This document shows positions 1 to 64,000 of a stretch of 64,000 nucleotides of DNA, piece after piece. The notes below the pieces were generated by a model, which was not told the origin of the DNA, did no database searches, and saw only the letters and a list, made by a program, of their open reading frames with translations. The DNA lies in the NCBI RefSeq assembly GCF_015689195.1, contig NZ_CP065044.1:2356001-2420000 (forward strand). Reading direction: 5' to 3'. Every line of letters starts with the position of its first letter. Within the stretch, counting starts at the first letter, position 1. The stretch is from Pectobacterium aroidearum. Its GTDB lineage: Bacteria; Pseudomonadota; Gammaproteobacteria; Enterobacterales; Enterobacteriaceae. The position numbers were made by a program, and so were the translations under genes.

Positions 1-227
1 TGAACGGTTTGAAGGGGTTATATATTCGCGTAGGGCGCTACTATTTTTCCAACCCGGAAGCCCGCAAGCTGGCGGTGAATTTTTACGGTCGGTTGGAAGC
101 ATTGCGCAGTGAAGAGCTGTACGATCAGGTAATGGATGTCGTCAGACATTACGGTAAAGAAAGCGGAGCGATCTGGCACAGTATGCAGAGCGCTATCCCA
201 CGGGATATCGCGGAAGTTCGCCGCTAA
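1..227 (+). CDS. fadR: FadR fatty-acid metabolism regulator, C-terminal fragment
   Basis: The reading frame is open from the first base and stops at 225-227, so this is the 3' end of a gene that begins outside the window. The visible 74 or so residues match the C-terminal acyl-CoA-binding domain of enterobacterial FadR, with the NG-(L/M)-KGLY-RxGR-YF-NPEA pattern followed by RxYGxESGxIWHxMQ. FadR is a GntR-family regulator that represses beta-oxidation genes and activates fabA/fabB, and it is released from DNA by long-chain acyl-CoA. The TTG at 9 is an internal Leu codon, not a start. The gene converges on spoVR, as fadR and ycgB do in this part of the E. coli map. Only the N-terminal winged-helix domain is missing, because of the window edge. 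Confidence 0.93.
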
Positions 228-267
228 GGTTTATACCGCGTCGCTGCATTGTTAAACGGAACATGTG

Positions 268-302
268 AAAAGGGGATTCAGGTAACAACCTGAATCCCCT
301 TT
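268..302. terminator. Bidirectional terminator between fadR and spoVR
   Basis: A perfect 14-bp inverted repeat (core GGGGATTCAGG / CCTGAATCCCC) with a 6-nt loop is flanked by A and T runs on either side. It lies between the convergent fadR and spoVR genes and can serve both strands. Confidence 0.88.
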
Positions 303-328
303 GTCTTTGGCTGTGTAGCCGTGTTCCG

Positions 329-1870
329 CTATGTGGATGCTGTTCCGTTACGCGGCGGGCAGCGTTCAAGCAGCTCAACGCTGCCATCTGCGTTAGCCTG
401 TTCCAGATAGACGTCAAAGCCCCACAGGCGGTGGACGTGCTTCAACACTTCCTGGCTGCTTTTATCCAGCGGGGCGCGATTATGCGGAACATAGCGCAGC
501 GTTAGCGCCCGATTGCCGCGCAAATCCACATTCCAGACCTGAATATTCGGCTCCAGATGGCTCAGGTTGTACTGTGCGGAAAGCTCCTGCCGGATCAGGC
601 GATAGCCTTCTTCGTCGTGAATCGCCGCGATTTCCAGATAGTTGTTTCGATCGTCGTCCAGCACCGTAAATAGCCGGAAATCACGCATCAGCTTAGGCGA
701 CAGGAACTGGCTGATGAAACTCTCGTCCTTGAAGTTCTGCATCGCAAAATGCAGCGTATCAAGCCAGTCTTTACCGGCAATATCGGGGAACCAGTAACGG
801 TCTTCGTCCGTCGGCGACTGACAAATGCGCTTGATATCCTGAAACATCGCGAAGCCCAGCGCATAGGGGTTGATTCCGCTGTAATACGGGCTGTTATACG
901 GCGGTTGATAGATCACATTAGTATGGCTGTGCAGGAATTCCATCATGAAGCGCTCAGTGACCCGGCCTTCATCATAGAGATGGTTCAGAATGGTGTAGTG
1001 CCAGAACGTAGCCCAGCCTTCATTCATTACCTGCGTCTGCTTTTGCGGATAAAAATACTGACTGACTTTCCGCACGATACGCAGAACCTCACGCTGCCAG
1101 GGCTCCAGCAGCGGCGCGTTCTTCTCCATAAAATAGAGCAGGTTTTCCTGCGGCTCTTGTGGAAAGCGTCTCGCTTGCTCCGGTGCGGCACCTTGTTCAC
1201 GTCGCGGTAATGTCTTCCAGAGATCGTTAACCTGGCTTTGCAGGTAGGCTTCACGGCTTTTCTGGCGCGACTTTTCCTCTTCAAGCGAAATTTTTTGTGG
1301 GCGCTTGTAGCGATCAACGCCGTAATTCATGAGCGCATGGCAGGAATCTAACAGGCGTTCCACTTCGTCCACGCCATAACGCTCTTCGCATTGCGCGATA
1401 TATTGTCGGGCAAACAGCAGATAATCGACAATGGAGCTGGCATCGGTCCAACTGCGGAACAGGTAGTTGCCTTTGAAGAACGAGTTGTGTCCGTAGCAGG
1501 CATGCGCCATGACGAGCGCCTGCATCGGCAGTGTGTTCTCTTCCATCAAATACGCGATACAGGGATCGGAGTTGATGACGATCTCATACGCCAGCCCCTG
1601 CTGTCCGTGTTTGTAGCGTTGTTCGGTTTCGATAAATTTCTTCCCGAACGACCAGTGGGCATAGTTGATCGGCATTCCTATACTGGAATAGGCGTCCATC
1701 ATTTGTTCTGAGGTGATGACTTCGATCTGATGAGGATAGGTCGACAGACGATACAACTTGGCCACCCGATCAATTTCATCAAGGTAAACCTGCAATAACT
1801 CAAACGTCCAGTCCGGTCCATCACTCAGGCGAAGTGTTTTTTTTACCTGATTATCCGTGGATATAGCCAT
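329..1870 (-). CDS. ycgB: SpoVR family protein (YcgB)
   Basis: A 513-residue protein collinear with E. coli YcgB (about 510 aa) and part of the SpoVR family, named after a Bacillus stage V sporulation protein. Family blocks visible include RLSDGPDWTF near the N-terminus, QALVMAHACYGHNSFFK, a conserved EGWATFWHY segment with His and Glu residues that looks metal-site-like, and NPYALGF. The biochemical activity is not established. In proteobacteria the gene is functionally linked with yeaG (PrkA-type kinase) and yeaH (DUF444) in stationary-phase and nitrogen-starvation physiology. Both partners occur about 9 kb away in this window. The ATG start at 1870 gives the same N-terminus as relatives. 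No signal peptide or membrane segment is seen, so it is probably cytoplasmic. Confidence 0.93.
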   Translation of the reverse strand: MAISTDNQVKKTLRLSDGPDWTFELLQVYLDEIDRVAKLYRLSTYPHQIEVITSEQMMDAYSSIGMPINYAHWSFGKKFIETEQRYKHGQQGLAYEIVINSDPCIAYLMEENTLPMQALVMAHACYGHNSFFKGNYLFRSWTDASSIVDYLLFARQYIAQCEERYGVDEVERLLDSCHALMNYGVDRYKRPQKISLEEEKSRQKSREAYLQSQVNDLWKTLPRREQGAAPEQARRFPQEPQENLLYFMEKNAPLLEPWQREVLRIVRKVSQYFYPQKQTQVMNEGWATFWHYTILNHLYDEGRVTERFMMEFLHSHTNVIYQPPYNSPYYSGINPYALGFAMFQDIKRICQSPTDEDRYWFPDIAGKDWLDTLHFAMQNFKDESFISQFLSPKLMRDFRLFTVLDDDRNNYLEIAAIHDEEGYRLIRQELSAQYNLSHLEPNIQVWNVDLRGNRALTLRYVPHNRAPLDKSSQEVLKHVHRLWGFDVYLEQANADGSVELLERCPPRNGTAST

Positions 1871-2072
1871 CAGCGCGCCCCCTAATATAGCAAACCTGTA
1901 CGTGAGATTCCGTTTACTGCCTTCCGGTTGGCCCAGCCAAAAAAACCATCGTTGTTCATTTAGTTATAGCTGAGCTTTGGTGGCGCGGCAATTGAGGAAT
2001 CGAACGTGTGTGATGGTAAGAGGTTGTCGGTAGGGTAAAAAATGCACGCGTATGTACGGGAGAAAAGGGAAG

Positions 2073-2094
2073 TGCGCTCTCCTGAGAGAGCGCA
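2073..2094. terminator. Hairpin beyond the aldolase gene
   Basis: A 9-bp perfect stem (TGCGCTCTC / GAGAGCGCA) with a 4-nt loop lies just past the stop of the PTS-aldolase operon. On the minus strand the T-run precedes rather than follows the stem, so it is not a textbook terminator for that operon. It may protect the 3' end of the transcript. Confidence 0.4.
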
Positions 2095-2110
2095 AAAAAT
2101 GCAGGCCGGA

Positions 2111-3013
2111 TTAGGGGCGTTGATAGCGTTTTAGGAGTGCCTGAATATCCCTGAGTCGCGAGACGGCGACGGTAGACAGTTTCTCTTTTGAAATTGCACG
2201 TTCGAGGGATATACAGTCTTTCCAGAGTGAACGTCCGGCAATGACGCCAGATGCGCCATTTTTCAACGCGCTTTCTACCTGAGGGAGAAACGTTGCGTGA
2301 TCGACACCCGCAGAGAGGACTGCCCAGGGGATGTTACCGCAGAGCGCGGTAACGTGCGCGCAGGCTTCATCAGATCCAGGATAAGGAATTTTTAAAACCT
2401 TTGCGCCGGCCTCGATACAGGCCTGACAGCCTGCTGGAATGAGTTCGGGCAGGAGACGCGTGTAGGTGTCGCGAGATTCATTTTCCAGAGAGTAGGTCAG
2501 AAATTCGACGACGAGCAGTAAATCTTCCTGCGCAAAATCCTGTATCACGGTACGGAGTGTTTCAAGGTTACGGGTATTGGCATCCGGTCTATCTGGACGC
2601 AGGTAGATCATAATTTTCCCCCCTGTCGCTCCCCATTCACGTACTTTACGCGCCGTGACGCCCTCAACCAGCGTGGAGATCCGATACCCTTCTGGCGTCG
2701 TTTCCCAGCCTGACGCATCAAGCCCGATGAGCAGACCGGTATCACGAGGCAAGATGTTTTCATCGATCAGACCGGGTATGGCGCAAATAGGATCAACCAG
2801 CACGCATCCTGCCTCTGCCGCCAGATAACGTGTGATGTCATATTTTGTTTTTCCTAATGTTTCATTAGTAATGGCCGCCTGTGCTTCAGGGGTCGATGCT
2901 AATAATGTTCGCATCCCGCCACGTTGATCGCAGGCAATAACCATCATTGAGCCCGTTGCATCACAAATTAATTGATATCCCCGGTATTCAGCCGTGGTCA
3001 TGGTGTTCATCAT
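2111..3013 (-). CDS. LacD/YihT-like class I aldolase (tagatose-bisphosphate aldolase family)
   Basis: About 300 residues forming a single TIM-barrel-type class I aldolase. The MVIACDQRGGMR segment corresponds to the MLAVDQREAMR block of YihT. The VLKIPYP strand near residue 208 carries the expected Schiff-base lysine. The following LSAGVD and GASGVIAGRSLWKD blocks form the family's phosphate-binding end. LacD cleaves tagatose-1,6-bisphosphate to DHAP and glyceraldehyde-3-phosphate, and YihT cleaves sulfofructose-1-phosphate. The substrate here is unknown, but a PFK-like kinase in the same operon suggests a ketohexose bisphosphate. The start at 3013 is preferred over the in-frame ATG at 3025 because AGGA lies just 5 nt upstream. 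It is the last gene of a seven-gene leftward operon, 21 nt after the P-loop kinase gene. Assignment to the LacD/YihT family is strong; the exact sugar is inference. Confidence 0.85.
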   Translation of the reverse strand: MMNTMTTAEYRGYQLICDATGSMMVIACDQRGGMRTLLASTPEAQAAITNETLGKTKYDITRYLAAEAGCVLVDPICAIPGLIDENILPRDTGLLIGLDASGWETTPEGYRISTLVEGVTARKVREWGATGGKIMIYLRPDRPDANTRNLETLRTVIQDFAQEDLLLVVEFLTYSLENESRDTYTRLLPELIPAGCQACIEAGAKVLKIPYPGSDEACAHVTALCGNIPWAVLSAGVDHATFLPQVESALKNGASGVIAGRSLWKDCISLERAISKEKLSTVAVSRLRDIQALLKRYQRP

Positions 3014-3046
3014 AATTATCCTCATAAAATTAATATCAATAATCGA

Positions 3047-3580
3047 TTAATCCAGGTGGTTTTTAATCCATTGAATGAGTTCCTGATAATTAATGTCCTT
3101 ATCCTGATCAACCGTGTAGCACTTACCAATACTCATCGGGTTAGCCTGATGTGCGAGTGCCATTAATTCCGGAAGGTATTCATCACCGGGATGGCCTTTT
3201 ATTCTTTTATGCACTCTGGCCTGATAACGTTCTGCTACTCGTTCGGGGGAAATTGCATTCCATATTTCAAGCGTGTGCTGGATGTCACACGCAGTGATAT
3301 ATTCTTGTAATCGTGATTTTTCGCGAAACCCAAACCAGGCATCAAGAATAATGGTGCTGTTTTTCGGTGCCTGCTGAACGATATTAAACATGGCTTGATA
3401 CGCAGCATACCCTAGCTTTCTGTTTAACGTTCTATCAATGGTGTCGCAAAGTTGCACCATGAAAGGCTCTTTTATTTCATCGAGACTCAACAGAGGGAGA
3501 TGTAATTCATCTGCAATGACTCGAGCTACCGTACTTTTCCCCGATGCTGGTATACCATTTACTAAAATAAGTTTTTTCAT
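3047..3580 (-). CDS. Small P-loop kinase (AAA_33/zeta-toxin-like fold)
   Basis: A 177-residue protein whose N-terminus is a P-loop (Walker A GIPASGKST, residues 9-17) after a hydrophobic strand. A SLDEIKEPF segment follows at the position where small-molecule kinases such as gluconokinase and zeta-type ATPases keep a catalytic Asp, and a helical C-terminal half carries Arg residues suited to a lid. This architecture belongs to small P-loop phosphotransferases. The substrate cannot be read from sequence. The gene overlaps the upstream EIIA gene by 4 nt (ATGA), so translation is probably coupled. Position inside the sugar operon suggests it phosphorylates a sugar or sugar derivative, perhaps one entering by a non-PTS route. 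A toxin role is less likely because no antitoxin gene is adjacent. Confidence 0.7.
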   Translation of the reverse strand: MKKLILVNGIPASGKSTVARVIADELHLPLLSLDEIKEPFMVQLCDTIDRTLNRKLGYAAYQAMFNIVQQAPKNSTIILDAWFGFREKSRLQEYITACDIQHTLEIWNAISPERVAERYQARVHKRIKGHPGDEYLPELMALAHQANPMSIGKCYTVDQDKDINYQELIQWIKNHLD

Positions 3581-4014
3581 AATACCCCGGCAATGTCATC
3601 GGATGTTATGGCGGTTCGAATACGAGAGATCATGTCGTCTTTTTCCAGTAAATTGACGATAGAGGCAATGCCTTCCGTAATATGTGCATCACTGCTAACG
3701 CCACCGAACATAATTAAAATATCCACGGGTTCACTTCCCTGAATAGAGATCGGTGTTTGTAACGTCAGTAAACTGAAACAATTCTCCCGCACCCCGCATT
3801 CAGGGCGAGCATGTGGAATCGCGATGCCTTCATCAAAAACATAATAAGGACCATATTCCTTCGTGTTTTTTATCACCGCGATGGGATACTTCTCCGTGAT
3901 AAATTTTGCATCAATTAATGGTTGTGCGGCACAATATATCGCGTCTTCCCACGTTTTACATACCACGCCAAGTTGAATACAGTTATGTTGTAACAGGAAG
4001 TTTTTTATGCTCAT
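3577..4014 (-). CDS. PTS EIIA component, fructose/mannitol-like fold (ascorbate-type system)
   Basis: A 145-residue stand-alone EIIA domain of the PTS_EIIA_2 family. The phosphorylatable histidine is H68 in the signature GIAIPHARPE, which is diagnostic for this family. The domain accepts phosphate from HPr and passes it to the EIIB cysteine encoded upstream at 5711-6004. UlaC and SgcA are the closest named E. coli types from memory. It lies 6 nt after the 92-aa unknown gene and overlaps the P-loop kinase by 4 nt. General PTS proteins (EI, HPr) are not encoded here and must come from elsewhere in the genome. Confidence 0.9.
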   Translation of the reverse strand: MSIKNFLLQHNCIQLGVVCKTWEDAIYCAAQPLIDAKFITEKYPIAVIKNTKEYGPYYVFDEGIAIPHARPECGVRENCFSLLTLQTPISIQGSEPVDILIMFGGVSSDAHITEGIASIVNLLEKDDMISRIRTAITSDDIAGVL

Positions 4015-4020
4015 AACGCC

Positions 4021-4299
4021 TCATATACTTTTACGAATGGTGTTTCTGAGTTCATCAATTTTGATAAAAATATCATCAACGCGATGTCGATAATCAGGAT
4101 GCCCAGAAAATAACTGGATGGCCTGGTTGTATTTAATCATTAACATTTTCTGCGTTTCACTATGGTTCGGATCTTGTATTAAGCGAGATTCCAGCTCTGC
4201 TAATTCTTTTTCCATTTCTTTGGCAAGATTGTCATTCACATGACTACGACGATCGGCAGAGGATCCGGAAGATAAAAAACGCCTGAGAAAAGAAAACAT
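4021..4299 (-). CDS. Hypothetical protein, 92 aa, inside the PTS operon
   Basis: Not recognised. After a short hydrophobic and basic N-terminus (MFSFLRRF) the 92-residue product is highly charged and looks almost entirely helical. The segment from EMEKELAELESRLIQ to the end carries heptad-like hydrophobic spacing and could form a coiled coil or helical hairpin. GGGG lies about 5 nt before the ATG. It sits 60 nt after the EIIC gene and 6 nt before the EIIA gene, so it is almost certainly co-transcribed and co-expressed with the transporter. No membrane segment is evident. A role as a PTS accessory or adaptor protein is only a guess from location. Confidence 0.65.
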   Translation of the reverse strand: MFSFLRRFLSSGSSADRRSHVNDNLAKEMEKELAELESRLIQDPNHSETQKMLMIKYNQAIQLFSGHPDYRHRVDDIFIKIDELRNTIRKSI

Positions 4300-4359
4300 A
4301 GTGACCCCTTAACCCGTTTACATAACATTAATGACGACAGACCATCGAAAGGCCATGCG

Positions 4360-5697
4360 CTATTGCGATAATTTACGATTCGCAATAAAGGCAATGAATG
4401 CAACGAATGCGACAAACGCAGCGACAAATAACCAATCTTGTTGGAATGCGTGCCCTAATATCAGACCTGTACTGATGACATCAGAATCACTAAAGGTCAC
4501 GCCGGTAAACCCGAAGACTTCCAGTAATGGCACCAGAATGGCGGGCAATAGGGTAATGAAAAGACCATGAACGACGCCTCCGATGACGGCGCCACGACGT
4601 CCTCCCAGTGCGTTGCCGAAAATACCCGCTGTCCCGCCAGCAAAGAAGTTGGTCAATAACCCCGGCAGAATCATCGCCAACCCAAACATTGGGAAGATCA
4701 GCATCCCCAGAACAGAACCGACGGTGGTAGCAAGAAAGCCGACAATCACGGCGTTGGGCGCATAAGGGAAGAGCACCGGGCAATCCAGCGCGGGTTTGGC
4801 GTTGGGTACCAGACGCATCGCGATGCCGCGGAATGCGGGAACTAATTCATTAAGCAGCAGACGTACACCGCTGTAGAGAACAAATACCCCTGCGACAAAC
4901 TGCATGGACTGCATGAAGGAATACATCAGATAGTTAACGCCGTTGGCGTATTGCGCGATATAGGCCGGCCCAGCCGCCACGGCCGGGATGAGGTACATCG
5001 GTACCATCACCACGGCCATTGACAGGTAGGTATCCTGCAAGAACTTGAAGTTATCGGGTAGCGTTAAATCCTCGGTGGATTTGGAGTTTTTACCGACTAA
5101 GCGGGCGACGGCAGCCTGTACCAAATACCCAATGGTACAAAAATGCCCGAGCGCCACATCGTCAGAATTCGTGATTTTACGTACAATCGGCTGCGCTAGC
5201 GCGGGCATCAGCACGGCCATAATGCCGCCAAATATGCCTCCGGTGAGGATCAGTGTTGCGCCGGTTAAACCCGATTTGTAGCCGATCACGGTACCGATTG
5301 TTGCCATCCACAGCAGAGCTTGCCCAGTCAGGAAGATATATTTAAAGGGAGTAATGCGTGCAATAAGGATGTTGACCGCAAAGATCACCATGAGCGTCAA
5401 GGCAACTTCTGACCCGAGTTCGCGGTTGGCCAGCCCGGCGATAGCGGCAACATCGGTGATGTAGCCTGTCATGCCAAAACCCTGAGTAAAGATGCGATTC
5501 AAATACGTCAGGGTGTCGACGATGATGTTAATCCCCGCCATCATGATGAGGAAACCCAGCAGCGTCTTGAACGTTCCTTCTGCAATTTTTCCGACTGATT
5601 TTTTCTGTAGAATCAAACCAATCATGGCGATCAGTGCGATTAATATGGATGCCTGGCCTAATAAATCTTTCACAATGAAATTGATAACGGTGTTCAT
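4360..5697 (-). CDS. PTS EIIC permease, ascorbate (UlaA/SgaT) family
   Basis: A 445-residue polytopic membrane protein resembling E. coli UlaA. Shared landmarks are an N-terminal KKSVGKIAEGTFKTLLGF segment, a LTGQ-like motif after ITPFKYIF, DDVALGHFCTIGY, a long central loop containing EDLTLPDNFKF, LPIASEVTDVN-like features absent, and a C-terminal ALDCPVLFPYAPNAVIVGF block aligned with AIDCAAIYSFAPNAVVWGF in UlaA. It should transport and phosphorylate a sugar in concert with the EIIB (upstream, 13-nt gap) and EIIA (downstream) subunits. Ascorbate itself is unlikely as substrate because none of the ulaDEF-type catabolic enzymes are here; a kinase and a LacD-like aldolase accompany it instead. 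A GAGG ribosome-binding site precedes the ATG. Confidence 0.9.
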   Translation of the reverse strand: MNTVINFIVKDLLGQASILIALIAMIGLILQKKSVGKIAEGTFKTLLGFLIMMAGINIIVDTLTYLNRIFTQGFGMTGYITDVAAIAGLANRELGSEVALTLMVIFAVNILIARITPFKYIFLTGQALLWMATIGTVIGYKSGLTGATLILTGGIFGGIMAVLMPALAQPIVRKITNSDDVALGHFCTIGYLVQAAVARLVGKNSKSTEDLTLPDNFKFLQDTYLSMAVVMVPMYLIPAVAAGPAYIAQYANGVNYLMYSFMQSMQFVAGVFVLYSGVRLLLNELVPAFRGIAMRLVPNAKPALDCPVLFPYAPNAVIVGFLATTVGSVLGMLIFPMFGLAMILPGLLTNFFAGGTAGIFGNALGGRRGAVIGGVVHGLFITLLPAILVPLLEVFGFTGVTFSDSDVISTGLILGHAFQQDWLFVAAFVAFVAFIAFIANRKLSQ

Positions 5698-5710
5698 TTT
5701 TTACCTCATG

Positions 5711-6004
5711 TTATTTATGAGCCTGAATATACGCTAAGATTTTTTCTTCTATTTCGTCTTTGTCGGTCAATTTATTAAGAATGATGATTCTCTTTTTCTC
5801 ATCCTCATTGGCATCACTAGTCAGAATATCCGCAAATATTTTCTGCGTTAAAATGACGTCATAGCGGAAGGCAGAGGCTTCTGAAATCGTGGTGTGATTT
5901 ATTTCTGCATCAATGCCCAGTTTTTTTAGTACGGATTTTGCACTCATTTCGATAGCGAAACTGGAGCCTAATCCACAGCCGCATACGCAAAGAACTTTCA
6001 ACAT
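5711..6004 (-). CDS. PTS EIIB component, ascorbate/lactose-like
   Basis: A 97-residue EIIB domain beginning LKVLCVCGCGLGSS. The cysteine C8 in the first beta-strand/P-loop (VCGCGLGSS) aligns with the phosphocysteine of UlaB (VCGNGQGSS). C6 and C10 flank it, an unusually cysteine-rich P-loop. The rest is a short Rossmann-like alpha/beta protein ending in a helix (EEKILAYIQAHK), of normal length for this family. The subunit takes phosphate from EIIA and gives it to the incoming sugar on EIIC. It is separated by 10 nt from the PFK-like gene and 13 nt from the EIIC gene, which fits a single transcript. Confidence 0.9.
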   Translation of the reverse strand: MLKVLCVCGCGLGSSFAIEMSAKSVLKKLGIDAEINHTTISEASAFRYDVILTQKIFADILTSDANEDEKKRIIILNKLTDKDEIEEKILAYIQAHK

Positions 6005-6014
6005 AATAATGGCC

Positions 6015-6995
6015 TCATATAAGATGATGAGCTTTCGCGAGCTTATAAAAATGACTTTCTACATCGACTAAGCGGCGTTCGGACTCCTCTAGGTCGATGG
6101 GAATAGCTTTGTTGTTGTTATTAATAATAATGATTTTATTTGTCAGCCCAGTGTTGATACACCGAACGACTTCCTCTGCTAAAAGGGTGCCCTGAATAAT
6201 TTCTTCCCCGGTGGGCGCGCCATTTCGTAAACCGTATCCCAAAATAGTCTTTCGGATACGGATTCCAATTTTGTGCTCTAGCTTCTTGATAATGGTGTCG
6301 ATCGCGCCCTGAAAGCCGGGTGTATATTCCTGGGTATAGCCTTCAGAGCATAAAATAATCACGCTGTTCTGTTCTGCAATCTTTTCCCGAATACATTGTG
6401 ACAGCGTATCCATGTCCCAGGGGGACTCTGGAATAAGCGCAATATCAGCATTGCTTTTCAACGCGGCCTGTAATGTTAATTCCCCACAATAACCGCCCAG
6501 CAGTTCAATCATGAATACTCGGCCTTGTAATCCCCGGCCCGTATTGCGTAACTTTTCTACCTCACTCATTACCTGTTCGCAGGCGGTAGAAAAACCAATC
6601 GTGTAGCTGTTTCCTGAAATGTCATTATCAATCGTCATTCCTACGCCGTAGCAATGAACACCATAGTGGCTGAGTTTCTTGAGGAATTGAAATGATCCAT
6701 CTCCCCCAGCCATGATGAGCGCATCGAGTTTTTGTTTTTGTATATTTTTAACGATTTTCTCATAATCAGCTTTTCTGCATTTTCCTGCTCTTCTCCCTGA
6801 CGTCATCAACGGCATTGATGAGATGGAATAATCAACCAGATCGCGGCGAGTAATCGCTTTGCAGCAATTGTCGATAAGGCCATTAATTCCACCATCAAAA
6901 ATGACGATGTCAGCATCTGTCATTCTGTTCACCTGAAAGATGAAGTTATTTATTCCGCTAACATCGCCGCCACTAATGACTAATCCAATTTTCAT
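6015..6995 (-). CDS. 6-phosphofructokinase-like sugar-phosphate kinase (PfkA superfamily)
   Basis: A 326-residue PfkA-type protein, close to the length of E. coli PfkA (320). The fold markers are intact: the nucleotide loop ISGGDVSG (8-14), GGDGS (97-101), the catalytic TIDND (121-125, containing the general-base Asp), R159, E218 and R257. Several sugar-site positions differ from PfkA. The VMGRYCG motif becomes LLGGYCG (Met169 to Leu and Arg171 to Gly in E. coli numbering), and His249 in LGHIQRGG becomes Tyr in LGYGLRNG. The likely reaction is ATP-dependent phosphorylation of a ketose phosphate to a bisphosphate, the substrate for the aldolase at the end of the operon. Tagatose-6-phosphate is one candidate; fructose-6-phosphate cannot be excluded. 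It is the first gene of the operon, with an AGAGG site before the ATG. Confidence 0.85.
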   Translation of the reverse strand: MKIGLVISGGDVSGINNFIFQVNRMTDADIVIFDGGINGLIDNCCKAITRRDLVDYSISSMPLMTSGRRAGKCRKADYEKIVKNIQKQKLDALIMAGGDGSFQFLKKLSHYGVHCYGVGMTIDNDISGNSYTIGFSTACEQVMSEVEKLRNTGRGLQGRVFMIELLGGYCGELTLQAALKSNADIALIPESPWDMDTLSQCIREKIAEQNSVIILCSEGYTQEYTPGFQGAIDTIIKKLEHKIGIRIRKTILGYGLRNGAPTGEEIIQGTLLAEEVVRCINTGLTNKIIIINNNNKAIPIDLEESERRLVDVESHFYKLAKAHHLI

Positions 6996-7135
6996 CGTTG
7001 ACCTCTGAAATATGAATAATTATCGTGTGAACACAATGTTATTAAACTGATAAAGCATTTTTTTGATGAATATCTCAAATTTGTATTTAATTACGGGGTT
7101 TCGCAGCTTGACAGGGATGAATAGGGATAGGTTTC

Positions 7136-7151
7136 TGTGATGGTTATCATG
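7136..7151. promoter_or_regulatory. Weak CRP-like site
   Basis: TGTGA is followed by six bases and TCATG, i.e. one perfect and one 3-of-5 half-site. It is about 140 bp upstream of the PFK-like start, a more promoter-proximal position for the PTS operon than the perfect site at 7258. Confidence 0.35.
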
Positions 7152-7257
7152 ATTTTAAAATGTGCGACTGGGCTAACATCTTCATTCATTTGAGTTTTAA
7201 CATTTCCGTCTTTTTTATCTTTTCTGCCGTTTCTTCCTAAAAAACGAATGCCTATTT

Positions 7258-7273
7258 TGTGAATGATTTCACA
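7258..7273. promoter_or_regulatory. CRP binding site
   Basis: A perfect TGTGA-N6-TCACA palindrome. It lies about 210 bp upstream of dadA and 265 bp upstream of the PTS operon, so it could serve either or both. Catabolite control is expected for both units (dadA in E. coli is CRP-dependent; PTS sugar operons usually are). Confidence 0.72.
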
Positions 7274-7480
7274 GTTATTTCATTACGAATGTCCTGGAGA
7301 AGATTGATTGGGGTGAGAAGGAACAATAGATAAATGTTATCGTTGAGATGGGTGACAATTCCTTCCCAAATGCTAGAGTAGTCTCCAGTTTCACCTGTTA
7401 CCTAGTGTTTTATTCCATTAAATAAACAGTTTTCTAGCAGATTAGACGGTCTTTAGCGGAGAGAAAGGGAGAGCGGTAGC

Positions 7481-8734
7481 ATGCGGGTTGTGATTCTGGG
7501 AAGTGGCGTAGTTGGCGTGAGTACCGCCTGGTATCTTGCGCAGGAAGGACATGATGTCACCGTTATCGATAGACAACCGGAGCCCGCGTTAGAAACCAGC
7601 GCCGGGAATGCCGGGCAGATTTCACCCGGCTATGCTGCGCCCTGGGCGGCGCCGGGAATACCGCTGAAAGCGATAAAATGGATGTTTCAGCGCCATGCGC
7701 CTCTGGCTATCCGGCCCGACTTCACGGCCGCGCAGTTGTGCTGGATGTGGCAAATGTTGCTCAATTGTGATGCGCACCACTATAAGACCAATAAAGCGAG
7801 GATGGTGCGTCTGGCGGAGTACAGCCGTGATTGTTTGCAACAGCTGCGGCGGGATACCGGTATCGAGTACGAAGGTCGGCAGGGCGGAACGCTGCAACTG
7901 TTCCGTACCGAACAGCAATATGACAATGCAACTCGGGATATCGCCGTACTGGAAGAAGCTGGCGTGCCATATCAACTGCTGACGCGTCATGAGCTGGCCT
8001 CTGTTGAACCTGCGCTGGCAAATGTGGCGGAGAAACTGACCGGCGGGCTGCGCTTACCACATGATGAGACAGGGGACTGTCAGCTGTTCACCCGTCAACT
8101 GGCGGCGATGGCTGCCGATGCAGGCGTCACCTTCAAACTGGAGCGCCACGTTCGTCAGTTACGGGTGGAAGGCCAAAACGTGACGGGCGTACAGTGCGAC
8201 GATGAAATGATCGTGGCGGACGCCTATGTGATGGCCTGCGGTTCCTATTCCACGGGGCTACTGCGCCAATGGTTCGATATTCCGGTTTATCCGCTGAAAG
8301 GCTATTCACTGACGATCCCGCTGGCGGATGATGCCTCCGCGCCGGTTTCTACCGTGCTGGATGAAACCTACAAAGTGGCAATCACGCGTTTTGATCGTCG
8401 CATCCGCGTTGGAGGAATGGCAGAGGTCGTGGGCTTCAACACCGATCTGAATCCTAAACGACGTGAAACGCTGGAGATGGTCGTGCGCGATCTGTATCCC
8501 CATTGCGGCCCGATTGAACAAGCGACATTCTGGACGGGGCTGCGTCCGATGACGCCAGACGGCACGCCGCTGGTGGGGCGTTCTCCGCTGAAAAATCTGT
8601 ACCTGAATACCGGACATGGCACGTTAGGCTGGACGATGGCCTGCGGGTCAGGAAAGTTACTGGCGGATATTCTGTCGGACAAATCACCGGAGATTGAGGC
8701 CGATGATTTGTCCGTGGAAAGATACGTTCGTTAG
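7481..8734 (+). CDS. dadA: D-amino acid dehydrogenase small subunit
   Basis: A 417-residue FAD-dependent oxidoreductase nearly collinear with E. coli DadA (432 aa). The N-terminal dinucleotide-binding motif [24 protein letters not shown] is the Rossmann FAD site, and [17 protein letters not shown] follows as in DadA. The C-terminal [17 protein letters not shown] and [16 protein letters not shown] segments close the FAD and substrate site. The enzyme oxidises D-alanine and other D-amino acids to 2-oxo acids, passing electrons to the respiratory chain at the membrane. The C-terminus is about 15 residues shorter than in E. coli. The usual partner dadX (catabolic alanine racemase) is not downstream: the next gene is an unrelated efflux protein on the opposite strand, so this dadA is monocistronic. 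Confidence 0.95.
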
Positions 8735-8786
8735 TATCGCTGTGCTGTTTTTTGAACTCATTAATGTTTTGAACATCACCGAGATT

Positions 8787-9989
8787 TTACTCAGTGCGGG
8801 GCAGTGATGTAATGCTGCCCTTGTGATGCCGCGTGAGCAGACGGGCGCGTATTGCGAGCAGAGCGGCACAGAGCATCACCAGTGCCAGTGATATTTTTGA
8901 CGGCAGAGGGAGCGCCATCGCCATCAACCCCAGCGCCGCACCCCCTGCCATTTGCACGAATCCTACCATCGCCGACGCAATCCCCGCCTCATTGGAATAA
9001 GGCTCCAGCGCATAGCTGGTGGATGGACCGATCAAAAATGCCAGACCGGCACAGGCCAAGGCGACGGGCAGCATGTAGGCCGGCCAGGTGTTTTGCAGCG
9101 CGTCAGGTAAGAGCAGAACACCACCAAGCAGCGAAAGGAAACCCGCGCCCATCAGCAGGCTACCCACAGCCAGACAGCGTGGACGGCCGACTTTGCGGAT
9201 AATGCGGTTTGCAAAAAAGCTGACCAGCATGATCCAAAAGCCGTTTGCGCCGAAGGCAATCGAAAACTCAAGCGGCGTCAGCTGTGCCTGATTCATCAGT
9301 ACCACAGGGGAAAAGGTGACGTAGGTTAATGCCATCCCCATTGCGCCTGCGTTGACTGACGCGAACCCTAGAAAGTGGCGATCGGATAATAGGCGGGCAT
9401 ATTGGCGCAGCGGTAAGCCGTGCACGGGCAACGTTGAGTCCGGGCGCGTTTCGGGCAGAAAACGGATGACGAGTGCCAGAACCAGAATGCTGTAGCCTGC
9501 GAGGAACCAGAAGGGGGCACGCCAGCCGAAGGCTTCGGCCAACAGACCGCCTAATAGCGGTGCCAGCGCCGGCACAATATTCAGCGTGCCGTTGAGAAAA
9601 CCATAGGTTCTGGCGGCATCGTCGCCGTTTAGCTTGTCACGGACGCTGCTGAAAATGGCAACGGCGGTACAGCAGACGGCCATACCCTGAAAAAGGCGTG
9701 AGAGAACGAACAGTGTGGCGCTGGTCGCCAGCGCGGCCATGACAGCACCGATGATATAGATCATCACGCCAGCCAATGCCATCGGGCGACGACCGTACTT
9801 GTCGACCAGCGGCCCAGCCAGAAGCTGGCCTAATCCCATGATCAGAATAAACAGGGCGACGGTGGACTGAATCAGCGATTCAGGGCTGTTTAGCGCCACG
9901 GCGATGGCAGGAATAAGCGGCAAATAGATGTCGATACCCAGAGGGCCGAGCAGAACCAGAGTCAGTAAAATCAGAACAAATCGTTGCAT
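8787..9989 (-). CDS. Bcr/CflA-family MFS drug efflux transporter
   Basis: A 400-residue protein with about 12 hydrophobic segments. TM1 has the Bcr/CflA signature LGPLGIDIYLPLIPAIA, with a conserved acidic residue and a Pro. The loop 2-3 MFS motif A appears as GPLVDKYGRRP, and LSRLFQGMAVC followed by a proline-containing APLLGG segment (motif C-like) is typical of drug/H+ antiporters. It is expected to export small toxic compounds using the proton gradient. The gene stands alone, convergent with dadA, and is not part of the neighbouring syntenic block. The specific substrate cannot be inferred. Confidence 0.85.
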   Translation of the reverse strand: MQRFVLILLTLVLLGPLGIDIYLPLIPAIAVALNSPESLIQSTVALFILIMGLGQLLAGPLVDKYGRRPMALAGVMIYIIGAVMAALATSATLFVLSRLFQGMAVCCTAVAIFSSVRDKLNGDDAARTYGFLNGTLNIVPALAPLLGGLLAEAFGWRAPFWFLAGYSILVLALVIRFLPETRPDSTLPVHGLPLRQYARLLSDRHFLGFASVNAGAMGMALTYVTFSPVVLMNQAQLTPLEFSIAFGANGFWIMLVSFFANRIIRKVGRPRCLAVGSLLMGAGFLSLLGGVLLLPDALQNTWPAYMLPVALACAGLAFLIGPSTSYALEPYSNEAGIASAMVGFVQMAGGAALGLMAMALPLPSKISLALVMLCAALLAIRARLLTRHHKGSITSLPRTE

Positions 9990-10188
9990 AACAAAAACAG
10001 AAATCTACATTTTATGGGGTCGACAGGGTAATGCGCACGCGGGCGGAAAGAAAGTGTTATCTTTGTGACAATGTCACGTAACCGTAACGAAAAATGGCTT
10101 TGTAAGGCCATGATTAAAGAGGACGTGGGCAGGCGGAGTTACTGTCGTTAGAGCATCTCCACCCGTGAGTCAGGTGTGCTTAATCCGC

Positions 10189-10599
10189 TCAGGCCGTTTC
10201 GATGCGGGGATAAAAATCATGGTTCTCCCGCTGCATACGCTCATAGACCTTCCGCAATACGTGATTAGCATCCGCCCGGAAATCCCGGTCGTGGCCAATC
10301 AACTGTGAAGCCGTATTCCAGCGACGGGAAAAGGCATCGTAATCGGCGGCAATGGTTTGCATTTCATCCTGATAATGCTGACTCATTTTCGTTAACTGTT
10401 CATCACCGCTGCGCTGAAGCGAAGGGTAAAGTACGCGATCTTCTGCGGACAGGTGCAATTTGATAGTGGAACTCATGGTGACGATAGCGCGGGCGATGTC
10501 AGCGGCATTTTCCGTTACGCCTGCACGGGATAGCTGGCGCAGGGTATCAATGCTTTCGAGTATCTCGGTGTGCTGGTGTTTGAATTTATCAATGTTCAT
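10189..10599 (-). CDS. Hemerythrin domain protein
   Basis: About 136 residues with a hemerythrin HHE four-helix layout: HQHTEILE in helix 1, a second helix with KLHLSAEDRVLYP, a third with MSQHYQDEM, and a final HDFYPRIE-like segment. These supply the His and Glu/Asp ligands of a diiron site. Such proteins bind O2 or sense or relieve nitrosative and oxidative stress. The start is placed at the internal ATG 10599, because the upstream extension to 10629 has no support. It lies between the efflux gene and yeaH on the same strand as both, about 160 nt upstream-to-end apart from yeaH; a shared transcript is not evident. Confidence 0.78.
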   Translation of the reverse strand: MNIDKFKHQHTEILESIDTLRQLSRAGVTENAADIARAIVTMSSTIKLHLSAEDRVLYPSLQRSGDEQLTKMSQHYQDEMQTIAADYDAFSRRWNTASQLIGHDRDFRADANHVLRKVYERMQRENHDFYPRIETA

Positions 10600-10757
10600 A
10601 AGCGATTCTCTATGCAGGTATAATGTCATTTATAATACATGTATTTTAAATGCATGTTTATGGAAAAATGCGCAGAGAAAGAGAATCAGCCAGCTAACTA
10701 TTGATCATCAATGACTATCATCATCAACAACTAACAGATAACTGGCTGGAGAGGTGG

Positions 10758-12032
10758 TTAATGGCCTACGGTTTGTTTACGGAAAAGTTCACGGAAGACA
10801 GGGTAGATATCATCCTGATCGCGAATATGCTGCATAGCGAAATTATCGAATGTATCGCGCAGCGTTTCATATTCGCGCCAGAGCGTTTGGTGTGAACGTC
10901 GGGTGATTTCAATATAGCTGTAGTAGCGCACCATCGGCAGAAGCTGATTCGCCAGAATCTGGTGGCACAGCGGTGAATCGTCAGCCCAGTTATCGCCATC
11001 CGATGCCTGTGCCGCATAGATATTCCACTGTGACGGATCGTAGCGTTCACGTACGACTTCTTCCATTAGCTTTAACGCACTGGAGACAATGGTGCCGCCG
11101 GTTTCCTGAGAGTAGAAGAACTCTTGTTCATCGACCTCTTTTGCCTGCGTGTGATGGCGAATATAGACAACGTCCACGTTTTTGTAATTTCTGCTGAGGA
11201 ACAGATACAGCAGAATATAAAAGCGCTTCGCCATGTCTTTTGTCGCCTGATCCATGGAGCCGGATACGTCCATCAAACAAAACATCACGGCCTGGCTCGA
11301 TGGCTCGGCCCGGCGCTCATAGTTCTTGTAGCGCAGGTCAAACGTATCGATAAACGGCACGCGTGCAATTTTCTGGCGCAGTTCGGTAATTTCCTGCCGC
11401 AGCCGTTCCTCTTCCAGCAATTGTGCGGGTTCAGTATGTGCCAGCTGTTCCAGCGACTCTTCCAACTCATGCAGCGTGCGGCGTTTACCCGCTGTCATCG
11501 CCATACGGCGTGCCAGCGAGTTCTGCAGCGACCGTACCACGCTGATATTGGCAGGAACGCCGTTAGCGGTGTAGCCGGCACGGTGTGTCTTATACTCGTT
11601 CATCTGCCGATGCTGGGTTTTCTTCAGGTTCGGTAGCGCCAGATCTTCAAACAGCAGATCCAGATATTCGTCTTTGGAGATCTGAAAGACAAACTCATCC
11701 TCGCCTTCGCCATCTTTACTGGCGTCCCCCTGACCGGAACCACCGCCGCCACCTCCTTGTGGCCGCTCGATTTTGTCGTTCTGCACGAAGTGATCGTTGC
11801 CCGGGTGGACGCGGTGGCGGCGTCCTCCACGGCCCTGATGGAACATCGGTTCGTTGATGTCTGCATTGGGGATCGATACTGACTCCCCGCTTTCGATGTC
11901 GGTCACCGAACGCTTATTAATGGCCTCGGAAATCGACTGTTTTATTTGCGACTTATAGCGGCGCAAAAAGCGTTGGCGGTTCACCGTGCTTTTGTTTTTG
12001 CCGTTTAGCCGTCGATCAATAAAATAGGCCAT
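10758..12032 (-). CDS. yeaH: YeaH, DUF444 family protein
   Basis: A 424-residue protein that closely follows E. coli YeaH (427 aa). Recognisable blocks are the basic N-terminus [12 protein letters not shown], the [18 protein letters not shown] segment, a glycine-rich linker around residues 85-100, and a C-terminal von Willebrand A-like domain. That domain's MIDAS-type sequence is [11 protein letters not shown] (DxSxS), followed by a [10 protein letters not shown] stretch. The start at 12032 agrees with E. coli and has GGGGG just upstream; an in-frame ATG at 12059 adds nine unsupported residues. It lies 36 nt after yeaG and is co-transcribed with it. YeaH works with the YeaG kinase in sustained nitrogen starvation and stationary phase; its molecular role is not known. 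Confidence 0.94.
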
Positions 12033-12068
12033 GTTTCCCCCAAACGCTGTTGCCAGCATCGTGCGTCA

Positions 12069-14003
12069 TTATGATGATTTCCTCACCCGCAGATACCATT
12101 CGCACAGCAAACGTACCTGCTTCCGGGTGTAGCCTTTCTCCATCATACGATCGACGAAGTCATCATGTTTTTTCTGTTCATCCGTTGAGGTCTTGGTATT
12201 AAACGAAATCACAGGCAGCAGCTCTTCCGTGTTGGAGAACATTTTCTTCTCGATAACCGTGCGCAGTTTTTCGTAACTGGTCCAGTTTGGATTCCGGCCG
12301 CTATTATTGGCACGGGCGCGCAGGACAAAGTTGACGATCTCGTTACGGAAGTCTTTAGGGTTACTGATACCTGCAGGTTTCTCGATCTTTTCCAGCTCAG
12401 CGTTCAATGATTCACGGTCAAACAGCTGGCCCGTATCTGGGTCACGGTACTCCTGATCCTGAATCCAGAAATCCGCATAGGTAACATAACGGTCAAAAAT
12501 ATTCTGGCCATATTCGGAATAGGATTCGAGATAGGCGGTCTGGATCTCTTTGCCGATAAACTCCGCGTATTTCGGCGTCAGATAGCCTTTCAGGTGCTCC
12601 AGATACTTCTCTGCCTGCTCCTGCGGGAACTGTTCGCGCTCGATCTGTTGTTCCAGTACGTAGAACAGGTGTACCGGGTTGGCGGCCACTTCGCTGTGAT
12701 CGAAGTTAAATACGCGTGACAAAATCTTGAACGCGAAGCGGGTCGACAGGCCGTTCATCCCTTCATCTACGCCCGCGTAGTCGCGGTACTCCTGATAGGA
12801 TTTCGCCTTCGGATCGGTATCTTTCAGGCTTTCTCCGTCGTAAACCCGCATCTTGGAGTAGATGCTGGAGTTTTCGGGATCTTTCAGGCGCGACAGAATG
12901 GAGAAGCGGGCCAGTGTTTCCAGCGTGCCGGGCGCGCAAGGTGCATGCGTCAGTTCGCTGTGATTCAGCAGCTTGTCGTAAATTTTGACCTCTTCGGACA
13001 CGCGCAGGCAGTACGGCACTTTCACGATGTACACGCGGTCAAGAAACGCTTCATTGTTCTTGTTGTTACGGAATTGCACCCACTCGGATTCGTTGGAGTG
13101 CGCCAGAATAATCCCGTTAAACGGCAGGGCGGCGATACCTTCCGTTCCGTTGTAGTTGCCTTCCTGTGTCGCGGTCAGGAGCGGGTGGAGCACCTTGATC
13201 GGCGCTTTGAACATCTCGACGAATTCCATAATGCCCTGGTTCGCGCGGCACAATGCGCCGGAGTAACCGTAGGCATCGGGATCGTTCTGAGCATAATGCT
13301 CCAGCTTGCGGATATCGACTTTGCCGACCAGCGCTGAAATATCCTGATTGTTCTCATCGCCAGGTTCGGTTTTCGCGATCCCGATTTGTGCCAGAATCGA
13401 TGGCCATACTTTGACGACTTTGAATTTGGAAATGTCTCCACCAAATTCCTGCAGGCGTTTGGCCGCCCACGGTGACATGATGGTGCCGAGATAGCGCCGT
13501 GGAATGGCATACTCTTTTTCGAGTATTGCGGCATCTTCCTGCGGATTGAACAGGCAGAGCGGGTGATCATTCACCGGACTGCGCTCGCCGTTGGCGCTGA
13601 GGATGTAAATCGGTACACGTTGCATCAGCGCTTTCAAGCGTTCGGCCAGAGAGGATTTCCCGCCGCCGACCGGCCCCAACAGATACAGGATCTGTTTCTT
13701 CTCTTCTAATCCCTGCGCGGCATGTTTCAGATAAGAAACAATCTGTTCGATGGCTTCTTCCATACCGTAAAATTCTTCAAAAGCCGGATAGCGAGCAATC
13801 ACCCGGTTCGAGAATAGGCGCGACATTCGTGATTCTTGGGCGGTATCCACCATTACAGGCTCACCGATAGCCGTTAACAATCGTTCAGCGGCGTTCGCAT
13901 AAGCATTGCGATCCTGCTGACAGATGGTAAGGAATTCCTGCAGAGTGAACTCTTCGTCCTTGGCAGCGTCGTAGCGCTGGCGGTAGTGATCAAATATGTT
14001 CAT
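12069..14003 (-). CDS. yeaG: PrkA-type serine protein kinase YeaG
   Basis: A 644-residue protein of the same length as E. coli YeaG. The N-terminal AAA-like PrkA module has the Walker A motif GPVGGGKSS (residues 110-118), and the C-terminal PrkA domain contains FVDRMMEKGYTRKQVRLLCEWY at the very end. Family members autophosphorylate on Ser/Thr and have been described as kinase or AAA protease-like. In E. coli, yeaG-yeaH is transcribed with sigma-54 under nitrogen starvation and with RpoS. A sigma-54 promoter is visible 100 nt upstream here (14104-14119), supporting the same control. yeaH follows after 36 nt and spoVR, the third member of this functional group, is at 329-1870. Confidence 0.96.
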   Translation of the reverse strand: MNIFDHYRQRYDAAKDEEFTLQEFLTICQQDRNAYANAAERLLTAIGEPVMVDTAQESRMSRLFSNRVIARYPAFEEFYGMEEAIEQIVSYLKHAAQGLEEKKQILYLLGPVGGGKSSLAERLKALMQRVPIYILSANGERSPVNDHPLCLFNPQEDAAILEKEYAIPRRYLGTIMSPWAAKRLQEFGGDISKFKVVKVWPSILAQIGIAKTEPGDENNQDISALVGKVDIRKLEHYAQNDPDAYGYSGALCRANQGIMEFVEMFKAPIKVLHPLLTATQEGNYNGTEGIAALPFNGIILAHSNESEWVQFRNNKNNEAFLDRVYIVKVPYCLRVSEEVKIYDKLLNHSELTHAPCAPGTLETLARFSILSRLKDPENSSIYSKMRVYDGESLKDTDPKAKSYQEYRDYAGVDEGMNGLSTRFAFKILSRVFNFDHSEVAANPVHLFYVLEQQIEREQFPQEQAEKYLEHLKGYLTPKYAEFIGKEIQTAYLESYSEYGQNIFDRYVTYADFWIQDQEYRDPDTGQLFDRESLNAELEKIEKPAGISNPKDFRNEIVNFVLRARANNSGRNPNWTSYEKLRTVIEKKMFSNTEELLPVISFNTKTSTDEQKKHDDFVDRMMEKGYTRKQVRLLCEWYLRVRKSS

Positions 14004-14458
14004 AGCGATGCCCGTCCTTCGTCGATTAGCACAGATTAAGAGAGCGCGTGGAATATATGCCTATTAATGTATTGCCCTCCGAAAGAAGAAATCTCCTGAG
14101 TCCAGCAACCCTTATGCCAACTTGTTGCGTCAGGGCGTCGTGATTTTATTCATGCCTGCTGGTCAAGGAGACGTCACCTTCTGTATTAAAGCGTAGTTTG
14201 CATCCGTAAAATTTCCTCTAGTCCACGGACGTATTTTTAAGATATTTCAAGGACTCACTTTCAGGAAAATCCGTGTAACATTATAGAGAATAGGCGCTCG
14301 GCCTTAAGGACACTGCCTATTACCGACGTTAGCGCACGTAAAACCTATCGAATATATAGGTTATTCGTTAATGTTATTTTTATATAACCTGAACGCGAAC
14401 GTGTGTAATTGGCCTATCATGTTTCATGATATTTATCTGTAATAGGAAATAGAAAACT
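14004..14458. other. Divergent promoter region of yeaGH and mipA
   Basis: This 455-bp interval has no convincing gene. It contains the sigma-54 promoter of yeaGH at 14104-14119. The mipA-proximal half is AT-rich with an imperfect 7-bp inverted repeat (AGGTTAT near 14358, ATAACCT ending 14400). I found no clear NtrC palindrome. Confidence 0.55.
14104..14119 (-). promoter_or_regulatory. Sigma-54 promoter of yeaGH
   Basis: On the minus strand the sequence reads TGGCAT-AAGGG-TTGCT. It has the invariant GG and GC separated exactly as in the -24/-12 consensus TGGCAC-N5-TTGCW, with only the last base of the -24 box differing. The predicted start is about 14093, giving a leader of about 90 nt before yeaG. 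Known sigma-54 control of E. coli yeaG fits. Confidence 0.85.
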
Positions 14459-15208
14459 GTGAAAAAACCTCAACTATGTATGCTGGCCGCGCTGATTTCT
14501 GGTGCTGTGCTCCTGCCTTCAGCCTATGCCGCAGATGTCTCTCTGGGCCTTGGCGCTGCGGGTTCAACGTCTGTATACCGTGGTGTTGATAATGACGTTT
14601 ATCCGCTTCCTGTACTGAATTATGAAAGTGAAAATTTTTATTTCCGCGGGCTGGGTGGTGGATACTACCTGTGGAATGACGGCGCAAATCGTCTCTCTTT
14701 AACGGCCTACTATCTGCCTTTAGGGTTTAAGCCGGGAGATAGCGACGATCTGCGGATGAAACAGTTAGATAAACGTCGCGGTACGCTGATGGCGGGTGCG
14801 GCCTACCGTCATATCGCCGATTGGGGCGAAATCCGTACCGTACTGGCAGGCGACACGCTGGATTACAGCAATGGTTTTGCGTGGGATACCGCCTATCTTT
14901 ACCGCTTCTCAATGGGCGATTTGAGCATCACTCCGGGTATCGGTGCGACCTGGTTCAGTGAAAACATGAACCAGTATTACTACGGCGTCAGCGCACAGGA
15001 ATCCGCGCGTTCTGGCTTTAACCAGTATAGCCCTGGCGATGGCTGGGCTCCGTATCTTGAACTGAGCGCCGGTTATCAGATTAACCAAAGCTGGAGCGCC
15101 TGGGCCGTGGGTCGTTACACGCGTTTGTCTGACGAAATGAAGGACAGCCCGATTGTCGATAGTAACCACAGCATCTTAATGAGTGCAGGTGTCAGCTATC
15201 GCTTCTGA
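14459..15208 (+). CDS. mipA: MipA/OmpV family outer-membrane protein
   Basis: A 249-residue precursor starting at GTG. The first 24 or so residues form a signal peptide (KKPQLCMLAALISGAVLL to AYA|AD), followed by amphipathic beta-strands and ending in the aromatic C-terminal residue of an outer-membrane barrel (YRF). The DVYPLPVLNYESENFYFRG, FRGLGGGYYLWND, AGDTLDYSNG and NQYYYGVS blocks align with E. coli MipA, a scaffold-like protein reported to connect the MltA lytic transglycosylase with PBP1B. It is divergent from yeaG, as in E. coli. Confidence 0.92.
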   Translation: MKKPQLCMLAALISGAVLLPSAYAADVSLGLGAAGSTSVYRGVDNDVYPLPVLNYESENFYFRGLGGGYYLWNDGANRLSLTAYYLPLGFKPGDSDDLRMKQLDKRRGTLMAGAAYRHIADWGEIRTVLAGDTLDYSNGFAWDTAYLYRFSMGDLSITPGIGATWFSENMNQYYYGVSAQESARSGFNQYSPGDGWAPYLELSAGYQINQSWSAWAVGRYTRLSDEMKDSPIVDSNHSILMSAGVSYRF

Positions 15209-15342
15209 TGCTTTTCGTGAGCATGGTGCATTTGCCGTACAATAATGGGGTGATATCACCCCATTTGCACATTTATGGTGCACTGAATGTCATGTTAGGT
15301 TGAGGGGAACCGTTACGTTGACGGCAAGCAAGGGAGGAACGC

Positions 15343-16194
15343 GTGACAAAAACGATTCGTTTTCCAGATGACACCCGTGTACCCGCGATCGGTCAGGGAA
15401 CGTGGTACATGGGTGAAGATGCCCGAATGAAAGAACAGGAAGTGACGGCGCTGCAAGCGGGTATCGACCTCGGATTAACATTGATTGATACAGCCGAAAT
15501 GTATGCGGATGGCAGAGCCGAGGATGTCGTCGGCGAAGCAATACGCGGCCGTCGTGACAGCGTCTATCTGGTGTCGAAAGTCTACCCGCACAATGCCGGT
15601 GGCGAAAAGGCGATACAGGCGTGTGAACGCAGCCTGAAGCGTCTGCAAACGGAGCGTATCGATCTCTATCTGTTGCACTGGCGTGGTGGCATCCCGTTAA
15701 TTGATACGATCGCTGCAATGGAACGATTGCAGCAGGCGGGTAAAATCGGTCAGTGGGGCGTCTCCAATCTTGACTTTGAGGACATGCAGGAGCTGTGGTC
15801 TCTGAATGGCGGACAACGCTGTATGACCAATCAGGTGCTTTACCATTTGGCATCGCGCGGTATTGAATTTGATTTACTGCCGTGGTGTCAGCAACAGCAG
15901 CTTCCCATCATGGCATATTGTCCGCTAGCGCAGGCTGGACGTCTCCGTGACGGATTATTCTCACATCCGGTGGTGAACCGCATTGCGCGCGAACATAGCA
16001 TCACGCCCGCTCAGCTGTTATTGGCGTGGACTATCCGTCAACCGGGTGTGATCGCGATTCCTAAAGCAAGTTCTATGAAGCATGTACAGGAAAATGCGAA
16101 AGCGCTGGACGTGCAGTTATCTGCGGAAGATATCGCGCAGTTAGATCAGGCCTTCCCACCGCCGACGCGTAAACAGCATCTGGATGTGGTGTAG
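15343..16194 (+). CDS. yeaE: Aldo/keto reductase YeaE
   Basis: A 283-residue AKR-fold protein (E. coli YeaE 284 aa). The catalytic tetrad is visible: Asp and Tyr in LIDTAEMYADG, Lys in VSKVYPHN, and His in YLLHW. A C-terminal IAIPKASSMKHVQENA segment binds the NADPH phosphate. Such enzymes reduce methylglyoxal and other carbonyls with NADPH. The GTG start at 15343 is set by a strong GGGAGG site 7 nt upstream. It is 134 nt after mipA and converges with yeaD, conserving the mipA-yeaE-yeaD-gapA order. Confidence 0.92.
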   Translation: MTKTIRFPDDTRVPAIGQGTWYMGEDARMKEQEVTALQAGIDLGLTLIDTAEMYADGRAEDVVGEAIRGRRDSVYLVSKVYPHNAGGEKAIQACERSLKRLQTERIDLYLLHWRGGIPLIDTIAAMERLQQAGKIGQWGVSNLDFEDMQELWSLNGGQRCMTNQVLYHLASRGIEFDLLPWCQQQQLPIMAYCPLAQAGRLRDGLFSHPVVNRIAREHSITPAQLLLAWTIRQPGVIAIPKASSMKHVQENAKALDVQLSAEDIAQLDQAFPPPTRKQHLDVV

Positions 16195-16205
16195 TTGAGG
16201 CGAAA

Positions 16206-16235
16206 GAGGTATATGGCGAAATCGCCATATACCTC
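16206..16235. terminator. Convergent hairpin between yeaE and yeaD
   Basis: A perfect 14-bp inverted repeat (GAGGTATATGGCGA / TCGCCATATACCTC) with only two bases between the arms lies between convergent genes. A T-run follows some 10 nt downstream on the plus strand. Confidence 0.65.
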
Positions 16236-16244
16236 TGGCGGTGG

Positions 16245-17114
16245 TTATTTTTTGATGCGAATAACCGTTGCCAGACGTGCTGGCGCGTTGGCGGATGCGA
16301 CAAACGGTTGATTAATTCGCGCAGTTTCCACGCACACGAACGTTTTATATCCCTCATCGGTCATATCGCTAATCGTACGAGAGAGTTCTGCACCCGGGTT
16401 CCATGACACGACATCACTATGGTGTGAATGGTGTACTTCGATACTGCGTTTCAGGACGGCATCATGTACCACGCTGGTGTCCTGTGGCTGGGTGTAAATG
16501 CGGTCTGTACGGTCAGTAAAGACCAGATCGCCTTGCTGTGTCGCCAGCTTGCCCTGATCGACCTTATCAATAAATGACTCACCCAGACCAGTAATGCGAA
16601 TATCACTGATGTCGCCGATGTTGAAATAGGTGTGCAGCGCGCTGGTAATGCTGTAATCACCTTGGGCTTCCAGTTCAATGCCACACTCTTTGCCCAGCTT
16701 GAAGCGAGCGATGAGCGTGAACGCATGCGGCCAGCTCTTACGTGTCTCTTCATTGTCCCGCAGCGTGAACGTGAGCTGTACGCCGTGCTCATCTTCGCTG
16801 TGGGCGGTAAATTCCCACGGCAGCAGGCGGGCGAAACCATGATTAGGATCGGCGAAAGGGCCAAACCAGGGGAAACAAATCGGTACACCGCCGCGAATCG
16901 CCACGTGATGAGTAAAAGGCGTATTGTCGCTCAGCCAGAGCACTGGCTCTTCGTTTGTCGGCTGCCAACTGAGTAGGTGCGCCCCTTGCAATGCTACTGC
17001 CGCACGCACTTCAGGATGATCAACGACGATGATGGGGAGTTGGTCCAACTGACGCTGGCTGAGGGTGGCGCTAATTTGTTTCGTGACGGGGAGTGAGAAA
17101 ATTGTGTTATGCAT
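16245..17114 (-). CDS. yeaD: D-hexose-6-phosphate mutarotase YeaD
   Basis: A 289-residue galactose-mutarotase-like beta-sandwich protein, equivalent to E. coli YeaD (294 aa). Family blocks are VVDHPEVRAAVALQGAHLLSWQP, AIRGGVPICFPWFGP, a catalytic-His block TSALHTYFNIGDI, and VSWNPGAELS followed by DEGYKTFVCVE with the catalytic Glu. It interconverts alpha and beta anomers of hexose-6-phosphates in the cytoplasm. The start is at 17114 by homology; the ORF opens 30 codons earlier, inside the gapA terminator, without support. It lies just downstream of gapA. Confidence 0.92.
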   Translation of the reverse strand: MHNTIFSLPVTKQISATLSQRQLDQLPIIVVDHPEVRAAVALQGAHLLSWQPTNEEPVLWLSDNTPFTHHVAIRGGVPICFPWFGPFADPNHGFARLLPWEFTAHSEDEHGVQLTFTLRDNEETRKSWPHAFTLIARFKLGKECGIELEAQGDYSITSALHTYFNIGDISDIRITGLGESFIDKVDQGKLATQQGDLVFTDRTDRIYTQPQDTSVVHDAVLKRSIEVHHSHHSDVVSWNPGAELSRTISDMTDEGYKTFVCVETARINQPFVASANAPARLATVIRIKK

Positions 17115-17170
17115 GATAGAGCCTTTTTTTGATTGTTTTTCGTTGTAAAAAGAAATCTGCAATAAACAAT

Positions 17171-17201
17171 AAAAAAGGGCGACATCACGTCGCCCTTTTT
17201 T
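17171..17201 (-). terminator. gapA terminator
   Basis: A 7-bp GC stem (GGGCGAC / GTCGCCC) with a 5-nt loop is extended by A6/T6 flanks. It lies 20 nt after the gapA stop and reads as a classical intrinsic terminator on the minus strand. Confidence 0.9.
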
Positions 17202-17221
17202 CACCGAATCATCGCTGACAC

Positions 17222-18229
<1,008 letters not shown>

Positions 18230-18260
18230 CTATTGGTTTGTGAATAAAAGGTTGGTTGTA

Positions 18261-18288
18261 AAATTACAAAAACCTTGCTGAGCGTCAA
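18261..18288 (-). promoter_or_regulatory. Putative gapA promoter
   Basis: The minus strand reads TTGACG, 16 bp, TAATTT about 45 nt before the gapA start, resembling from memory the E. coli gapA P1 promoter region. The -10 box is poor, so expression may use activators or alternative factors. Confidence 0.5.
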
Positions 18289-18427
18289 GCGGAATCGTGT
18301 CAATAGTTGCTGTAAGTCAAACCTATGACCAATCTTTGTGCGAAAACCGCTCGAGCCTGTAACTAAGTAACATCTAAGACTGATATGAGGGCGGAATGCA
18401 TCATATAAAGCCTGTGTTGTCTCAATA

Positions 18428-18443
18428 TGTGACGTGTATCACA
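18428..18443. promoter_or_regulatory. CRP binding site between gapA and msrB
   Basis: A perfect TGTGA-N6-TCACA palindrome in the 343-bp divergent region. Its centre is about 90 bp upstream of the predicted msrB start, a position used by class I CRP promoters, and about 155 bp upstream of the predicted gapA -35. Confidence 0.75.
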
Positions 18444-18490
18444 ATTAAATATTCATGCTAATAACATTCATAATATTAGGCCAGAACAGC

Positions 18491-18519
18491 CTGTCAGGTT
18501 GTTAATTTTTTGTTATAAT
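18491..18519 (+). promoter_or_regulatory. Putative msrB promoter
   Basis: A perfect TATAAT (18514-18519) is preceded at 17 bp by CTGTCA (4 of 6 matches to TTGACA). It is 42 nt upstream of the msrB start. Confidence 0.55.
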
Positions 18520-18560
18520 CAATGATTAATTGAATTGATAACACCCGCTGTGAGACTTCC

Positions 18561-18980
18561 ATGACTAACGACTCTGCTTCGCGTACCCCGTCCGATAACA
18601 CAGAACTGACAGAGATGCAGCGCTATGTCACCCAGCAACGCGGTACGGAACCTGCGTTTTCAGGCAAACTGCTGCATAACAAGCGCACCGGCGTTTACCA
18701 TTGCCTGTGCTGCCAGGCGCCGCTGTTTTACTCCGATAGCAAATATGACTCCGGTTGCGGCTGGCCTAGCTTCGATCAACCCGTCTCCTCAGAGGCTGTA
18801 CGCTATCTGGAAGATGATTCACACAATATGCGCCGTATCGAGATCCGCTGTGGGCAGTGTGATGCGCATCTGGGCCACGTTTTCCCTGATGGCCCGAAAA
18901 CCACCGGCGAGCGCTACTGCGTGAATTCAGCGTCGCTGAGCTTCATTGATGACGTTGATGGCGAGCGCGTTGACGGGTAA
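18561..18980 (+). CDS. msrB: Peptide-methionine (R)-S-oxide reductase
   Basis: A 139-residue MsrB (E. coli 137). Two CxxC pairs, in CLCCQAPLF and [12 protein letters not shown], bind the structural zinc. The catalytic cysteine is in RYCVNSASL near the C-terminus, and the [10 protein letters not shown] block contributes the substrate pocket. It reduces R-methionine sulfoxide residues in proteins using thioredoxin. Divergent from gapA as in E. coli. Confidence 0.96.
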
Positions 18981-19126
18981 TCTGTGTGATGAATAGGGCG
19001 CGGTAGGCTGATATTACATAGCTTTAAACGATTCAGCTATCAGGTGTTCCTGTAACTACCTGTGCCGCTGTCAATAACAGAACTCAGTAAGCATAACTCT
19101 GACCTTTCTCGGAGCAGAAACCGGAT

Positions 19127-19405
19127 ATGGAACTCAATGATCTGATCGACGCTATGACGCCAGAAATTTACCAGCGCTTGGTCACGGCGGTAGAACTGGG
19201 CAAATGGCCAGATGGTGTCGCGTTGACGGCTGAACAGAAAGAGAACAGCCTGCAAATGGTGATGATGTGGCAGGCTCGCCATAATGAACAGGCTGAGCAC
19301 ATGACGATTGGCACCAATGGCGAAATTGTGATGAAAAGCAAGCAAGAACTGAAGCGCCAGTTTAGCGGTGCTGACGCCATTATTACGTTGAAACCTGAGC
19401 ATTGA
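19127..19405 (+). CDS. yeaC: YeaC, DUF1315 family protein
   Basis: A 92-residue small cytoplasmic protein matching E. coli YeaC (90 aa). The core YQRLVTAVELGKWPDGVALTAEQKENSLQMVMMWQARHN is almost identical to the E. coli protein, as is MVMKSKQEL-like VMKSKQELK near the end. Function unknown. It follows msrB by about 146 nt on the same strand, and is convergent with pncA, as in E. coli. Confidence 0.88.
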   Translation: MELNDLIDAMTPEIYQRLVTAVELGKWPDGVALTAEQKENSLQMVMMWQARHNEQAEHMTIGTNGEIVMKSKQELKRQFSGADAIITLKPEH

Positions 19406-19467
19406 AACCCGACCGTAACGTGTAAGTTGGTAGCCGCTGCCGCGATGTTGGGCGGCAGTGACGATAA

Positions 19468-20115
19468 CTAACGCGCGGAAGGCAGTGAGGCAAGAAACTC
19501 TGTCATGTCCGTAAGCGTCGCTCCACGCTGTGCCATCTCCCGTAATGCGGATTCGCTGTCATCGGGCGAAAGATTCAGGCCGCGACAACCGTCCACCAAT
19601 ACTTCGGTGTGATAACCCAGAGCAATTGCATCCCACACGCTGAACTTGACGCAATAATCTGTCGCCAGCCCCAGAATGGTCAAATGGGTGATGTGGTTGG
19701 CGTGTAGCCAGTCATCCAATTCGGTTTTTACTCGATGTCCGTTATCGAAAAAAGCGCTATAGCTATCGATCTCCGGCTGAGTCCCTTTTTGTATGATCCA
19801 TTGAATAGCAGACTGATTAAGTGCAGGATGGAAATCAGCGCCTGTCGTTCCCTGCACGCAATGAATCGGCCACCAGATCTGCGGCCATCCGTTTAGTTCG
19901 CCGATTTCTCCGATCTTGGTATTCGCATTCACGGCAAAGCAACCGTGGTTCTCGGGGTGCCAATCTTGAGTAGCGATCACGGTGACGCCCGCAGCCATGC
20001 AGGCTTCAATCGCGCGGTTGGCAACCGCAATGACGCGATCACCTTCGTCAACGGCTAATGCGCCGCCGGGACAAAAATCATTTTGTAAATCAACTAATAG
20101 CAATGCTTTTTTCAT
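19468..20115 (-). CDS. pncA: Nicotinamidase PncA
   Basis: A 215-residue isochorismatase-fold amidase. The catalytic Asp is in LLLVDLQNDFCPGGALAV, the metal-binding ATQDWHPENHGCFA block provides Asp and His residues, and the nucleophilic Cys is in GLATDYCVKFSVWDA. It hydrolyses nicotinamide to nicotinate in NAD salvage, and also activates pyrazinamide. It follows ansA by 19 nt on the same strand, forming the ansA-pncA operon known from E. coli. Confidence 0.95.
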   Translation of the reverse strand: MKKALLLVDLQNDFCPGGALAVDEGDRVIAVANRAIEACMAAGVTVIATQDWHPENHGCFAVNANTKIGEIGELNGWPQIWWPIHCVQGTTGADFHPALNQSAIQWIIQKGTQPEIDSYSAFFDNGHRVKTELDDWLHANHITHLTILGLATDYCVKFSVWDAIALGYHTEVLVDGCRGLNLSPDDSESALREMAQRGATLTDMTEFLASLPSAR

Positions 20116-20134
20116 TACCTACTCCGTGATTGAC

Positions 20135-21154
20135 TCAATCTTTATCGCTCAATTCTCCATGCAGGTTCTGCTGCATTAAATGGCGAATTTCATCGGCGCT
20201 TAAATCCTGCTGGCTCAATAAGTAATGCAGTTTGGTTAATGCGGCTTCAACGGTCATATCAAAGCCACTGATCACTCCCGCATGCGCCAGCGCATTGCCT
20301 GTCGCATAGCCGCCCATATTCACACGCCCGGAAATGCACTGCGTCAGGTTGACGACCACAATGCCGCGCGCGGAGGCTTCACGTAATTCGTGCAGCAAGC
20401 CGGGACTTTGCGGTGCGTTACCAACGCCGTAGGAGCGCAGGATGAGCGCCTTCACCGGTTGGCGAAGGAAATTACTGATGACATCGGCAGAAATGCCGGG
20501 ATAAATCGTAATCACCCCGATAGGCTGTGGCGTAATGTGATGCACTTTCAGCGGCGGGCAGTTGTTGCATTCTACGGTGGGTGCCAGCCGACGAATATGG
20601 ATACCCGCTTCCAGCAGTGGCGGGTAATTAGGGGAGGCGAAAGCATCAAAACCATCCGCATGAGCTTTGGTGGTGCGATTGCCGCGTAGCAGTTTGTTAT
20701 TGAAGAAGAGGGCAACTTCATTAATCGGATGATTAGCGGCAACGTATAGCGCGTTCAGCAGGTTGGTCTGGCCGTCCGAGCGCAATTCCGCTAATGGAAT
20801 TTGTGACCCTGTCACGATAACCGGCTTGGCCAGATTTTCCAGCATAAATGAGAGCGCAGAGGCGGTGAACGCCATCGTGTCAGTACCATGCAGAATCACG
20901 AAACCGTCGTAATCATCGTAGTGGTCTTGAATATCGTCCGCGATGGATTGCCAGTCTGCTGGCGTCATGTCGGACGAATCGATCAGCGGTTCATATTCAT
21001 GAATCGTAAACGATGGCATCTCTTCGCGATGGAATTCGGGCATTTTTGCCAACTGCTGCTGTAAATGACCGGATACCGGTACATAGCCATTCGCAGATCG
21101 CTGCATGCCGATGGTGCCGCCCGTGTAGGCGACATAAATGGATTTCTTTCGCAT
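20135..21154 (-). CDS. ansA: L-asparaginase I, cytoplasmic
   Basis: A 339-residue asparaginase (E. coli AnsA 338). The first active-site threonine is in VAYTGGTIG and the second in VILHGTDTMAFTASALSFML. No signal peptide is present, in agreement with the low-affinity cytoplasmic type I enzyme rather than the periplasmic AnsB. It hydrolyses asparagine to aspartate and ammonia. Upstream is an ERIC element, downstream is pncA (19-nt gap). Confidence 0.96.
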   Translation of the reverse strand: MRKKSIYVAYTGGTIGMQRSANGYVPVSGHLQQQLAKMPEFHREEMPSFTIHEYEPLIDSSDMTPADWQSIADDIQDHYDDYDGFVILHGTDTMAFTASALSFMLENLAKPVIVTGSQIPLAELRSDGQTNLLNALYVAANHPINEVALFFNNKLLRGNRTTKAHADGFDAFASPNYPPLLEAGIHIRRLAPTVECNNCPPLKVHHITPQPIGVITIYPGISADVISNFLRQPVKALILRSYGVGNAPQSPGLLHELREASARGIVVVNLTQCISGRVNMGGYATGNALAHAGVISGFDMTVEAALTKLHYLLSQQDLSADEIRHLMQQNLHGELSDKD

Positions 21155-21239
21155 GGTGGTGTGAGTAAGGATTAAACCAAGAATTATAGAGGGAAAAATA
21201 GCCCGATAATACTATCATAAGCAATGACTATTACCGGGC

Positions 21240-21509
21240 TATACCCGTCATACTTCAAGCTGCTTGTGCGTTGGCAATACTCGGCTCATTTCTGAGCCTC
21301 GCCCTGAAGGGCCGCCGCAAGCGGCGTTCAAATCGGCTAAGCCGATTTGTCCTTACTTACCCCAGTCACTTACTGGTGTAAGCTCCTGGGGATTCGTTCG
21401 GTTGCCGCGTTACAAGGCCCATAAATGAGCCTTGCCCTAGAGGGTCAACGCTTTGGCGTTGTTCAAAACGCTAGCGTTTTGTCACGCAACTCGAATTATT
21501 TAGGGTATA
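21240..21509. repeat. ERIC element with two inserted hairpin blocks
   Basis: A 270-bp element between ansA and sppA. Its left end TATACCCGTCATACTTCAAG and right end TCGAATTATTTAGGGTATA are the terminal inverted repeats of the enterobacterial repetitive intergenic consensus. The ERIC core (ACCCCAGTCACTTACT...GTAAGCTCCTGGGGATTC) is at 21359-21396. The standard element is about 127 bp; here extra blocks occupy about 21277-21352 (between left end and core) and 21411-21485 (between core and right end). Each block is a run of four hairpins. ERIC elements are non-coding, non-autonomous repeats that can fold in RNA and influence mRNA stability. Confidence 0.9.
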
Positions 21510-21530
21510 TATGTGCGCTTACTGTAAACG

Positions 21531-23381
21531 CTACCGGACTTCTCCGCAGTTAAGGCAAAATGCGTACCGGTTCTGCGGGTCGTTCAGGTTATTCATGATA
21601 GACGGCTGTGCCCGCACGACCTCCGCCAGCTGTGCGACCGGTGCCGGCAACATAGACTGAACGGCAACGGGCAGCAGGGCGTAAACGGAAGCGTTCACCT
21701 GATTCAGCATGGTGTCGAGCAGGCCGGGTTGTTCGGCATACCAGTTCAATTGATATTGTCCCAGTTTGGCCAACTCAGCGGCTTTCTTCACGGCGTCATC
21801 AAAATCACCGATCTGATCGACCAGACCATTTTCTTTCGCATCGCTACCGACCCAAACGTGACCTTGCGCGATCTGATCGATTTGCTCCGGCGTTTTCTTA
21901 CGTGCCTGTGCCACGATATCGATAAAGTTCTTATAGCCGCGTTCAATACTCAACTGCATCATCTGCGAGAATTCAGGTGGCAGGGATTTGGTAATCGACA
22001 GATCGGCCAGTGGGGAGGTGGCAACGCCATCCGTATGGACGCCAAGGCTTTCCAGCGAGTTTTCGAACGTGGTAATCACGCCAAAAATGCCGATAGAGCC
22101 TGTCAGCGTACTGGCGCTGGAGATGATCGCGTTTGCTGGCGTTGAGATCCAGTAGCCACCCGATGCTGCCATACCGCCCATAGATACCACGATCGGTTTG
22201 CCCGCCAGACGGAGTGCCATCAGTTCCGAGCGAATCAGCTCCGACGCAGTGACGCTACCACCGGGGCTATTGACGCGCAGTACCAGTGCCTTGACTTTAG
22301 GATCGAGGCGTGCGGCACGAATTTGCGCTGCTGTGGTATCGCCACCGACCATTCCCGGAGTTTCCGGCCCGTCAATGATTGCACCATTAGCAAACACAAC
22401 CGCGATCTGGTTGTTGTTTTGCACTGGCGGTTTGACGACGTAATCGTAGATGCTGACGAAGTTAAAATTGTTTTTCTGACTATTCCAACCGAACGCTTTA
22501 ACCAGCGACTGTTCGGTCATGGAACGTGATGCCACTTCATCAACCAGTTTGTTGTCCAGTGCATAGCGTGCGGTATCGCCCTGAACGGACTGTAAGCCTG
22601 CAATGATACCCGCAGCACCAGGGAAAAGTTGCTGAGGCGTAATCTGGCGGTTAGCGGAAACTGTATTTAAATACTGTTGCCACAGCGCATTAATCCAACG
22701 ACCATCGGCATCGCGCGCCGCAGGGGACATATCGTCACGCAGATACGGTTCAACGGCTGACTTATAGGTGCCCACACGGAAGATATTGGTGGTCACTTTC
22801 AGTTTGTCGAGCATGGATTTGAAGTAGAGATTGTTGGTCGCAAAACCGTGCAGATCGACGCTACCTTGTGGCGTCAATGACACCGTATTGGCAAAACTGG
22901 CCAAATAATATTGAGACTGGTTGTAGCTGTCGCCGACTGCATAAATGGGTTTACCGCTATCGCGGAATTCGCGCAGCGCCTTACCAATATATTGTAAGGA
23001 CGGTTGATCGGCACCAGTGAAGTCGCTGAGATCCAGCACCATTCCTGTGATGTTGTCGTCGCTTTTTGCCTGACGAATACTGTCGACGATATCAAACAGT
23101 GAATTTTCCTGACGACGGTTGTTCGATGCGCCGAAGAATTCGCGCCCTAATTGGCGCAGTTTGTTATTGACGGTGGGTTGATCAACGACCACACCCGTTA
23201 GATCGACCAGCAGCGCACCCTTCGTGGCTGCTTCCGGCGTTGTTTTTACCTGTGAGTAGATCCCAACGCCAACCAGAATCAGGGCGATAAGGAAAATATT
23301 GAGAATAAATTCTCTGATAAAATTAAGCAGACGCCATGTCCACTTAAAAAATCCACTAAAAATTCGCCACAATGTGCGCAT
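21531..23381 (-). CDS. sppA: Signal peptide peptidase SppA (protease IV), 67K type
   Basis: A 616-residue duplicated S49 peptidase (E. coli 618). One N-terminal membrane anchor (FILNIFLIALILVGVGIYS, about residues 25-45) is followed by two ClpP-like domains. The catalytic Ser is in the C-terminal half within SMGGMAASGGYWIS. The general-base Lys is in the N-terminal half within FRVGTYKSAVEPYLRDDMS. It degrades cleaved signal peptides in the inner membrane. It is divergent from ydjA, as in E. coli. Confidence 0.96.
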   Translation of the reverse strand: MRTLWRIFSGFFKWTWRLLNFIREFILNIFLIALILVGVGIYSQVKTTPEAATKGALLVDLTGVVVDQPTVNNKLRQLGREFFGASNNRRQENSLFDIVDSIRQAKSDDNITGMVLDLSDFTGADQPSLQYIGKALREFRDSGKPIYAVGDSYNQSQYYLASFANTVSLTPQGSVDLHGFATNNLYFKSMLDKLKVTTNIFRVGTYKSAVEPYLRDDMSPAARDADGRWINALWQQYLNTVSANRQITPQQLFPGAAGIIAGLQSVQGDTARYALDNKLVDEVASRSMTEQSLVKAFGWNSQKNNFNFVSIYDYVVKPPVQNNNQIAVVFANGAIIDGPETPGMVGGDTTAAQIRAARLDPKVKALVLRVNSPGGSVTASELIRSELMALRLAGKPIVVSMGGMAASGGYWISTPANAIISSASTLTGSIGIFGVITTFENSLESLGVHTDGVATSPLADLSITKSLPPEFSQMMQLSIERGYKNFIDIVAQARKKTPEQIDQIAQGHVWVGSDAKENGLVDQIGDFDDAVKKAAELAKLGQYQLNWYAEQPGLLDTMLNQVNASVYALLPVAVQSMLPAPVAQLAEVVRAQPSIMNNLNDPQNRYAFCLNCGEVR

Positions 23382-23684
23382 GATATCTCCATGAACGGGT
23401 AAACAACGTGTGCTCTACGTCCTTCAACTCGCCCTTTGGCAAGTGATGAAGCACAAGGCGTGATAGTATCCTAATGAGCGGACAGTAAAAAGTCAGCATT
23501 AAATCGCCGCGGAGGCGCGCCCTGTCGGGGTTATCTTGTAACAAAACTTCTACTTGTGCTAACGTGGCGCGCAACGTTGCCGTACCCCTGTTTTTACCGT
23601 AAACATCGTTTTAGCGTAAATAGTGCTTCTACCGTAGAAATAGGGTGTATCGCAGAAATTATATTGCCATACAGGAGATGTGCG
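23382..23684. other. sppA-ydjA intergenic region
   Basis: About 300 bp between divergent genes. Open reading frames that extend into it from ydjA lack a start signal. I see no repeat, RNA gene or clear operator. Confidence 0.5.
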
Positions 23685-24236
23685 ATGGATGCTCTTGAAT
23701 TGCTATTGAATCGTCGTTCGGCCTCGCGCCTGACCGCGCCAGCACCGACGGGTGACGCATTGAATAACATTATCCACGCGGGTATGCGTGCGCCGGATCA
23801 TGGTGCCATGCAGCCGTGGCGCTTTTTTATGATCGAAAATGACGGTCTGGATCGTTTTAGTTCGCTACTGACTCGTGCGGCGCAGCAGGAAGGGCTGGAT
23901 GACGCCGGTATCGATAAGGCACGTCAGGCTCCTTATCGCGCCCCGCTGATTATTACCGTTGTCGCGCATTGTGAAGAGAACCCGAAAGTCCCGCTTTGGG
24001 AGCAAATTGTCTCCGCTGGCTGTGCCGTTCAGGCTATGCAAATGGCTGCATTGGCTCAGGGCTTTAACGGTATCTGGCGTAGCGGTGCCTGGACGCACAA
24101 TGCGCTGGTACGCGAAGCGTTCAACTGTCGTGAACAGGATGAAATTGTCGGTTTCCTCTATCTTGGGACGCCACAGCTCAAAGCCTCGACTACGGTCACG
24201 CCGCTTGATACTGACACGTTTGTTCACTACTTCTGA
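23685..24236 (+). CDS. ydjA: Nitroreductase family protein YdjA
   Basis: A 183-residue FMN-dependent nitroreductase-like protein, the same length as E. coli YdjA. It begins [16 protein letters not shown], with the FMN-contacting RRSASR and the [11 protein letters not shown] block, and ends with [16 protein letters not shown]. The start at 23685 is set by homology and an AGGAG site 7 nt upstream; the open frame begins 43 codons earlier. It probably reduces nitro compounds or quinones; the physiological substrate is not known. In E. coli it is followed by selD, then topB, but here topB follows directly. Confidence 0.93.
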
Positions 24237-24336
24237 TTGCCATCTTTTGAAGAATATCGATTTCCCACCCGTTTTACAGCGTGCTTTCCCGCGAATTACG
24301 CGGGAAATGCCTAGCCTGTGTGCGATAGGGTGAATA

Positions 24337-26262
24337 ATGCGACTTTTTATTGCCGAAAAGCCCAGCCTTGCGCGGGCGATTGCAGACGTGTTACCCAAAC
24401 CGCATCGACGCGGCGATGGCTTTATTGCCTGCGGCCAGAATGATGTCGTGACGTGGTGCGTAGGACACCTGCTGGAGCAGGCGCAGCCGGATGTTTATGA
24501 TGCGCGCTACGCCCGGTGGTCTCTTGCCGATTTACCTATCATTCCTCAGAAATGGCTGCTGCAACCGCGTCCCTCGGTCAGTAAGCAGCTGAACACCATA
24601 AAAAAACTCCTGAATGATGCCAGCGAAGTGATTCACGCGGGAGATCCCGATCGTGAAGGGCAACTGCTGGTGGATGAGGTGCTGGAATATCTGGCTCTGC
24701 CGGAAGAAAAACGCCAGCAGGTGCGTCGTTGCCTGATCAACGATCTCAACCCACAAGCGGTAGAGCGCGCGGTTTCTCGTTTGCGTGAGAACCGAGAGTT
24801 CATTCCTTTGTGCGTGTCGGCACTGGCGCGTTCCCGTGCGGATTGGCTCTACGGCATAAACATGACCCGTGCCTATACGCTATTAGGACGCAATGCTGGC
24901 TATGATGGCGTGTTGTCGGTTGGCCGCGTGCAAACGCCGGTGCTGGGACTGGTGGTGCGGCGGGATGAAGAAATCGAAAACTTCGTTCCCAAAGATTACT
25001 TTGAAGTGAAAGCCCATATCGTGACGCCTGCCGATGAGCGCTTTGTCGCACTCTGGCAGCCCAGCGAATCCTGTGAACCTTATCAGGATGAAGAAGGGCG
25101 GTTATTGCATCGTTCTCTGGCAGAACATGTCGTCAAACGTATTGAAGGCCAGCCCGCGTTTGTCACCAGCTATAATGATAAACGGGAATCGGAAACTGCG
25201 CCGCTACCTTATTCGCTGTCGACACTACAGATCGAAGCGGCGAAGCGTTTCGGGCTGAGTGCTCAACAAGTGCTGGATGTGTGCCAGAAACTCTATGAAA
25301 CCCATAAGCTGATCACCTATCCGCGTTCTGATTGCCGCTATCTGCCCGAGGAACATTTTGCCGGGCGTCATGCCGTCTTAAACGCGATATCCGTACACCA
25401 GCCCGATCTGCTGCCACAGCCGGTTATGGATGTGGATCGACGCAACCGTTGCTGGGACGATGGTAAGGTCGATGCTCACCACGCAATTATTCCTACCGCT
25501 CGTAGCGCAAGCGCCTCGCTGACGGAAAATGAGCGTAAAGTGTATGGTTTAGTTGCGCGGCAATACATCATGCAATTTTGCCCAGACGCCGTGTTCCGCA
25601 AGTGTGTCATTGAACTGGATATTGCGGGGGGTAAATTTATTGCCAAAGCGCGGTTCCTGGCCGAAGCCGGATGGCGCACGCTGCTGGGCGGTAAAGAACG
25701 CGACGAAGAAAACGAAGGCATGCCGTTGCCTGTGGTGGCAAAAGGTGATGAGCTACTATGTGAACGCGGTGAAGTCGTTGAGCGCCAAACGCAGCCGCCA
25801 CGACCGTTTACCGATGCGACGTTGCTGTCGGCGATGACAGGGATCGCGCGTTTTGTGCAGGATAAAGAACTGAAGAAAATCCTGCGGGCGACCGATGGAT
25901 TAGGCACAGAGGCGACGCGAGCAGGTATCATCGAATTATTATTTAAACGGACGTTTCTGTTTAAGAAAGCGCGCTATATTCACGCGAGTGAAGCGGGACG
26001 GGCGTTGATTCACTCACTGCCTGCCAGTGCAGCACACCCAGACATGACGGCGCACTGGGAAGCCACGTTGACGCAAATCAGCGAGAAGAAATGCCGCTAT
26101 CAGGATTTTATGCAGCCGCTGACCCATTCCTTGCAGGAGTTGATTCAGCAGGCCAAACAAAACGGCGCGGTGAGAGCGTTTAAAGGGCTTTCTGCGCAGC
26201 AGTCGGGTGCCGCAAAACGGCGCAAGCCTCAGACTAAAAAAGCGAAGGAGCAGGAGCAATGA
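24337..26262 (+). CDS. topB: DNA topoisomerase III
   Basis: A 641-residue type IA topoisomerase (E. coli TopB 653). The N-terminal Toprim domain contains [12 protein letters not shown] with the catalytic Glu and the [10 protein letters not shown] (DxD-like) metal motif. The DNA-cleaving tyrosine is Tyr328 in [14 protein letters not shown] lysine-rich C-terminal tail replaces a zinc domain. It relaxes negatively supercoiled DNA and decatenates replication intermediates. The stop overlaps ynjH by 4 nt. The gene starts 100 nt after ydjA, and no selD is present in this gap. Confidence 0.97.
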
Positions 26263-26549
26263 AATCGTTAGTGTCTTTGTGTTTCGCCAGTGTGATACTG
26301 GTGCTGCCCACGCTGGCACAGGCTAATCGCGGCGGAACGGATATTGTGGTTCCCGTGCCACCGGAAGTGTGGGGCGCGGGTACGACGGTGCGGGAGCAAA
26401 ATAACAACTGCCTGCGCTGTTGTGTGTATGAGAACCGTAACTATTCTGAAGGTGCGGTGCTAAAGGTTGAAGGCGTGATTCTGCAATGCGTGCGGGACAA
26501 ACAAACGCTGGGAACCAACAACCTGATATGGCAGGTGGTTAAGCAATAA
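26259..26549 (+). CDS. ynjH: YnjH-like exported protein, DUF1496
   Basis: A 96-residue precursor with a 22-residue signal peptide ([22 protein letters not shown]). The mature part contains a distinctive [27 protein letters not shown] motif with four cysteines, the DUF1496 signature, shared with E. coli YnjH (about 90 aa). It is expected to be periplasmic and disulfide-containing; the function is unknown. The ATGA overlap with topB implies translational coupling, and a hairpin terminator follows at 26594. Confidence 0.82.
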
Positions 26550-26593
26550 CGGAGCGATAAGAGAGTATTACGCTTAATCTTCCCACTGCTTTT

Positions 26594-26635
26594 TATCCCC
26601 GCTGCGATTTGATGCGCTGCGGGGATATTGTTTTT
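26594..26635 (+). terminator. Terminator after ynjH
   Basis: Stem TATCCCCGC / GCGGGGATA with a 16-nt loop is followed by TTGTTTTT on the plus strand, 45 nt past the ynjH stop. Confidence 0.7.
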
Positions 26636-26684
26636 ACCGCGTACTGTTTGTTACCACGTACTGTTTGTTACCACGCACTGCCTT
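26634..26684. repeat. Three 17-bp tandem repeats
   Basis: Units TTACCGCGTACTGTTTG, TTACCACGTACTGTTTG and TTACCACGCACTGCCTT follow head to tail between ynjH and xthA. No function is apparent; it could vary in copy number by slippage. Confidence 0.7.
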
Positions 26685-26717
26685 TACAACGTACGCTTTC
26701 TACAGAGCAATCTGTTT

Positions 26718-27524
26718 CTATAGCGCAAATTGTGCCCAAATTGGCGCATGGTCAGACGGTTTTTCCATTCCACGAATATCGTAGTCAATACCGGTAGCAA
26801 CACAGCGGTCGGCCAGGAAGTTGCTGGCGAGAATCAGGTCGATACGCAGGCCGCGGTTGTCATCGAACCCGGCTGAGCGGTAATCAAACCACGAAAAACG
26901 ATCGTTGCTCTCTGGGTTGGCGGCACGGAAAGTGTCAATCAGTCCCCAGCCTTGCAAACGCGCCATCCATTCACGTTCTTCCGGTAGGAAAGAACATTTA
27001 CCCGTGCGTAACCAGCGCTTGCGATTCTCTTCGCCAATGCCGATATCCAGATCGGTGGGGCTGATATTGACATCGCCCATCACGATCAGCGGTTGTGTGG
27101 CGCTGTGGTGCTGTTCCAGATAGGTTTGCAAATCCTGATAGAAACGCGTCTTCGCGGGGAATTTCACTGGATGATCACGGCTTTCTCCCTGTGGAAAATA
27201 TCCGTTAACGATTGTGAAGGTGCCATGTTCAGTGGCGAAATCCGCCATAATGATTCGGCGCTGCGCATCGTCTTCATCCGTTGGGAAACCACGACGCACC
27301 GCAATCGGCTGCGTTTTACACAGCAGGGCGACGCCGTAGTGTCCTTTTTGCCCATGATAATAAACGTGGTAGCCGTACTGGCTGACATCCTCTAACGGAA
27401 ACATGTCATCGTGGACTTTTGTTTCCTGCAACCCGATCACATCTGGCTGGTGTTGTTCGATAATGGCGGCCAACTGATGAGGGCGCGCCCGCAGACCATT
27501 GATATTAAAAGATACAACTTTCAT
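26718..27524 (-). CDS. xthA: Exonuclease III
   Basis: A 268-residue EEP-superfamily nuclease of E. coli length. Conserved motifs are [27 protein letters not shown] with the metal-binding Glu, [24 protein letters not shown], and SDHAPIWA at the end with the catalytic Asp-His pair. It removes 3' blocks and acts as the main AP endonuclease in base-excision repair. The start at 27524 is set by homology ([15 protein letters not shown]); the frame opens four codons earlier. Confidence 0.97.
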
Positions 27525-27727
27525 GTTCGCTGCCATTCGCTAAAAAATGTGACCAGATGGTAGCAGAAAATGAGGTATGCCGTCACGGCGAGGCGAGGCT
27601 TTAGGCTGTCGTTAATGAACGTATTGCCGTTGCTCCAGAGGCGGTTAGCGCAGATGAGAATCGTTGAAAATAAGATTCACTTATATTCAGTTGAACCTAA
27701 GCCTTGTCGGCCGTTATACTCCGCACC

Positions 27728-27921
27728 TCGCAGGAGAGAGGGCACATAGTATAAGTAATACTATAACGCTCCGCCGAAGGCGCAAACTCCCATAATCGCT
27801 CAGGCTACCCTAACTGCGAATTCTATTGAAGCCAACTGGAGAGAGGTTGCAATGCAACCCACCGAAGGGGCAAGCAGCACGGCTGCGTAAACTCTCAGGT
27901 AAAGCGGACAGAGGGAGTGGC
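27728..27921 (+). ncRNA. Tandem glycine riboswitch
   Basis: Two glycine aptamers in series. Aptamer 1 spans about 27728-27819, closed by CTCGCAG / CTGCGA, with CCGCCGAAGGCGCAA and CGCTCAGGCTACC. Aptamer 2 spans about 27830-27921, with GGAGAGAGG, the signature CACCGAAGGGGCAAG, AAACTCTCAGGTAAA and GGACAGAGGG, closed by GCCA / TGGC. It immediately precedes a GTG start at 27943, with AGGAT close by, so control is probably at translation initiation or by a downstream structure. Glycine binding usually switches expression on in tandem designs. Aptamer 2 matches the consensus better than aptamer 1. Confidence 0.93.
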
Positions 27922-27942
27922 ACATTTCACAGGATAACTTGT

Positions 27943-28569
27943 GTGCTGACTTACATCTATCTGATCGCGATTACGGCAGAGGGGATGTCCGGGGCGCTGG
28001 CCGCTGGACGTCGTAATATGGATATTTTTGGCGTAGGCATGATTGCCTTTATCACCGCGCTTGGCGGTGGCACCGTTCGCGATATTCTCCTCGGTAATTA
28101 TCCCATCGGCTGGACGCAGCATCCCGGCTATATCTATCTCACCATTGGTGCGGGTCTTTTCACAATTATCATTGCACGCTTTATGCACCATTTGCATCGC
28201 CTCTTTCTGGTTCTTGATGCGATGGGGCTCATCGCCTTCACCATTATTGGCTGCAATGTGGCGTTGAAGCTGAATTATTCGATGACGGTGGTGGTCATGG
28301 CGGGCATCGTAACCGGGATTTTTGGTGGAATATTGCGTGATATTTTCTGCAACCGCACACCAATGGTATTGAAGAAAGAGCTGTACGCCAGTGTCTCGCT
28401 TTTAGTCGCACTTTTATATTTGGGGCTCAAGTCGCTTAACATCAACCACGATATTAACCTGCTGGCGTCATTCACTATTGGTTTGGCGGTGCGTCTGGCC
28501 GCAATTCGCTGGTCATGGCAACTCCCGGTGTTCTCTTATGTTCCTGGGCGCTGGAAAGGCAAAGTGTAA
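27943..28569 (+). CDS. TRIC/UPF0126 family membrane protein (YicG-like), glycine-regulated
   Basis: About 208 residues with roughly seven hydrophobic segments, related to E. coli YicG. The protein is a duplicated three-TM unit, with the characteristic GALAAGRRNMDIFGV, ALGGGTVRDILLGNYPIGW and the second-half GGILRDIFCNRTPMVLKKELYA. UPF0126 proteins belong to the TRIC-type channel superfamily, and the family has been annotated as possible glycine transporters. The GTG start at 27943 is chosen because upstream codons overlap the riboswitch aptamer, where translation is unlikely. The glycine riboswitch directly in front strongly suggests glycine import or export, or ion balance linked to glycine. 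It converges with the tRNA-Tyr unit. Confidence 0.85.
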   Translation: MLTYIYLIAITAEGMSGALAAGRRNMDIFGVGMIAFITALGGGTVRDILLGNYPIGWTQHPGYIYLTIGAGLFTIIIARFMHHLHRLFLVLDAMGLIAFTIIGCNVALKLNYSMTVVVMAGIVTGIFGGILRDIFCNRTPMVLKKELYASVSLLVALLYLGLKSLNINHDINLLASFTIGLAVRLAAIRWSWQLPVFSYVPGRWKGKV

Positions 28570-28616
28570 GGCTATCTTTTTCCCCATCGTCTATGTTGCG
28601 CTGACTAGCTGTGCGT

Positions 28617-29103
28617 ATGGCGGTGGGGTAAATAACGCTGAGGGTTGCTCAAAACCGTGCCGGTTTTGTCGAACCTTGGTCGAAGGTTCTTACCTTCCCC
28701 CTGACGGGAATCTGATGCTTTGGCGTTGGGAGGTAATTCAGAAGTACAGCTTTGAAATGGTGGTGGGGGAAGGATAATTCGGTGCTTCGCACCTCACCCT
28801 TCGGGTCAACGCTGCGCGTTGCTCAAAACCGTGCCGGTTTTGTCGAACCTTGGTCGAAGGTTCTTACCTTCCCCTGACGGGAATCTGGTGCTTTAGTGTA
28901 GGGGGATAGTTCAGAAGTACTACTTTGAAATGGTGGTGGGGGAAGGATAATTCGGTGCTTCGCACCTCACCCTTCGGGTCAACGCTGCGCGTTGCTCAAA
29001 ATCGTGCCGGTTTTGTCGAACCTTGGTCGAAGGTTCTTACCTTCCCCTGACGGGAATTTGATATTTTGGCGTTGGGATGTAATTCAGAAGTACAACTTTG
29101 GAA
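28617..29103 (-). repeat. 173-bp tandem repeats carrying tRNA-Tyr 3' ends
   Basis: Downstream of tRNA-Tyr (minus strand) are two full repeat units and a decayed third. The tRNA 3' end (TGGTGGTGGGGGAAGGAT on the plus strand) recurs at 28758 and 28931, 173 bp apart, and the real tRNA end at 29104 keeps the same period. A degenerate remnant begins near 28617. Each unit is otherwise a chain of five short hairpins (for the unit at 28781-28863: GGTGC/GCACC, ACCC/GGGT, CAACGC/GCGTTG, AAAACCG/CGGTTTT, GAACCTT/AAGGTTC). The arrangement corresponds to the repeats after E. coli tyrT, which also start with tRNA-Tyr 3' sequence and give rtT RNA. No credible protein gene lies here. Confidence 0.88.
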
Positions 29104-29188
<85 letters not shown>

Positions 29189-29229
29189 ACTGGCCTTGCT
29201 GCAAGAGGCTTTCGCTTCAAGCGGGGCGC

Positions 29230-29257
29230 ATCATATCAAATGCCACGCCCCTGTAAA
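29230..29257 (-). promoter_or_regulatory. tRNA-Tyr promoter with stringent discriminator
   Basis: The minus strand reads TTTACA, 16 bp, TATGAT, followed by GCGCCCC. This is practically the E. coli tyrT promoter with its GC-rich discriminator, which mediates ppGpp/DksA repression in amino-acid starvation. Confidence 0.92.
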
Positions 29258-29342
29258 GCGGTATATATCAAAAATAAATGCGCTTGCCGTTTTTTTATTC
29301 CGTTCGGCGCATCCTTATACAAAAAGATGCCCGATCAACCAA

Positions 29343-30191
29343 TTACAGAATAATAGTACGATTGCCGTAGACAAAAACACGCTGCGCCAGCACGCGATAC
29401 AACGCACGGCTCAGAACATTTTTCTCAACGTCACGGCCTGCGCGCATCATGTCATCTGCTGAGTATGTATGGTCGACGTGAATAACGTCCTGCATGATAA
29501 TCGGGCCTTCATCCAGATTATCGTTAACGTAGTGTGCCGTCGCGCCAATGATTTTTACACCGCGTTCGTATGCCTGATGGTACGGTCGGGCACCGATAAA
29601 GGCGGGTAAGAACGAATGGTGGATGTTGATCACTTGATTCGGATAGTGCTGAACAAACGCCGGTGTCAGTACTCGCATGTATTTCGCCAGCACGACGTAA
29701 TCGGGTTTATATTGATCGATCTGCGCGATCATCTGTTGATCGTGCTCTTCGCGAGTTAACCCTTCATGGCTGACCAGGTGGAACGGAATATCAAACCGCT
29801 CGACCAGCGTCTGCAAGGTATCGTGGTTGCCGATGACGGCAGCGATTTCGACATCCAGGCCGCCATAAGCGCTTTTCATCAACAGATCGCCCAGACAATG
29901 GGCTTCTTTTGTCACCAGTACGACGATACGACGACGACCTGCGGCGGTTAATTCGCGAGAAGAGCCTTCAGGAAGTGCGCTATCCAGATCGGCTAACAAT
30001 GTGGTGTCGTTGAAAATCCCTTCCAACTCGGTCCGCATGAAAAAGCGGCCAGTACGATGATCGACAAACTCATTGTTTTGCACGATGTTCAGTTCGTGCT
30101 TGTAACAAATATTCGTAATTTTTGCGATGAGCCCTTTTGCATCGGGGCAAATGGTTCGTAATACTTTTCTTTGTATGTTTTGGGATTGCAT
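29343..30191 (-). CDS. purU: Formyltetrahydrofolate deformylase
   Basis: About 282 residues (E. coli PurU 280). The N-terminal ACT domain (VLRTICPDAKGLIAKITNIC) senses the regulatory ligands methionine and glycine. The C-terminal formyltransferase-like domain contains VVLAKYMRVLTP, NIHHSFLPAFIGA with the catalytic His, and AHYVNDNLDEGPI with the catalytic Asp. It hydrolyses 10-formyl-THF to formate and THF, supplying formate for PurT. The ATG at 30191 is preferred over the TTG at 30212. Its location next to tyrT and ychJ is as in E. coli. Being one gene away from a glycine riboswitch is suggestive, since PurU activity relates to one-carbon and glycine balance. Confidence 0.95.
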   Translation of the reverse strand: MQSQNIQRKVLRTICPDAKGLIAKITNICYKHELNIVQNNEFVDHRTGRFFMRTELEGIFNDTTLLADLDSALPEGSSRELTAAGRRRIVVLVTKEAHCLGDLLMKSAYGGLDVEIAAVIGNHDTLQTLVERFDIPFHLVSHEGLTREEHDQQMIAQIDQYKPDYVVLAKYMRVLTPAFVQHYPNQVINIHHSFLPAFIGARPYHQAYERGVKIIGATAHYVNDNLDEGPIIMQDVIHVDHTYSADDMMRAGRDVEKNVLSRALYRVLAQRVFVYGNRTIIL

Positions 30192-30274
30192 GAGCGTGTG
30201 GATCCTGTCCAAAAACTAAAATAACGATTTTGTGGTATCGCAGCGATAAAGCCGCGTGGGCGACTGCCTGTGTT

Positions 30275-30742
30275 CTATTGTCCGCAGCACTTTTTGTATT
30301 TTTTGCCGGAATCGCACGGGCAAGGTTCATTTCTGCCTGTCTGCACATGAACGCCGTCTATATAGTACCAGCGATTATGCTGGCGAAGGAAGCGTGAGCG
30401 TTCTCGCATGACTTCTGTTCGCTGGCTGTCTGTTTCTGAGATATAACGTGCGGCGAATTCCACATATCCCTCATCGGGCGTTTTTCCGGGAGACGTTGCC
30501 AGTATAGTGAGCCCGAGCCACTGCGAGTTCTGGCAGCTTTCAGCGAGAGACGCGCGCCATTTCTCGGGCTGGAGATCGGGATGCCAGGTGGCGATAAGGT
30601 AATCGACATCGTGTTTGACATAGGCGGTATAGCGCGATCGCATCAATACGGCGGGTTCAGCCGCTGTTGCGGCATGCGTGAGGTAGGGTTGACAGCATGC
30701 GTTATACTGCAATCCACTGCAACAGGGGCAAGATTCTGACAC
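30275..30742 (-). CDS. ychJ: YchJ, SEC-C motif protein (UPF0225)
   Basis: A 155-residue protein with a cysteine-rich SEC-C-type motif at each end: CPCCSGLQYNACC at the N-terminus and EPCPCDSGKKYKKCCG at the C-terminus, each likely to bind zinc. The middle carries LMRSRYTAYVKHDVDYLIATWHP, characteristic of YchJ. The start is GTG at 30742 with a CAGGAG site. Function unknown. It lies between purU and rssA, as in E. coli. Confidence 0.93.
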   Translation of the reverse strand: MSESCPCCSGLQYNACCQPYLTHAATAAEPAVLMRSRYTAYVKHDVDYLIATWHPDLQPEKWRASLAESCQNSQWLGLTILATSPGKTPDEGYVEFAARYISETDSQRTEVMRERSRFLRQHNRWYYIDGVHVQTGRNEPCPCDSGKKYKKCCGQ

Positions 30743-30874
30743 GATGTCTCCTGAAGAAAATTTAAGATAAAAACTGATAGATAATAAACAGATCCCTATG
30801 CAGGATGCCGATATGTTACCTAAGAAACTCTACGTGTAGCAATGTGCGCTAAAATGAAGACGGGTGGTTCGATC

Positions 30875-31780
30875 ATGCAGCGGAAAAAAATTGGAGTCGC
30901 CTTGGGATCCGGGGCAGCGAAGGGATGGGCGCATATTGGTGTGTTTAATGCGTTAACAGAAATGGGCATTGCGGTTGATGTTGTAGCCGGTTGTTCTATC
31001 GGCGCGCTGGTCGGGGCGGCGTATGCCACCAACAATTTAGCCTCAATGGATCGCTGGGTGAGGGCGTTTGGCTATTGGGACGTGATTCGACTGATGGATC
31101 TCTCCTGGCAGCGCGGAAGCTTATTGCGCGGCGATCGTGTCTTCAATAGTGTGAAGCATTTGCTTCCGACAACACAGATTGAAGACTGTGATATCAAATA
31201 TGGCGTGGTGACGACAAATCTGAGTACAGGACGTGAGCTCTGGCTGACAGAAGGCGATTTACATCAGGCTATGCGCGCATCTTGCAGCATGCCTGGCCTG
31301 TTATCCCCCGTTCGATTTAACGATTACTGGCTGGTGGATGGCGCGGTGGTTAACCCTGTTCCTGTTTCTCTGGCACGGGCTATGGGCGCTGACATTGTGA
31401 TTGCAGTTGATCTCCAGCACGACGCCAGTCTGAATCACCAGAATTTGCTGTCAATAAAACCGACGGAGTCGGACATTGATGCGGAAAATGTCCCGCAAGA
31501 TTGGCGTAGCAGAATTCGTGAACGTTTACTGCGAGGCCGCCGTCAGCCAACAGAAAGTTCGCCAACGGCGATGGAGATCATGAGCACATCGATCCAGATT
31601 CTGGAAAATCGGTTGAAGATGACCCGGATGGCAGGCGATCCGCCTGATGTACTACTGCAACCGTATTGTCCTCAGATCGCGACCTTGGATTTTCATCGCG
31701 CACAGGAAGCGATTGAAGCAGGCTATAAGGCAGTAGAAAAGATGCGTGATGAATTGTTGCCGCTCGCAAAAGAAGCGTAA
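30875..31780 (+). CDS. rssA: Patatin-like phospholipase family protein RssA
   Basis: A 301-residue patatin-fold protein, same length as E. coli RssA. The oxyanion-hole motif GSGAAKGW, the catalytic Ser in VAGCSIGALVG (GxSxG) and the Asp in WLVDGAVVNP form a Ser-Asp dyad. A lipid acyl hydrolase role is inferred from family. The start at 30875 follows E. coli (MQRKKIG); two earlier in-frame ATGs at 30842 and 30854 are alternatives. It precedes rssB by 134 nt, forming the conserved rssAB pair. Confidence 0.93.
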   Translation: MQRKKIGVALGSGAAKGWAHIGVFNALTEMGIAVDVVAGCSIGALVGAAYATNNLASMDRWVRAFGYWDVIRLMDLSWQRGSLLRGDRVFNSVKHLLPTTQIEDCDIKYGVVTTNLSTGRELWLTEGDLHQAMRASCSMPGLLSPVRFNDYWLVDGAVVNPVPVSLARAMGADIVIAVDLQHDASLNHQNLLSIKPTESDIDAENVPQDWRSRIRERLLRGRRQPTESSPTAMEIMSTSIQILENRLKMTRMAGDPPDVLLQPYCPQIATLDFHRAQEAIEAGYKAVEKMRDELLPLAKEA

Positions 31781-31914
31781 CGAAGAACGTCATGGTGCAA
31801 AGAGCGCATGTTGTTGAGAGCACATGTCGTTAAAAATGCGTAAGTATGCCGTCTATCTGGCATGTTAGCGCTAAAGCAGGTGTGATTATTCGGGGTTTGA
31901 AGTAAGGGGTACTG

Positions 31915-32931
31915 ATGGAACAACCACTAGCGGGTAAGCATATTTTAGTCATTGATGACGAGGCCGTTTTTCGATCTGTGCTCGCTGGTTATCTGACTTC
32001 TCTTGGGGCTTCAGTTCAGGAAGCGATTAATGGATTAGATGCGCTAAGTATTCTCGAACACTATCAACCCGATTTAATGATTTGCGACCTGAAGATGCCG
32101 ACGATGGGAGGCATCGAGTTTCTTGAACGCCTGCGTTTGAAAGATAACGATACGCCGATACTGATTATTTCTGCAACCAGTCAGATGGCGGACATTGCCA
32201 AAGTCTTGCGTCTTGGTGTTCAGGATGTGTTGCTGAAACCGATTCGTGATTATGCCCGCTTGCGTGAAGCCGTAATGTCCTGCTTGTATCCTGATATGTT
32301 CACTTCACAGCTGAATGAGATGGATCAACTGATGCAGGACATGGATTCCCTCAATCAATCACCTGAAGCGGTCACCAAACTGCTTGCCCAGCTACAGCCT
32401 CCCGTGCAGCAAACACTCGCTCATTGCCGTGTTAACTACCGCCAATTGACGGCAGCGGAGCATCCTGGACTGGTGTTGGATATTGCCGCACTTTCGGAGA
32501 CGGAGTTGGCGTTCTATTGTCTGGATGTCACTCAGGGTGTCAATAACAATGGTACGCTTGCAGCCTTACTGCTGCGAACGTTGTTCAATGGGCTGCTTCA
32601 GGAGCATTTAGCCGATCAGCAACACCGTTTGCCGTATCTGCCGACGCTATTAAAGCAGGTCAACCAGTTGCTGCGTCAGGCGAGTCTGGATGGACGTTTT
32701 CCTTTGCTGGTGGGTTATTACCATCGACAGTTAAAACAACTGATACTGATTTCTGCTGGGCTAAACGCGACGCTGAATGTTAACGAACAGCAGATAGCCC
32801 TAAATAGCGGTATCCCTTTAGGCACGCTTGAAGGAGCTTATCTCAACCAACTGAATTATCAGTGTGAAGCATGGCAATGCCAGATATGGGGTGGCGGTGG
32901 CCGATTACGGCTTATGTTGACGGCAGAATAG
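31915..32931 (+). CDS. rssB: RssB, adaptor for RpoS degradation
   Basis: A 338-residue response regulator (E. coli 337). The receiver domain has the acidic pocket DDE (14-16), phospho-acceptor Asp58 in LMICDLKMPT, and LLKPI with the conserved Lys. The C-terminal half is a degenerate PP2C-like domain. It delivers RpoS to ClpXP and is regulated by phosphorylation and anti-adaptors. Located between rssA and galU, as in E. coli. A stem TCCCTAC/GTAGGGA with a 3-nt loop is found at 32993-33009. Confidence 0.95.
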   Translation: MEQPLAGKHILVIDDEAVFRSVLAGYLTSLGASVQEAINGLDALSILEHYQPDLMICDLKMPTMGGIEFLERLRLKDNDTPILIISATSQMADIAKVLRLGVQDVLLKPIRDYARLREAVMSCLYPDMFTSQLNEMDQLMQDMDSLNQSPEAVTKLLAQLQPPVQQTLAHCRVNYRQLTAAEHPGLVLDIAALSETELAFYCLDVTQGVNNNGTLAALLLRTLFNGLLQEHLADQQHRLPYLPTLLKQVNQLLRQASLDGRFPLLVGYYHRQLKQLILISAGLNATLNVNEQQIALNSGIPLGTLEGAYLNQLNYQCEAWQCQIWGGGGRLRLMLTAE

Positions 32932-33136
32932 TCCGATAGCGCAGGGCTGTACGGATTTAAGGCCATCCCCATCTTTCGGTATTATTTTTTATTCCCTACT
33001 ATGTAGGGAGTTATCTTATTTTTATTGAGTAGTAATGTTGGGACAAGCGTACTCTTGTTAAAGTCGTTATACTCTTTCGGTTATCTTGATTAGATAAATA
33101 AAGTTCATTATTTGAGCGGTATATAAGAGGCTGTTT

Positions 33137-34048
33137 ATGTCTATTGTGAATAAAAAAGTAAAAAAAGCGGTCATACCGGTTGCTGGATTAGGGACGCGTA
33201 TGCTGCCTGCCACCAAAGCCATTCCTAAAGAAATGTTGCCGTTGGTAGATAAACCGCTGATCCAATATGTTGTTAATGAGTGTATCGCTGCGGGGATTAA
33301 TGAAATTATTCTGGTTACACACTCTTCTAAGAATTCTATCGAAAACCATTTCGATACCAGTTTTGAGCTGGAAGCCATACTAGAAAAACGCGTTAAACGT
33401 CAGCTGTTGGAAGAAGTTCAATCTATCTGTCCTAAACACGTCACCATTATGCAAGTGCGTCAGGGATTAGCTAAAGGGCTGGGCCATGCCGTATTGTGCG
33501 CGCACCCGTTAGTGGGAGATGAACCCGTCGCAGTTATTCTGCCGGATGTGATTATTGATGAATATGCATCCGATCTGAAGAAAGATAACCTGAGCGAAAT
33601 GTTGCAACGTTTTTCTACTACAGGTCACAGCCAGATTATGGTCGAGCCGGTTGAAAATGTAAGCAGCTATGGCGTGGTTGATTGCAAAGGCGTGGAATTA
33701 AAAGCAGGGGATAGTGCACCTATGGTGGGCGTGGTTGAAAAACCGAAAGCTTCCGAGGCACCGTCTAATTTAGCCGTCGTTGGCCGTTATGTACTCTCTG
33801 CGGATATTTGGTCTCTGCTGGAGAAAACACCGCCGGGCGCTGGCAATGAAATTCAGTTAACCGATGCCATCGCAATGTTGATGGAAAAAGAGACGGTAGA
33901 AGCCTATCACCTGAAAGGCGTGAGCCATGACTGTGGTAATAAATTAGGCTATATGCAGGCATTCGTGGAATATGGTTTGCGCCATGACGGTTTAGGTCAG
34001 GAATTTGCGCAATGGCTGCAGGAAACGATTGAAGCAGAAGAAAAATAA
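33137..34048 (+). CDS. galU: UTP-glucose-1-phosphate uridylyltransferase
   Basis: A 303-residue nucleotidyltransferase (E. coli 302). The nucleotide-binding signature [23 protein letters not shown] lies at the N-terminus, [11 protein letters not shown] holds the metal-binding Asp, and [21 protein letters not shown] marks the sugar-binding region. It makes UDP-glucose for LPS, trehalose, osmoregulated glucans and galactose use. Followed by a symmetric hairpin (34064-34089) and by a strong bidirectional terminator shared with hns. Confidence 0.97.
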
Positions 34049-34063
34049 CAGAATGTAATGATT

Positions 34064-34089
34064 GCTCTCTGTTTACAAAAACAGAGAGC
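34064..34089 (+). terminator. Hairpin after galU
   Basis: A perfect 11-bp stem GCTCTCTGTTT / AAACAGAGAGC with a 4-nt loop, 15 nt after the galU stop. No T-run follows, so it probably acts in RNA stability or together with the terminator at 34117. Confidence 0.5.
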
Positions 34090-34116
34090 AGCTAAAAACG
34101 GCGGCATATACCAAAG

Positions 34117-34148
34117 AAAAACCCCCGATAGTCATCGGGGGTTTTTTT
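34117..34148. terminator. Bidirectional terminator galU/hns
   Basis: Stem AAAAACCCCCGAT / ATCGGGGGTTTTT with a 4-nt loop, followed by T7 on the plus strand and flanked by A's for the minus strand. It lies between convergent galU and hns. Confidence 0.93.
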
Positions 34149-34170
34149 AGTATTCAGTACTTATAAACAA

Positions 34171-34578
34171 TTACAGCAGGAAATCGTCTAAAGATTTACC
34201 TTGCTCTTCGATTGCTTTCTTGATTACTGCCGGTGTACGACCCTGGCCAGTCCAGGTTTTAACTTCGCCGTTTTCGTCAGTGTATTGATATTTTGCCGGA
34301 CGGGCTGCTCGTTTGCTTTTACCTGCAACTTTCACTGAACCTAAAGACTGTAATAATTCGTTAGGGTCAATACCGTCGGCAATCAGCATATCGCGATATT
34401 GCTGCAATTTACGCGCACGTTCTTCAACTTCAGCCTGAACCTGGCTATCTTCTTCGCGGCGTTCATTAACCACGACTTCCAGTTTTTCCAGCATTTCTTC
34501 CAAAGTATCCAGGGTACATTCTCTTGCCTGGGCACGCAGAGTACGGATGTTGTTAAGAATCTTTAGTGCTTCGCTCAT
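34171..34578 (-). CDS. hns: Nucleoid protein H-NS
   Basis: A 135-residue H-NS (E. coli 137). The N-terminal helical oligomerisation region begins [37 protein letters not shown], and the C-terminal DNA-binding domain has [24 protein letters not shown], containing the AT-hook-like QGR loop. It silences AT-rich, often horizontally acquired genes. It converges on galU and diverges from tdk as in E. coli. Confidence 0.97.
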
Positions 34579-34946
34579 TGTGATAATCTCAAATTAATAT
34601 TATTGGTGGCGTGTAGTGTGATAATAGAGTGCTATTTTCCTTTCTGCAATAGTCAAATTTGTAAGTTTGTTAAAAAACCTCATTTTTAAAACAGAACTCA
34701 CATCGTATGTTACATAAATATAAATACTTTCCTGTTATCAAAAAAATACATTTGGTATACCGTTTTTCTCTCTCAAACGACAGAGAATGGCTTATTGATG
34801 CCGCGTCGTTGTTATAAGGAATGTTTATATCTTTTATCGTAACAGGCCGCCGCTGGTGGGCATATGGACAAAATATGGTCTGGGAATAGCCCATTGCACA
34901 GCGTGAAGACGAGTTGTTACAATAAGTTTTTACGACACGAAGATCA
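34579..34946. other. hns upstream region
   Basis: A 368-bp AT-rich interval that must hold the hns promoter. I see no convincing gene in it; the short frame on the minus strand at 34670-34894 has no family resemblance. No clear promoter box could be chosen by eye. Confidence 0.45.
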
Positions 34947-35144
34947 TATACTCCAAATAATTCGAGTTTCAGGCGGGCGGCAAGAGAAGGACAAATTCGT
35001 CGGAAACGAATTTAACCAGCCAACGGCTGGCGTCCGGTGAGAGACAGGATGCCTCTCATTTAATCTCGATGAGCTTACACAGGTAAGTGATTCGGGTGAG
35101 TGAATGTAGCCAACGCACATGCAACTTGAAGTATGACGAGTATA
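34947..35144. repeat. ERIC element with one inserted hairpin block, upstream of tdk
   Basis: A 198-bp ERIC element in the opposite orientation to the one at 21240. The left end TATACTCCAAATAATTCGAG and right end CTTGAAGTATGACGAGTATA are the terminal inverted repeats. A diverged core (GAGCTTACACAGGTAAGTGA) lies at 35069-35088. An extra block of about 70 bp (roughly 34985-35060) contains hairpins at 34993-35013, 35016-35030 and 35038-35058. The element ends 24 bp before the tdk start, so it is probably transcribed into, or constrains, the tdk promoter. Confidence 0.88.
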
Positions 35145-35168
35145 TAGCCTGCCTTTTGGAGTAGCTGA

Positions 35169-35765
35169 GTGGCCCAACTTTATTTTTATTATTCTGCAAT
35201 GAATGCAGGGAAATCGACGGCGCTATTGCAGTCATCATATAACTACCAGGAGCGCGGGATGCGTACGCTGGTGTTCACTGCTGAAATAGATAATCGGCAC
35301 GGTGTGGGGATTGTAAGTTCACGAATCGGCCTTTCTTCTCCGGCATTATTGTTTAATCCGCAGACATCCTTATTTGGATTGCTGGAGAAAGAGCACCGTG
35401 CTCAGCCCGTAGATTGTGTATTAATTGATGAATGTCAATTTTTAACCCGCGAGCAGGTGAGCGAGCTTTCCGATGTTGTGGACCAATTAGACATCCCGGT
35501 ATTGTGCTACGGGTTGCGTACTGATTTTCGCGGTGATTTGTTTTCCGGGAGTCACTATTTATTAGCATGGGCAGATAAGCTGATTGAGTTAAAAACGGTC
35601 TGCCATTGTGGCCGTAAAGCTAACTGCGTATTGCGATTAGATGCGCAAGGTAATGCCGTCCACGAAGGGGAGCAGGTCGTTATTGGCGGCAATGAGAGCT
35701 ATGTTTCCGTGTGTCGTAAACATTATAAAATTGCGCTGGGATTAACCCGTAAGGAAAGTGAGTAA
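35169..35765 (+). CDS. tdk: Thymidine kinase
   Basis: A 198-residue type II thymidine kinase (E. coli 205). The P-loop is [14 protein letters not shown] carries the catalytic Glu, [12 protein letters not shown] forms the nucleotide site, and cysteines in CHCGRKANC and VCRKHY bind zinc. It phosphorylates thymidine and deoxyuridine in salvage. The start is GTG at 35169. The C-terminus is slightly shorter than in E. coli. Immediately upstream is an ERIC element. Confidence 0.96.
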
Positions 35766-35821
35766 GGCGGTTAAATATCCGACTGGCGGACGAGTAATAC
35801 ACGGCGTATTGATGTGCGTGA

Positions 35822-35856
35822 GTAATAAAAATGCCCAACCGTTTAGGGGTTGGGCA
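35822..35856 (-). terminator. adhE terminator
   Basis: A 9-bp stem TGCCCAACC / GGTTGGGCA with a 7-nt loop, followed on the minus strand by TTTTTATTACT. It lies 50-85 nt past the adhE stop. Confidence 0.85.
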
Positions 35857-35908
35857 GTACAGTGAGATAACGCGCCTTATAGAGAACTAGGCGGTTGTGG
35901 TCAGAACC

Positions 35909-38584
35909 TTAATGTGCAGCTTTCTTACCGGTTTTAGCGGCTTTTGCTACAGGCTCAACCACTTCTGCTTTCGCCTCTTCAGAGAACTTACGACCATAGT
36001 AAGTATCCAGCAGAATCTGTTTCAGCTCCGAAATCAGCGGGTAGCGTGGGTTAGCCCCGGTACACTGATCGTCGAATGCATCTTCTGACAGCTTATCTAC
36101 CTTAGCCAGGAAATCGGCTTCCTGTACGCCAGCTTCACGAATCGAGGTGGGGATCCCCAGCTCAGTCTTCATTTCTTCCAGCCAGTTCAGCAATTTCTCG
36201 ATTTTCTGCGCGGTACGATCGCTTGGTGCGGTCAAGCGCAGGTGGTCGGCTATTTCCGCGTAGCGACGGCGAGCCTGCGGACGGTCATACTGGCTGAACG
36301 TCGTCTGTTTGGTCGGGTTATCGTTCGCGTTATAACGAATCACGTTTGAGATCAACAGGGCGTTAGCCAGGCCGTGCGGGATATGGAATTCAGAGCCCAG
36401 CTTATGCGCCATGGAGTGGCAGACACCGAGGAAGGCGTTGGCAAACGCGATACCGGCAATCGTCGCGGCGTTATGCACGCGCTCACGGGCAACCGGGTTT
36501 TTCGCGCCGTCGCGGTAGCTGTCTGGCAGGTTCTCCTTCAGCAGTTTCAGCGCTTGCAACGCCTGTCCGTCTGAATATTCGTTTGCCAGTACGGAAACAT
36601 AGGCTTCCAGTGAGTGTGTTACCGCATCGAGTCCACCAAACGCACACAGTGATTTCGGCATGTTCATCACCAGATTGGCATCAACAATCGCCATATCTGG
36701 CGTCAGCGCATAGTCCGCTAACGGATATTTCTGTCCGGTTGCATCGTCGGTCACCACGGCAAACGGCGTCACTTCGGAACCCGTACCGGAGGTGGTGGTA
36801 ATGGCCACCATTTTGGCTTTAACGCCCATTTTCGGGAACTTGTAGATACGTTTACGAATATCCATGAAACGTAGCGCCAGCTCTTCGAAGTGTGTCGTAG
36901 GGTGTTCATACATCACCCACATGATTTTCGCCGCATCCATTGGTGAACCACCACCCAGCGCAATGATCACATCCGGTTTGAAGGAGTGCATTTGCTCGGC
37001 GCCTTTACGCACGATGCTCAGCGTTGGGTCAGCTTCAACTTCAAAGAACACTTCGGTTTCCAGCCCGTGCTGCTTCAATACTGATGTCACCTGATCGACA
37101 TAGCCATTATTGAACAGGAAGCGGTCAGTTACGATAAAGGCGCGTTTTGCACCATCGGAGGCCACTTCTTCAAGCGCGATTGGCAGTGAGCCGCGACGGA
37201 AATAAATGGATTTAGGAAGTTTATGCCACAACATATTCTCTGCTCGCTTGGCTACCGTTTTCTTGTTGATCAAATGCTTCGGACCGACGTTTTCGGAGAT
37301 GGAGTTTCCGCCCCAGGAGCCACAGCCCAGCGTCAGAGACGGAGCGAGTTTGAAGTTGTAGAGATCGCCGATACCCCCCTGAGACGCAGGTGTGTTAATC
37401 AGGATACGCGCGGTTTTCATCATATTGCCGAAATGATTCACGCGCTCAGGCTGATTGTCCTGATCGGTATACAGGCAGGATGTGTGACCGATGCCACCCA
37501 TTGCGACCAGTTTTTCCGCTTTAATCACGGCGTCGTTGAAGTCTTTCGCACGGTACATCGCCAGCGTCGGAGACAGTTTTTCATGAGCAAATGGTTCGGA
37601 CTCATCGACCGCGGTGACTTCACCGATCAGCACTTTAGTGTTGGCAGGGACGGTGATGCCCGCCATTTCTGCGATCTTCGGTGCGGGTTGACCCACGATG
37701 TCAGCATTCAGTGAACCGTTCTTCAGCAAAATACCCTGTACGGCATGCAGTTCTTTGCCTTTCAGCATGTAGCCGCCGTGGGTAGCAAAACGTTCACGCA
37801 CGGCGTCATAGACGCTGTCTACGACGATGACTGATTGCTCTGACGCACAAATTACGCCGTTATCGAAAGTTTTCGACATCAGAATAGAAGCAACGGCACG
37901 TTTAATATCTGCGGTTTCGTCAATGACGACCGGCGTGTTACCTGCACCTACGCCGATTGCGGGTTTACCGGAACTGTACGCGGCCTTCACCATACCAGGG
38001 CCACCGGTAGCCAGAATCAGGTTGATATCAGGATGGTGCATAAGCTGGTTGGACAATTCAACGGAAGGCTGATCGATCCAGCCGATGATATCTTTCGGCG
38101 CACCTGCTGCAATCGCCGCTTGCAGAACAATGTCTGCGGCTTTATTGGTCGCATTTTTTGCACGCGGATGCGGAGAGAAGATAATCCCGTTACGGGTCTT
38201 CAGGCTGATCAGCGCTTTAAAAATCGCGGTAGAAGTGGGGTTGGTGGTGGGAACAATACCGCAAATCAGGCCAATAGGCTCTGCAATAGTAATCGTACCA
38301 AAAGTGTCATCAGTTGAGAGAACGCCGCAGGTTTTTTCATCCTGATAGGCGTTATAAATGTATTCAGAGGCGAAGTGGTTTTTGATGACTTTATCTTCCA
38401 CGATCCCCATACCGGATTCGGCAACCGCCATTTTTGCTAGCGGAATACGTGCATCCGATGCAGCGAGTGCAGCAGCGCGGAAGATCTTGTCCACTTGTTC
38501 CTGAGTGTAAGTGGCAAATTCCTGCTGTGCCTTTCTCACTCTTTCGACCAGTGCGTTAAGTTCAGCAACGTTGGTTACGGCCAT
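35909..38584 (-). CDS. adhE: Bifunctional aldehyde-alcohol dehydrogenase AdhE
   Basis: An 891-residue protein of E. coli length. The N-terminal acetaldehyde dehydrogenase domain (1 to about 440) has the catalytic Cys in DNGVICASEQS and the NAD fold GAGNTPVV. The C-terminal iron-dependent alcohol dehydrogenase domain contains ALGGGSPMDAAK, the metal ligands in HSLEAYVS and GVCHSMAHKLG, and HGLANALL. It reduces acetyl-CoA to ethanol in mixed-acid fermentation and forms spirosomes. A CTCCTG/AGGAG ribosome site precedes the ATG. It is flanked by tdk and oppA; in E. coli ychE is between adhE and oppA but is not found here. Confidence 0.98.
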   Translation of the reverse strand: MAVTNVAELNALVERVRKAQQEFATYTQEQVDKIFRAAALAASDARIPLAKMAVAESGMGIVEDKVIKNHFASEYIYNAYQDEKTCGVLSTDDTFGTITIAEPIGLICGIVPTTNPTSTAIFKALISLKTRNGIIFSPHPRAKNATNKAADIVLQAAIAAGAPKDIIGWIDQPSVELSNQLMHHPDINLILATGGPGMVKAAYSSGKPAIGVGAGNTPVVIDETADIKRAVASILMSKTFDNGVICASEQSVIVVDSVYDAVRERFATHGGYMLKGKELHAVQGILLKNGSLNADIVGQPAPKIAEMAGITVPANTKVLIGEVTAVDESEPFAHEKLSPTLAMYRAKDFNDAVIKAEKLVAMGGIGHTSCLYTDQDNQPERVNHFGNMMKTARILINTPASQGGIGDLYNFKLAPSLTLGCGSWGGNSISENVGPKHLINKKTVAKRAENMLWHKLPKSIYFRRGSLPIALEEVASDGAKRAFIVTDRFLFNNGYVDQVTSVLKQHGLETEVFFEVEADPTLSIVRKGAEQMHSFKPDVIIALGGGSPMDAAKIMWVMYEHPTTHFEELALRFMDIRKRIYKFPKMGVKAKMVAITTTSGTGSEVTPFAVVTDDATGQKYPLADYALTPDMAIVDANLVMNMPKSLCAFGGLDAVTHSLEAYVSVLANEYSDGQALQALKLLKENLPDSYRDGAKNPVARERVHNAATIAGIAFANAFLGVCHSMAHKLGSEFHIPHGLANALLISNVIRYNANDNPTKQTTFSQYDRPQARRRYAEIADHLRLTAPSDRTAQKIEKLLNWLEEMKTELGIPTSIREAGVQEADFLAKVDKLSEDAFDDQCTGANPRYPLISELKQILLDTYYGRKFSEEAKAEVVEPVAKAAKTGKKAAH

Positions 38585-39628
38585 AATGCTCTCCTGATAA
38601 ATGTTAAACTCTTTCAGTCAATTGTTCGCCGAATAGAACAGTATAGATAAACGAGCGGGTAGCGTTTCCGTTACCTGGCTATTCTTTTCTGCCCATTTCG
38701 CATTAATTGACTCAAAGAGCTTGTCAGCCACCGTTGTGGCGCGATTTCTGCTTTTTAAAATACTGTAACCGCCGATATCGTAAATTTTTGAAATATTGTT
38801 TTGAAAACACATCAAAATTAAGAGGATTTACGTGCTTGTTACGGTATGGAATGAGCATACCTATTTGTGGGTGCCTTTTTTGTGATCAATATCTATTTTT
38901 ATTGATGCTGACACCATTCAGCAGACTGTAGATGATAACGAATATCATTAACTAGATAAAATCAACGGTTTCTCTACCTAAAATGGATCGGTAAGGAATA
39001 AACGGCGGGCGCTGAGGTGAAGTATTGTCGTGAGAAATGCCAGGGACGATTTGTTTGTGTACTGGGGATGACCTGTTCGTATAAAACGTGTTCGTATAAA
39101 CAGTGCTTATATCTTAATCGGGTTAGTTATTTTGCATTGAGCCTATAAGCCTAGAGATAGGAGACCATTGTTGGGCAAGATGAGTAATGTAATTGTTAAA
39201 ATAATAACATTTCTGTCAGGCAATGACGCGGACAGGTAAGCATGCATCATCATTTTTGTTCTGTGAAAATGATGAAACCCACTACGATGTTTTTTTGCGC
39301 AAAATCTATAAATTGCTGAATTTTTAAAAAATACGTGCAAATTAAAATAAAAAACATTGTTTATCATAAGGTTAATGGCTTCGTTGTTCTGTTGCATTAA
39401 AGCCTTTATCCGACTGTCGTAAAGAAAATTAAGCAACATCAATGTAAAAATATTGGCGAATGTGTCCGCTTTTGATAGCTTCGAGTTTCTGCCTGTTATT
39501 CGTTATTTACCCATAAATTAATTTTATGATTTATTTGGATAATAGGCATTCTTTTCTGCTCTATGTAACAGCGATTTTTGCGCATAGAGTCCGGTATGGC
39601 GTGGTATCAAGACAGGGGCGTTTATAAA
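38585..39628. other. Long adhE-oppA intergenic region
   Basis: About 1.04 kb without a convincing gene. It corresponds to where E. coli carries ychE; no MarC-family membrane protein is recognisable. The DNA is AT-rich and includes an inverted repeat CATCATTTT / AAAATGATG (39248-39274). It must hold the adhE and oppA regulatory regions, but I could not assign Fnr, Cra or NarL sites with confidence. Confidence 0.55.
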
Positions 39629-41266
39629 GTGAAAATTCGCAAAACAAAACGATGCTTTGTTACCAGTATGATTGCTGCCGCAGTGATGGCGTCATGCGTG
39701 AATGTTCAGGCTGCTAATGTACCTGCCGGTGTTGAGCTGGCGAAAGAGCAGGTTCTGGTGAGAAACAATGGCGCCGAGGTGTCATCACTGGATCCGCATA
39801 AAATAGAAGGTGTACCGGAATCCAACGTAGCACGCGATTTATATGAAGGGCTGGTGATTTCCGATCCTGACGGACACCCGATTCCTGGCGTGGCTGAGCG
39901 GTGGGAAAGCAGCGATTTTAAAGTCTGGACATTCCATTTACGTAAAGACGCCAAGTGGTCAAATGGCGAACCGGTTACCGCGCAAGATTTCGTTTATAGC
40001 TGGCAGCGTCTGGCCGATCCGAAAACTGTTTCTCCTTATGCCAGTTATTTGCAATATGGTCATCTGCTGAATATTGATGACATTATCGCCAGCAAGAAAT
40101 CACCTGATACGTTAGGCGTAAAAGCGCTCGACGACCATACGCTGGAAGTGACATTAAGCGAGCCAATCCCGTACTTTTATAAATTGCTGAATCACTCATC
40201 GATGTCTCCGGTCAATAAAGCGACGGTGGAGAAATTTGGTGATAAATGGACTCAGCCTGAAAACTGGGTAGGAAATGGTGCTTACCGTCTTAAATCCTGG
40301 GTCGTGAATGAACGGCTTGTGTTGGAGCGTAATAGCCAATATTGGGATAACGCCAAGACGGTGATTAATCAGGTCACCTATTTGCCGATTGCTTCTGAAG
40401 TCACGGATGTTAACCGCTATCGCGCGGGTGAAATTGATGTCACCAACAACAAACTACCCATTGAGCTATTTCAGAAGCTAAAAAAAGAAATCCCACAAGA
40501 AGTTAACATCAATCCCTACCTCTGCACTTATTATTACGAAATCAATAATCAGAAACCGCCATTTAACGATGTACGGGTGCGTACCGCTCTGCGCATGGGG
40601 CTGGATCAAGACATATTGACCAATAAAGTTAAAAATCAGGGTGATATTCCTGCCTATGGCTATATTCCTCCCTTCACGGACGGCCTGAAAGCGCATACGC
40701 CAGAGTGGTTTACCTGGCCGCAGGCGAAACGTAATGAAGAAGCGAAAAAACTGCTGGCGGAAGCGGGTTATACCGCAGAGAAGCCGCTAACGTTTAATTT
40801 GCTTTATAACTCGTCTGATTTGCATAAAAAGATGGCGATCGCGGCGGCCTCGATCTGGAAACAAAATCTGGGCGTTGACGCGAAGTTGGAAAACCAGGAG
40901 TGGAAAACCTATCTCAGCACGCGTCATCAAGGCAATTATGACGTTGCGCGTGCCGGATGGTGTGCGGACTATAACGAACCGACATCGTTCCTGAATAGTA
41001 TGCTGTCAGACAGCAGTAACAACACCGCACATTATAAGAGCGCGGCGTTCGACAAGCTGATGGAGCAGGCTGTTCAGGCGAAAACGGACGATGAACGTGC
41101 ACAAGTTTATCAGCAGGCCGAATCGCAGTTGGATAAAGATGCGGCGATCGTGCCGGTTTATTACTACGCGAACGCCAGGCTGATCAAACCTTATGTCGGC
41201 GGCATTACCGGTAAGGATCCTTTGGATAATATACGGGTGAAGGATCTCTATATCATTAAGCATTAA
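39629..41266 (+). CDS. oppA: Oligopeptide ABC transporter binding protein OppA, copy 1
   Basis: A 545-residue periplasmic binding protein (extended-specificity SBP_bac_5 family), starting at GTG 39629. The start gives a typical signal peptide (basic MKIRKTKR then a hydrophobic core to VNVQA|A); in-frame starts at 39578 and 39596 would extend it unnaturally. AGGGG lies 10 nt upstream. Family blocks are VRNNGAEVSSLDPHKIEGVPESN, KDAKWSNGEPVTAQDFVYSWQRLADP, LPIASEVTDVNRYRAGEID and YEINNQKPPFNDVRVRTALRMG. It captures di- to pentapeptides for OppBCDF. A nearly equal paralogue follows at 41457; differences cluster in places such as YKLLNHSSMSP versus YKLPVYVAMSP. Confidence 0.92.
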   Translation: MKIRKTKRCFVTSMIAAAVMASCVNVQAANVPAGVELAKEQVLVRNNGAEVSSLDPHKIEGVPESNVARDLYEGLVISDPDGHPIPGVAERWESSDFKVWTFHLRKDAKWSNGEPVTAQDFVYSWQRLADPKTVSPYASYLQYGHLLNIDDIIASKKSPDTLGVKALDDHTLEVTLSEPIPYFYKLLNHSSMSPVNKATVEKFGDKWTQPENWVGNGAYRLKSWVVNERLVLERNSQYWDNAKTVINQVTYLPIASEVTDVNRYRAGEIDVTNNKLPIELFQKLKKEIPQEVNINPYLCTYYYEINNQKPPFNDVRVRTALRMGLDQDILTNKVKNQGDIPAYGYIPPFTDGLKAHTPEWFTWPQAKRNEEAKKLLAEAGYTAEKPLTFNLLYNSSDLHKKMAIAAASIWKQNLGVDAKLENQEWKTYLSTRHQGNYDVARAGWCADYNEPTSFLNSMLSDSSNNTAHYKSAAFDKLMEQAVQAKTDDERAQVYQQAESQLDKDAAIVPVYYYANARLIKPYVGGITGKDPLDNIRVKDLYIIKH

Positions 41267-41337
41267 TCCGCGCTGTTTACGGTTTGATGCAAATGAAGTG
41301 AGCGAGCAACGATTAATTTGGTGTTTAATCTCTGGTT

Positions 41338-41364
41338 ACCCATTCCTGCTATGTGGGAATGGGT
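41338..41364 (+). terminator. Hairpin between the two oppA genes
   Basis: A perfect 9-bp stem ACCCATTCC / GGAATGGGT with a 9-nt loop, 70 nt after oppA copy 1. No T-run follows; it may be an RNA-stabilising or processing hairpin rather than a terminator. Confidence 0.45.
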
Positions 41365-41456
41365 CGTGAGTCGAATCGATTAATCGTTTTTTCATAAGGC
41401 TCTAATTCAGGAATCGTGCTGGGATAACTAACACGGCAACATTACAGGAGAAAATA

Positions 41457-43094
41457 ATGACACACATCACAACTAAAAAAAGAGTAGCGGCCGCTATTAT
41501 CGCGGCATTGAGTAGCACGATGGCTGTTTCTGCTTTTGCCGCGACCGTTCCCGCCGGCGTGCAGTTAGCAGAAAAACAAGAGCTGGTTCGTAATAACGGC
41601 GCTGAAGTTTCCTCCCTTGACCCGCATAAAATCGAAGGCGTGCCGGAAGCCAACGTCTCGCGCGATCTGCTGGAAGGATTGGTTATTTCCGACGTTAACG
41701 GCAAAACCAGCCCGGGCGTAGCGGAAAGCTGGGATAACAAAGATTTTAAAGTGTGGACATTCCACCTGCGTAAAGATGCCAAATGGTCCAATGGTGACCC
41801 AGTTACCGCACAAGATTTCGTCTACAGCTGGCAGCGTCTGGCCGATCCAAAAACAGCATCGCCTTACGCCAGCTATCTGCAATACGGTCATCTGCTGAAT
41901 ATCGATGACATCATCGCCGGCAAAAAATCTCCGGATACGCTGGGCGTGAAAGCGATTGACGATCATACGTTTGAAGTCACGCTTTCTGAAGCCGTACCTT
42001 ACTTCTATAAACTGCCTGTTTATGTTGCGATGTCCCCAATCAATAAAGCCGTAGTTGAAAAATTCGGTGAAAAATGGACGCAGCCGCAAAACTGGGTTGG
42101 TAATGGTGCCTACAAGCTGAAAAGCTGGGTCGTGAACGAAAAAATGGTGCTGGAGCGTAACCCGCAATATTGGGACAACGCCCATACTGTGATTAATCAA
42201 GTGACGTATTTGCCGATTGCGTCTGAAGTGACGGACGTTAACCGCTACCGCAGCGGTGAAATCGACATGACGTACAACAACCTGCCAATCGAACTCTTCC
42301 AAAAGCTGAAGAAAGAAATCCCGGATGAAGTGAAGGTTAACCCGTATCTGTGTACTTACTACTACGAAGTTAACAACCAGAAGCCGCCGTTTAACGATGT
42401 GCGCGTACGTACTGCGCTGCGTCTGGGTCTGAGCCAGGATATCCTGACCAACAAGGTGAAAAATCAGGGCGATATTCCTGCCTATGGCTTTGTACCACCG
42501 TATATCGATGGCCTGAAAGCGTCAGTGCCAGAGTGGTTCACCTGGCCACAGGCGAAACGTAACGAAGAAGCGAAAAAACTGTTGGCAGAAGCGGGTTATA
42601 CCGCGGAAAAACCGCTGACGCTGAGCCTGCTGTACAACACATCCGATCTGCATAAGAAGATGGCGATTGCGGCTGCCTCTATCTGGAAACAGAATATCGG
42701 TGTGGATGTTAAGCTGGAAAATCAGGAATGGAAAACCTTCCTCAGCACCCGTCATCAGGGGACTTATGATGTCGCGCGCGCCGGATGGTGTGCGGACTAT
42801 AACGAACCTTCAACCTTCCTAAACAGCATGCTGTCTGACAGCAGCAGTAACACCTCGCACTATAAGAGCAAAGAGTTTGATGCACTGGTGGCGAAATCCC
42901 TGCAGGTGAAAACCGACGAGGAGCGCGCCGCGATTTATCAGCAGGCTGAATCACAGCTGGATAAAGACGCTGTCACCATCCCAGTTTATTACTATGCGAA
43001 TACCCGACTGGTGAAACCTTATGTTGGTGGATTAACGGGCAACGATCCTCAGGATAATGTTTACGTGAAAGATCTTTATATCATCAAGCACTAA
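41457..43094 (+). CDS. oppA: Oligopeptide ABC transporter binding protein OppA, copy 2
   Basis: A 545-residue OppA with a clear signal peptide (THITTKKRVAAAIIAALSS to AFA|AT). It starts at an ATG preceded by AGGAG. It is the more E. coli-like copy in the YRSGEIDMTYNNLPIELFQKLKKEIPDEV and NTSDLHKKMAIAAASIWKQNIGV segments. It binds oligopeptides in the periplasm for OppBCDF, including recycled murein peptides with a partner protein. The A/C-rich stretch right after the start codon (ACACACATCACAAC) resembles targets of the GcvB small RNA, known to repress oppA in enterics. Followed by an attenuator-like hairpin before oppB. Confidence 0.96.
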   Translation: MTHITTKKRVAAAIIAALSSTMAVSAFAATVPAGVQLAEKQELVRNNGAEVSSLDPHKIEGVPEANVSRDLLEGLVISDVNGKTSPGVAESWDNKDFKVWTFHLRKDAKWSNGDPVTAQDFVYSWQRLADPKTASPYASYLQYGHLLNIDDIIAGKKSPDTLGVKAIDDHTFEVTLSEAVPYFYKLPVYVAMSPINKAVVEKFGEKWTQPQNWVGNGAYKLKSWVVNEKMVLERNPQYWDNAHTVINQVTYLPIASEVTDVNRYRSGEIDMTYNNLPIELFQKLKKEIPDEVKVNPYLCTYYYEVNNQKPPFNDVRVRTALRLGLSQDILTNKVKNQGDIPAYGFVPPYIDGLKASVPEWFTWPQAKRNEEAKKLLAEAGYTAEKPLTLSLLYNTSDLHKKMAIAAASIWKQNIGVDVKLENQEWKTFLSTRHQGTYDVARAGWCADYNEPSTFLNSMLSDSSSNTSHYKSKEFDALVAKSLQVKTDEERAAIYQQAESQLDKDAVTIPVYYYANTRLVKPYVGGLTGNDPQDNVYVKDLYIIKH

Positions 43095-43101
43095 TAATAA
43101 T

Positions 43102-43136
43102 GGCTGGCCGCACGCGGTTGTGCTGCCAGCCTTTTA
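43102..43136 (+). terminator. Attenuator-like hairpin between oppA and oppB
   Basis: Stem GGCTGGC / GCCAGCC with a 16-nt loop is directly followed by TTTTAT. Partial termination here would explain an excess of binding protein over permease, as is common in such operons. Confidence 0.7.
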
Positions 43137-43148
43137 TAGGTACGAGCA

Positions 43149-44069
43149 ATGTTAAAATTTATTCTTCGCCGCTGTTTAGAGGCGATTCCAACACTATTTA
43201 TCCTGATCACCATCTCGTTCTTTATGATGCGATTGGCACCCGGCAGCCCTTTTACCGGTGAGCGTAATTTACCGCCGGAAGTGATGGCGAATATTGAAGC
43301 CAAGTATCATCTGAACGACCCAATAATGACGCAGTACGGTAACTATTTACTGCAACTGGTGCAGGGTGATTTCGGTCCTTCTTTTAAATACAAAGACTAT
43401 TCTGTGAACGATTTGGTCGCGACGTCTTTCCCCGTTTCTGCAAAATTGGGGTTCGCGGCATTCGTTCTGGCGATTGTTTTTGGTGTGAGTGCTGGCGTGA
43501 TCGCCGCACTGAATCAGAATACGAAATGGGATTATACCGTGATGGGCTTTGCCATGACGGGGGTGGTGATTCCCAGCTTTGTCGTCGCACCGTTATTGGT
43601 GCTGATTTTTGCCATTACGCTGCGTTGGTTGCCCGGCGGTGGCTGGAACGGCGGGGCGCCCAAATACATGATTTTACCGATGGTGGCGCTGTCTTTGTCT
43701 TATATTGCCAGCATCGCGCGTATTACCCGAGGATCTATGATCGAGGTTTTGCACTCTAACTTTATCCGTACCGCGCGCGCCAAAGGGCTGCCGATGCGTC
43801 GCATCGTTCTGCGCCACGCGTTAAAGCCTGCGTTGCTGCCGGTGCTCTCCTACATGGGGCCGGCGTTTGTCGGGATTATTACCGGCTCAATGGTGATTGA
43901 AACCATTTTTGGTTTACCGGGTATTGGGCAACTTTTCGTGAACGGTGCGCTGAACCGTGACTACTCACTGGTACTGAGCCTGACGATTCTGGTCGGCGGC
44001 TTAACCATTCTCTTTAATGCGATCATTGACGTGCTCTACGCTGTTATCGATCCGAAAATTCGCTATTAA
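43149..44069 (+). CDS. oppB: Oligopeptide ABC transporter permease OppB
   Basis: A 306-residue inner-membrane permease (E. coli OppB 306). It has about six TM segments; the N-terminus LKFILRRCLEAIPTLFILITISFFMMRLAPG is typical. The EAA loop that contacts the ATPase is HSNFIRTARAKGLPMRRIVLRHALKPALLPVLS. It forms the channel with OppC. It follows oppA after a 54-nt gap containing the hairpin and precedes oppC by 11 nt. Confidence 0.97.
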   Translation: MLKFILRRCLEAIPTLFILITISFFMMRLAPGSPFTGERNLPPEVMANIEAKYHLNDPIMTQYGNYLLQLVQGDFGPSFKYKDYSVNDLVATSFPVSAKLGFAAFVLAIVFGVSAGVIAALNQNTKWDYTVMGFAMTGVVIPSFVVAPLLVLIFAITLRWLPGGGWNGGAPKYMILPMVALSLSYIASIARITRGSMIEVLHSNFIRTARAKGLPMRRIVLRHALKPALLPVLSYMGPAFVGIITGSMVIETIFGLPGIGQLFVNGALNRDYSLVLSLTILVGGLTILFNAIIDVLYAVIDPKIRY

Positions 44070-44080
44070 TTGGGGGCGCT

Positions 44081-44989
44081 ATGTTTTGGAATCGAAAAAA
44101 CGTTGAAGCGTTAGAGAACTTCACCGAGCAGACAGAAATTGAAGGGCGTAGCCTGTGGCAGGATGCGCGCCTGCGCTTTATCCATAACCGTGCCGCGCTG
44201 GCCAGCCTGTTTGTTTTGGCTGTCATTACCGTGTTTGTGATTTTTGCCCCGATGCTGTCCGCATTTGACTATGCCGATACGGACTGGGGAATGATGTCAG
44301 CCGCGCCGGATATGACGTCCGGGCACTATTTTGGTACGGACTCCTCTGGTCGTGACCTGCTGGTTCGTGTTGCCATCGGTGGCCGGGTCTCGCTGATGGT
44401 CGGCGTGGCGGCGGCGCTGGTCGCGGTGATTGTCGGAACGCTGTATGGCGCGATGTCCGGCTATCTGGGTGGGAAAGTGGATTCAGTGATGATGCGTTTG
44501 CTGGAGATCCTCAACTCATTCCCGTTCATGTTCTTCGTCATTCTGCTGGTAACGTTCTTCGGGCAGAACATGCTGTTGATCTTCGTGGCTATCGGTATGG
44601 TGTCCTGGCTGGATATGGCGCGTATCGTGCGCGGTCAAACGCTGAGTCTGAAACGTAAAGAGTTCATTGAAGCGGCGATGGTGTCCGGTGTTTCCACGCG
44701 CGGTATCGTATTGCGCCACGTTGTGCCTAACGTGCTGGGTGTGGTGGTGGTTTACGCCTCATTACTGGTGCCAAGCATGATTCTGTTTGAATCCTTCCTG
44801 AGCTTCCTGGGGCTGGGTACGCAGGAGCCGTTAAGCAGCTGGGGCGCCTTACTGAATGATGGCGCTAACTCAATGGAAGTATCGCCGTGGTTACTGTTCT
44901 ATCCGGCGGCGTTTCTGGTTGTCACGCTGTTTTGTTTTAACTTTATCGGCGATGGCCTGCGTGATGCCCTCGACCCGAAAGATCGCTGA
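44081..44989 (+). CDS. oppC: Oligopeptide ABC transporter permease OppC
   Basis: A 302-residue permease (E. coli OppC 302). A cytoplasmic N-terminal tail (FTEQTEIEGRSLWQDARLRFIHNRAA) precedes about six TM segments. HYFGTDSSGRDLLVRVAIGGRVSL and the EAA loop KEFIEAAMVSGVSTRGIVLRHVVPNVLG are characteristic. It pairs with OppB and interacts with OppD/OppF. 11 nt separate it from oppD. Confidence 0.97.
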   Translation: MFWNRKNVEALENFTEQTEIEGRSLWQDARLRFIHNRAALASLFVLAVITVFVIFAPMLSAFDYADTDWGMMSAAPDMTSGHYFGTDSSGRDLLVRVAIGGRVSLMVGVAAALVAVIVGTLYGAMSGYLGGKVDSVMMRLLEILNSFPFMFFVILLVTFFGQNMLLIFVAIGMVSWLDMARIVRGQTLSLKRKEFIEAAMVSGVSTRGIVLRHVVPNVLGVVVVYASLLVPSMILFESFLSFLGLGTQEPLSSWGALLNDGANSMEVSPWLLFYPAAFLVVTLFCFNFIGDGLRDALDPKDR

Positions 44990-45000
44990 GGAGTATTAAC

Positions 45001-45996
45001 ATGAGCAAGATTGAGTTAACTGGCGCGCACGACGCGCTGCTACATGTTCAGGATCTCCGGGTAACGTTCAAGACGCAGGATGGCGATGTAACGGCGGTTA
45101 ACGACCTGAATTTCACGCTCAACGCCGGTGAGACGCTGGGGATTGTCGGAGAATCTGGTTCCGGTAAATCACAAACCGCGTTTGCGCTGATGGGGCTGTT
45201 GGCACGCAATGGTCGCATTGGCGGATCTGCCCGTTTTCGTGGTAAAGAAATTCTCAACCTGCCTGAAAGCCAACTGAATAAGCTGCGTGCTGAAGAAATC
45301 AGTATGATTTTCCAGGATCCGATGACCTCGCTGAACCCTTACATGCGCGTCGGTGAACAGCTGATGGAAGTGCTGATGCTGCACAAGCATCTGAGCAAAA
45401 GCCAAGCGTTTGAAGAGTCGGTCAAAATGCTGGATGCGGTCAAAATGCCGGAAGCGCGTAAGCGTATGAAGATGTATCCGCATGAATTTTCCGGTGGGAT
45501 GCGTCAGCGCGTGATGATCGCGATGGCGCTGCTGTGTCGTCCAAAGCTGCTGATTGCCGATGAACCGACAACGGCACTGGATGTGACGGTTCAGGCGCAG
45601 ATTATGACGCTGTTGAACGAGCTGAAGCGCGAGTTTAATACCGCCATTATCATGATCACCCATGACCTGGGCGTCGTTGCTGGTATTTGTGACAAAGTGC
45701 TGGTGATGTACGCTGGACGTACCATGGAATACGGCGCTGCCCGCGATGTCTTTTATCATCCGAGTCATCCGTATTCTGTCGGCCTGCTTAATGCCGTGCC
45801 GCGTCTGGATGCAGAGGATGAAGTATTAGCGACCATTCCGGGTAATCCACCGAACTTATTACGTCTGCCGAAAGGGTGCCCATTCCAACCGCGCTGCCCG
45901 TATTCAATGGATGTCTGCCATAGCGCACCTGCGCTGGAATCTTTTGGTGATGGCCGCTTGCGCGCCTGCTTTAGAGCGATTGAGGAGGTGGTATGA
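45001..45996 (+). CDS. oppD: Oligopeptide ABC transporter ATPase OppD
   Basis: A 331-residue ATPase (E. coli 337). Walker A is GESGSGKSQ, the signature is FSGGMRQRVMIAMAL, Walker B is LLIADEPTTALDV and the H-loop is ITHDLGVVA. The C-terminal oligopeptide-transporter extension has four conserved cysteines in KGCPFQPRCPYSMDVC and CF that could bind an iron-sulfur cluster. It hydrolyses ATP to drive peptide import with OppF. Its last codons overlap the oppF start by 4 nt. Confidence 0.97.
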   Translation: MSKIELTGAHDALLHVQDLRVTFKTQDGDVTAVNDLNFTLNAGETLGIVGESGSGKSQTAFALMGLLARNGRIGGSARFRGKEILNLPESQLNKLRAEEISMIFQDPMTSLNPYMRVGEQLMEVLMLHKHLSKSQAFEESVKMLDAVKMPEARKRMKMYPHEFSGGMRQRVMIAMALLCRPKLLIADEPTTALDVTVQAQIMTLLNELKREFNTAIIMITHDLGVVAGICDKVLVMYAGRTMEYGAARDVFYHPSHPYSVGLLNAVPRLDAEDEVLATIPGNPPNLLRLPKGCPFQPRCPYSMDVCHSAPALESFGDGRLRACFRAIEEVV

Positions 45997-47027
45997 ACAA
46001 CGCGGACGAGAAAAAGGTGTTGTTAGAAGTGGACGATCTGAAAGTCCACTTTGATGTCAGAGATGATAAACAATGGTTCTGGCAGCCGCCGAAAAAACTG
46101 AAAGCGGTCGATGGCGTGACGTTGCGCTTATATGAAGGCGAAACACTGGGTGTAGTAGGGGAATCCGGCTGCGGTAAGTCTACGCTGGCGCGTGCCATTA
46201 TCGGTCTGGTAAAAGCGACCGACGGGCGAGTGACCTGGCTGGGGAAAGACCTGCTGGGTATGAGCGACGATCAATGGCGTGCGGCGCGTAGCGATATTCA
46301 GATGATATTCCAGGATCCGCTGGCGTCGCTGAATCCGCGTATGACCATCGGTGAGATTATTGCGGAGCCGTTAAAGGTTTATCATCCTGAACTGGATCGG
46401 CAGACGGTAAAAGATCGCGTGAAAGCGATGATGCTGAAGGTTGGGCTGTTGCCGAACCTGATCAACCGTTATCCGCATGAATTCTCCGGCGGCCAGTGTC
46501 AGCGTATCGGGATCGCGCGCGCGCTGATTCTGGAACCGAAGCTGATTATCTGCGACGAGCCGGTTTCCGCGCTGGACGTGTCGATTCAGGCACAGGTCGT
46601 TAACCTGTTGCGTCAGTTGCAGCGTGAAATGCGCCTGTCGCTGATTTTTATCGCGCATGATTTATCGGTGGTGAAGCACATTTCCGATCGCGTGTTGGTG
46701 ATGTATCTGGGCCATGCGGTGGAGCTGGGAACGTACGACCAGGTCTATCAAAATCCACAGCATCCCTACACCCGTGCGCTGATGTCAGCGGTGCCGATTC
46801 CCGATCCCGATCAGGAGCGCAATAAGCAGATACAGCTGCTGGAAGGGGATTTACCTTCACCGATCAATCCGCCATCGGGCTGTGTGTTCTGCACCCGCTG
46901 CCCAGTTGTCGGCCCTGAGTGCTCGAAAACCCGTCCCTTGCTGGAAGGGAGCTTTACACACGCGGTGTCGTGCCTGAAAGTTGATCCTCAGGCATTGTTA
47001 CCGGTGGAAGAAGTCGAAGCTCAGTAA
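45993..47027 (+). CDS. oppF: Oligopeptide ABC transporter ATPase OppF
   Basis: A 344-residue ATPase (E. coli 334). It has Walker A GESGCGKST, signature FSGGQCQRIGIARAL, Walker B LIICDEPVSALDV, H-loop IAHDLSVVKHI, and a cysteine-rich C-terminal extension SGCVFCTRCPVVGPEC. GAGGAGG lies just before the ATG, which overlaps the oppD stop (ATGA), so the two ATPases are translationally coupled. A terminator follows at 47055. Confidence 0.97.
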   Translation: MNNADEKKVLLEVDDLKVHFDVRDDKQWFWQPPKKLKAVDGVTLRLYEGETLGVVGESGCGKSTLARAIIGLVKATDGRVTWLGKDLLGMSDDQWRAARSDIQMIFQDPLASLNPRMTIGEIIAEPLKVYHPELDRQTVKDRVKAMMLKVGLLPNLINRYPHEFSGGQCQRIGIARALILEPKLIICDEPVSALDVSIQAQVVNLLRQLQREMRLSLIFIAHDLSVVKHISDRVLVMYLGHAVELGTYDQVYQNPQHPYTRALMSAVPIPDPDQERNKQIQLLEGDLPSPINPPSGCVFCTRCPVVGPECSKTRPLLEGSFTHAVSCLKVDPQALLPVEEVEAQ

Positions 47028-47054
47028 CCCGTTTTACCGGTTACGGATGTAAAA

Positions 47055-47080
47055 AAGGCGTCTCCTGCGGGGGACGCCTT
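47055..47080. terminator. Terminator between oppF and yciU
   Basis: An 11-bp stem (AAGGCGTCTCC / GGGGACGCCTT, one G-T pair) with a 4-nt loop. A six-A run on its left gives a U-run for the minus strand, so it should end the yciU transcript and possibly oppF too. Confidence 0.8.
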
Positions 47081-47097
47081 ACGTTTAAGCGAGATAA

Positions 47098-47470
<373 letters not shown>

Positions 47471-47496
47471 TTATTAGAACACGGGAAAACGTGCAT

Positions 47497-48957
47497 TTAT
47501 AGCAGGGGACTGAAAAAGTAGAACAACCGCTCGACGATACGTTGCCAGTAAGGGCGGTTTTGCCACTGTGTCGCGTTTAACAGGCGTGAGCGGGCGATAT
47601 AATCTTCTTGCACGCAGGCTAAATCGCTGCCGAATCCGGCATCGTCAATCACCAGTGTGATTTCAAAATTCAACCACAGGCTGCGCATATCCAGATTGAC
47701 CGTGCCGACCAGGCTAAGCTGTCCGTCGACCAATACGCTTTTGGTGTGCAGCAGGCCGTCCTTGAACTGATAAATTTTTACGCCAGCGGCCAGCAATTCC
47801 GTGAAGAAGGCGCGGCTGGCCCAGCCGACCAGCACGGAGTCATTCTTGTGCGGCACAATAATGCTGACATCAACCCCGCGCTGGGCAGCGGTGCAGATGG
47901 CGTGCAGCAGGTCGTCGCTGGGCACGAAGTAGGGGGTGGTCATGATCAACTGCTTACGTGCTGAATAGACGGATGTCAGCAGCGCCTGATGAATCATCTC
48001 TTCCGGGTAACCGGGGCCGGAAGCAATCACCTGAATAGTGTGGCCGCTCTCCTGTTCGAACGGCATGACGTTAACATCCGGCGGCGGAGGAAGCAGGCGC
48101 TTGCCTGTCTCCATTTCCCAGTCGCAGCAGTAAATAATCCCCAGTGTGGTCGCGACCGGCCCTTCAATTCGCGCCATCAGGTCAATCCATTGCCCGACGC
48201 CAGCATCTTGTTTGAAGAAACGAGGATCGACCATATTCATGCTGCCGGTGTAAGCAATACGGTTATCGATCAGGATAATTTTACGGTGCTGCCGCAAATC
48301 CATGCGGCGCAGGAAGGCACGGAACAGATTTACTTTCAGAGCTTCAACCACTTCTATTCCGGCTGTGCGCATCAATTCAGGGTGATGCTGGCGGAAGAAT
48401 TGTACGCTGCCAGCAGAATCGAGCAGAATACGGCAGTGTACTCCGCGTCGTGCCGCCGCGATGAGAGAAGAGGAGACTTGCTCAACCAAGCCGCCGGGTT
48501 GCCAGATGTAGAACACCATTTCGATGTTGCTGCGGGCCAATTCAATATCACGCAATAGCGCTTTAATCGTGTCATCAAACGTGGTCATCAGCTGCAACTG
48601 ATTGCCTTTAACGCCACCAACCCCTTGGCGTCGTTCACACAGCTGGAATAATGCGCTAGCGACTTCGCTGTTTTCCGTCGCGAAAATACGGCGATACTCT
48701 TTTAATTCGCGCAGCCATTTTGCGGTTGATGGCCACATTTTGCTGGCGCGTTCAGCCCGGCGTTTGCCCAGATGGAGCTCACCGAACGAAAGATAAGCGA
48801 CAATACCGACAAGTGGCAGAATATAAATTACCAGTAGCCAGGCCATCGCAGAAGGTACCGCCCGACGTTTCATCAGAATACGTAAGGTCACACCTGCGAT
48901 CAGCAACCAGTAGCCAAAAACCAGTAACCAACTTATTACGGTATAAAATGTCGACAT
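47497..48957 (-). CDS. clsA: Cardiolipin synthase A
   Basis: A 486-residue membrane enzyme (E. coli ClsA 486). Two N-terminal TM segments ([19 protein letters not shown] and [20 protein letters not shown]) precede two phospholipase-D HKD motifs. These are [18 protein letters not shown] in the first half and [20 protein letters not shown] in the second. It condenses two phosphatidylglycerols into cardiolipin and glycerol. It is transcribed in the same direction as yciU (56-nt gap). Confidence 0.97.
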
Positions 48958-49151
48958 AAAAGCAGCACAGTTCCCTTCTGCAAAGAATTAACAAAGTGTA
49001 CGCATAGATTTATAAAAGGGGAAATGCCTTTCCTCTGAATAAAATAGCGTAACGAGTAAGAAGAAGGTGGCGGAGAGGGCGATTCACTGATTGTCGCCAC
49101 GTATCAGGGGTATATAATGCCCAGCGCGAGTGTATTAACAAGAGTCGCATC

Positions 49152-49328
49152 ATGAAACGCAGTCGGAATGAAGTGGGGCGCTGGCGGATGTTACGTCAGG
49201 TCCAGCGTAGAAGAAGTCGCTGGTTGGAAGCTCAATCACGGACGTATCGCCATATTCGCTCTGCCCGTTATTTGCAGCAAAAGCACAAACGACGAGCGTT
49301 GCTCTATGCGGTAACCTACGATTGGTAA
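49152..49328 (+). CDS. yciY: YciY small basic protein
   Basis: A 58-residue, strongly basic ORF (about one third Arg/Lys) starting MKRSRNEVGRWRMLRQ and containing RRRSRWLEAQSR. It matches the start of E. coli YciY (MKRSRTEVGRWRMQRQ...RRKSRWLEGQSRR), a small protein encoded next to cls. Position beside clsA and the strong terminator at 49339 support a real gene. Function unknown; the C-terminal half has diverged from E. coli. It is short enough to be missed by a 60-residue cut-off. Confidence 0.85.
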   Translation: MKRSRNEVGRWRMLRQVQRRRSRWLEAQSRTYRHIRSARYLQQKHKRRALLYAVTYDW

Positions 49329-49338
49329 GCCAGTGAGG

Positions 49339-49373
49339 AAAATAGCGACCCGAGGTATGGTCGCTATTTTTTT
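49339..49373. terminator. Terminator after yciY
   Basis: A 12-bp stem AAAATAGCGACC / GGTCGCTATTTT with an 8-nt loop, then seven T's. It lies 11 nt after yciY and converges with the chemoreceptor gene, so may serve both. Confidence 0.92.
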
Positions 49374-49414
49374 ATCACACGGCTATCACATGCTGGGGTT
49401 ATTGCTTCACCTGC

Positions 49415-51088
49415 TTATCCCATAACGGGAATGCGCTGCGGCATGTCTCGCTGATCGAGCATCGGATGAATGTCATCCTCTGTCGAGGGCAGGATAAACA
49501 GCGATACCGAGGTATTTAAGCGTTCCGTTTGCTCCAGCAGTGAGGTGAAGGTGTGTGCGGAGGCTTCAACCTGTCCCGCATTTTCTCTGACGGTGTCATT
49601 CAGCGTACTGAGTCGGGCGGTTACTTCATGAATACTTTTGTTCTGCTGGTGCGATATTTCCGAGATCTCGCTCAAAAACGTGCCGGTGCCTTTCGCCGTC
49701 TGAATGATGTTGTGCAGGCTGTCATTCAGTTTGTTCACCAGTCGCGTTCCTGCGCTTACGCTGTTGTCTGAATCACGAATCAGCACATTAATATTTTGTG
49801 CGGAATGACTGCTTTGTGAAGCCAACGTACCGACTTCCCGTGCGACAACGGCAAAACCTCGTCCCATCGTCCCGGCTCGTGCGGCTTCTATTGCAGCATT
49901 CAACGACAAAATATGCGTCTGGAACGCCACGTTTTCAATCATCCCAATCACTTCCGTCATTTCGCGCGTCCTGCCCGCAATATCTGACATCGCCGCTTTG
50001 ACGTCATTCATCATGTTCTCGCCCTGTGCGGCGATCTTGCTGGTGTCTTCCGCATGCAGGTTGGCCTGTTGAGTGTGCAGCGCATTTTGCTCAAGATGCT
50101 GGCTGAGCTGAATAATGTGCTCTGTAGTGGCCTTGAGCTCATGGGATTGGCGATTAGCCTGTTCGGAAAGCTGCTGGTTATCCGCTGCAACCCGATCAAC
50201 CTGCGTCACCATGTGGTCAACGCCCTGGCGAACCTGATTGACTAATGTCACCAGACCTTCCTGCATTTGAATGACGCTGGTATTAAGTTGACCAATCTCG
50301 CGTGTACCCCGTATTTCTGCGTTTACCGAGTGAGAAAGATCGCCTGCGGCAATCAGTTTTAAATGGGCAATAATCTTCGTCAGGGGACGAATAATGACCC
50401 GACTCACGCCGATCCAAACTGCGATGGCGATCGCCAGTAAGAGCCCTAGTACCGTGATAAAAATCGTTTTAGCTTGATCGAGAGACGCCAGAAATTGTTG
50501 GCCGTGCTGCTTTTGCAATGCATCGGTGTCTTGCAGGTAGTGTGAATATTTCTGGGTAAAATCGCTTTGATAGGCCTGAACGGGAACGGCAAAGAAAATA
50601 TCGATCTGGTTGGTGGATTTTATTCCCTGAGCGAGTTCAATAAGCCCGGAATAGAGTTGGCTGTAGCTCTTCTTCAGGTCGATGAACGCGGCTGTTTCCG
50701 CTTCTGACGTCGTGACCGTTCCTAACTGTTGGTAGAACTCCTGTGCCTGTTTGAGAGACACTTCTGCCTCATCCATCAGGCTGTGCCAACTGCCTTCAGA
50801 CCCTGTTTCTTTGTCCACCAGTAGATAAATGCCCGCGCGGTTGAGTTTATCGCTGGCATTCATCACTTCCATCCGTGCTTTATCCATTAACGCTTGTTGC
50901 TGACGAAGGCTTTCGTTAGCGGAAATATCCTGCTGAACCTGGGTCATTGTTTGGGAAATGACCCCGACGGAAACCAATTGCAGTAAAGAAAATAACCCAA
51001 TGATCAATAACAATCCGGAGAGAATACTGAGGCGATGACGGCGGCGGATAGTAGCAATTCCGTTTCGCAAAATCGCTGGCATTAACAT
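49415..51088 (-). CDS. Methyl-accepting chemotaxis protein (Tar/Tsr-like topology) with atypical tip
   Basis: A 557-residue transmembrane chemoreceptor. TM1 is about 21-43, a periplasmic four-helix-type sensor about 44-206, TM2 about 207-229, HAMP about 231-283 (IIRPLTKIIAHLKLIAAGDLSHSV), and the long coiled-coil signalling domain ends near 530. The kinase-control tip reads VAFQTHILSLNAAIEAARAGTMGRGFAVVAREVGTLA. Against Tsr it has H392 in place of Asn376, T407 in place of Glu391 and G420 in place of Arg404, three normally near-invariant positions. No NWETF-like CheR/CheB tether is present at the C-terminus. The ligand cannot be predicted. It occupies the interval where E. coli has kch, between yciY and yciI. 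Confidence 0.88.
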   Translation of the reverse strand: MLMPAILRNGIATIRRRHRLSILSGLLLIIGLFSLLQLVSVGVISQTMTQVQQDISANESLRQQQALMDKARMEVMNASDKLNRAGIYLLVDKETGSEGSWHSLMDEAEVSLKQAQEFYQQLGTVTTSEAETAAFIDLKKSYSQLYSGLIELAQGIKSTNQIDIFFAVPVQAYQSDFTQKYSHYLQDTDALQKQHGQQFLASLDQAKTIFITVLGLLLAIAIAVWIGVSRVIIRPLTKIIAHLKLIAAGDLSHSVNAEIRGTREIGQLNTSVIQMQEGLVTLVNQVRQGVDHMVTQVDRVAADNQQLSEQANRQSHELKATTEHIIQLSQHLEQNALHTQQANLHAEDTSKIAAQGENMMNDVKAAMSDIAGRTREMTEVIGMIENVAFQTHILSLNAAIEAARAGTMGRGFAVVAREVGTLASQSSHSAQNINVLIRDSDNSVSAGTRLVNKLNDSLHNIIQTAKGTGTFLSEISEISHQQNKSIHEVTARLSTLNDTVRENAGQVEASAHTFTSLLEQTERLNTSVSLFILPSTEDDIHPMLDQRDMPQRIPVMG

Positions 51089-51218
51089 GATTGTTGACCC
51101 TCTATATATGAATAGCGGTCAAACTATCATTGTTAAATGACTAAAATATTTCAGCTTTTAGCGGGGAGGTAAAGGGTCATGATTTTTCCCTCCAATCATG
51201 ACCTGTATCAATAGAACC

Positions 51219-51515
51219 TTAAAACACTTTCTTGTAGGGCTTCACGCTGACGTGTTTATAGACGTCTGCCGCGATATAGGGGTCGGCATCAGCCCACGCT
51301 GTTGCCTCATCCAGTGACGCGAATTCGGCGATAATGACGGAACCGCTAAAGCCAGCTTGGCCGGGATCGTCGCTGTCGATAGCAGGTAAAGGCCCCGCAG
51401 TAATCAGTCGCCCCTGATCGCGCAATGCCTGTAACCGGGCAAGATGATCGGGTCTTACCGATAGGCGTTTTGCTAATGAATCAACATTATCTTCAGCATA
51501 AATGACATAGAGCAT
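51219..51515 (-). CDS. yciI: YciI family protein
   Basis: A 98-residue protein, same length as E. coli YciI and collinear over its length. [28 protein letters not shown], the [19 protein letters not shown] block with a conserved His/Asp pocket, and [21 protein letters not shown] are characteristic. Family members have ferredoxin-like dimeric folds; the reaction is unknown. Divergent from tonB, as in E. coli. Confidence 0.94.
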
Positions 51516-51702
51516 AGTGACCTCACAGGTAGGAAGGTACCCTTGTTCGCTTGGGATGCCGGGCTAGCGCCCAGTGGCCAAACGCTATCGGGTAAGAGAC
51601 GCGTGTTTCTACCATCATACGTGATGTTGTTCGAGGACAATAGGTTGATTTGCCAGAGTAATCCCCCCACGATTTCTGTTTTTTTGACAATTCCACGGGT
51701 TG

Positions 51703-51731
51703 TTATTGAATATGATTGCTATTTGCATTTA
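51703..51731. promoter_or_regulatory. Fur box / tonB operator
   Basis: The segment containing GAATATGATTGCTATTTGCA lies about 34 nt before the tonB start and corresponds, from memory, to the Fur-regulated E. coli tonB operator. A TTGACA element is at 51684-51689, 14 nt left of the box. It matches the 7-1-7 Fur model only moderately (about 9 of 14). Confidence 0.65.
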
Positions 51732-51764
51732 AACTTGGGCGGCATAAGAGGATAAAGACAGACT

Positions 51765-52529
51765 ATGCCGCAAAAAAAGTTTTTTTTGACCCGCCGTTAC
51801 TCATGGCCATTCATACTTTCAGTTGGTTTTCACGGTTCACTGATTGCAGGTTTGCTGTACGCATCGTTTAATAATTCAATCGAATTACCGCAGGAATCCA
51901 AGCCCATTAGCGTTGTGATGGTGAACCCTGCGGCCTATGAAGCGGCTCCAGCTGCCAAATCTGCCCCTGAGCCAGAACCGGTTAAGCAGCCTGAACCTGA
52001 GCCGGAACCGATTCCAGAGCCGGAGCCGGAGCCTGTCCCGCAGCCGGTTCCTATGCCATTGCCTGAACCAAAGCCCAAGCCGCCGAAGCCTAAACCGGAA
52101 CCTAAGCCAGTGAAGAAGGTTGAACAGCCGAAGCCGGTTAAGCGTGAGCCAACCGTTGAAAAACAGCCGCCTTCGCCGTTTACCAGCGAAGAACCGACGC
52201 GCAACGTGAATAATGCACCGGTGAAGCAGGCGCCTGCGCCAGCAGCAAGCACGCAGTCTAGTGGGCCGCGCCCGCTGAGCCGCGCACAGCCTCAGTATCC
52301 TGCTCGCGCGTTTTCCCTACGCGTCGAGGGCCGGGTAAAAATGCAGTTTGATGTGGATGAGTCTGGACGTGTTGATAACGTTCGCGTGCTTTCTGCCGAA
52401 CCGCGTAATATGTTCGAGCGTGATATCAAACAGGCGATGCGCAAATGGCGTTACGAATCTGGCAAGCCGGGTAAAGATCTGGTTGTGACCATCGTCTTTA
52501 AAATTGATGGCGGGGCAGCCGTCGAATAA
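51765..52529 (+). CDS. tonB: Energy-transducing protein TonB
   Basis: A 254-residue TonB (E. coli 239). The N-terminal anchor [22 protein letters not shown] carries the SxxxH motif that contacts ExbB/ExbD. The central region (about residues 60-130) is a long Glu-Pro/Lys-Pro rod that spans the periplasm. The C-terminal domain ([40 protein letters not shown] ... [12 protein letters not shown]) binds TonB boxes of outer-membrane receptors. It transfers proton-motive energy to siderophore and B12 uptake. A Fur box lies just upstream and a terminator at 52551. Confidence 0.97.
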
Positions 52530-52550
52530 TTCATGCCAGTCCAAAAAAGA

Positions 52551-52587
52551 AACGGGGTGCCATCGTTAGCTGATGACACCCCGTTTT
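52551..52587 (+). terminator. tonB terminator
   Basis: Stem AACGGGGTG-CATC / GATG-CACCCCGTT with mismatches only near the loop, followed by TTTTCGTT. It starts 22 nt after the tonB stop. Confidence 0.85.
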
Positions 52588-52658
52588 CGTTAGTTCGATA
52601 TATCCATTAATTATTCAGGATAGATGACGTCGCACTTACGTCAGAATGATGCCGGACA

Positions 52659-53081
52659 CTACTCGCTTGGCGTGAAATTGCTTTTACCCGCTGGCAATTC
52701 ACGTGGATGACCTTCTTCATCTACCGCGACGTAGGTGAATAACGCTTCGGTCGCCCGATAGCGCTGGCCAATCGGCTCAGACGAGACTTTCTTTACCCAG
52801 ACTTCAACGTTGACGTTGATAGAACTGCGACCAGTCCGTAAACAACGCGCATAACAGCAAACCACATCGCCAACGGCGACAGGTTTTAAGAACGACATTC
52901 CATCAACCCGTACGGTAACGACACGCCCTTCGGCAATTTCTTTCGCCAAAATTGCGCCGCCGATGTCCATTTGTGACATCAGCCAGCCGCCAAAAATATC
53001 CCCGTTCGCATTGGTATCGGCTGGCATTGCCAGCGTGCGGAGAACCAGTTCGCCCTGTGGTAACACGTTTTGTGTGCTCAT
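52659..53081 (-). CDS. yciA: Acyl-CoA thioesterase YciA
   Basis: A 140-residue hot-dog-fold thioesterase (E. coli YciA 132). The active-site block ADTNANGDIFGGWLMSQMDIGGAILAKE, the VVTVRVDGMSFLKPVAVGDVVCCYA strand and EVWVKKVSSEPIGQRYRATEALFTYVAVDE are nearly identical to E. coli. It hydrolyses a broad range of acyl-CoAs. The ATG at 53081 is used rather than the TTG at 53096. It follows yciB, with a short hairpin between. Confidence 0.95.
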   Translation of the reverse strand: MSTQNVLPQGELVLRTLAMPADTNANGDIFGGWLMSQMDIGGAILAKEIAEGRVVTVRVDGMSFLKPVAVGDVVCCYARCLRTGRSSINVNVEVWVKKVSSEPIGQRYRATEALFTYVAVDEEGHPRELPAGKSNFTPSE

Positions 53082-53111
53082 TGTGCAATCAGTCAAGTTG
53101 GTTAAGTTGAG

Positions 53112-53149
53112 TATACCCGTCGGTCAAAGCGTTCTTGCTGACGGGTATA
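53112..53149. repeat. 38-nt inverted repeat with ERIC-like ends
   Basis: Perfect 10-bp arms TATACCCGTC / GACGGGTATA enclose 18 nt between yciB and yciA. The arm equals the terminal sequence of ERIC (TATACCCGTC). It may be a deletion remnant of an ERIC element, or an unrelated hairpin. Confidence 0.6.
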
Positions 53150-53185
53150 GTGTCTTTATCAAACACGGTGTATTGCTTTAGCGAA

Positions 53186-53752
53186 TTATGGCTGCTCGCT
53201 TTTTTCTTCTTCTGGTTTTTCCTGATCGCCAGGCAAGTGGCGGTAGATGTAAACGCCACAGATCAGCGTAAACAGCAGCGTCACACCGGTCAGGCCAAAG
53301 ACTTTGAAATTGACCCAAACGCTTTGCGGTAACCAGAAAGCAATATAGATGTTAACCAGTCCACACACCAGAAAGAACATGGCCCAGGCGAAATTCAATT
53401 TCCCCCAGACGGATTGCGGCAAGGTTAATTCTTTACCCAGCATCTTCTGAATCAGCGTCTGCTTCATGACAAACTGGCTAACCAGCAGAGCAACGGCAAA
53501 CAACGCGTAGATGATGGTGACTTTCCACTTGATAAACAGATCGTTATGGAACACCAGCGTTAGCGAGCCAAAAACGACGACCATCGCAAAGGTGACCAGC
53601 GTCATTTTCTCTATTTTACGATACATCACCCAGGTGACTGCGAGTGACAGCGCCGTTGCCGCAATCAGTGCACCCGATGCGATATAGATGTCATAAAGTT
53701 TATAGGCCGCAAAAAACACGACCAACGGTATAAAATCAAGAAGTTGCTTCAT
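53186..53752 (-). CDS. yciB: Inner-membrane septation protein A family (YciB)
   Basis: A 188-residue membrane protein (E. coli YciB 179) with about five TM segments, starting [25 protein letters not shown]. Conserved [36 protein letters not shown] and [20 protein letters not shown], and a C-terminal [10 protein letters not shown] tail. It takes part in cell-envelope integrity and division (intracellular septation). Order yciA-yciB-yciC as in E. coli. Confidence 0.95.
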
Positions 53753-53910
53753 TATGTCAATCCATCACTCAAAGTGTCGTAATCATAACCCACAAGAGTT
53801 ATCCGATAGCTCATGCCATTATCCTTCATTGTGGAACACCATTCCCGAGATATTGTAATAATTTGCAGAAAATTACGATTGGGCAAGTCTTGAACGCGGG
53901 AACTGGCGAA

Positions 53911-53939
53911 GCCTATGCCGCCGGAGTTGCGGCATAGGC
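53911..53939. terminator. Hairpin after yciC
   Basis: A perfect 11-bp stem GCCTATGCCGC / GCGGCATAGGC with a 7-nt loop, 13 nt past the yciC stop. No U-run follows. Confidence 0.55.
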
Positions 53940-53951
53940 GAAGAGCGGTAA

Positions 53952-54704
53952 TTATGCGCGCAGCAGCATATAAAGGCGGAAGAGATAAATCAGCAGGATA
54001 GCGGAGATCAGGTTGCTTAATCCGTTCAGAACCACGCCGAGCACGGTCGGTGAGGAAATCGGTAACTTCGACACGACCAGCAAAATAGCGATTTTAGCCA
54101 ACAACCACATCACGATGGCTGGCGCGGTTGCGCGTAAGTTGCCATAGGCCAATTTGGTGCTTGCTTTAATCGCGCTGAAAATCCCGCTTTTTTCAGTGAC
54201 GACAATCACGGGAGACAAACTCAGTGCGATGGCCAGCAGCACGCCAGGAATGACCAGAAGCATCATGCCAAGCTGGATGAGCAGCGTGCATAGCAGAATC
54301 AGGAAAAGTAAGCGCAGTAAAAAAGGCGTGGAAGCGCCAATCGCACGCAGTGCGCTGGTGCGGTGCCCGTCAGAGACCAGTTGGATCAGCATCAGAACGC
54401 CGCCCGTCAGCAGTACGTTGCCCACTAACGCAGCAAAGGTGCCCGCCGCCGACATTTTTAGCAACACGGTTTGTTGTTCCGGCGTCATCTGCTGAATCAA
54501 GTCCATCAGGCCGGATTCGACAGAAGATGACAGATCGCTGCCGGAACTGCTCAGAATCCGTAACTCGTCTACAGAAGGCGATAGCGCATGATTCAGTATG
54601 ACAGTAATGAAGGCCGTCAACAGTGACATCATTAAGATGCTGATGAACTGGTTGCGGGTAAAGTTCATTGTGTCACGGTACAACGTGTTAGCCGTGATAG
54701 GCAT
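53952..54704 (-). CDS. yciC: YciC, UPF0259 membrane protein
   Basis: A 250-residue inner-membrane protein (E. coli YciC 247) with about six TM segments. It begins [55 protein letters not shown] at the end is almost identical to E. coli. The start at 54704 has AAGGAG 6 nt upstream; the frame opens nine codons earlier. Function unknown, probably envelope-related. Confidence 0.93.
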
Positions 54705-54762
54705 GCAGGCTCCTTGAAAAAGATAAATCAACGGATAGAACTTAACTCGTGATTGTAACCTG

Positions 54763-55167
54763 TTAATCCGTACTGTGGCACCCCGTCAGTGATGCAATGC
54801 TGTTTTTCCCTTCAGTAATGAAAGACGGTGATGAAAGGGTTACCAAAGGTGGCAGGCCGTACTTTTCCCGTGCCCGATTGCAGGCATCATTGGTCTGTCC
54901 ATTTTCACCGGATTGCATAAATTCACGGCACGACGAAGGGCGATTAACATAAATAGAACAACTAACGGTATCCCCGATTGTGCCTTCCAACGCCTCGCAG
55001 CGCGGGGTTTTGCTGTTCGTACCCACCATGCAGCGTAAAAAAGGGGAAACGGGTTCGGTGAGCGAAGAAGGTACAACACCGCCACCGTCATCCGCTTCAG
55101 CCCAATAGAAAGACACCCTGAAATAAGCGCAGCATGCGCCACAGTGCATACAGGTATTATCGCTCAT
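54763..55167 (-). CDS. YkgJ-family cysteine-cluster protein
   Basis: A 134-residue protein with the zinc/iron-chelating YkgJ signature. [13 protein letters not shown] starts the domain, and further Cys in [28 protein letters not shown] and DACNRAR provide metal ligands. E. coli does not carry a gene here (yciC and ompW are adjacent there), so this is a lineage-specific addition. It lies 58 nt upstream of yciC in the same direction and may be co-transcribed. The metal and role are unknown. Confidence 0.8.
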
Positions 55168-55290
55168 TGGATGACTAACTGCCCCCAGCCAGCGTGAATC
55201 ACGTTAATGAAAATAAAAATCTACCGTTGAATGCGTCCGCGCGGTAACGCAATTTGCTGGCAGAGCACGTTATGTATCTTTCGTCATTTA

Positions 55291-55304
55291 TTGATTTGGA
55301 TCAA
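55291..55304. promoter_or_regulatory. FNR binding site upstream of ompW
   Basis: TTGAT-N4-ATCAA is a perfect FNR palindrome, about 150 bp before the ompW start. FNR control of ompW is known in E. coli and Salmonella. Confidence 0.8.
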
Positions 55305-55450
55305 TTCTAGTGTTTTTAATCAGTTAGCGATAAATGATGTGGTTCAATTTGAGTGTAAAATCTTTAAAAGATGTGATCTGGCTTAAAACAAGGATACCTA
55401 CTTAGGGTTATATTTCGCTCGAAATTTAAACCCTATAAATGGAGCGGGTA

Positions 55451-56083
55451 ATGAAAAAGACATCTTTGTTATTGTTGGCAGCGGCGTTTATGCCTGCGTT
55501 GGCACAGGCTCATCAAGCGGGTGATTTTATTGTTCGGGCAGGCTCAGCAACGGTGCGTCCTGCTGAAAGTTCGGACAACGTGCTGGGGTTGGGGGAGTTT
55601 CAGGTTAGCAACAATACTCAGTTGGGCCTGACTTTCAGCTACATGGTGACGGACAATATTGGGGTTGAATTGCTCGCGGCCACCCCATTCAAACACAAAG
55701 TCGGAACACCCGGTACGGGCACGATTGCAGAAGTGAAGCACCTGCCGCCTTCACTAGTCGCGCAGTACTATTTTGGTGATGCTCAAGATAAATTACGTCC
55801 TTATTTGGGCGTTGGTCTGAATTACACGATGTTCTTCGATGAGAAATTTAATGACAAGGGGACAGGTGCGGGCCTGAGCGATCTAAGCCTGAAAAATTCC
55901 TGGGGCGTTGCTGCACAAGCTGGGCTGGATTACAACCTGGACAAGAATTGGCTAGTAAACATGTCCGTATGGTGGATGGATATTGATACCGATGTGAAAT
56001 TTAAAGCCGGTAACGCTCAGCAAAGTATCCATACTAAGCTTGATCCATGGGCCTTTATGTTTGGTGTAGGCTACCGCTTCTGA
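55451..56083 (+). CDS. ompW: Outer-membrane protein OmpW
   Basis: A 210-residue precursor (E. coli 212) with signal peptide MKKTSLLLLAAAFMPALAQA|H. The 8-stranded barrel carries AGDFIVRAGSATVRP, LGLTFSYMVTDNIGVELLAATPFKH, PPSLVAQYYFGDAQDKLRPYLGVGLNY and a C-terminal F (GYRF). It is a small hydrophobic-channel porin responsive to oxygen and stress. The ATG at 55451 has GGAG 6 nt upstream. Terminator at 56101. Confidence 0.96.
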   Translation: MKKTSLLLLAAAFMPALAQAHQAGDFIVRAGSATVRPAESSDNVLGLGEFQVSNNTQLGLTFSYMVTDNIGVELLAATPFKHKVGTPGTGTIAEVKHLPPSLVAQYYFGDAQDKLRPYLGVGLNYTMFFDEKFNDKGTGAGLSDLSLKNSWGVAAQAGLDYNLDKNWLVNMSVWWMDIDTDVKFKAGNAQQSIHTKLDPWAFMFGVGYRF

Positions 56084-56100
56084 TGGTTAATTTGATGTAA

Positions 56101-56134
56101 AAAACGGCGACGTAAATAACGTCGCCGTTTTTAT
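56101..56134 (+). terminator. ompW terminator
   Basis: A 13-bp stem AAAACGGCGACGT / ACGTCGCCGTTTT with a 5-nt loop followed by T's. Confidence 0.92.
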
Positions 56135-56205
56135 AGACAGGAAATAACAAACCAATAAAGAGAACGCTATTTTTATTACAGCAATTATCTAGATGGCGTT
56201 AGCCA

Positions 56206-56934
56206 TTAGAAACTGTATTGTACACCTACACGGTAGCGAGTTTGACGCTCGTCAGTGATTGTGCTGCCTTTGACGTTACCGATTTGAGCGTAAGGCGTCC
56301 AGTTTTTGTCAAATTTATAAGCCAGTTTAATATCGTGGCTCATTTCATAATTTTCACTATCCGCTAAATACCAAGTAGCGCCTGCTTTGTTGTTTTTGTT
56401 GTATTCAAATTCGTATTCAACCACAAAGTTCGCAGGCAGTTTATAGCCCAGCGTACTGGTGATGGTATAGCCAGTGATATCGGTAGGATTTGTCACGCTT
56501 GACTTGCCAATGTCACCGCTGACGCGCAGGTAGGACGCACGATAGCGCAGGCCATAGTACAGCGAATCGGTGATATTCGCGGTGCCTTTAATGTAAGGAC
56601 GATAGTTATTGCTCGTGGAATTGGAAACCAAATTCAGGCCGCCTTCCAGACCAAAGGTTTTATTGAATTTGTACAGGTAGCTTGCGGTCACTTCGGTGCC
56701 GTTGCTGACCGTTTCGTTAAATGGTTTGTTTGGTGTCTTATCAGCGCTAGACTGCGCCCATTTGGCTTCCATTGACAGACCAAAACCGTTGTCAAAACGG
56801 TTAGATATCAGTAAACGATCCTGATGGTTTGCGCTTACTGTATCCTTCATTTCATGACGATAGTCAATCGTAACAGCCATGGAGCTTAAGCTGATTAAGG
56901 AAGTTACCATCATCGTCAATATTTTAGCTTTCAT
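56206..56934 (-). CDS. kdgM: KdgM-family oligogalacturonate-specific porin
   Basis: A 242-residue precursor with a signal peptide (KAKILTMMVTSLISLSSMA|V). The mature protein begins VTIDYRHEMKDTVSANHQDRLLISNRFDNGFGLSMEAKWAQSSADKTPNKPFNE, practically the Dickeya/Erwinia KdgM N-terminus, and ends DERQTRYRVGVQYSF. KdgM-type porins are 12-stranded outer-membrane channels for pectin-derived oligogalacturonates. This identifies the organism as a pectin degrader. The start is ATG 56934. It stands alone between ompW and trpA, where E. coli has yciGFE. A weak KdgR-like sequence lies at 57257-57270. Confidence 0.92.
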   Translation of the reverse strand: MKAKILTMMVTSLISLSSMAVTIDYRHEMKDTVSANHQDRLLISNRFDNGFGLSMEAKWAQSSADKTPNKPFNETVSNGTEVTASYLYKFNKTFGLEGGLNLVSNSTSNNYRPYIKGTANITDSLYYGLRYRASYLRVSGDIGKSSVTNPTDITGYTITSTLGYKLPANFVVEYEFEYNKNNKAGATWYLADSENYEMSHDIKLAYKFDKNWTPYAQIGNVKGSTITDERQTRYRVGVQYSF

Positions 56935-57318
56935 TTTATTATCCCAAGTCAAAGAGAATTATTATTTAAAAACGCGCTGCCACTTTTGTTCAGCGGTTCC
57001 ATTCTATTTATTATTTCTTACAGTAATGTGAACGAGATCGTTAAAAAGAGAAAATTAAAAACGATCTCAATTCTGTGATTTTCTTCGTATTTTATTGGCG
57101 GGATTTATGCAGTTTAAAAAGGAATGGCTAATTAATTTTTTCTTTAATGTGAAATTAAATAATTATTTCAATTTGAAAACATTTCTTACAATTATAATGG
57201 GTTGGACATTAAATAATAATTGCAGATATTTCAGGTTAATTAAATAAGAAATAAATTGAAACATTATTCGACGCGCGATACGGCTTGCGTTAAGCACAAA
57301 TCGCGCGCCTGAAAAGTG
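56935..57318. other. kdgM upstream region
   Basis: About 384 bp, very AT-rich, with no gene. It must carry the kdgM promoter. KdgM promoters in Dickeya are long and multi-regulated (KdgR, ExuR, CRP), consistent with this size. The trpA gene ends at its right edge with no obvious terminator. Confidence 0.55.
57257..57270. promoter_or_regulatory. Weak KdgR-like box
   Basis: TGAAACATTATTCG has most of the KdgR palindrome TGAAACANTGTTTCA but deviates in the right arm. It is over 300 bp from the porin start. Treated as tentative. Confidence 0.25.
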
Positions 57319-58125
57319 TTATGAGCGCGTAGCGGCTTTCATTTCACTCACAAAGGTGTGTAACTCTGACAGCATAACGTCAGGCTGGTTCAGATTCTTT
57401 TCGATAATCCGCACGATCGCCGAGCCAGAAATGGCACCCGCAGCGCCTGATGCTAACGTTTCCCGCACCTGAGTAGGATCGGAAATACCAAATCCTTGCA
57501 GCGGAGGGGCAGCATGGTACTCGTTCAGTTTGGCTACCAAATGATTCAGCGGCAGTTGGGCGCGCTTTTCTGCCCCGGTTACGCCCGCACGCGACACTAA
57601 ATAGGTATAACCGCGGCCATAGGAAGCGATCTCGCGCAGCAGTTCATCGTCAGCATTGGGTGGACAGATAAAAATAGGAGCAATGCCATGCCGCAGCGCA
57701 GCCGTACGGAAAGGCGCTGACTCCGCCACTGGAACATCTGCCACTAACACCGAATCAACGCCAACCTGCGCGCAGCGTTGATAAAACTCATCAATGCCGT
57801 TGCTGAAGACCAGATTGGCATACATCAGCAGGCCAATCGGGATGTCCGGATATTTCTGACGAATGGTTGCCAGCATTTCGAAGCACTGGCCGGGGTTAAC
57901 GCCGGCAGCAAAGGCGCGCAGGTTGGCATCCTGAATGGTTGGGCCATCTGCCAGTGGGTCAGAGAAGGGCACGCCTAACTCCAACGCATCGGCACCGGCG
58001 GCAATCAGCGTGTCGATAATTTTCAGAGACTGCTCGGGGGAGGGATCGCCCAGTGTGACAAAGGGAACGAACGCGCCTTCCTTTTTCTCTGACAGGCGAT
58101 TAAACAGCTGTTGATAACGTTCCAT
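57319..58125 (-). CDS. trpA: Tryptophan synthase alpha subunit
   Basis: A 268-residue TIM-barrel enzyme, same length as E. coli TrpA. Catalytic Glu is in [18 protein letters not shown] together with Asp; [10 protein letters not shown] and GAISGSAIV bind the phosphate. It cleaves indole-3-glycerol phosphate and passes indole to TrpB through a tunnel. Its start overlaps the trpB stop by one base (TAATG). Last gene of the operon. Confidence 0.97.
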
Positions 58126-59315
58126 TAGATTTCTCCCCGATCTTTCAAAATATCATGCACGGTAAAGATGTCTTTATCACCCCGGCCGGACAGGTTGACC
58201 ACCAGCAGTTGCTCTTTCTCCGGTTCCGCTTTAATCATCTTCAGGGCGTGTGCCAGCGCGTGAGAGGATTCCAGCGCGGGGATAATGCCTTCACTGCGGC
58301 AGAGCGTTTTGAATGCATCCAGCGCTTCGTCATCGGTAATCGAGACATAGTCAGCGCGGCCGATGCTGTTCAGGTAGGCGTGTTGCGGGCCGACGGACGG
58401 GAAATCCAGACCGGCGGAAATAGAGTAGGACTCTTCAATTTGTCCGTCGGAGGTTTGCATCATGGGGGACTTCATACCGAAATAGATACCGAGGCGACCG
58501 TGTTTTAACGGTGCACCGTGCTGCCCGGATTCAATGCCCAAGCCGCCAGGTTCAATGCCGATCAGACGGACACTGGTATCGTCGATGAAATCAGCAAACA
58601 TCCCAATCGCGTTAGAGCCACCGCCGACGCAGGCCAATACCGCATCCGGCAAGCGACCTTCTTTTTCCAGAATCTGGGCTTTCGTCTCTTCACCAATCAT
58701 GCGTTGAAATTCGCGCACGATAGTCGGGTAAGGATGCGGGCCTGCCGCTGTTCCCAGCAGATAGTGTGCGGTTTCATAGCTGCCAGACCAGTCACGTAGC
58801 GCTTCGTTACAGGCATCTTTCAGCGTGGAGGAACCGCTGTGAACCGGAATCACTTCTGCACCCATCAGACGCATACGGAAGACGTTCGGCGACTGGCGCT
58901 CAACATCTTTTGCTCCCATATAAACGCGGCATTTCAGGCCGAGAAGGGCGCAAGCCAGCGCTGTCGCGACACCGTGTTGGCCTGCACCGGTTTCAGCGAT
59001 GATTTCGCTTTTACCCATGCGCTTGGCCAGCAGAGCCTGCCCGAGCACCTGATTGGTTTTGTGCGCGCCACCGTGCAGCAGGTCTTCGCGTTTCAGGTAC
59101 AGCTTGGTTTTCGTCCCTGCGGTCAGGTTTTGACACAGGGTTAACGCCGTTGGACGACCCGCATAGTTTTTCAGCAGATCGGTAAATTCAGCCTGAAATT
59201 CAGGATCTTTTTGTGCATTGACGAAAGCCTCTTCCAACTGGCGTAATGCCGGCATGAGGATCTGCGGAACAAATTGTCCGCCGAATTCACCGAAGTAAGG
59301 GTTGAGTAATGTCAT
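58125..59315 (-). CDS. trpB: Tryptophan synthase beta subunit
   Basis: A 396-residue PLP enzyme (E. coli 397). It begins [20 protein letters not shown]. The PLP lysine is in [13 protein letters not shown] (Lys about 87), with [10 protein letters not shown] and the phosphate-binding [12 protein letters not shown]. It joins indole and serine to tryptophan. The start at 59315 has GGGA upstream; the frame opens 19 codons earlier inside trpC. It overlaps trpA by one base. Confidence 0.97.
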
Positions 59316-59331
59316 AATTTTCCCGTCTGTT

Positions 59332-60699
59332 TTAGCGCTGCGGCTGACGTAATGTCGCAAAAACCGCAGCAATTTTATGTGAGTCTTTTTTTCCCGGTTC
59401 GCTTTCTACCCCGGAATTGAAATCCAGTCCTGCGCAACCTTGCTGTGCTGCCAGCGCGCAGTTATCGCTATTTAGGCCGCCGGCTAACACCACGTTATCC
59501 AATGATTGATTCGCCAACAGCGACCAGTTGAAGGTTTTCCCGCTGCCGCCCTGACCGTTGTCAAACACGTAGCGATCGACGTGGGTGAGATTACGCGCTG
59601 GCAGGGTGTCCGCGATGCTCAACGCTTTCCAAATCTGGCAAGCCGCAGGGAGTTGCTGGCGTAGCTTGTCGATCGTCTGTTGATCTTCATCGCCGTGTAG
59701 CTGAACGGCCGCTAGCCCCAACTGCGTCGTGATAGCAACGATGTGTTCGACAGGCGCATTACGGAAAACGCCGACATAGCGCAGTGGAGCGCCTGTCATC
59801 ACGTCGGCGGCGTGTTTAGCGTCAACATAGCGTGGTGAACTGGCGACGAAGATTAATCCGCCGTAGAGCGCACCGGCTTGATAAGCCGCTTGAGCATCCT
59901 CGGCACGCGTCAGGCCGCAGACCTTGTTTTCTCCCAGAATAACGCGGCGTACTGCGCCGTTCAGATCGGGTTCTGACATCAGCGAACTGCCGATCAAGAA
60001 CCCCTGGGCAAAGGCGCTGAGTTCACGAATCTGGGCATGTCGGTTGATGCCGGACTCGCTGATCACTGTGACACCCTCGGGCAGCCGTGGTGCGAGCGTC
60101 CGGGTGCGGTTAAGATCAATGGAGAGATCGCGCAGGTCGCGGTTGTTGATTCCGACAACGCGTGCTTCCAACTGAATGGCCCGCTCTAGCTCTTCTTCAT
60201 TACTGACTTCCGTCAGGACACCTAGCTTCAGACTGTGTGCCACGTCGGCCAGTTGCAGGTATTGCTCGTCGTCCAGCACGGATAGCATCAGCAGAATGGC
60301 ATCGGCCTGATAGTAGCGGGCCAGATAGATCTGGTAAGGCGAAATAATAAAGTCTTTGCACAATACCGGCTGATGTACTGCCGCACTCACCTGCGGCAGA
60401 AAGGCGAAGTCACCCTGAAAATATTTCTCGTCGGTTAAAACGGAAATCGCGGACGCGTAATCTTTATAGACCTGGGCAATCGCTACCGGGTCGAAATCGT
60501 CGCGAATCAATCCTTTCGACGGCGAGGCCTTTTTGCATTCCAGAATAAAAGCGGGCTTATCCTGTTTCAGCGCCTGATAAAAGTCGCGCTGGCTGGGAAC
60601 AATTTCATGCTGAAAAAAGTCCAGCGGCTGTGCTTTCTCTCTCTCCGCAACCCAAAGCGCCTTATCGCGCACAATTTTATGTAATACGGTTTCCTGCAT
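59332..60699 (-). CDS. trpC: Bifunctional indole-3-glycerol phosphate synthase / PRA isomerase
   Basis: A 455-residue fusion (E. coli 453). The N-terminal IGPS barrel (1 to about 255) has [37 protein letters not shown] and [12 protein letters not shown]. The C-terminal PRAI barrel (about 256-455) contains [16 protein letters not shown] and LAGGLNSDN and a catalytic Asp in [10 protein letters not shown]. It performs the two steps from phosphoribosyl anthranilate to indole-3-glycerol phosphate. ATG 60699 has AAGGGA upstream. It lies 7 nt after trpD. Confidence 0.97.
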
Positions 60700-60706
60700 G
60701 ATTCCC

Positions 60707-61774
60707 TTACCCTCTCGCGGACAGTGCGATAACGCGCTGATAAGCCTGTCCACTATGAATGACTTCAAGCGCCTGTTGCGCATTCTGGCGCAAATTTTCT
60801 TGTCCGAATAATCTCAGGAGCAGCGCAACATTGGCGGCAACCGCAGCAGCGTGCGCGCGTTCACCTTTACCTTGTAGTAGTGACGCGAGAATGTCACGGT
60901 TTTCTTCTGGCGTACCGCCTTGTAATGCCGACAGCGAATACGTATCCAGTCCGAAATCGCGGTGCGTCAGTTCGTAGGTTTCGATCTCGCCATTGTTTAA
61001 TTCAGCCACCTGTGTCGGCGCATGAATGGCGACTTCATCCATCCCGCCGCCATGCACAACGGCGGCACGCTGGTAGCCCAGCACCTTCAATGTTTCGGCG
61101 ATAGGCCGAACCAGTTCAGGGCTATACACGCCAATCAGCGCCAGCGGCGGACGAGCGGGGTTAACCAGTGGCCCCAGCACGTTGAAGACGGTGCGGGTTT
61201 TGAGCTGCTGGCGCACTGGCATAGCATGGCGGAAACCCAGATGATATTGCGGGGCAAACAGGAAACACACGCCCAAATCGTCCAGCGCCTGACGTGAATC
61301 CTGCGCGCTCATGTCCAGCTTAATACCGAAAGCAGAAAGCAAATCGGATGAACCGGAACGGCTGGAGACGCTGCGGTTGCCGTGCTTGGCGATTTTCAGG
61401 CCGCAACTGGCAGCCACGAAGGCACTGGCGGTTGAAATGTTGATGCTGTTCGTACCGTCACCGCCGGTGCCGACGATATCGGCAAATAAATAGTCAGGGC
61501 GAGGGAACGGCTGTGCATCGGCCAGCAATGCGGTGGCGGCACCGGCGATTTCATCGGGATGCTCGCCGCGCACCTTCATGCTAATCAGCGCCGCTGCCAG
61601 TTGGCTGGCTTCCAGTTCGCCGCGAATAATGGCACCAAACAGCGCCTGACTTTCCTGACGGCTGATGCTTTCTGCACGGTATAATTTTTCCAGTATATTT
61701 TGCATGGTGACGACATCCTGAGCAGTAGACGGTTCCCGGGTCTTAGAAGATGGTTGCGTAGAAGACAGTTGCAT
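60707..61774 (-). CDS. trpD: Anthranilate phosphoribosyltransferase (unfused)
   Basis: A 355-residue enzyme from ATG 61774, or 332 residues from the internal ATG 61705. The conserved phosphoribosyl-binding blocks are [37 protein letters not shown] and [19 protein letters not shown]. Like Serratia and Yersinia, and unlike E. coli, trpD is not fused to trpG. The first start has GAGGGA 7 nt upstream and lies 14 nt after trpG, so it is preferred. It adds a Ser/Thr-rich 23-residue extension that family members usually lack. It transfers ribose-5-phosphate from PRPP to anthranilate. Confidence 0.93.
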
Positions 61775-61788
61775 AATCGTATCCCTCG

Positions 61789-62367
61789 TTAAGCCAGCGC
61801 CCAGTCCAGCGTTTGTTCCAGCAGTCGAGCGCCGTGCGTGGTCAGGATCGACTCCGGGTGGAATTGGAAACCGCAGACGCGATCGGCGTCGTTACGCACG
61901 GCCATCACCATCGTGTTGAAGTGTGCGTTGACGGTCAGCGTAGAAGGAATACTGCTGCCGACCAGCGAGTGGTAGCGGGCGACCGGTAGCGGATGCGGCA
62001 GACCGCTAAACATGCCGCTGGCATCGTGGTCGATGGCAGATGCTTTGCCGTGCAGGATTTCGCCTGCCTGACCGACATGGCCGCCGTAGGCTTCCACAAT
62101 GGCCTGATGGCCGAGGCAAATGCCGATAATCGGCAACTGACCGCGCAGACGTTGCAGTAGTTCCGGCATACAGCCCGCTTCGGCTGGCGTACCGGGGCCG
62201 GGGGAGAGCATCAGAATCGGTTTTTCCATTTGCTGTAACCGCGCGATGATCACATCGGCAGGCAGATGGTTACGGTAAATCACGACCTGATGACCGCTGG
62301 CACGCAGTTGATCCACCAGGTTGTAGGTGAATGAGTCGATATTATCGAGCAGCAGGATGTCGGCCAT
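61789..62367 (-). CDS. trpG: Anthranilate synthase glutamine amidotransferase component (TrpG)
   Basis: A 192-residue class I glutamine amidotransferase. [15 protein letters not shown] starts it, LSPGPGTP forms the oxyanion region, the catalytic Cys is in [16 protein letters not shown], and His-Glu in [12 protein letters not shown]. It provides ammonia to TrpE. A stand-alone gene rather than the N-terminal part of a TrpGD fusion as in E. coli. It overlaps the trpE stop by one base (TGATG). Confidence 0.97.
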
Positions 62368-63929
62368 CAGAAAATCTCCTTTGCATGGTGCGCACTGGCA
62401 ATCGCTCGCAGTACGGCCCGGGCTTTATTACGCGTTTCGTCGGCTTCAGCCTGAGGGTTGGAATCCAGAACCACGCCCGCACCCGCCTGAACGGTGGCAA
62501 TACCGTCTTCGACATAGGCGGAGCGAATCACGATGCAGGTATCCAGATCGCCGTGAGCGGTAAAATAGCCCACCGCGCCGCCGTAGCTACCGCGGCGAGT
62601 TTTCTCACTCTCGGCAATCAACTGCATTGCCCGAACTTTCGGCGCACCGCTCAGCGTGCCCATATTCATGCAGGCGCGGTAGGCGTGCAGCACATCCAGA
62701 TCTTCACGCAGCGTCCCCACCACGCGAGAGACCAAATGCATGACGAAGGAATAGCGGTCAACTTTGGTCAGATCGGCAACGTAACGGCTGCCGGGCTGAC
62801 AGATGCGCGCCAGATCGTTACGGGCTAAATCCACCAACATCAGATGTTCAGCCAGCTCTTTATGGTCGGTACGCATTTCTAACTCAATACGGCTATCGAG
62901 ATCGCGATCCAGCGAACCATCGGCGCGGCGACCACGCGGGCGGGTACCCGCAATCGGGTAAATTTCGATTTGGCGGCTGTCGGCATCGTATTTCAGTGAG
63001 CTTTCCGGCGAGGCGCCGAACAGCGTGAAGTCCTGATCCTGCATGTAAAACATGTAAGGACTCGGGTTGTTATCTTTCAGCGTTTGGTAAGCGGCCAGCG
63101 GTGAAGGACACGGCAGAGAAAAACGGCGTGACGGCACGACCTGGAAAATTTCACCGATGCGGATGGCTTCCTGCATCTGGCTGACAACCTCGCCGAAGGC
63201 TTCATCGCTCTGATTGCAGCTCAACGTCATATTCTCGATGGACTGACGCGGCAGTGCGGGAGCGGGCTGGGTAAGCTGAAACTGTAGCTGTTCCAGACGC
63301 TGTTGCAGCCGCTGCTTTTCGCTGTGGTTTGGCGTAAACAGGCTGGCTTGCAGCGCGGTCACGCGTTTTTGGTGATCGAGCACCAGCAGTGTTTCTGCCA
63401 GATAGAAGCAAAAGTCCGGGCAGCGCTGTTGTTGGCTCAGCGTGGGTAACGCTTCAAACCCGGCAACCAAATCGTAGGCAAACAGGCCACCGAGGAACAT
63501 GGCTTCACGCTCCTCTGCCGGGCTGGCAACCAGCGTCAAAATTTGACGTAAGGCATCAAAGACCGACAGCGAACGCAGACGAGCGTCTTCATCTTGCATG
63601 ACGTCTGCCAGTGGAAAAGTGAGCTCACGACCGTTCGGACGCGGTTGATTAATAATTTCCGCTGGCAGTGCGGCATCCAGAAGCGGCAGGAGGCTGGCAC
63701 CGTTCGCCGTTAATGCCTGAATGGAAACGTGCTGGCCCAGCGCAGTAATGCGTAGCGCGCTATCAACGATTAACAGGCTTTTCAGGTTTTCCTTACTGTC
63801 GATTTCAGCCGACTCTAACAGCAACGTGGCTGGTCTGGCACCGCAGAGCTGATGGAAGATGGCGCTGGGGTCGTTACGGTAAACGGCCTCGGTACGCAGC
63901 AGTTCCAGTTTAGGTTGTGTTGTTTGCAT
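62367..63929 (-). CDS. trpE: Anthranilate synthase component I
   Basis: A 520-residue chorismate-utilising enzyme, same length as E. coli TrpE. The Trp feedback site [18 protein letters not shown] is in the N-terminus. The catalytic C-terminal domain has [66 protein letters not shown] and [10 protein letters not shown]. It makes anthranilate from chorismate using ammonia from TrpG. First gene of trpEGDC(F)BA, preceded by the attenuator at 63964. Confidence 0.98.
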
Positions 63930-63963
63930 TCTTGCTACCCGTTTAATGTTGTGCCCATCAAAT

Positions 63964-63988
63964 AAAAAGCCCGCTTAGTTAAGCGGGC
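63964..63988 (-). terminator. trp operon attenuator (terminator)
   Basis: On the minus strand an 8-bp GC stem GCCCGCTT / AAGCGGGC with a 4-nt loop is followed by TTTTTATTT, 35 nt before trpE. The leader peptide gene trpL and the competing antiterminator arm lie outside the window to the right. Confidence 0.88.
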
Positions 63989-64000
63989 CTGGGAATATCT

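Follow-up and report, generated by a model that had tools for sequence, protein, structure and literature searches.

A seven-gene phosphotransferase operon of Pectobacterium aroidearum predicted to take up and break down a rare ketose

Seven close-packed genes of Pectobacterium aroidearum are predicted to form an operon by which this soft-rot bacterium imports a single rare ketose, most likely a plant sugar, and degrades it by way of a ketose phosphate, a bisphosphate and aldol cleavage, with a small P-loop kinase favoured as the source of the second phosphate, and from the comparison of sequences we put the probability of this reading at roughly 0.55. In the window, which is the whole stretch of 64,000 nucleotides that was analysed, all seven frames read leftward at the place and on the strand originally predicted, and the intergenic gaps from the PFK-like kinase to the aldolase (10, 13, 60, 6, -4 and 21 nt) agree as well. 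The genes, in order of reading, are:

6015..6995, minus strand: PFK-A family kinase, 326 aa, first gene of the operon, with GGDGS and TIDND retained
5711..6004, minus strand: PTS EIIB, 97 aa, with C8 (Pfam PTS_IIB)
4360..5697, minus strand: PTS EIIC of the EIIC-GAT/UlaA superfamily, equivalog NF009551 (Pfam EIIC-GAT, NCBIfam)
4021..4299, minus strand: orf92, 92 aa, modelled with three helices (alignment, model, position)
3577..4014, minus strand: PTS EIIA, 145 aa, with H68 (Pfam PTS_EIIA_2)
3047..3580, minus strand: P-loop kinase, 177 aa, candidate ketose-phosphate 1-kinase (Pfam AAA_33)
2111..3025, minus strand: class I DeoC/LacD-family aldolase of rhizobial type, 304 aa, with K212 (Pfam DeoC/LacD)

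In the proposed route, EIIA, EIIB and EIIC would import the ketose and place a phosphate on its terminal carbon, as their families suggest. A second kinase, preferably the P-loop kinase, would then phosphorylate C1, with the PFK-like kinase as an extra or parallel ketose-phosphate kinase. Finally, the class I aldolase would split the 1,n-bisphosphate into dihydroxyacetone phosphate (DHAP) and an aldose phosphate, which would be erythrose 4-phosphate from D-mannoheptulose and glyceraldehyde 3-phosphate from D-tagatose.

The family markers named in the original prediction are all present, namely C8 of EIIB, H68 of EIIA, TIDND at residues 121-125 of the PFK-like kinase and K212 of the aldolase, presumably the Schiff-base lysine, which is conserved without exception in the 46 aligned class I rows and lines up with a lysine of YihT. 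The gene-neighbourhood search proposed with that prediction recovered the identical gene set, by similarity, in 22 related loci of Pectobacterium, Lonsdalea, Erwinia, Sodalis and others. Because these loci carry all seven genes and the orf92 frame has invariant columns, the set is not a product of chance. The EIIA frame is broken near its start in one window-type locus (L021). An eighth, HAD-phosphatase-like gene lies 3' of the aldolase in 12 of the 14 complete window-type loci outside Pectobacterium and Samsonia, in none of the eight Pectobacterium and Samsonia loci, and not in the window; a candidate orthologue elsewhere in the host genome was not accepted, the best match being 29%.

The operon is probably under CRP control, as suggested by the upstream sites listed here with the downstream hairpin:

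7258..7273: exact match to the CRP consensus TGTGA-N6-TCACA, with its start 278 bases 5' of the PFK start codon
7136..7152: a further CRP-like site, imperfect and seen by eye, the matching position being better preserved in some other loci
2073..2094, minus strand: terminator-like hairpin 3' of the aldolase, found by consensus scan only (the region has 4 sites of this sort, shuffles 5.4)

The perfect site recurs 278-295 bases upstream in all 23 related loci compared as well as in the window. A structured RNA in the 280-base leader was considered and rejected, as positions 1800-7600 gave no Rfam match to E 1 and the alignment showed spaced CRP-like sites and AT-rich DNA. The SorC-type regulator of the third form of the gene set (L042) had no match in the host genome at E 0.001, in a search run without a positive control. 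LysR genes lie downstream in seven window-type loci, and they were left out of the operon because their mutual identity is just 21-37% outside Lonsdalea.

The transporter belongs to a family known from ascorbate uptake. EIIC matches PF03611 (E 2.3e-121), which places it in the UlaA/GAT superfamily, and it passes both the separate NCBIfam equivalog NF009551 (822.1 bits, cut-off 657) and the ascorbate-named model NF006919 (480.9 bits, cut-off 380); EIIA and EIIB are closest to ascorbate PTS models. One hypothesis is therefore that the operon serves ascorbate or another sugar acid in the manner of ula. However, Pfam and NCBIfam scans found no ula enzyme (decarboxylase, 3- or 4-epimerase) or UlaD/E/F-type isomerase among the seven genes, and EIIC scores far higher for the equivalog of unnamed sugar, which makes this hypothesis highly improbable. 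The earlier description of a UlaA-like permease without ulaDEF enzymes thus holds.

Which of the two kinases would make the bisphosphate? The comparison set comprised 59 operon loci, for which the P-loop kinase was never used as a gathering query, and a kinase of this type was nevertheless found in 58; the exception (L011) ends at a contig edge. The PFK is absent from three of the five forms of the gene set. Among the stretches fetched, the PFK-less kin comprise two class I PTS, six class II PTS and 21 ABC/ROK loci, and in these a P-loop kinase stays beside the aldolase (8 of 8 in the PTS forms). Since no form lacks a P-loop kinase of some sort, this kinase would be a better candidate than the PFK-like one for C1 phosphorylation, although the P-loop kinases compared from the fourth form (L099, L100, L102) have almost no similarity to that of the window. 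The outline of the original scheme (PTS, second kinase, aldolase) survives, but the assignment of the PFK-like enzyme as bisphosphate maker is weakened by the PFK-less kin that keep a P-loop kinase. That scheme had given the P-loop kinase no role.

An alternative hypothesis is that the PFK-like enzyme alone 1-phosphorylates a tagatose-like 6-phosphate, while the P-loop kinase acts elsewhere, for example on the product or on a second substrate. The PFK-A family is established for such reactions, and TIDND, GGDGS and the phosphate-site residues R162, R243 and R252 are invariant in all 24 aligned window-type rows, as are the equivalents of D127, D129, R162, E222, R243 and R252 (in what we take to be E. 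coli PFK numbering). For this reason, the enzyme is not a remnant, and the 1-kinase could be this enzyme itself. Residue 74, close to the E. coli R72 position, is R or K. The positions of E. coli M169, R171 and H249, presumably sugar- and phosphate-site residues, read L, G and Y in 24 of 24 window-type rows and L, G/A and Y/F in the six class II operon rows examined, such that the sugar-contact positions are shifted alike in both. The enzyme scores 170 bits against the PfkA equivalog TIGR02482 (cut-off 371). Moreover, 25 of 25 Pectobacterium genomes, eight of which lack the operon, carry a housekeeping PfkA-like gene of their own (31-32% identical), which argues that the operon copy is specialised; housekeeping PfkA could also act as a substitute in the PFK-less PTS forms. 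Set against the loci that lack a PFK and keep a P-loop kinase, a route through the PFK-like enzyme alone is nonetheless unlikely.

It could also be supposed that the permease takes two ketoses, such as a heptulose and a hexulose, each with its own kinase, and that one broad aldolase serves both. The two kinases co-occur in 22 window-type loci and in seven loci of the second form, which pairs a PFK with a class II aldolase (in one of these, the Klebsiella pneumoniae record L103, the PFK match is split in two pieces), and LacD-type aldolases accept several ketose bisphosphates, so that the aldolase does not fix which sugar is used. The simpler PTS forms carry one kinase, however, and an operon for two substrates appears improbable.

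The preferred reading, with one ketose and the P-loop kinase at C1, also draws on what the relatives have in common. Four elements recur across the PTS relatives: an EIIC of this family, a P-loop kinase, an aldolase of bisphosphate type and, in the place of orf92, a small helical protein. In the rhizobial kin, a P-loop kinase of like kind is joined to a ROK kinase and adjoins the aldolase (in a single frame in 17 of 21 loci, in neighbouring or overlapping frames in the other 4), and a ribose-type binding protein is encoded in 20 of 21; one such fusion shares 39% identity, over its C-terminal domain, with the P-loop kinase of the window. Because these kin pair a ROK and a P-loop kinase with the aldolase and a binding protein, PTS and ROK seem interchangeable as first kinase.

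The aldolase scores 57.6 bits against Pfam DeoC/LacD (cut-off 23.8), placing it in the superfamily. No PTS locus among those compared holds both aldolase types: the class II query found nothing in 25 class I loci and the class I query nothing in 13 class II loci. Two class II proteins were scanned, and each passes the model for ketose-bisphosphate aldolases. The exclusion extends to only 20 of the 21 ABC/ROK loci, since in L030 an FBA gene of class II lies some 8 kb away from the class I aldolase. Because two unrelated aldolase folds alternate in the PTS loci, the originally predicted end step, aldol cleavage to a DHAP-type product, is probable. In the aldolase tree, the window clade is nested among rhizobial rows (26-row fork, 99/96), and the genes of these rhizobial aldolases adjoin one for a ROK kinase fused or coupled to a P-loop kinase, mostly with an ABC importer. 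In the P-loop tree, the window groups with the class II operons (100/98), and the third form falls outside the ROK-joined group (96/87), which differs from the placement of its aldolase; support is weak (87/50) for the fork by which the class II P-loops become paraphyletic. On these midpoint-rooted trees, which contain long rows, the window type resembles a PFK/class II operon in which the class II aldolase has given way to a rhizobial-type aldolase of class I.

In an alignment of 21 sequences, the small protein orf92 shows 26 invariant columns, mainly in the C-terminal two thirds, and it matched no family of Pfam or NCBIfam. Its model (pLDDT 85.8) has helices at 14-42, 47-65 and 71-91, and the PDB offered nothing better than E 0.45. 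Profile comparison with the small-genome form gave a probability of 73% for the window type and 91% for the L042 type, and only 6% between the window and L042 types. Type D DNA had no match in E. coli genomes. From profiles and position, it is possible that orf92 is remote kin of the TPR-like small proteins adjoining EIIC in the PFK-less PTS forms, and it is probably a permease partner.

What, then, is the sugar? The rhizobial binding protein has its best PDB match in 5dkv (E 2.6e-160), which we take to be Avi_5339 with bound alpha-D-tagatopyranose. Together with the aldolase family and with annotated plasmid orthologues named tagatose-bisphosphate aldolase, this ligand would fit an ordinary D-tagatose operon, running from tagatose-6-P through tagatose-1,6-bisphosphate to triose phosphates. 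Such an operon is somewhat unlikely, as the aldolase reaches 47.1 bits against a cut-off of 432.2 for the LacD equivalog TIGR01232, and the sole printed ligand statement found, in the passages of PMC5507952 bearing on this locus, names mannoheptulose. Those passages (2017) describe in Rhodobacteriaceae bin08 a locus with an ABC importer, a ROK kinase, a COG0529 kinase and a COG3684 aldolase, and a binding protein 83% similar to Avi_5339, the latter said from an unpublished result to bind mannoheptulose; the route proposed runs through the 7-phosphate and 1,7-bisphosphate to DHAP and erythrose-4-P. Growth tests are described there for four isolates, bin08 not among them, so growth of bin08 on mannoheptulose is a prediction. 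The pair of aldolase and small P-loop kinase occurs in all 45 class I aldolase loci, and bin08 is likened to them by its described gene content. Tentatively, D-mannoheptulose-7-P formed by the PTS would be converted by a new small P-loop kinase family to the 1,7-bisphosphate and by either aldolase to DHAP and erythrose 4-phosphate, with a helical, TPR-like protein as constant EII partner and the sugar-shifted PFK as second heptulose or hexulose kinase. The likeliest substrate by analogy would be D-mannoheptulose or D-tagatose, a ketose with D-tagatose-like C3-C5 configuration. This call depends on an unpublished result and on the binding protein of the ABC loci, which the PTS forms lack. Hamamelose, apiose, AI-2-like compounds and sulfosugars were dropped, evidence for them being wanting. 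The gene set had originally been called uncharacterised, and in searches of one open-access library we found neither a characterised operon of the same order with a known substrate nor a substrate shown by test.

Judged by sequence and gene content, the locus is a new PTS variant of a pathway so far predicted. If true, PTS sugars would be extended by a heptulose, or by tagatose through a UlaA-type EII, and a function would be provided for a P-loop kinase family and for a small PTS-linked protein outside the Pfam and NCBIfam families. It would also exemplify the likely replacement of one aldolase by another and allow a concrete test of the 2017 pathway prediction built on an unpublished binding result. 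The operon would then suggest something of the diet of some plant-associated enterobacteria.

How does the operon compare with known systems? The ula operon has the same EIIC-GAT/UlaA transporter and type of EIIA and EIIB, but its ascorbate enzymes are missing from the window, where kinases and an aldolase stand in their place. The PFK-EIIB-EIIC-class II aldolase-orf92-EIIA-P-loop operon (L093-L098, L103) has six of the seven genes and their order in common with the window; it differs in a class II FBA-type aldolase between EIIC and orf92, and no class I aldolase was found in its own stretch. LacD of the Gram-positive tagatose pathway, whose kinase (LacC) is PfkB-type, and the sulfofructose-phosphate aldolase YihT share the class I superfamily, the aligned lysine and phosphate-site residues with the window aldolase, which lies far under the LacD equivalog cut-off. 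The predicted bin08 pathway, as far as PMC5507952 describes it, has a COG3684 LacD-like aldolase, ROK and small P-loop-type kinases, double phosphorylation and aldol cleavage to DHAP, and the rhizobial loci match that description in make-up; the bin08 locus imports by an ABC system and uses ROK as its first kinase, whereas the window has a PTS, a PFK-like kinase and orf92.

The operon observation was confirmed: all seven genes are present and packed between 6995 and 2111 on the minus strand, with intergenic gaps from PFK to aldolase of 10, 13, 60, 6, −4 and 21 nt. Family scans of the operon proteins gave no family match for the 92-aa protein. The features are as follows.

6995 to 2111, minus strand, in gene order: PFK-A family kinase, EIIB, EIIC, 92-aa protein, EIIA, AAA_33 P-loop kinase, DeoC/LacD-family aldolase
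7258-7273: perfect CRP site upstream of PFK, with counterparts in the related loci L001-L021, L029 and L073 (24/24 including the window)
18428-18443: the other perfect CRP consensus site

Of the 23 loci that a PFK search of genome contigs returned, 21 are orthologous (78-100% identity) and two are distant. The window-type set, form 1, comprises 23 loci besides the window and includes a Sodalis plasmid and one further genome. By similarity, all seven genes are found in 22 of these 23, the exception (L011) stopping at a contig edge, and PFK presence is partly by selection because most of the loci were gathered with a PFK query. The EIIA frame of one locus, L021, is broken near its start. An HAD phosphatase-like gene follows the operon in 12 of the 14 complete form-1 loci outside Pectobacterium and Samsonia.

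In the window genome, a single contig of 5.0 Mb, the operon lies in the interval 1871-7480 between neighbours that we take, by sequence and E. coli order, to be dadA and ycgB. Among 25 Pectobacterium genomes, all of which carry a housekeeping-type PFK, 17 hold an orthologue of the operon PFK, and eight have the housekeeping type only and lack the operon. In five of these eight, ycgB directly adjoins dadA; in the remaining three, ycgB fell outside the stretch fetched. The PFK of Pectobacterium sp. PL152 is 100% identical to that of the window.

A perfect TGTGA-N6-TCACA starts 278-295 bases upstream of PFK in the window and in 23/23 form-1 loci, and it persists even where neighbouring genes differ. 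Two perfect consensus sites occur in the 64-kb window versus 0.05 expected. Some form-1 loci have extra CRP-like sites near −157 and −83; the control region upstream of PFK is long, and the window has no local regulator gene. No operon-linked regulator common across loci was seen in the PFK-bearing forms, and the PFK-less forms have either a SorC-type regulator (2/2 form 3, 20/21 form 5) or a long EIIA-bearing antiterminator-like protein. This coincidence may reflect descent only.

Four other gene sets were compared. Form 2 (six genomes from an EIIC family search plus one Klebsiella pneumoniae record) reads PFK, EIIB, EIIC, class II aldolase, orf92 (the 92-aa protein), EIIA and P-loop kinase. 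The Klebsiella record, L103 (CP125156.1), is chromosome-sized and filed as a plasmid. Its class II operon lies near genes for formate dehydrogenase, and PFK is matched there in two pieces that carry no annotation. Form 3, from two genomes of the window's family gathered with an aldolase query, is a PFK-less set in which the PTS comes with a small TPR-like protein, a P-loop kinase and the class I aldolase, accompanied by a divergent SorC-type regulator. Form 4, seen in four genomes of 2.4-2.7 Mb and two Enterococcus megaplasmids, also lacks PFK. It encodes a protein of 690-700 aa, one end of which is EIIA-like; in L100, the sole copy scanned, this protein also matches antiterminator models. The other members are EIIB, EIIC, a TPR-like protein, a class II aldolase and a P-loop kinase belonging to a different subfamily. 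Form 5, 21 loci gathered with an aldolase query and some on rhizobial-type plasmids, combines class I aldolase with ROK and P-loop kinases (a single frame in 17/21, neighbouring or overlapping frames in 4/21); 20/21 have a ribose-type binding protein, and 20/21 a SorC-type regulator at the search threshold applied. In searches not aimed at PFK, the enzyme was present in 3/5 Enterobacterales genomes holding the class I aldolase (394 searched) and in 8/12 with EIIC above its cut-off (197 searched).

In the aldolase tree, the 23 form-1 rows make one clade (100/99) amid ABC/ROK rows; those of form 3 make a clade of their own next to other ABC/ROK rows (100/94). In the P-loop tree, form 1 instead joins form 2 (100/98), and the ROK-joined group excludes form 3 (96/87). 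A form-2 operon that swapped its class II aldolase for a class I enzyme of rhizobial type would be the simplest explanation. Such an exchange is likely but not proven, since the trees are midpoint-rooted and contain some long rows, and support is weak at one relevant fork (87/50).

All 24 form-1 PFK rows keep the equivalents of D127, D129, R162, E222, R243 and R252, and their M169, R171 and H249 positions are L, G and Y. At these three positions six class II rows have L, G/A and Y/F, and one of the six has N in place of D129. The PFK-like enzyme is likely to be active with an altered sugar site, as judged from these residues.

Near the rhizobial aldolase, a PdxJ-like (pyridoxine 5'-phosphate synthase) gene occurs in 4/21 loci (L030:9724-10473, L034:10110-10856, L061 and L064). 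Erythrose 4-phosphate is a precursor in B6 synthesis, a possible but uncertain connection. A cluster of GFO/IDH dehydrogenase, sugar isomerase/epimerase, alpha/beta hydrolase, RPE-like epimerase and ROK kinase also recurs there (L034:17827-22256 and alike; GFO in 12/21 loci, RPE-like in 8/21) and is perhaps an upstream pathway.

The binding protein of L034 matches PDB 5dkv, presumably Avi_5339 with tagatose bound, over almost its full length. Mannoheptulose and tagatose share the D-tagatose-like C3-C5 arrangement. Because the window aldolase groups with the rhizobial ABC/ROK enzymes, our best guess, resting on this grouping and not on the permease, is that the window operon would act on a sugar of the same C3-C5 kind. 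This is a better candidate than the original prediction offered, which left the substrate open. Its outline stands, and its key kinase, the PFK-like enzyme proposed to make the bisphosphate, was probably wrongly assigned.

PMC5507952 describes an ABC/COG3684/ROK/COG0529 locus in Rhodobacteriaceae bin08, whose binding protein shares 83% similarity with Avi_5339, a protein that bound mannoheptulose (unpublished), and it remarks on the likeness of this sugar to tagatose. The route proposed there runs from the 7-phosphate through the 1,7-bisphosphate to DHAP and erythrose 4-phosphate, and bin08 is concluded to be able to grow on mannoheptulose, the growth tests having used four isolates with bin08 not among them. 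Compared with that locus, the window operon is, on sequence grounds, a novel PTS version of a pathway that is itself predicted, and one that merits testing.
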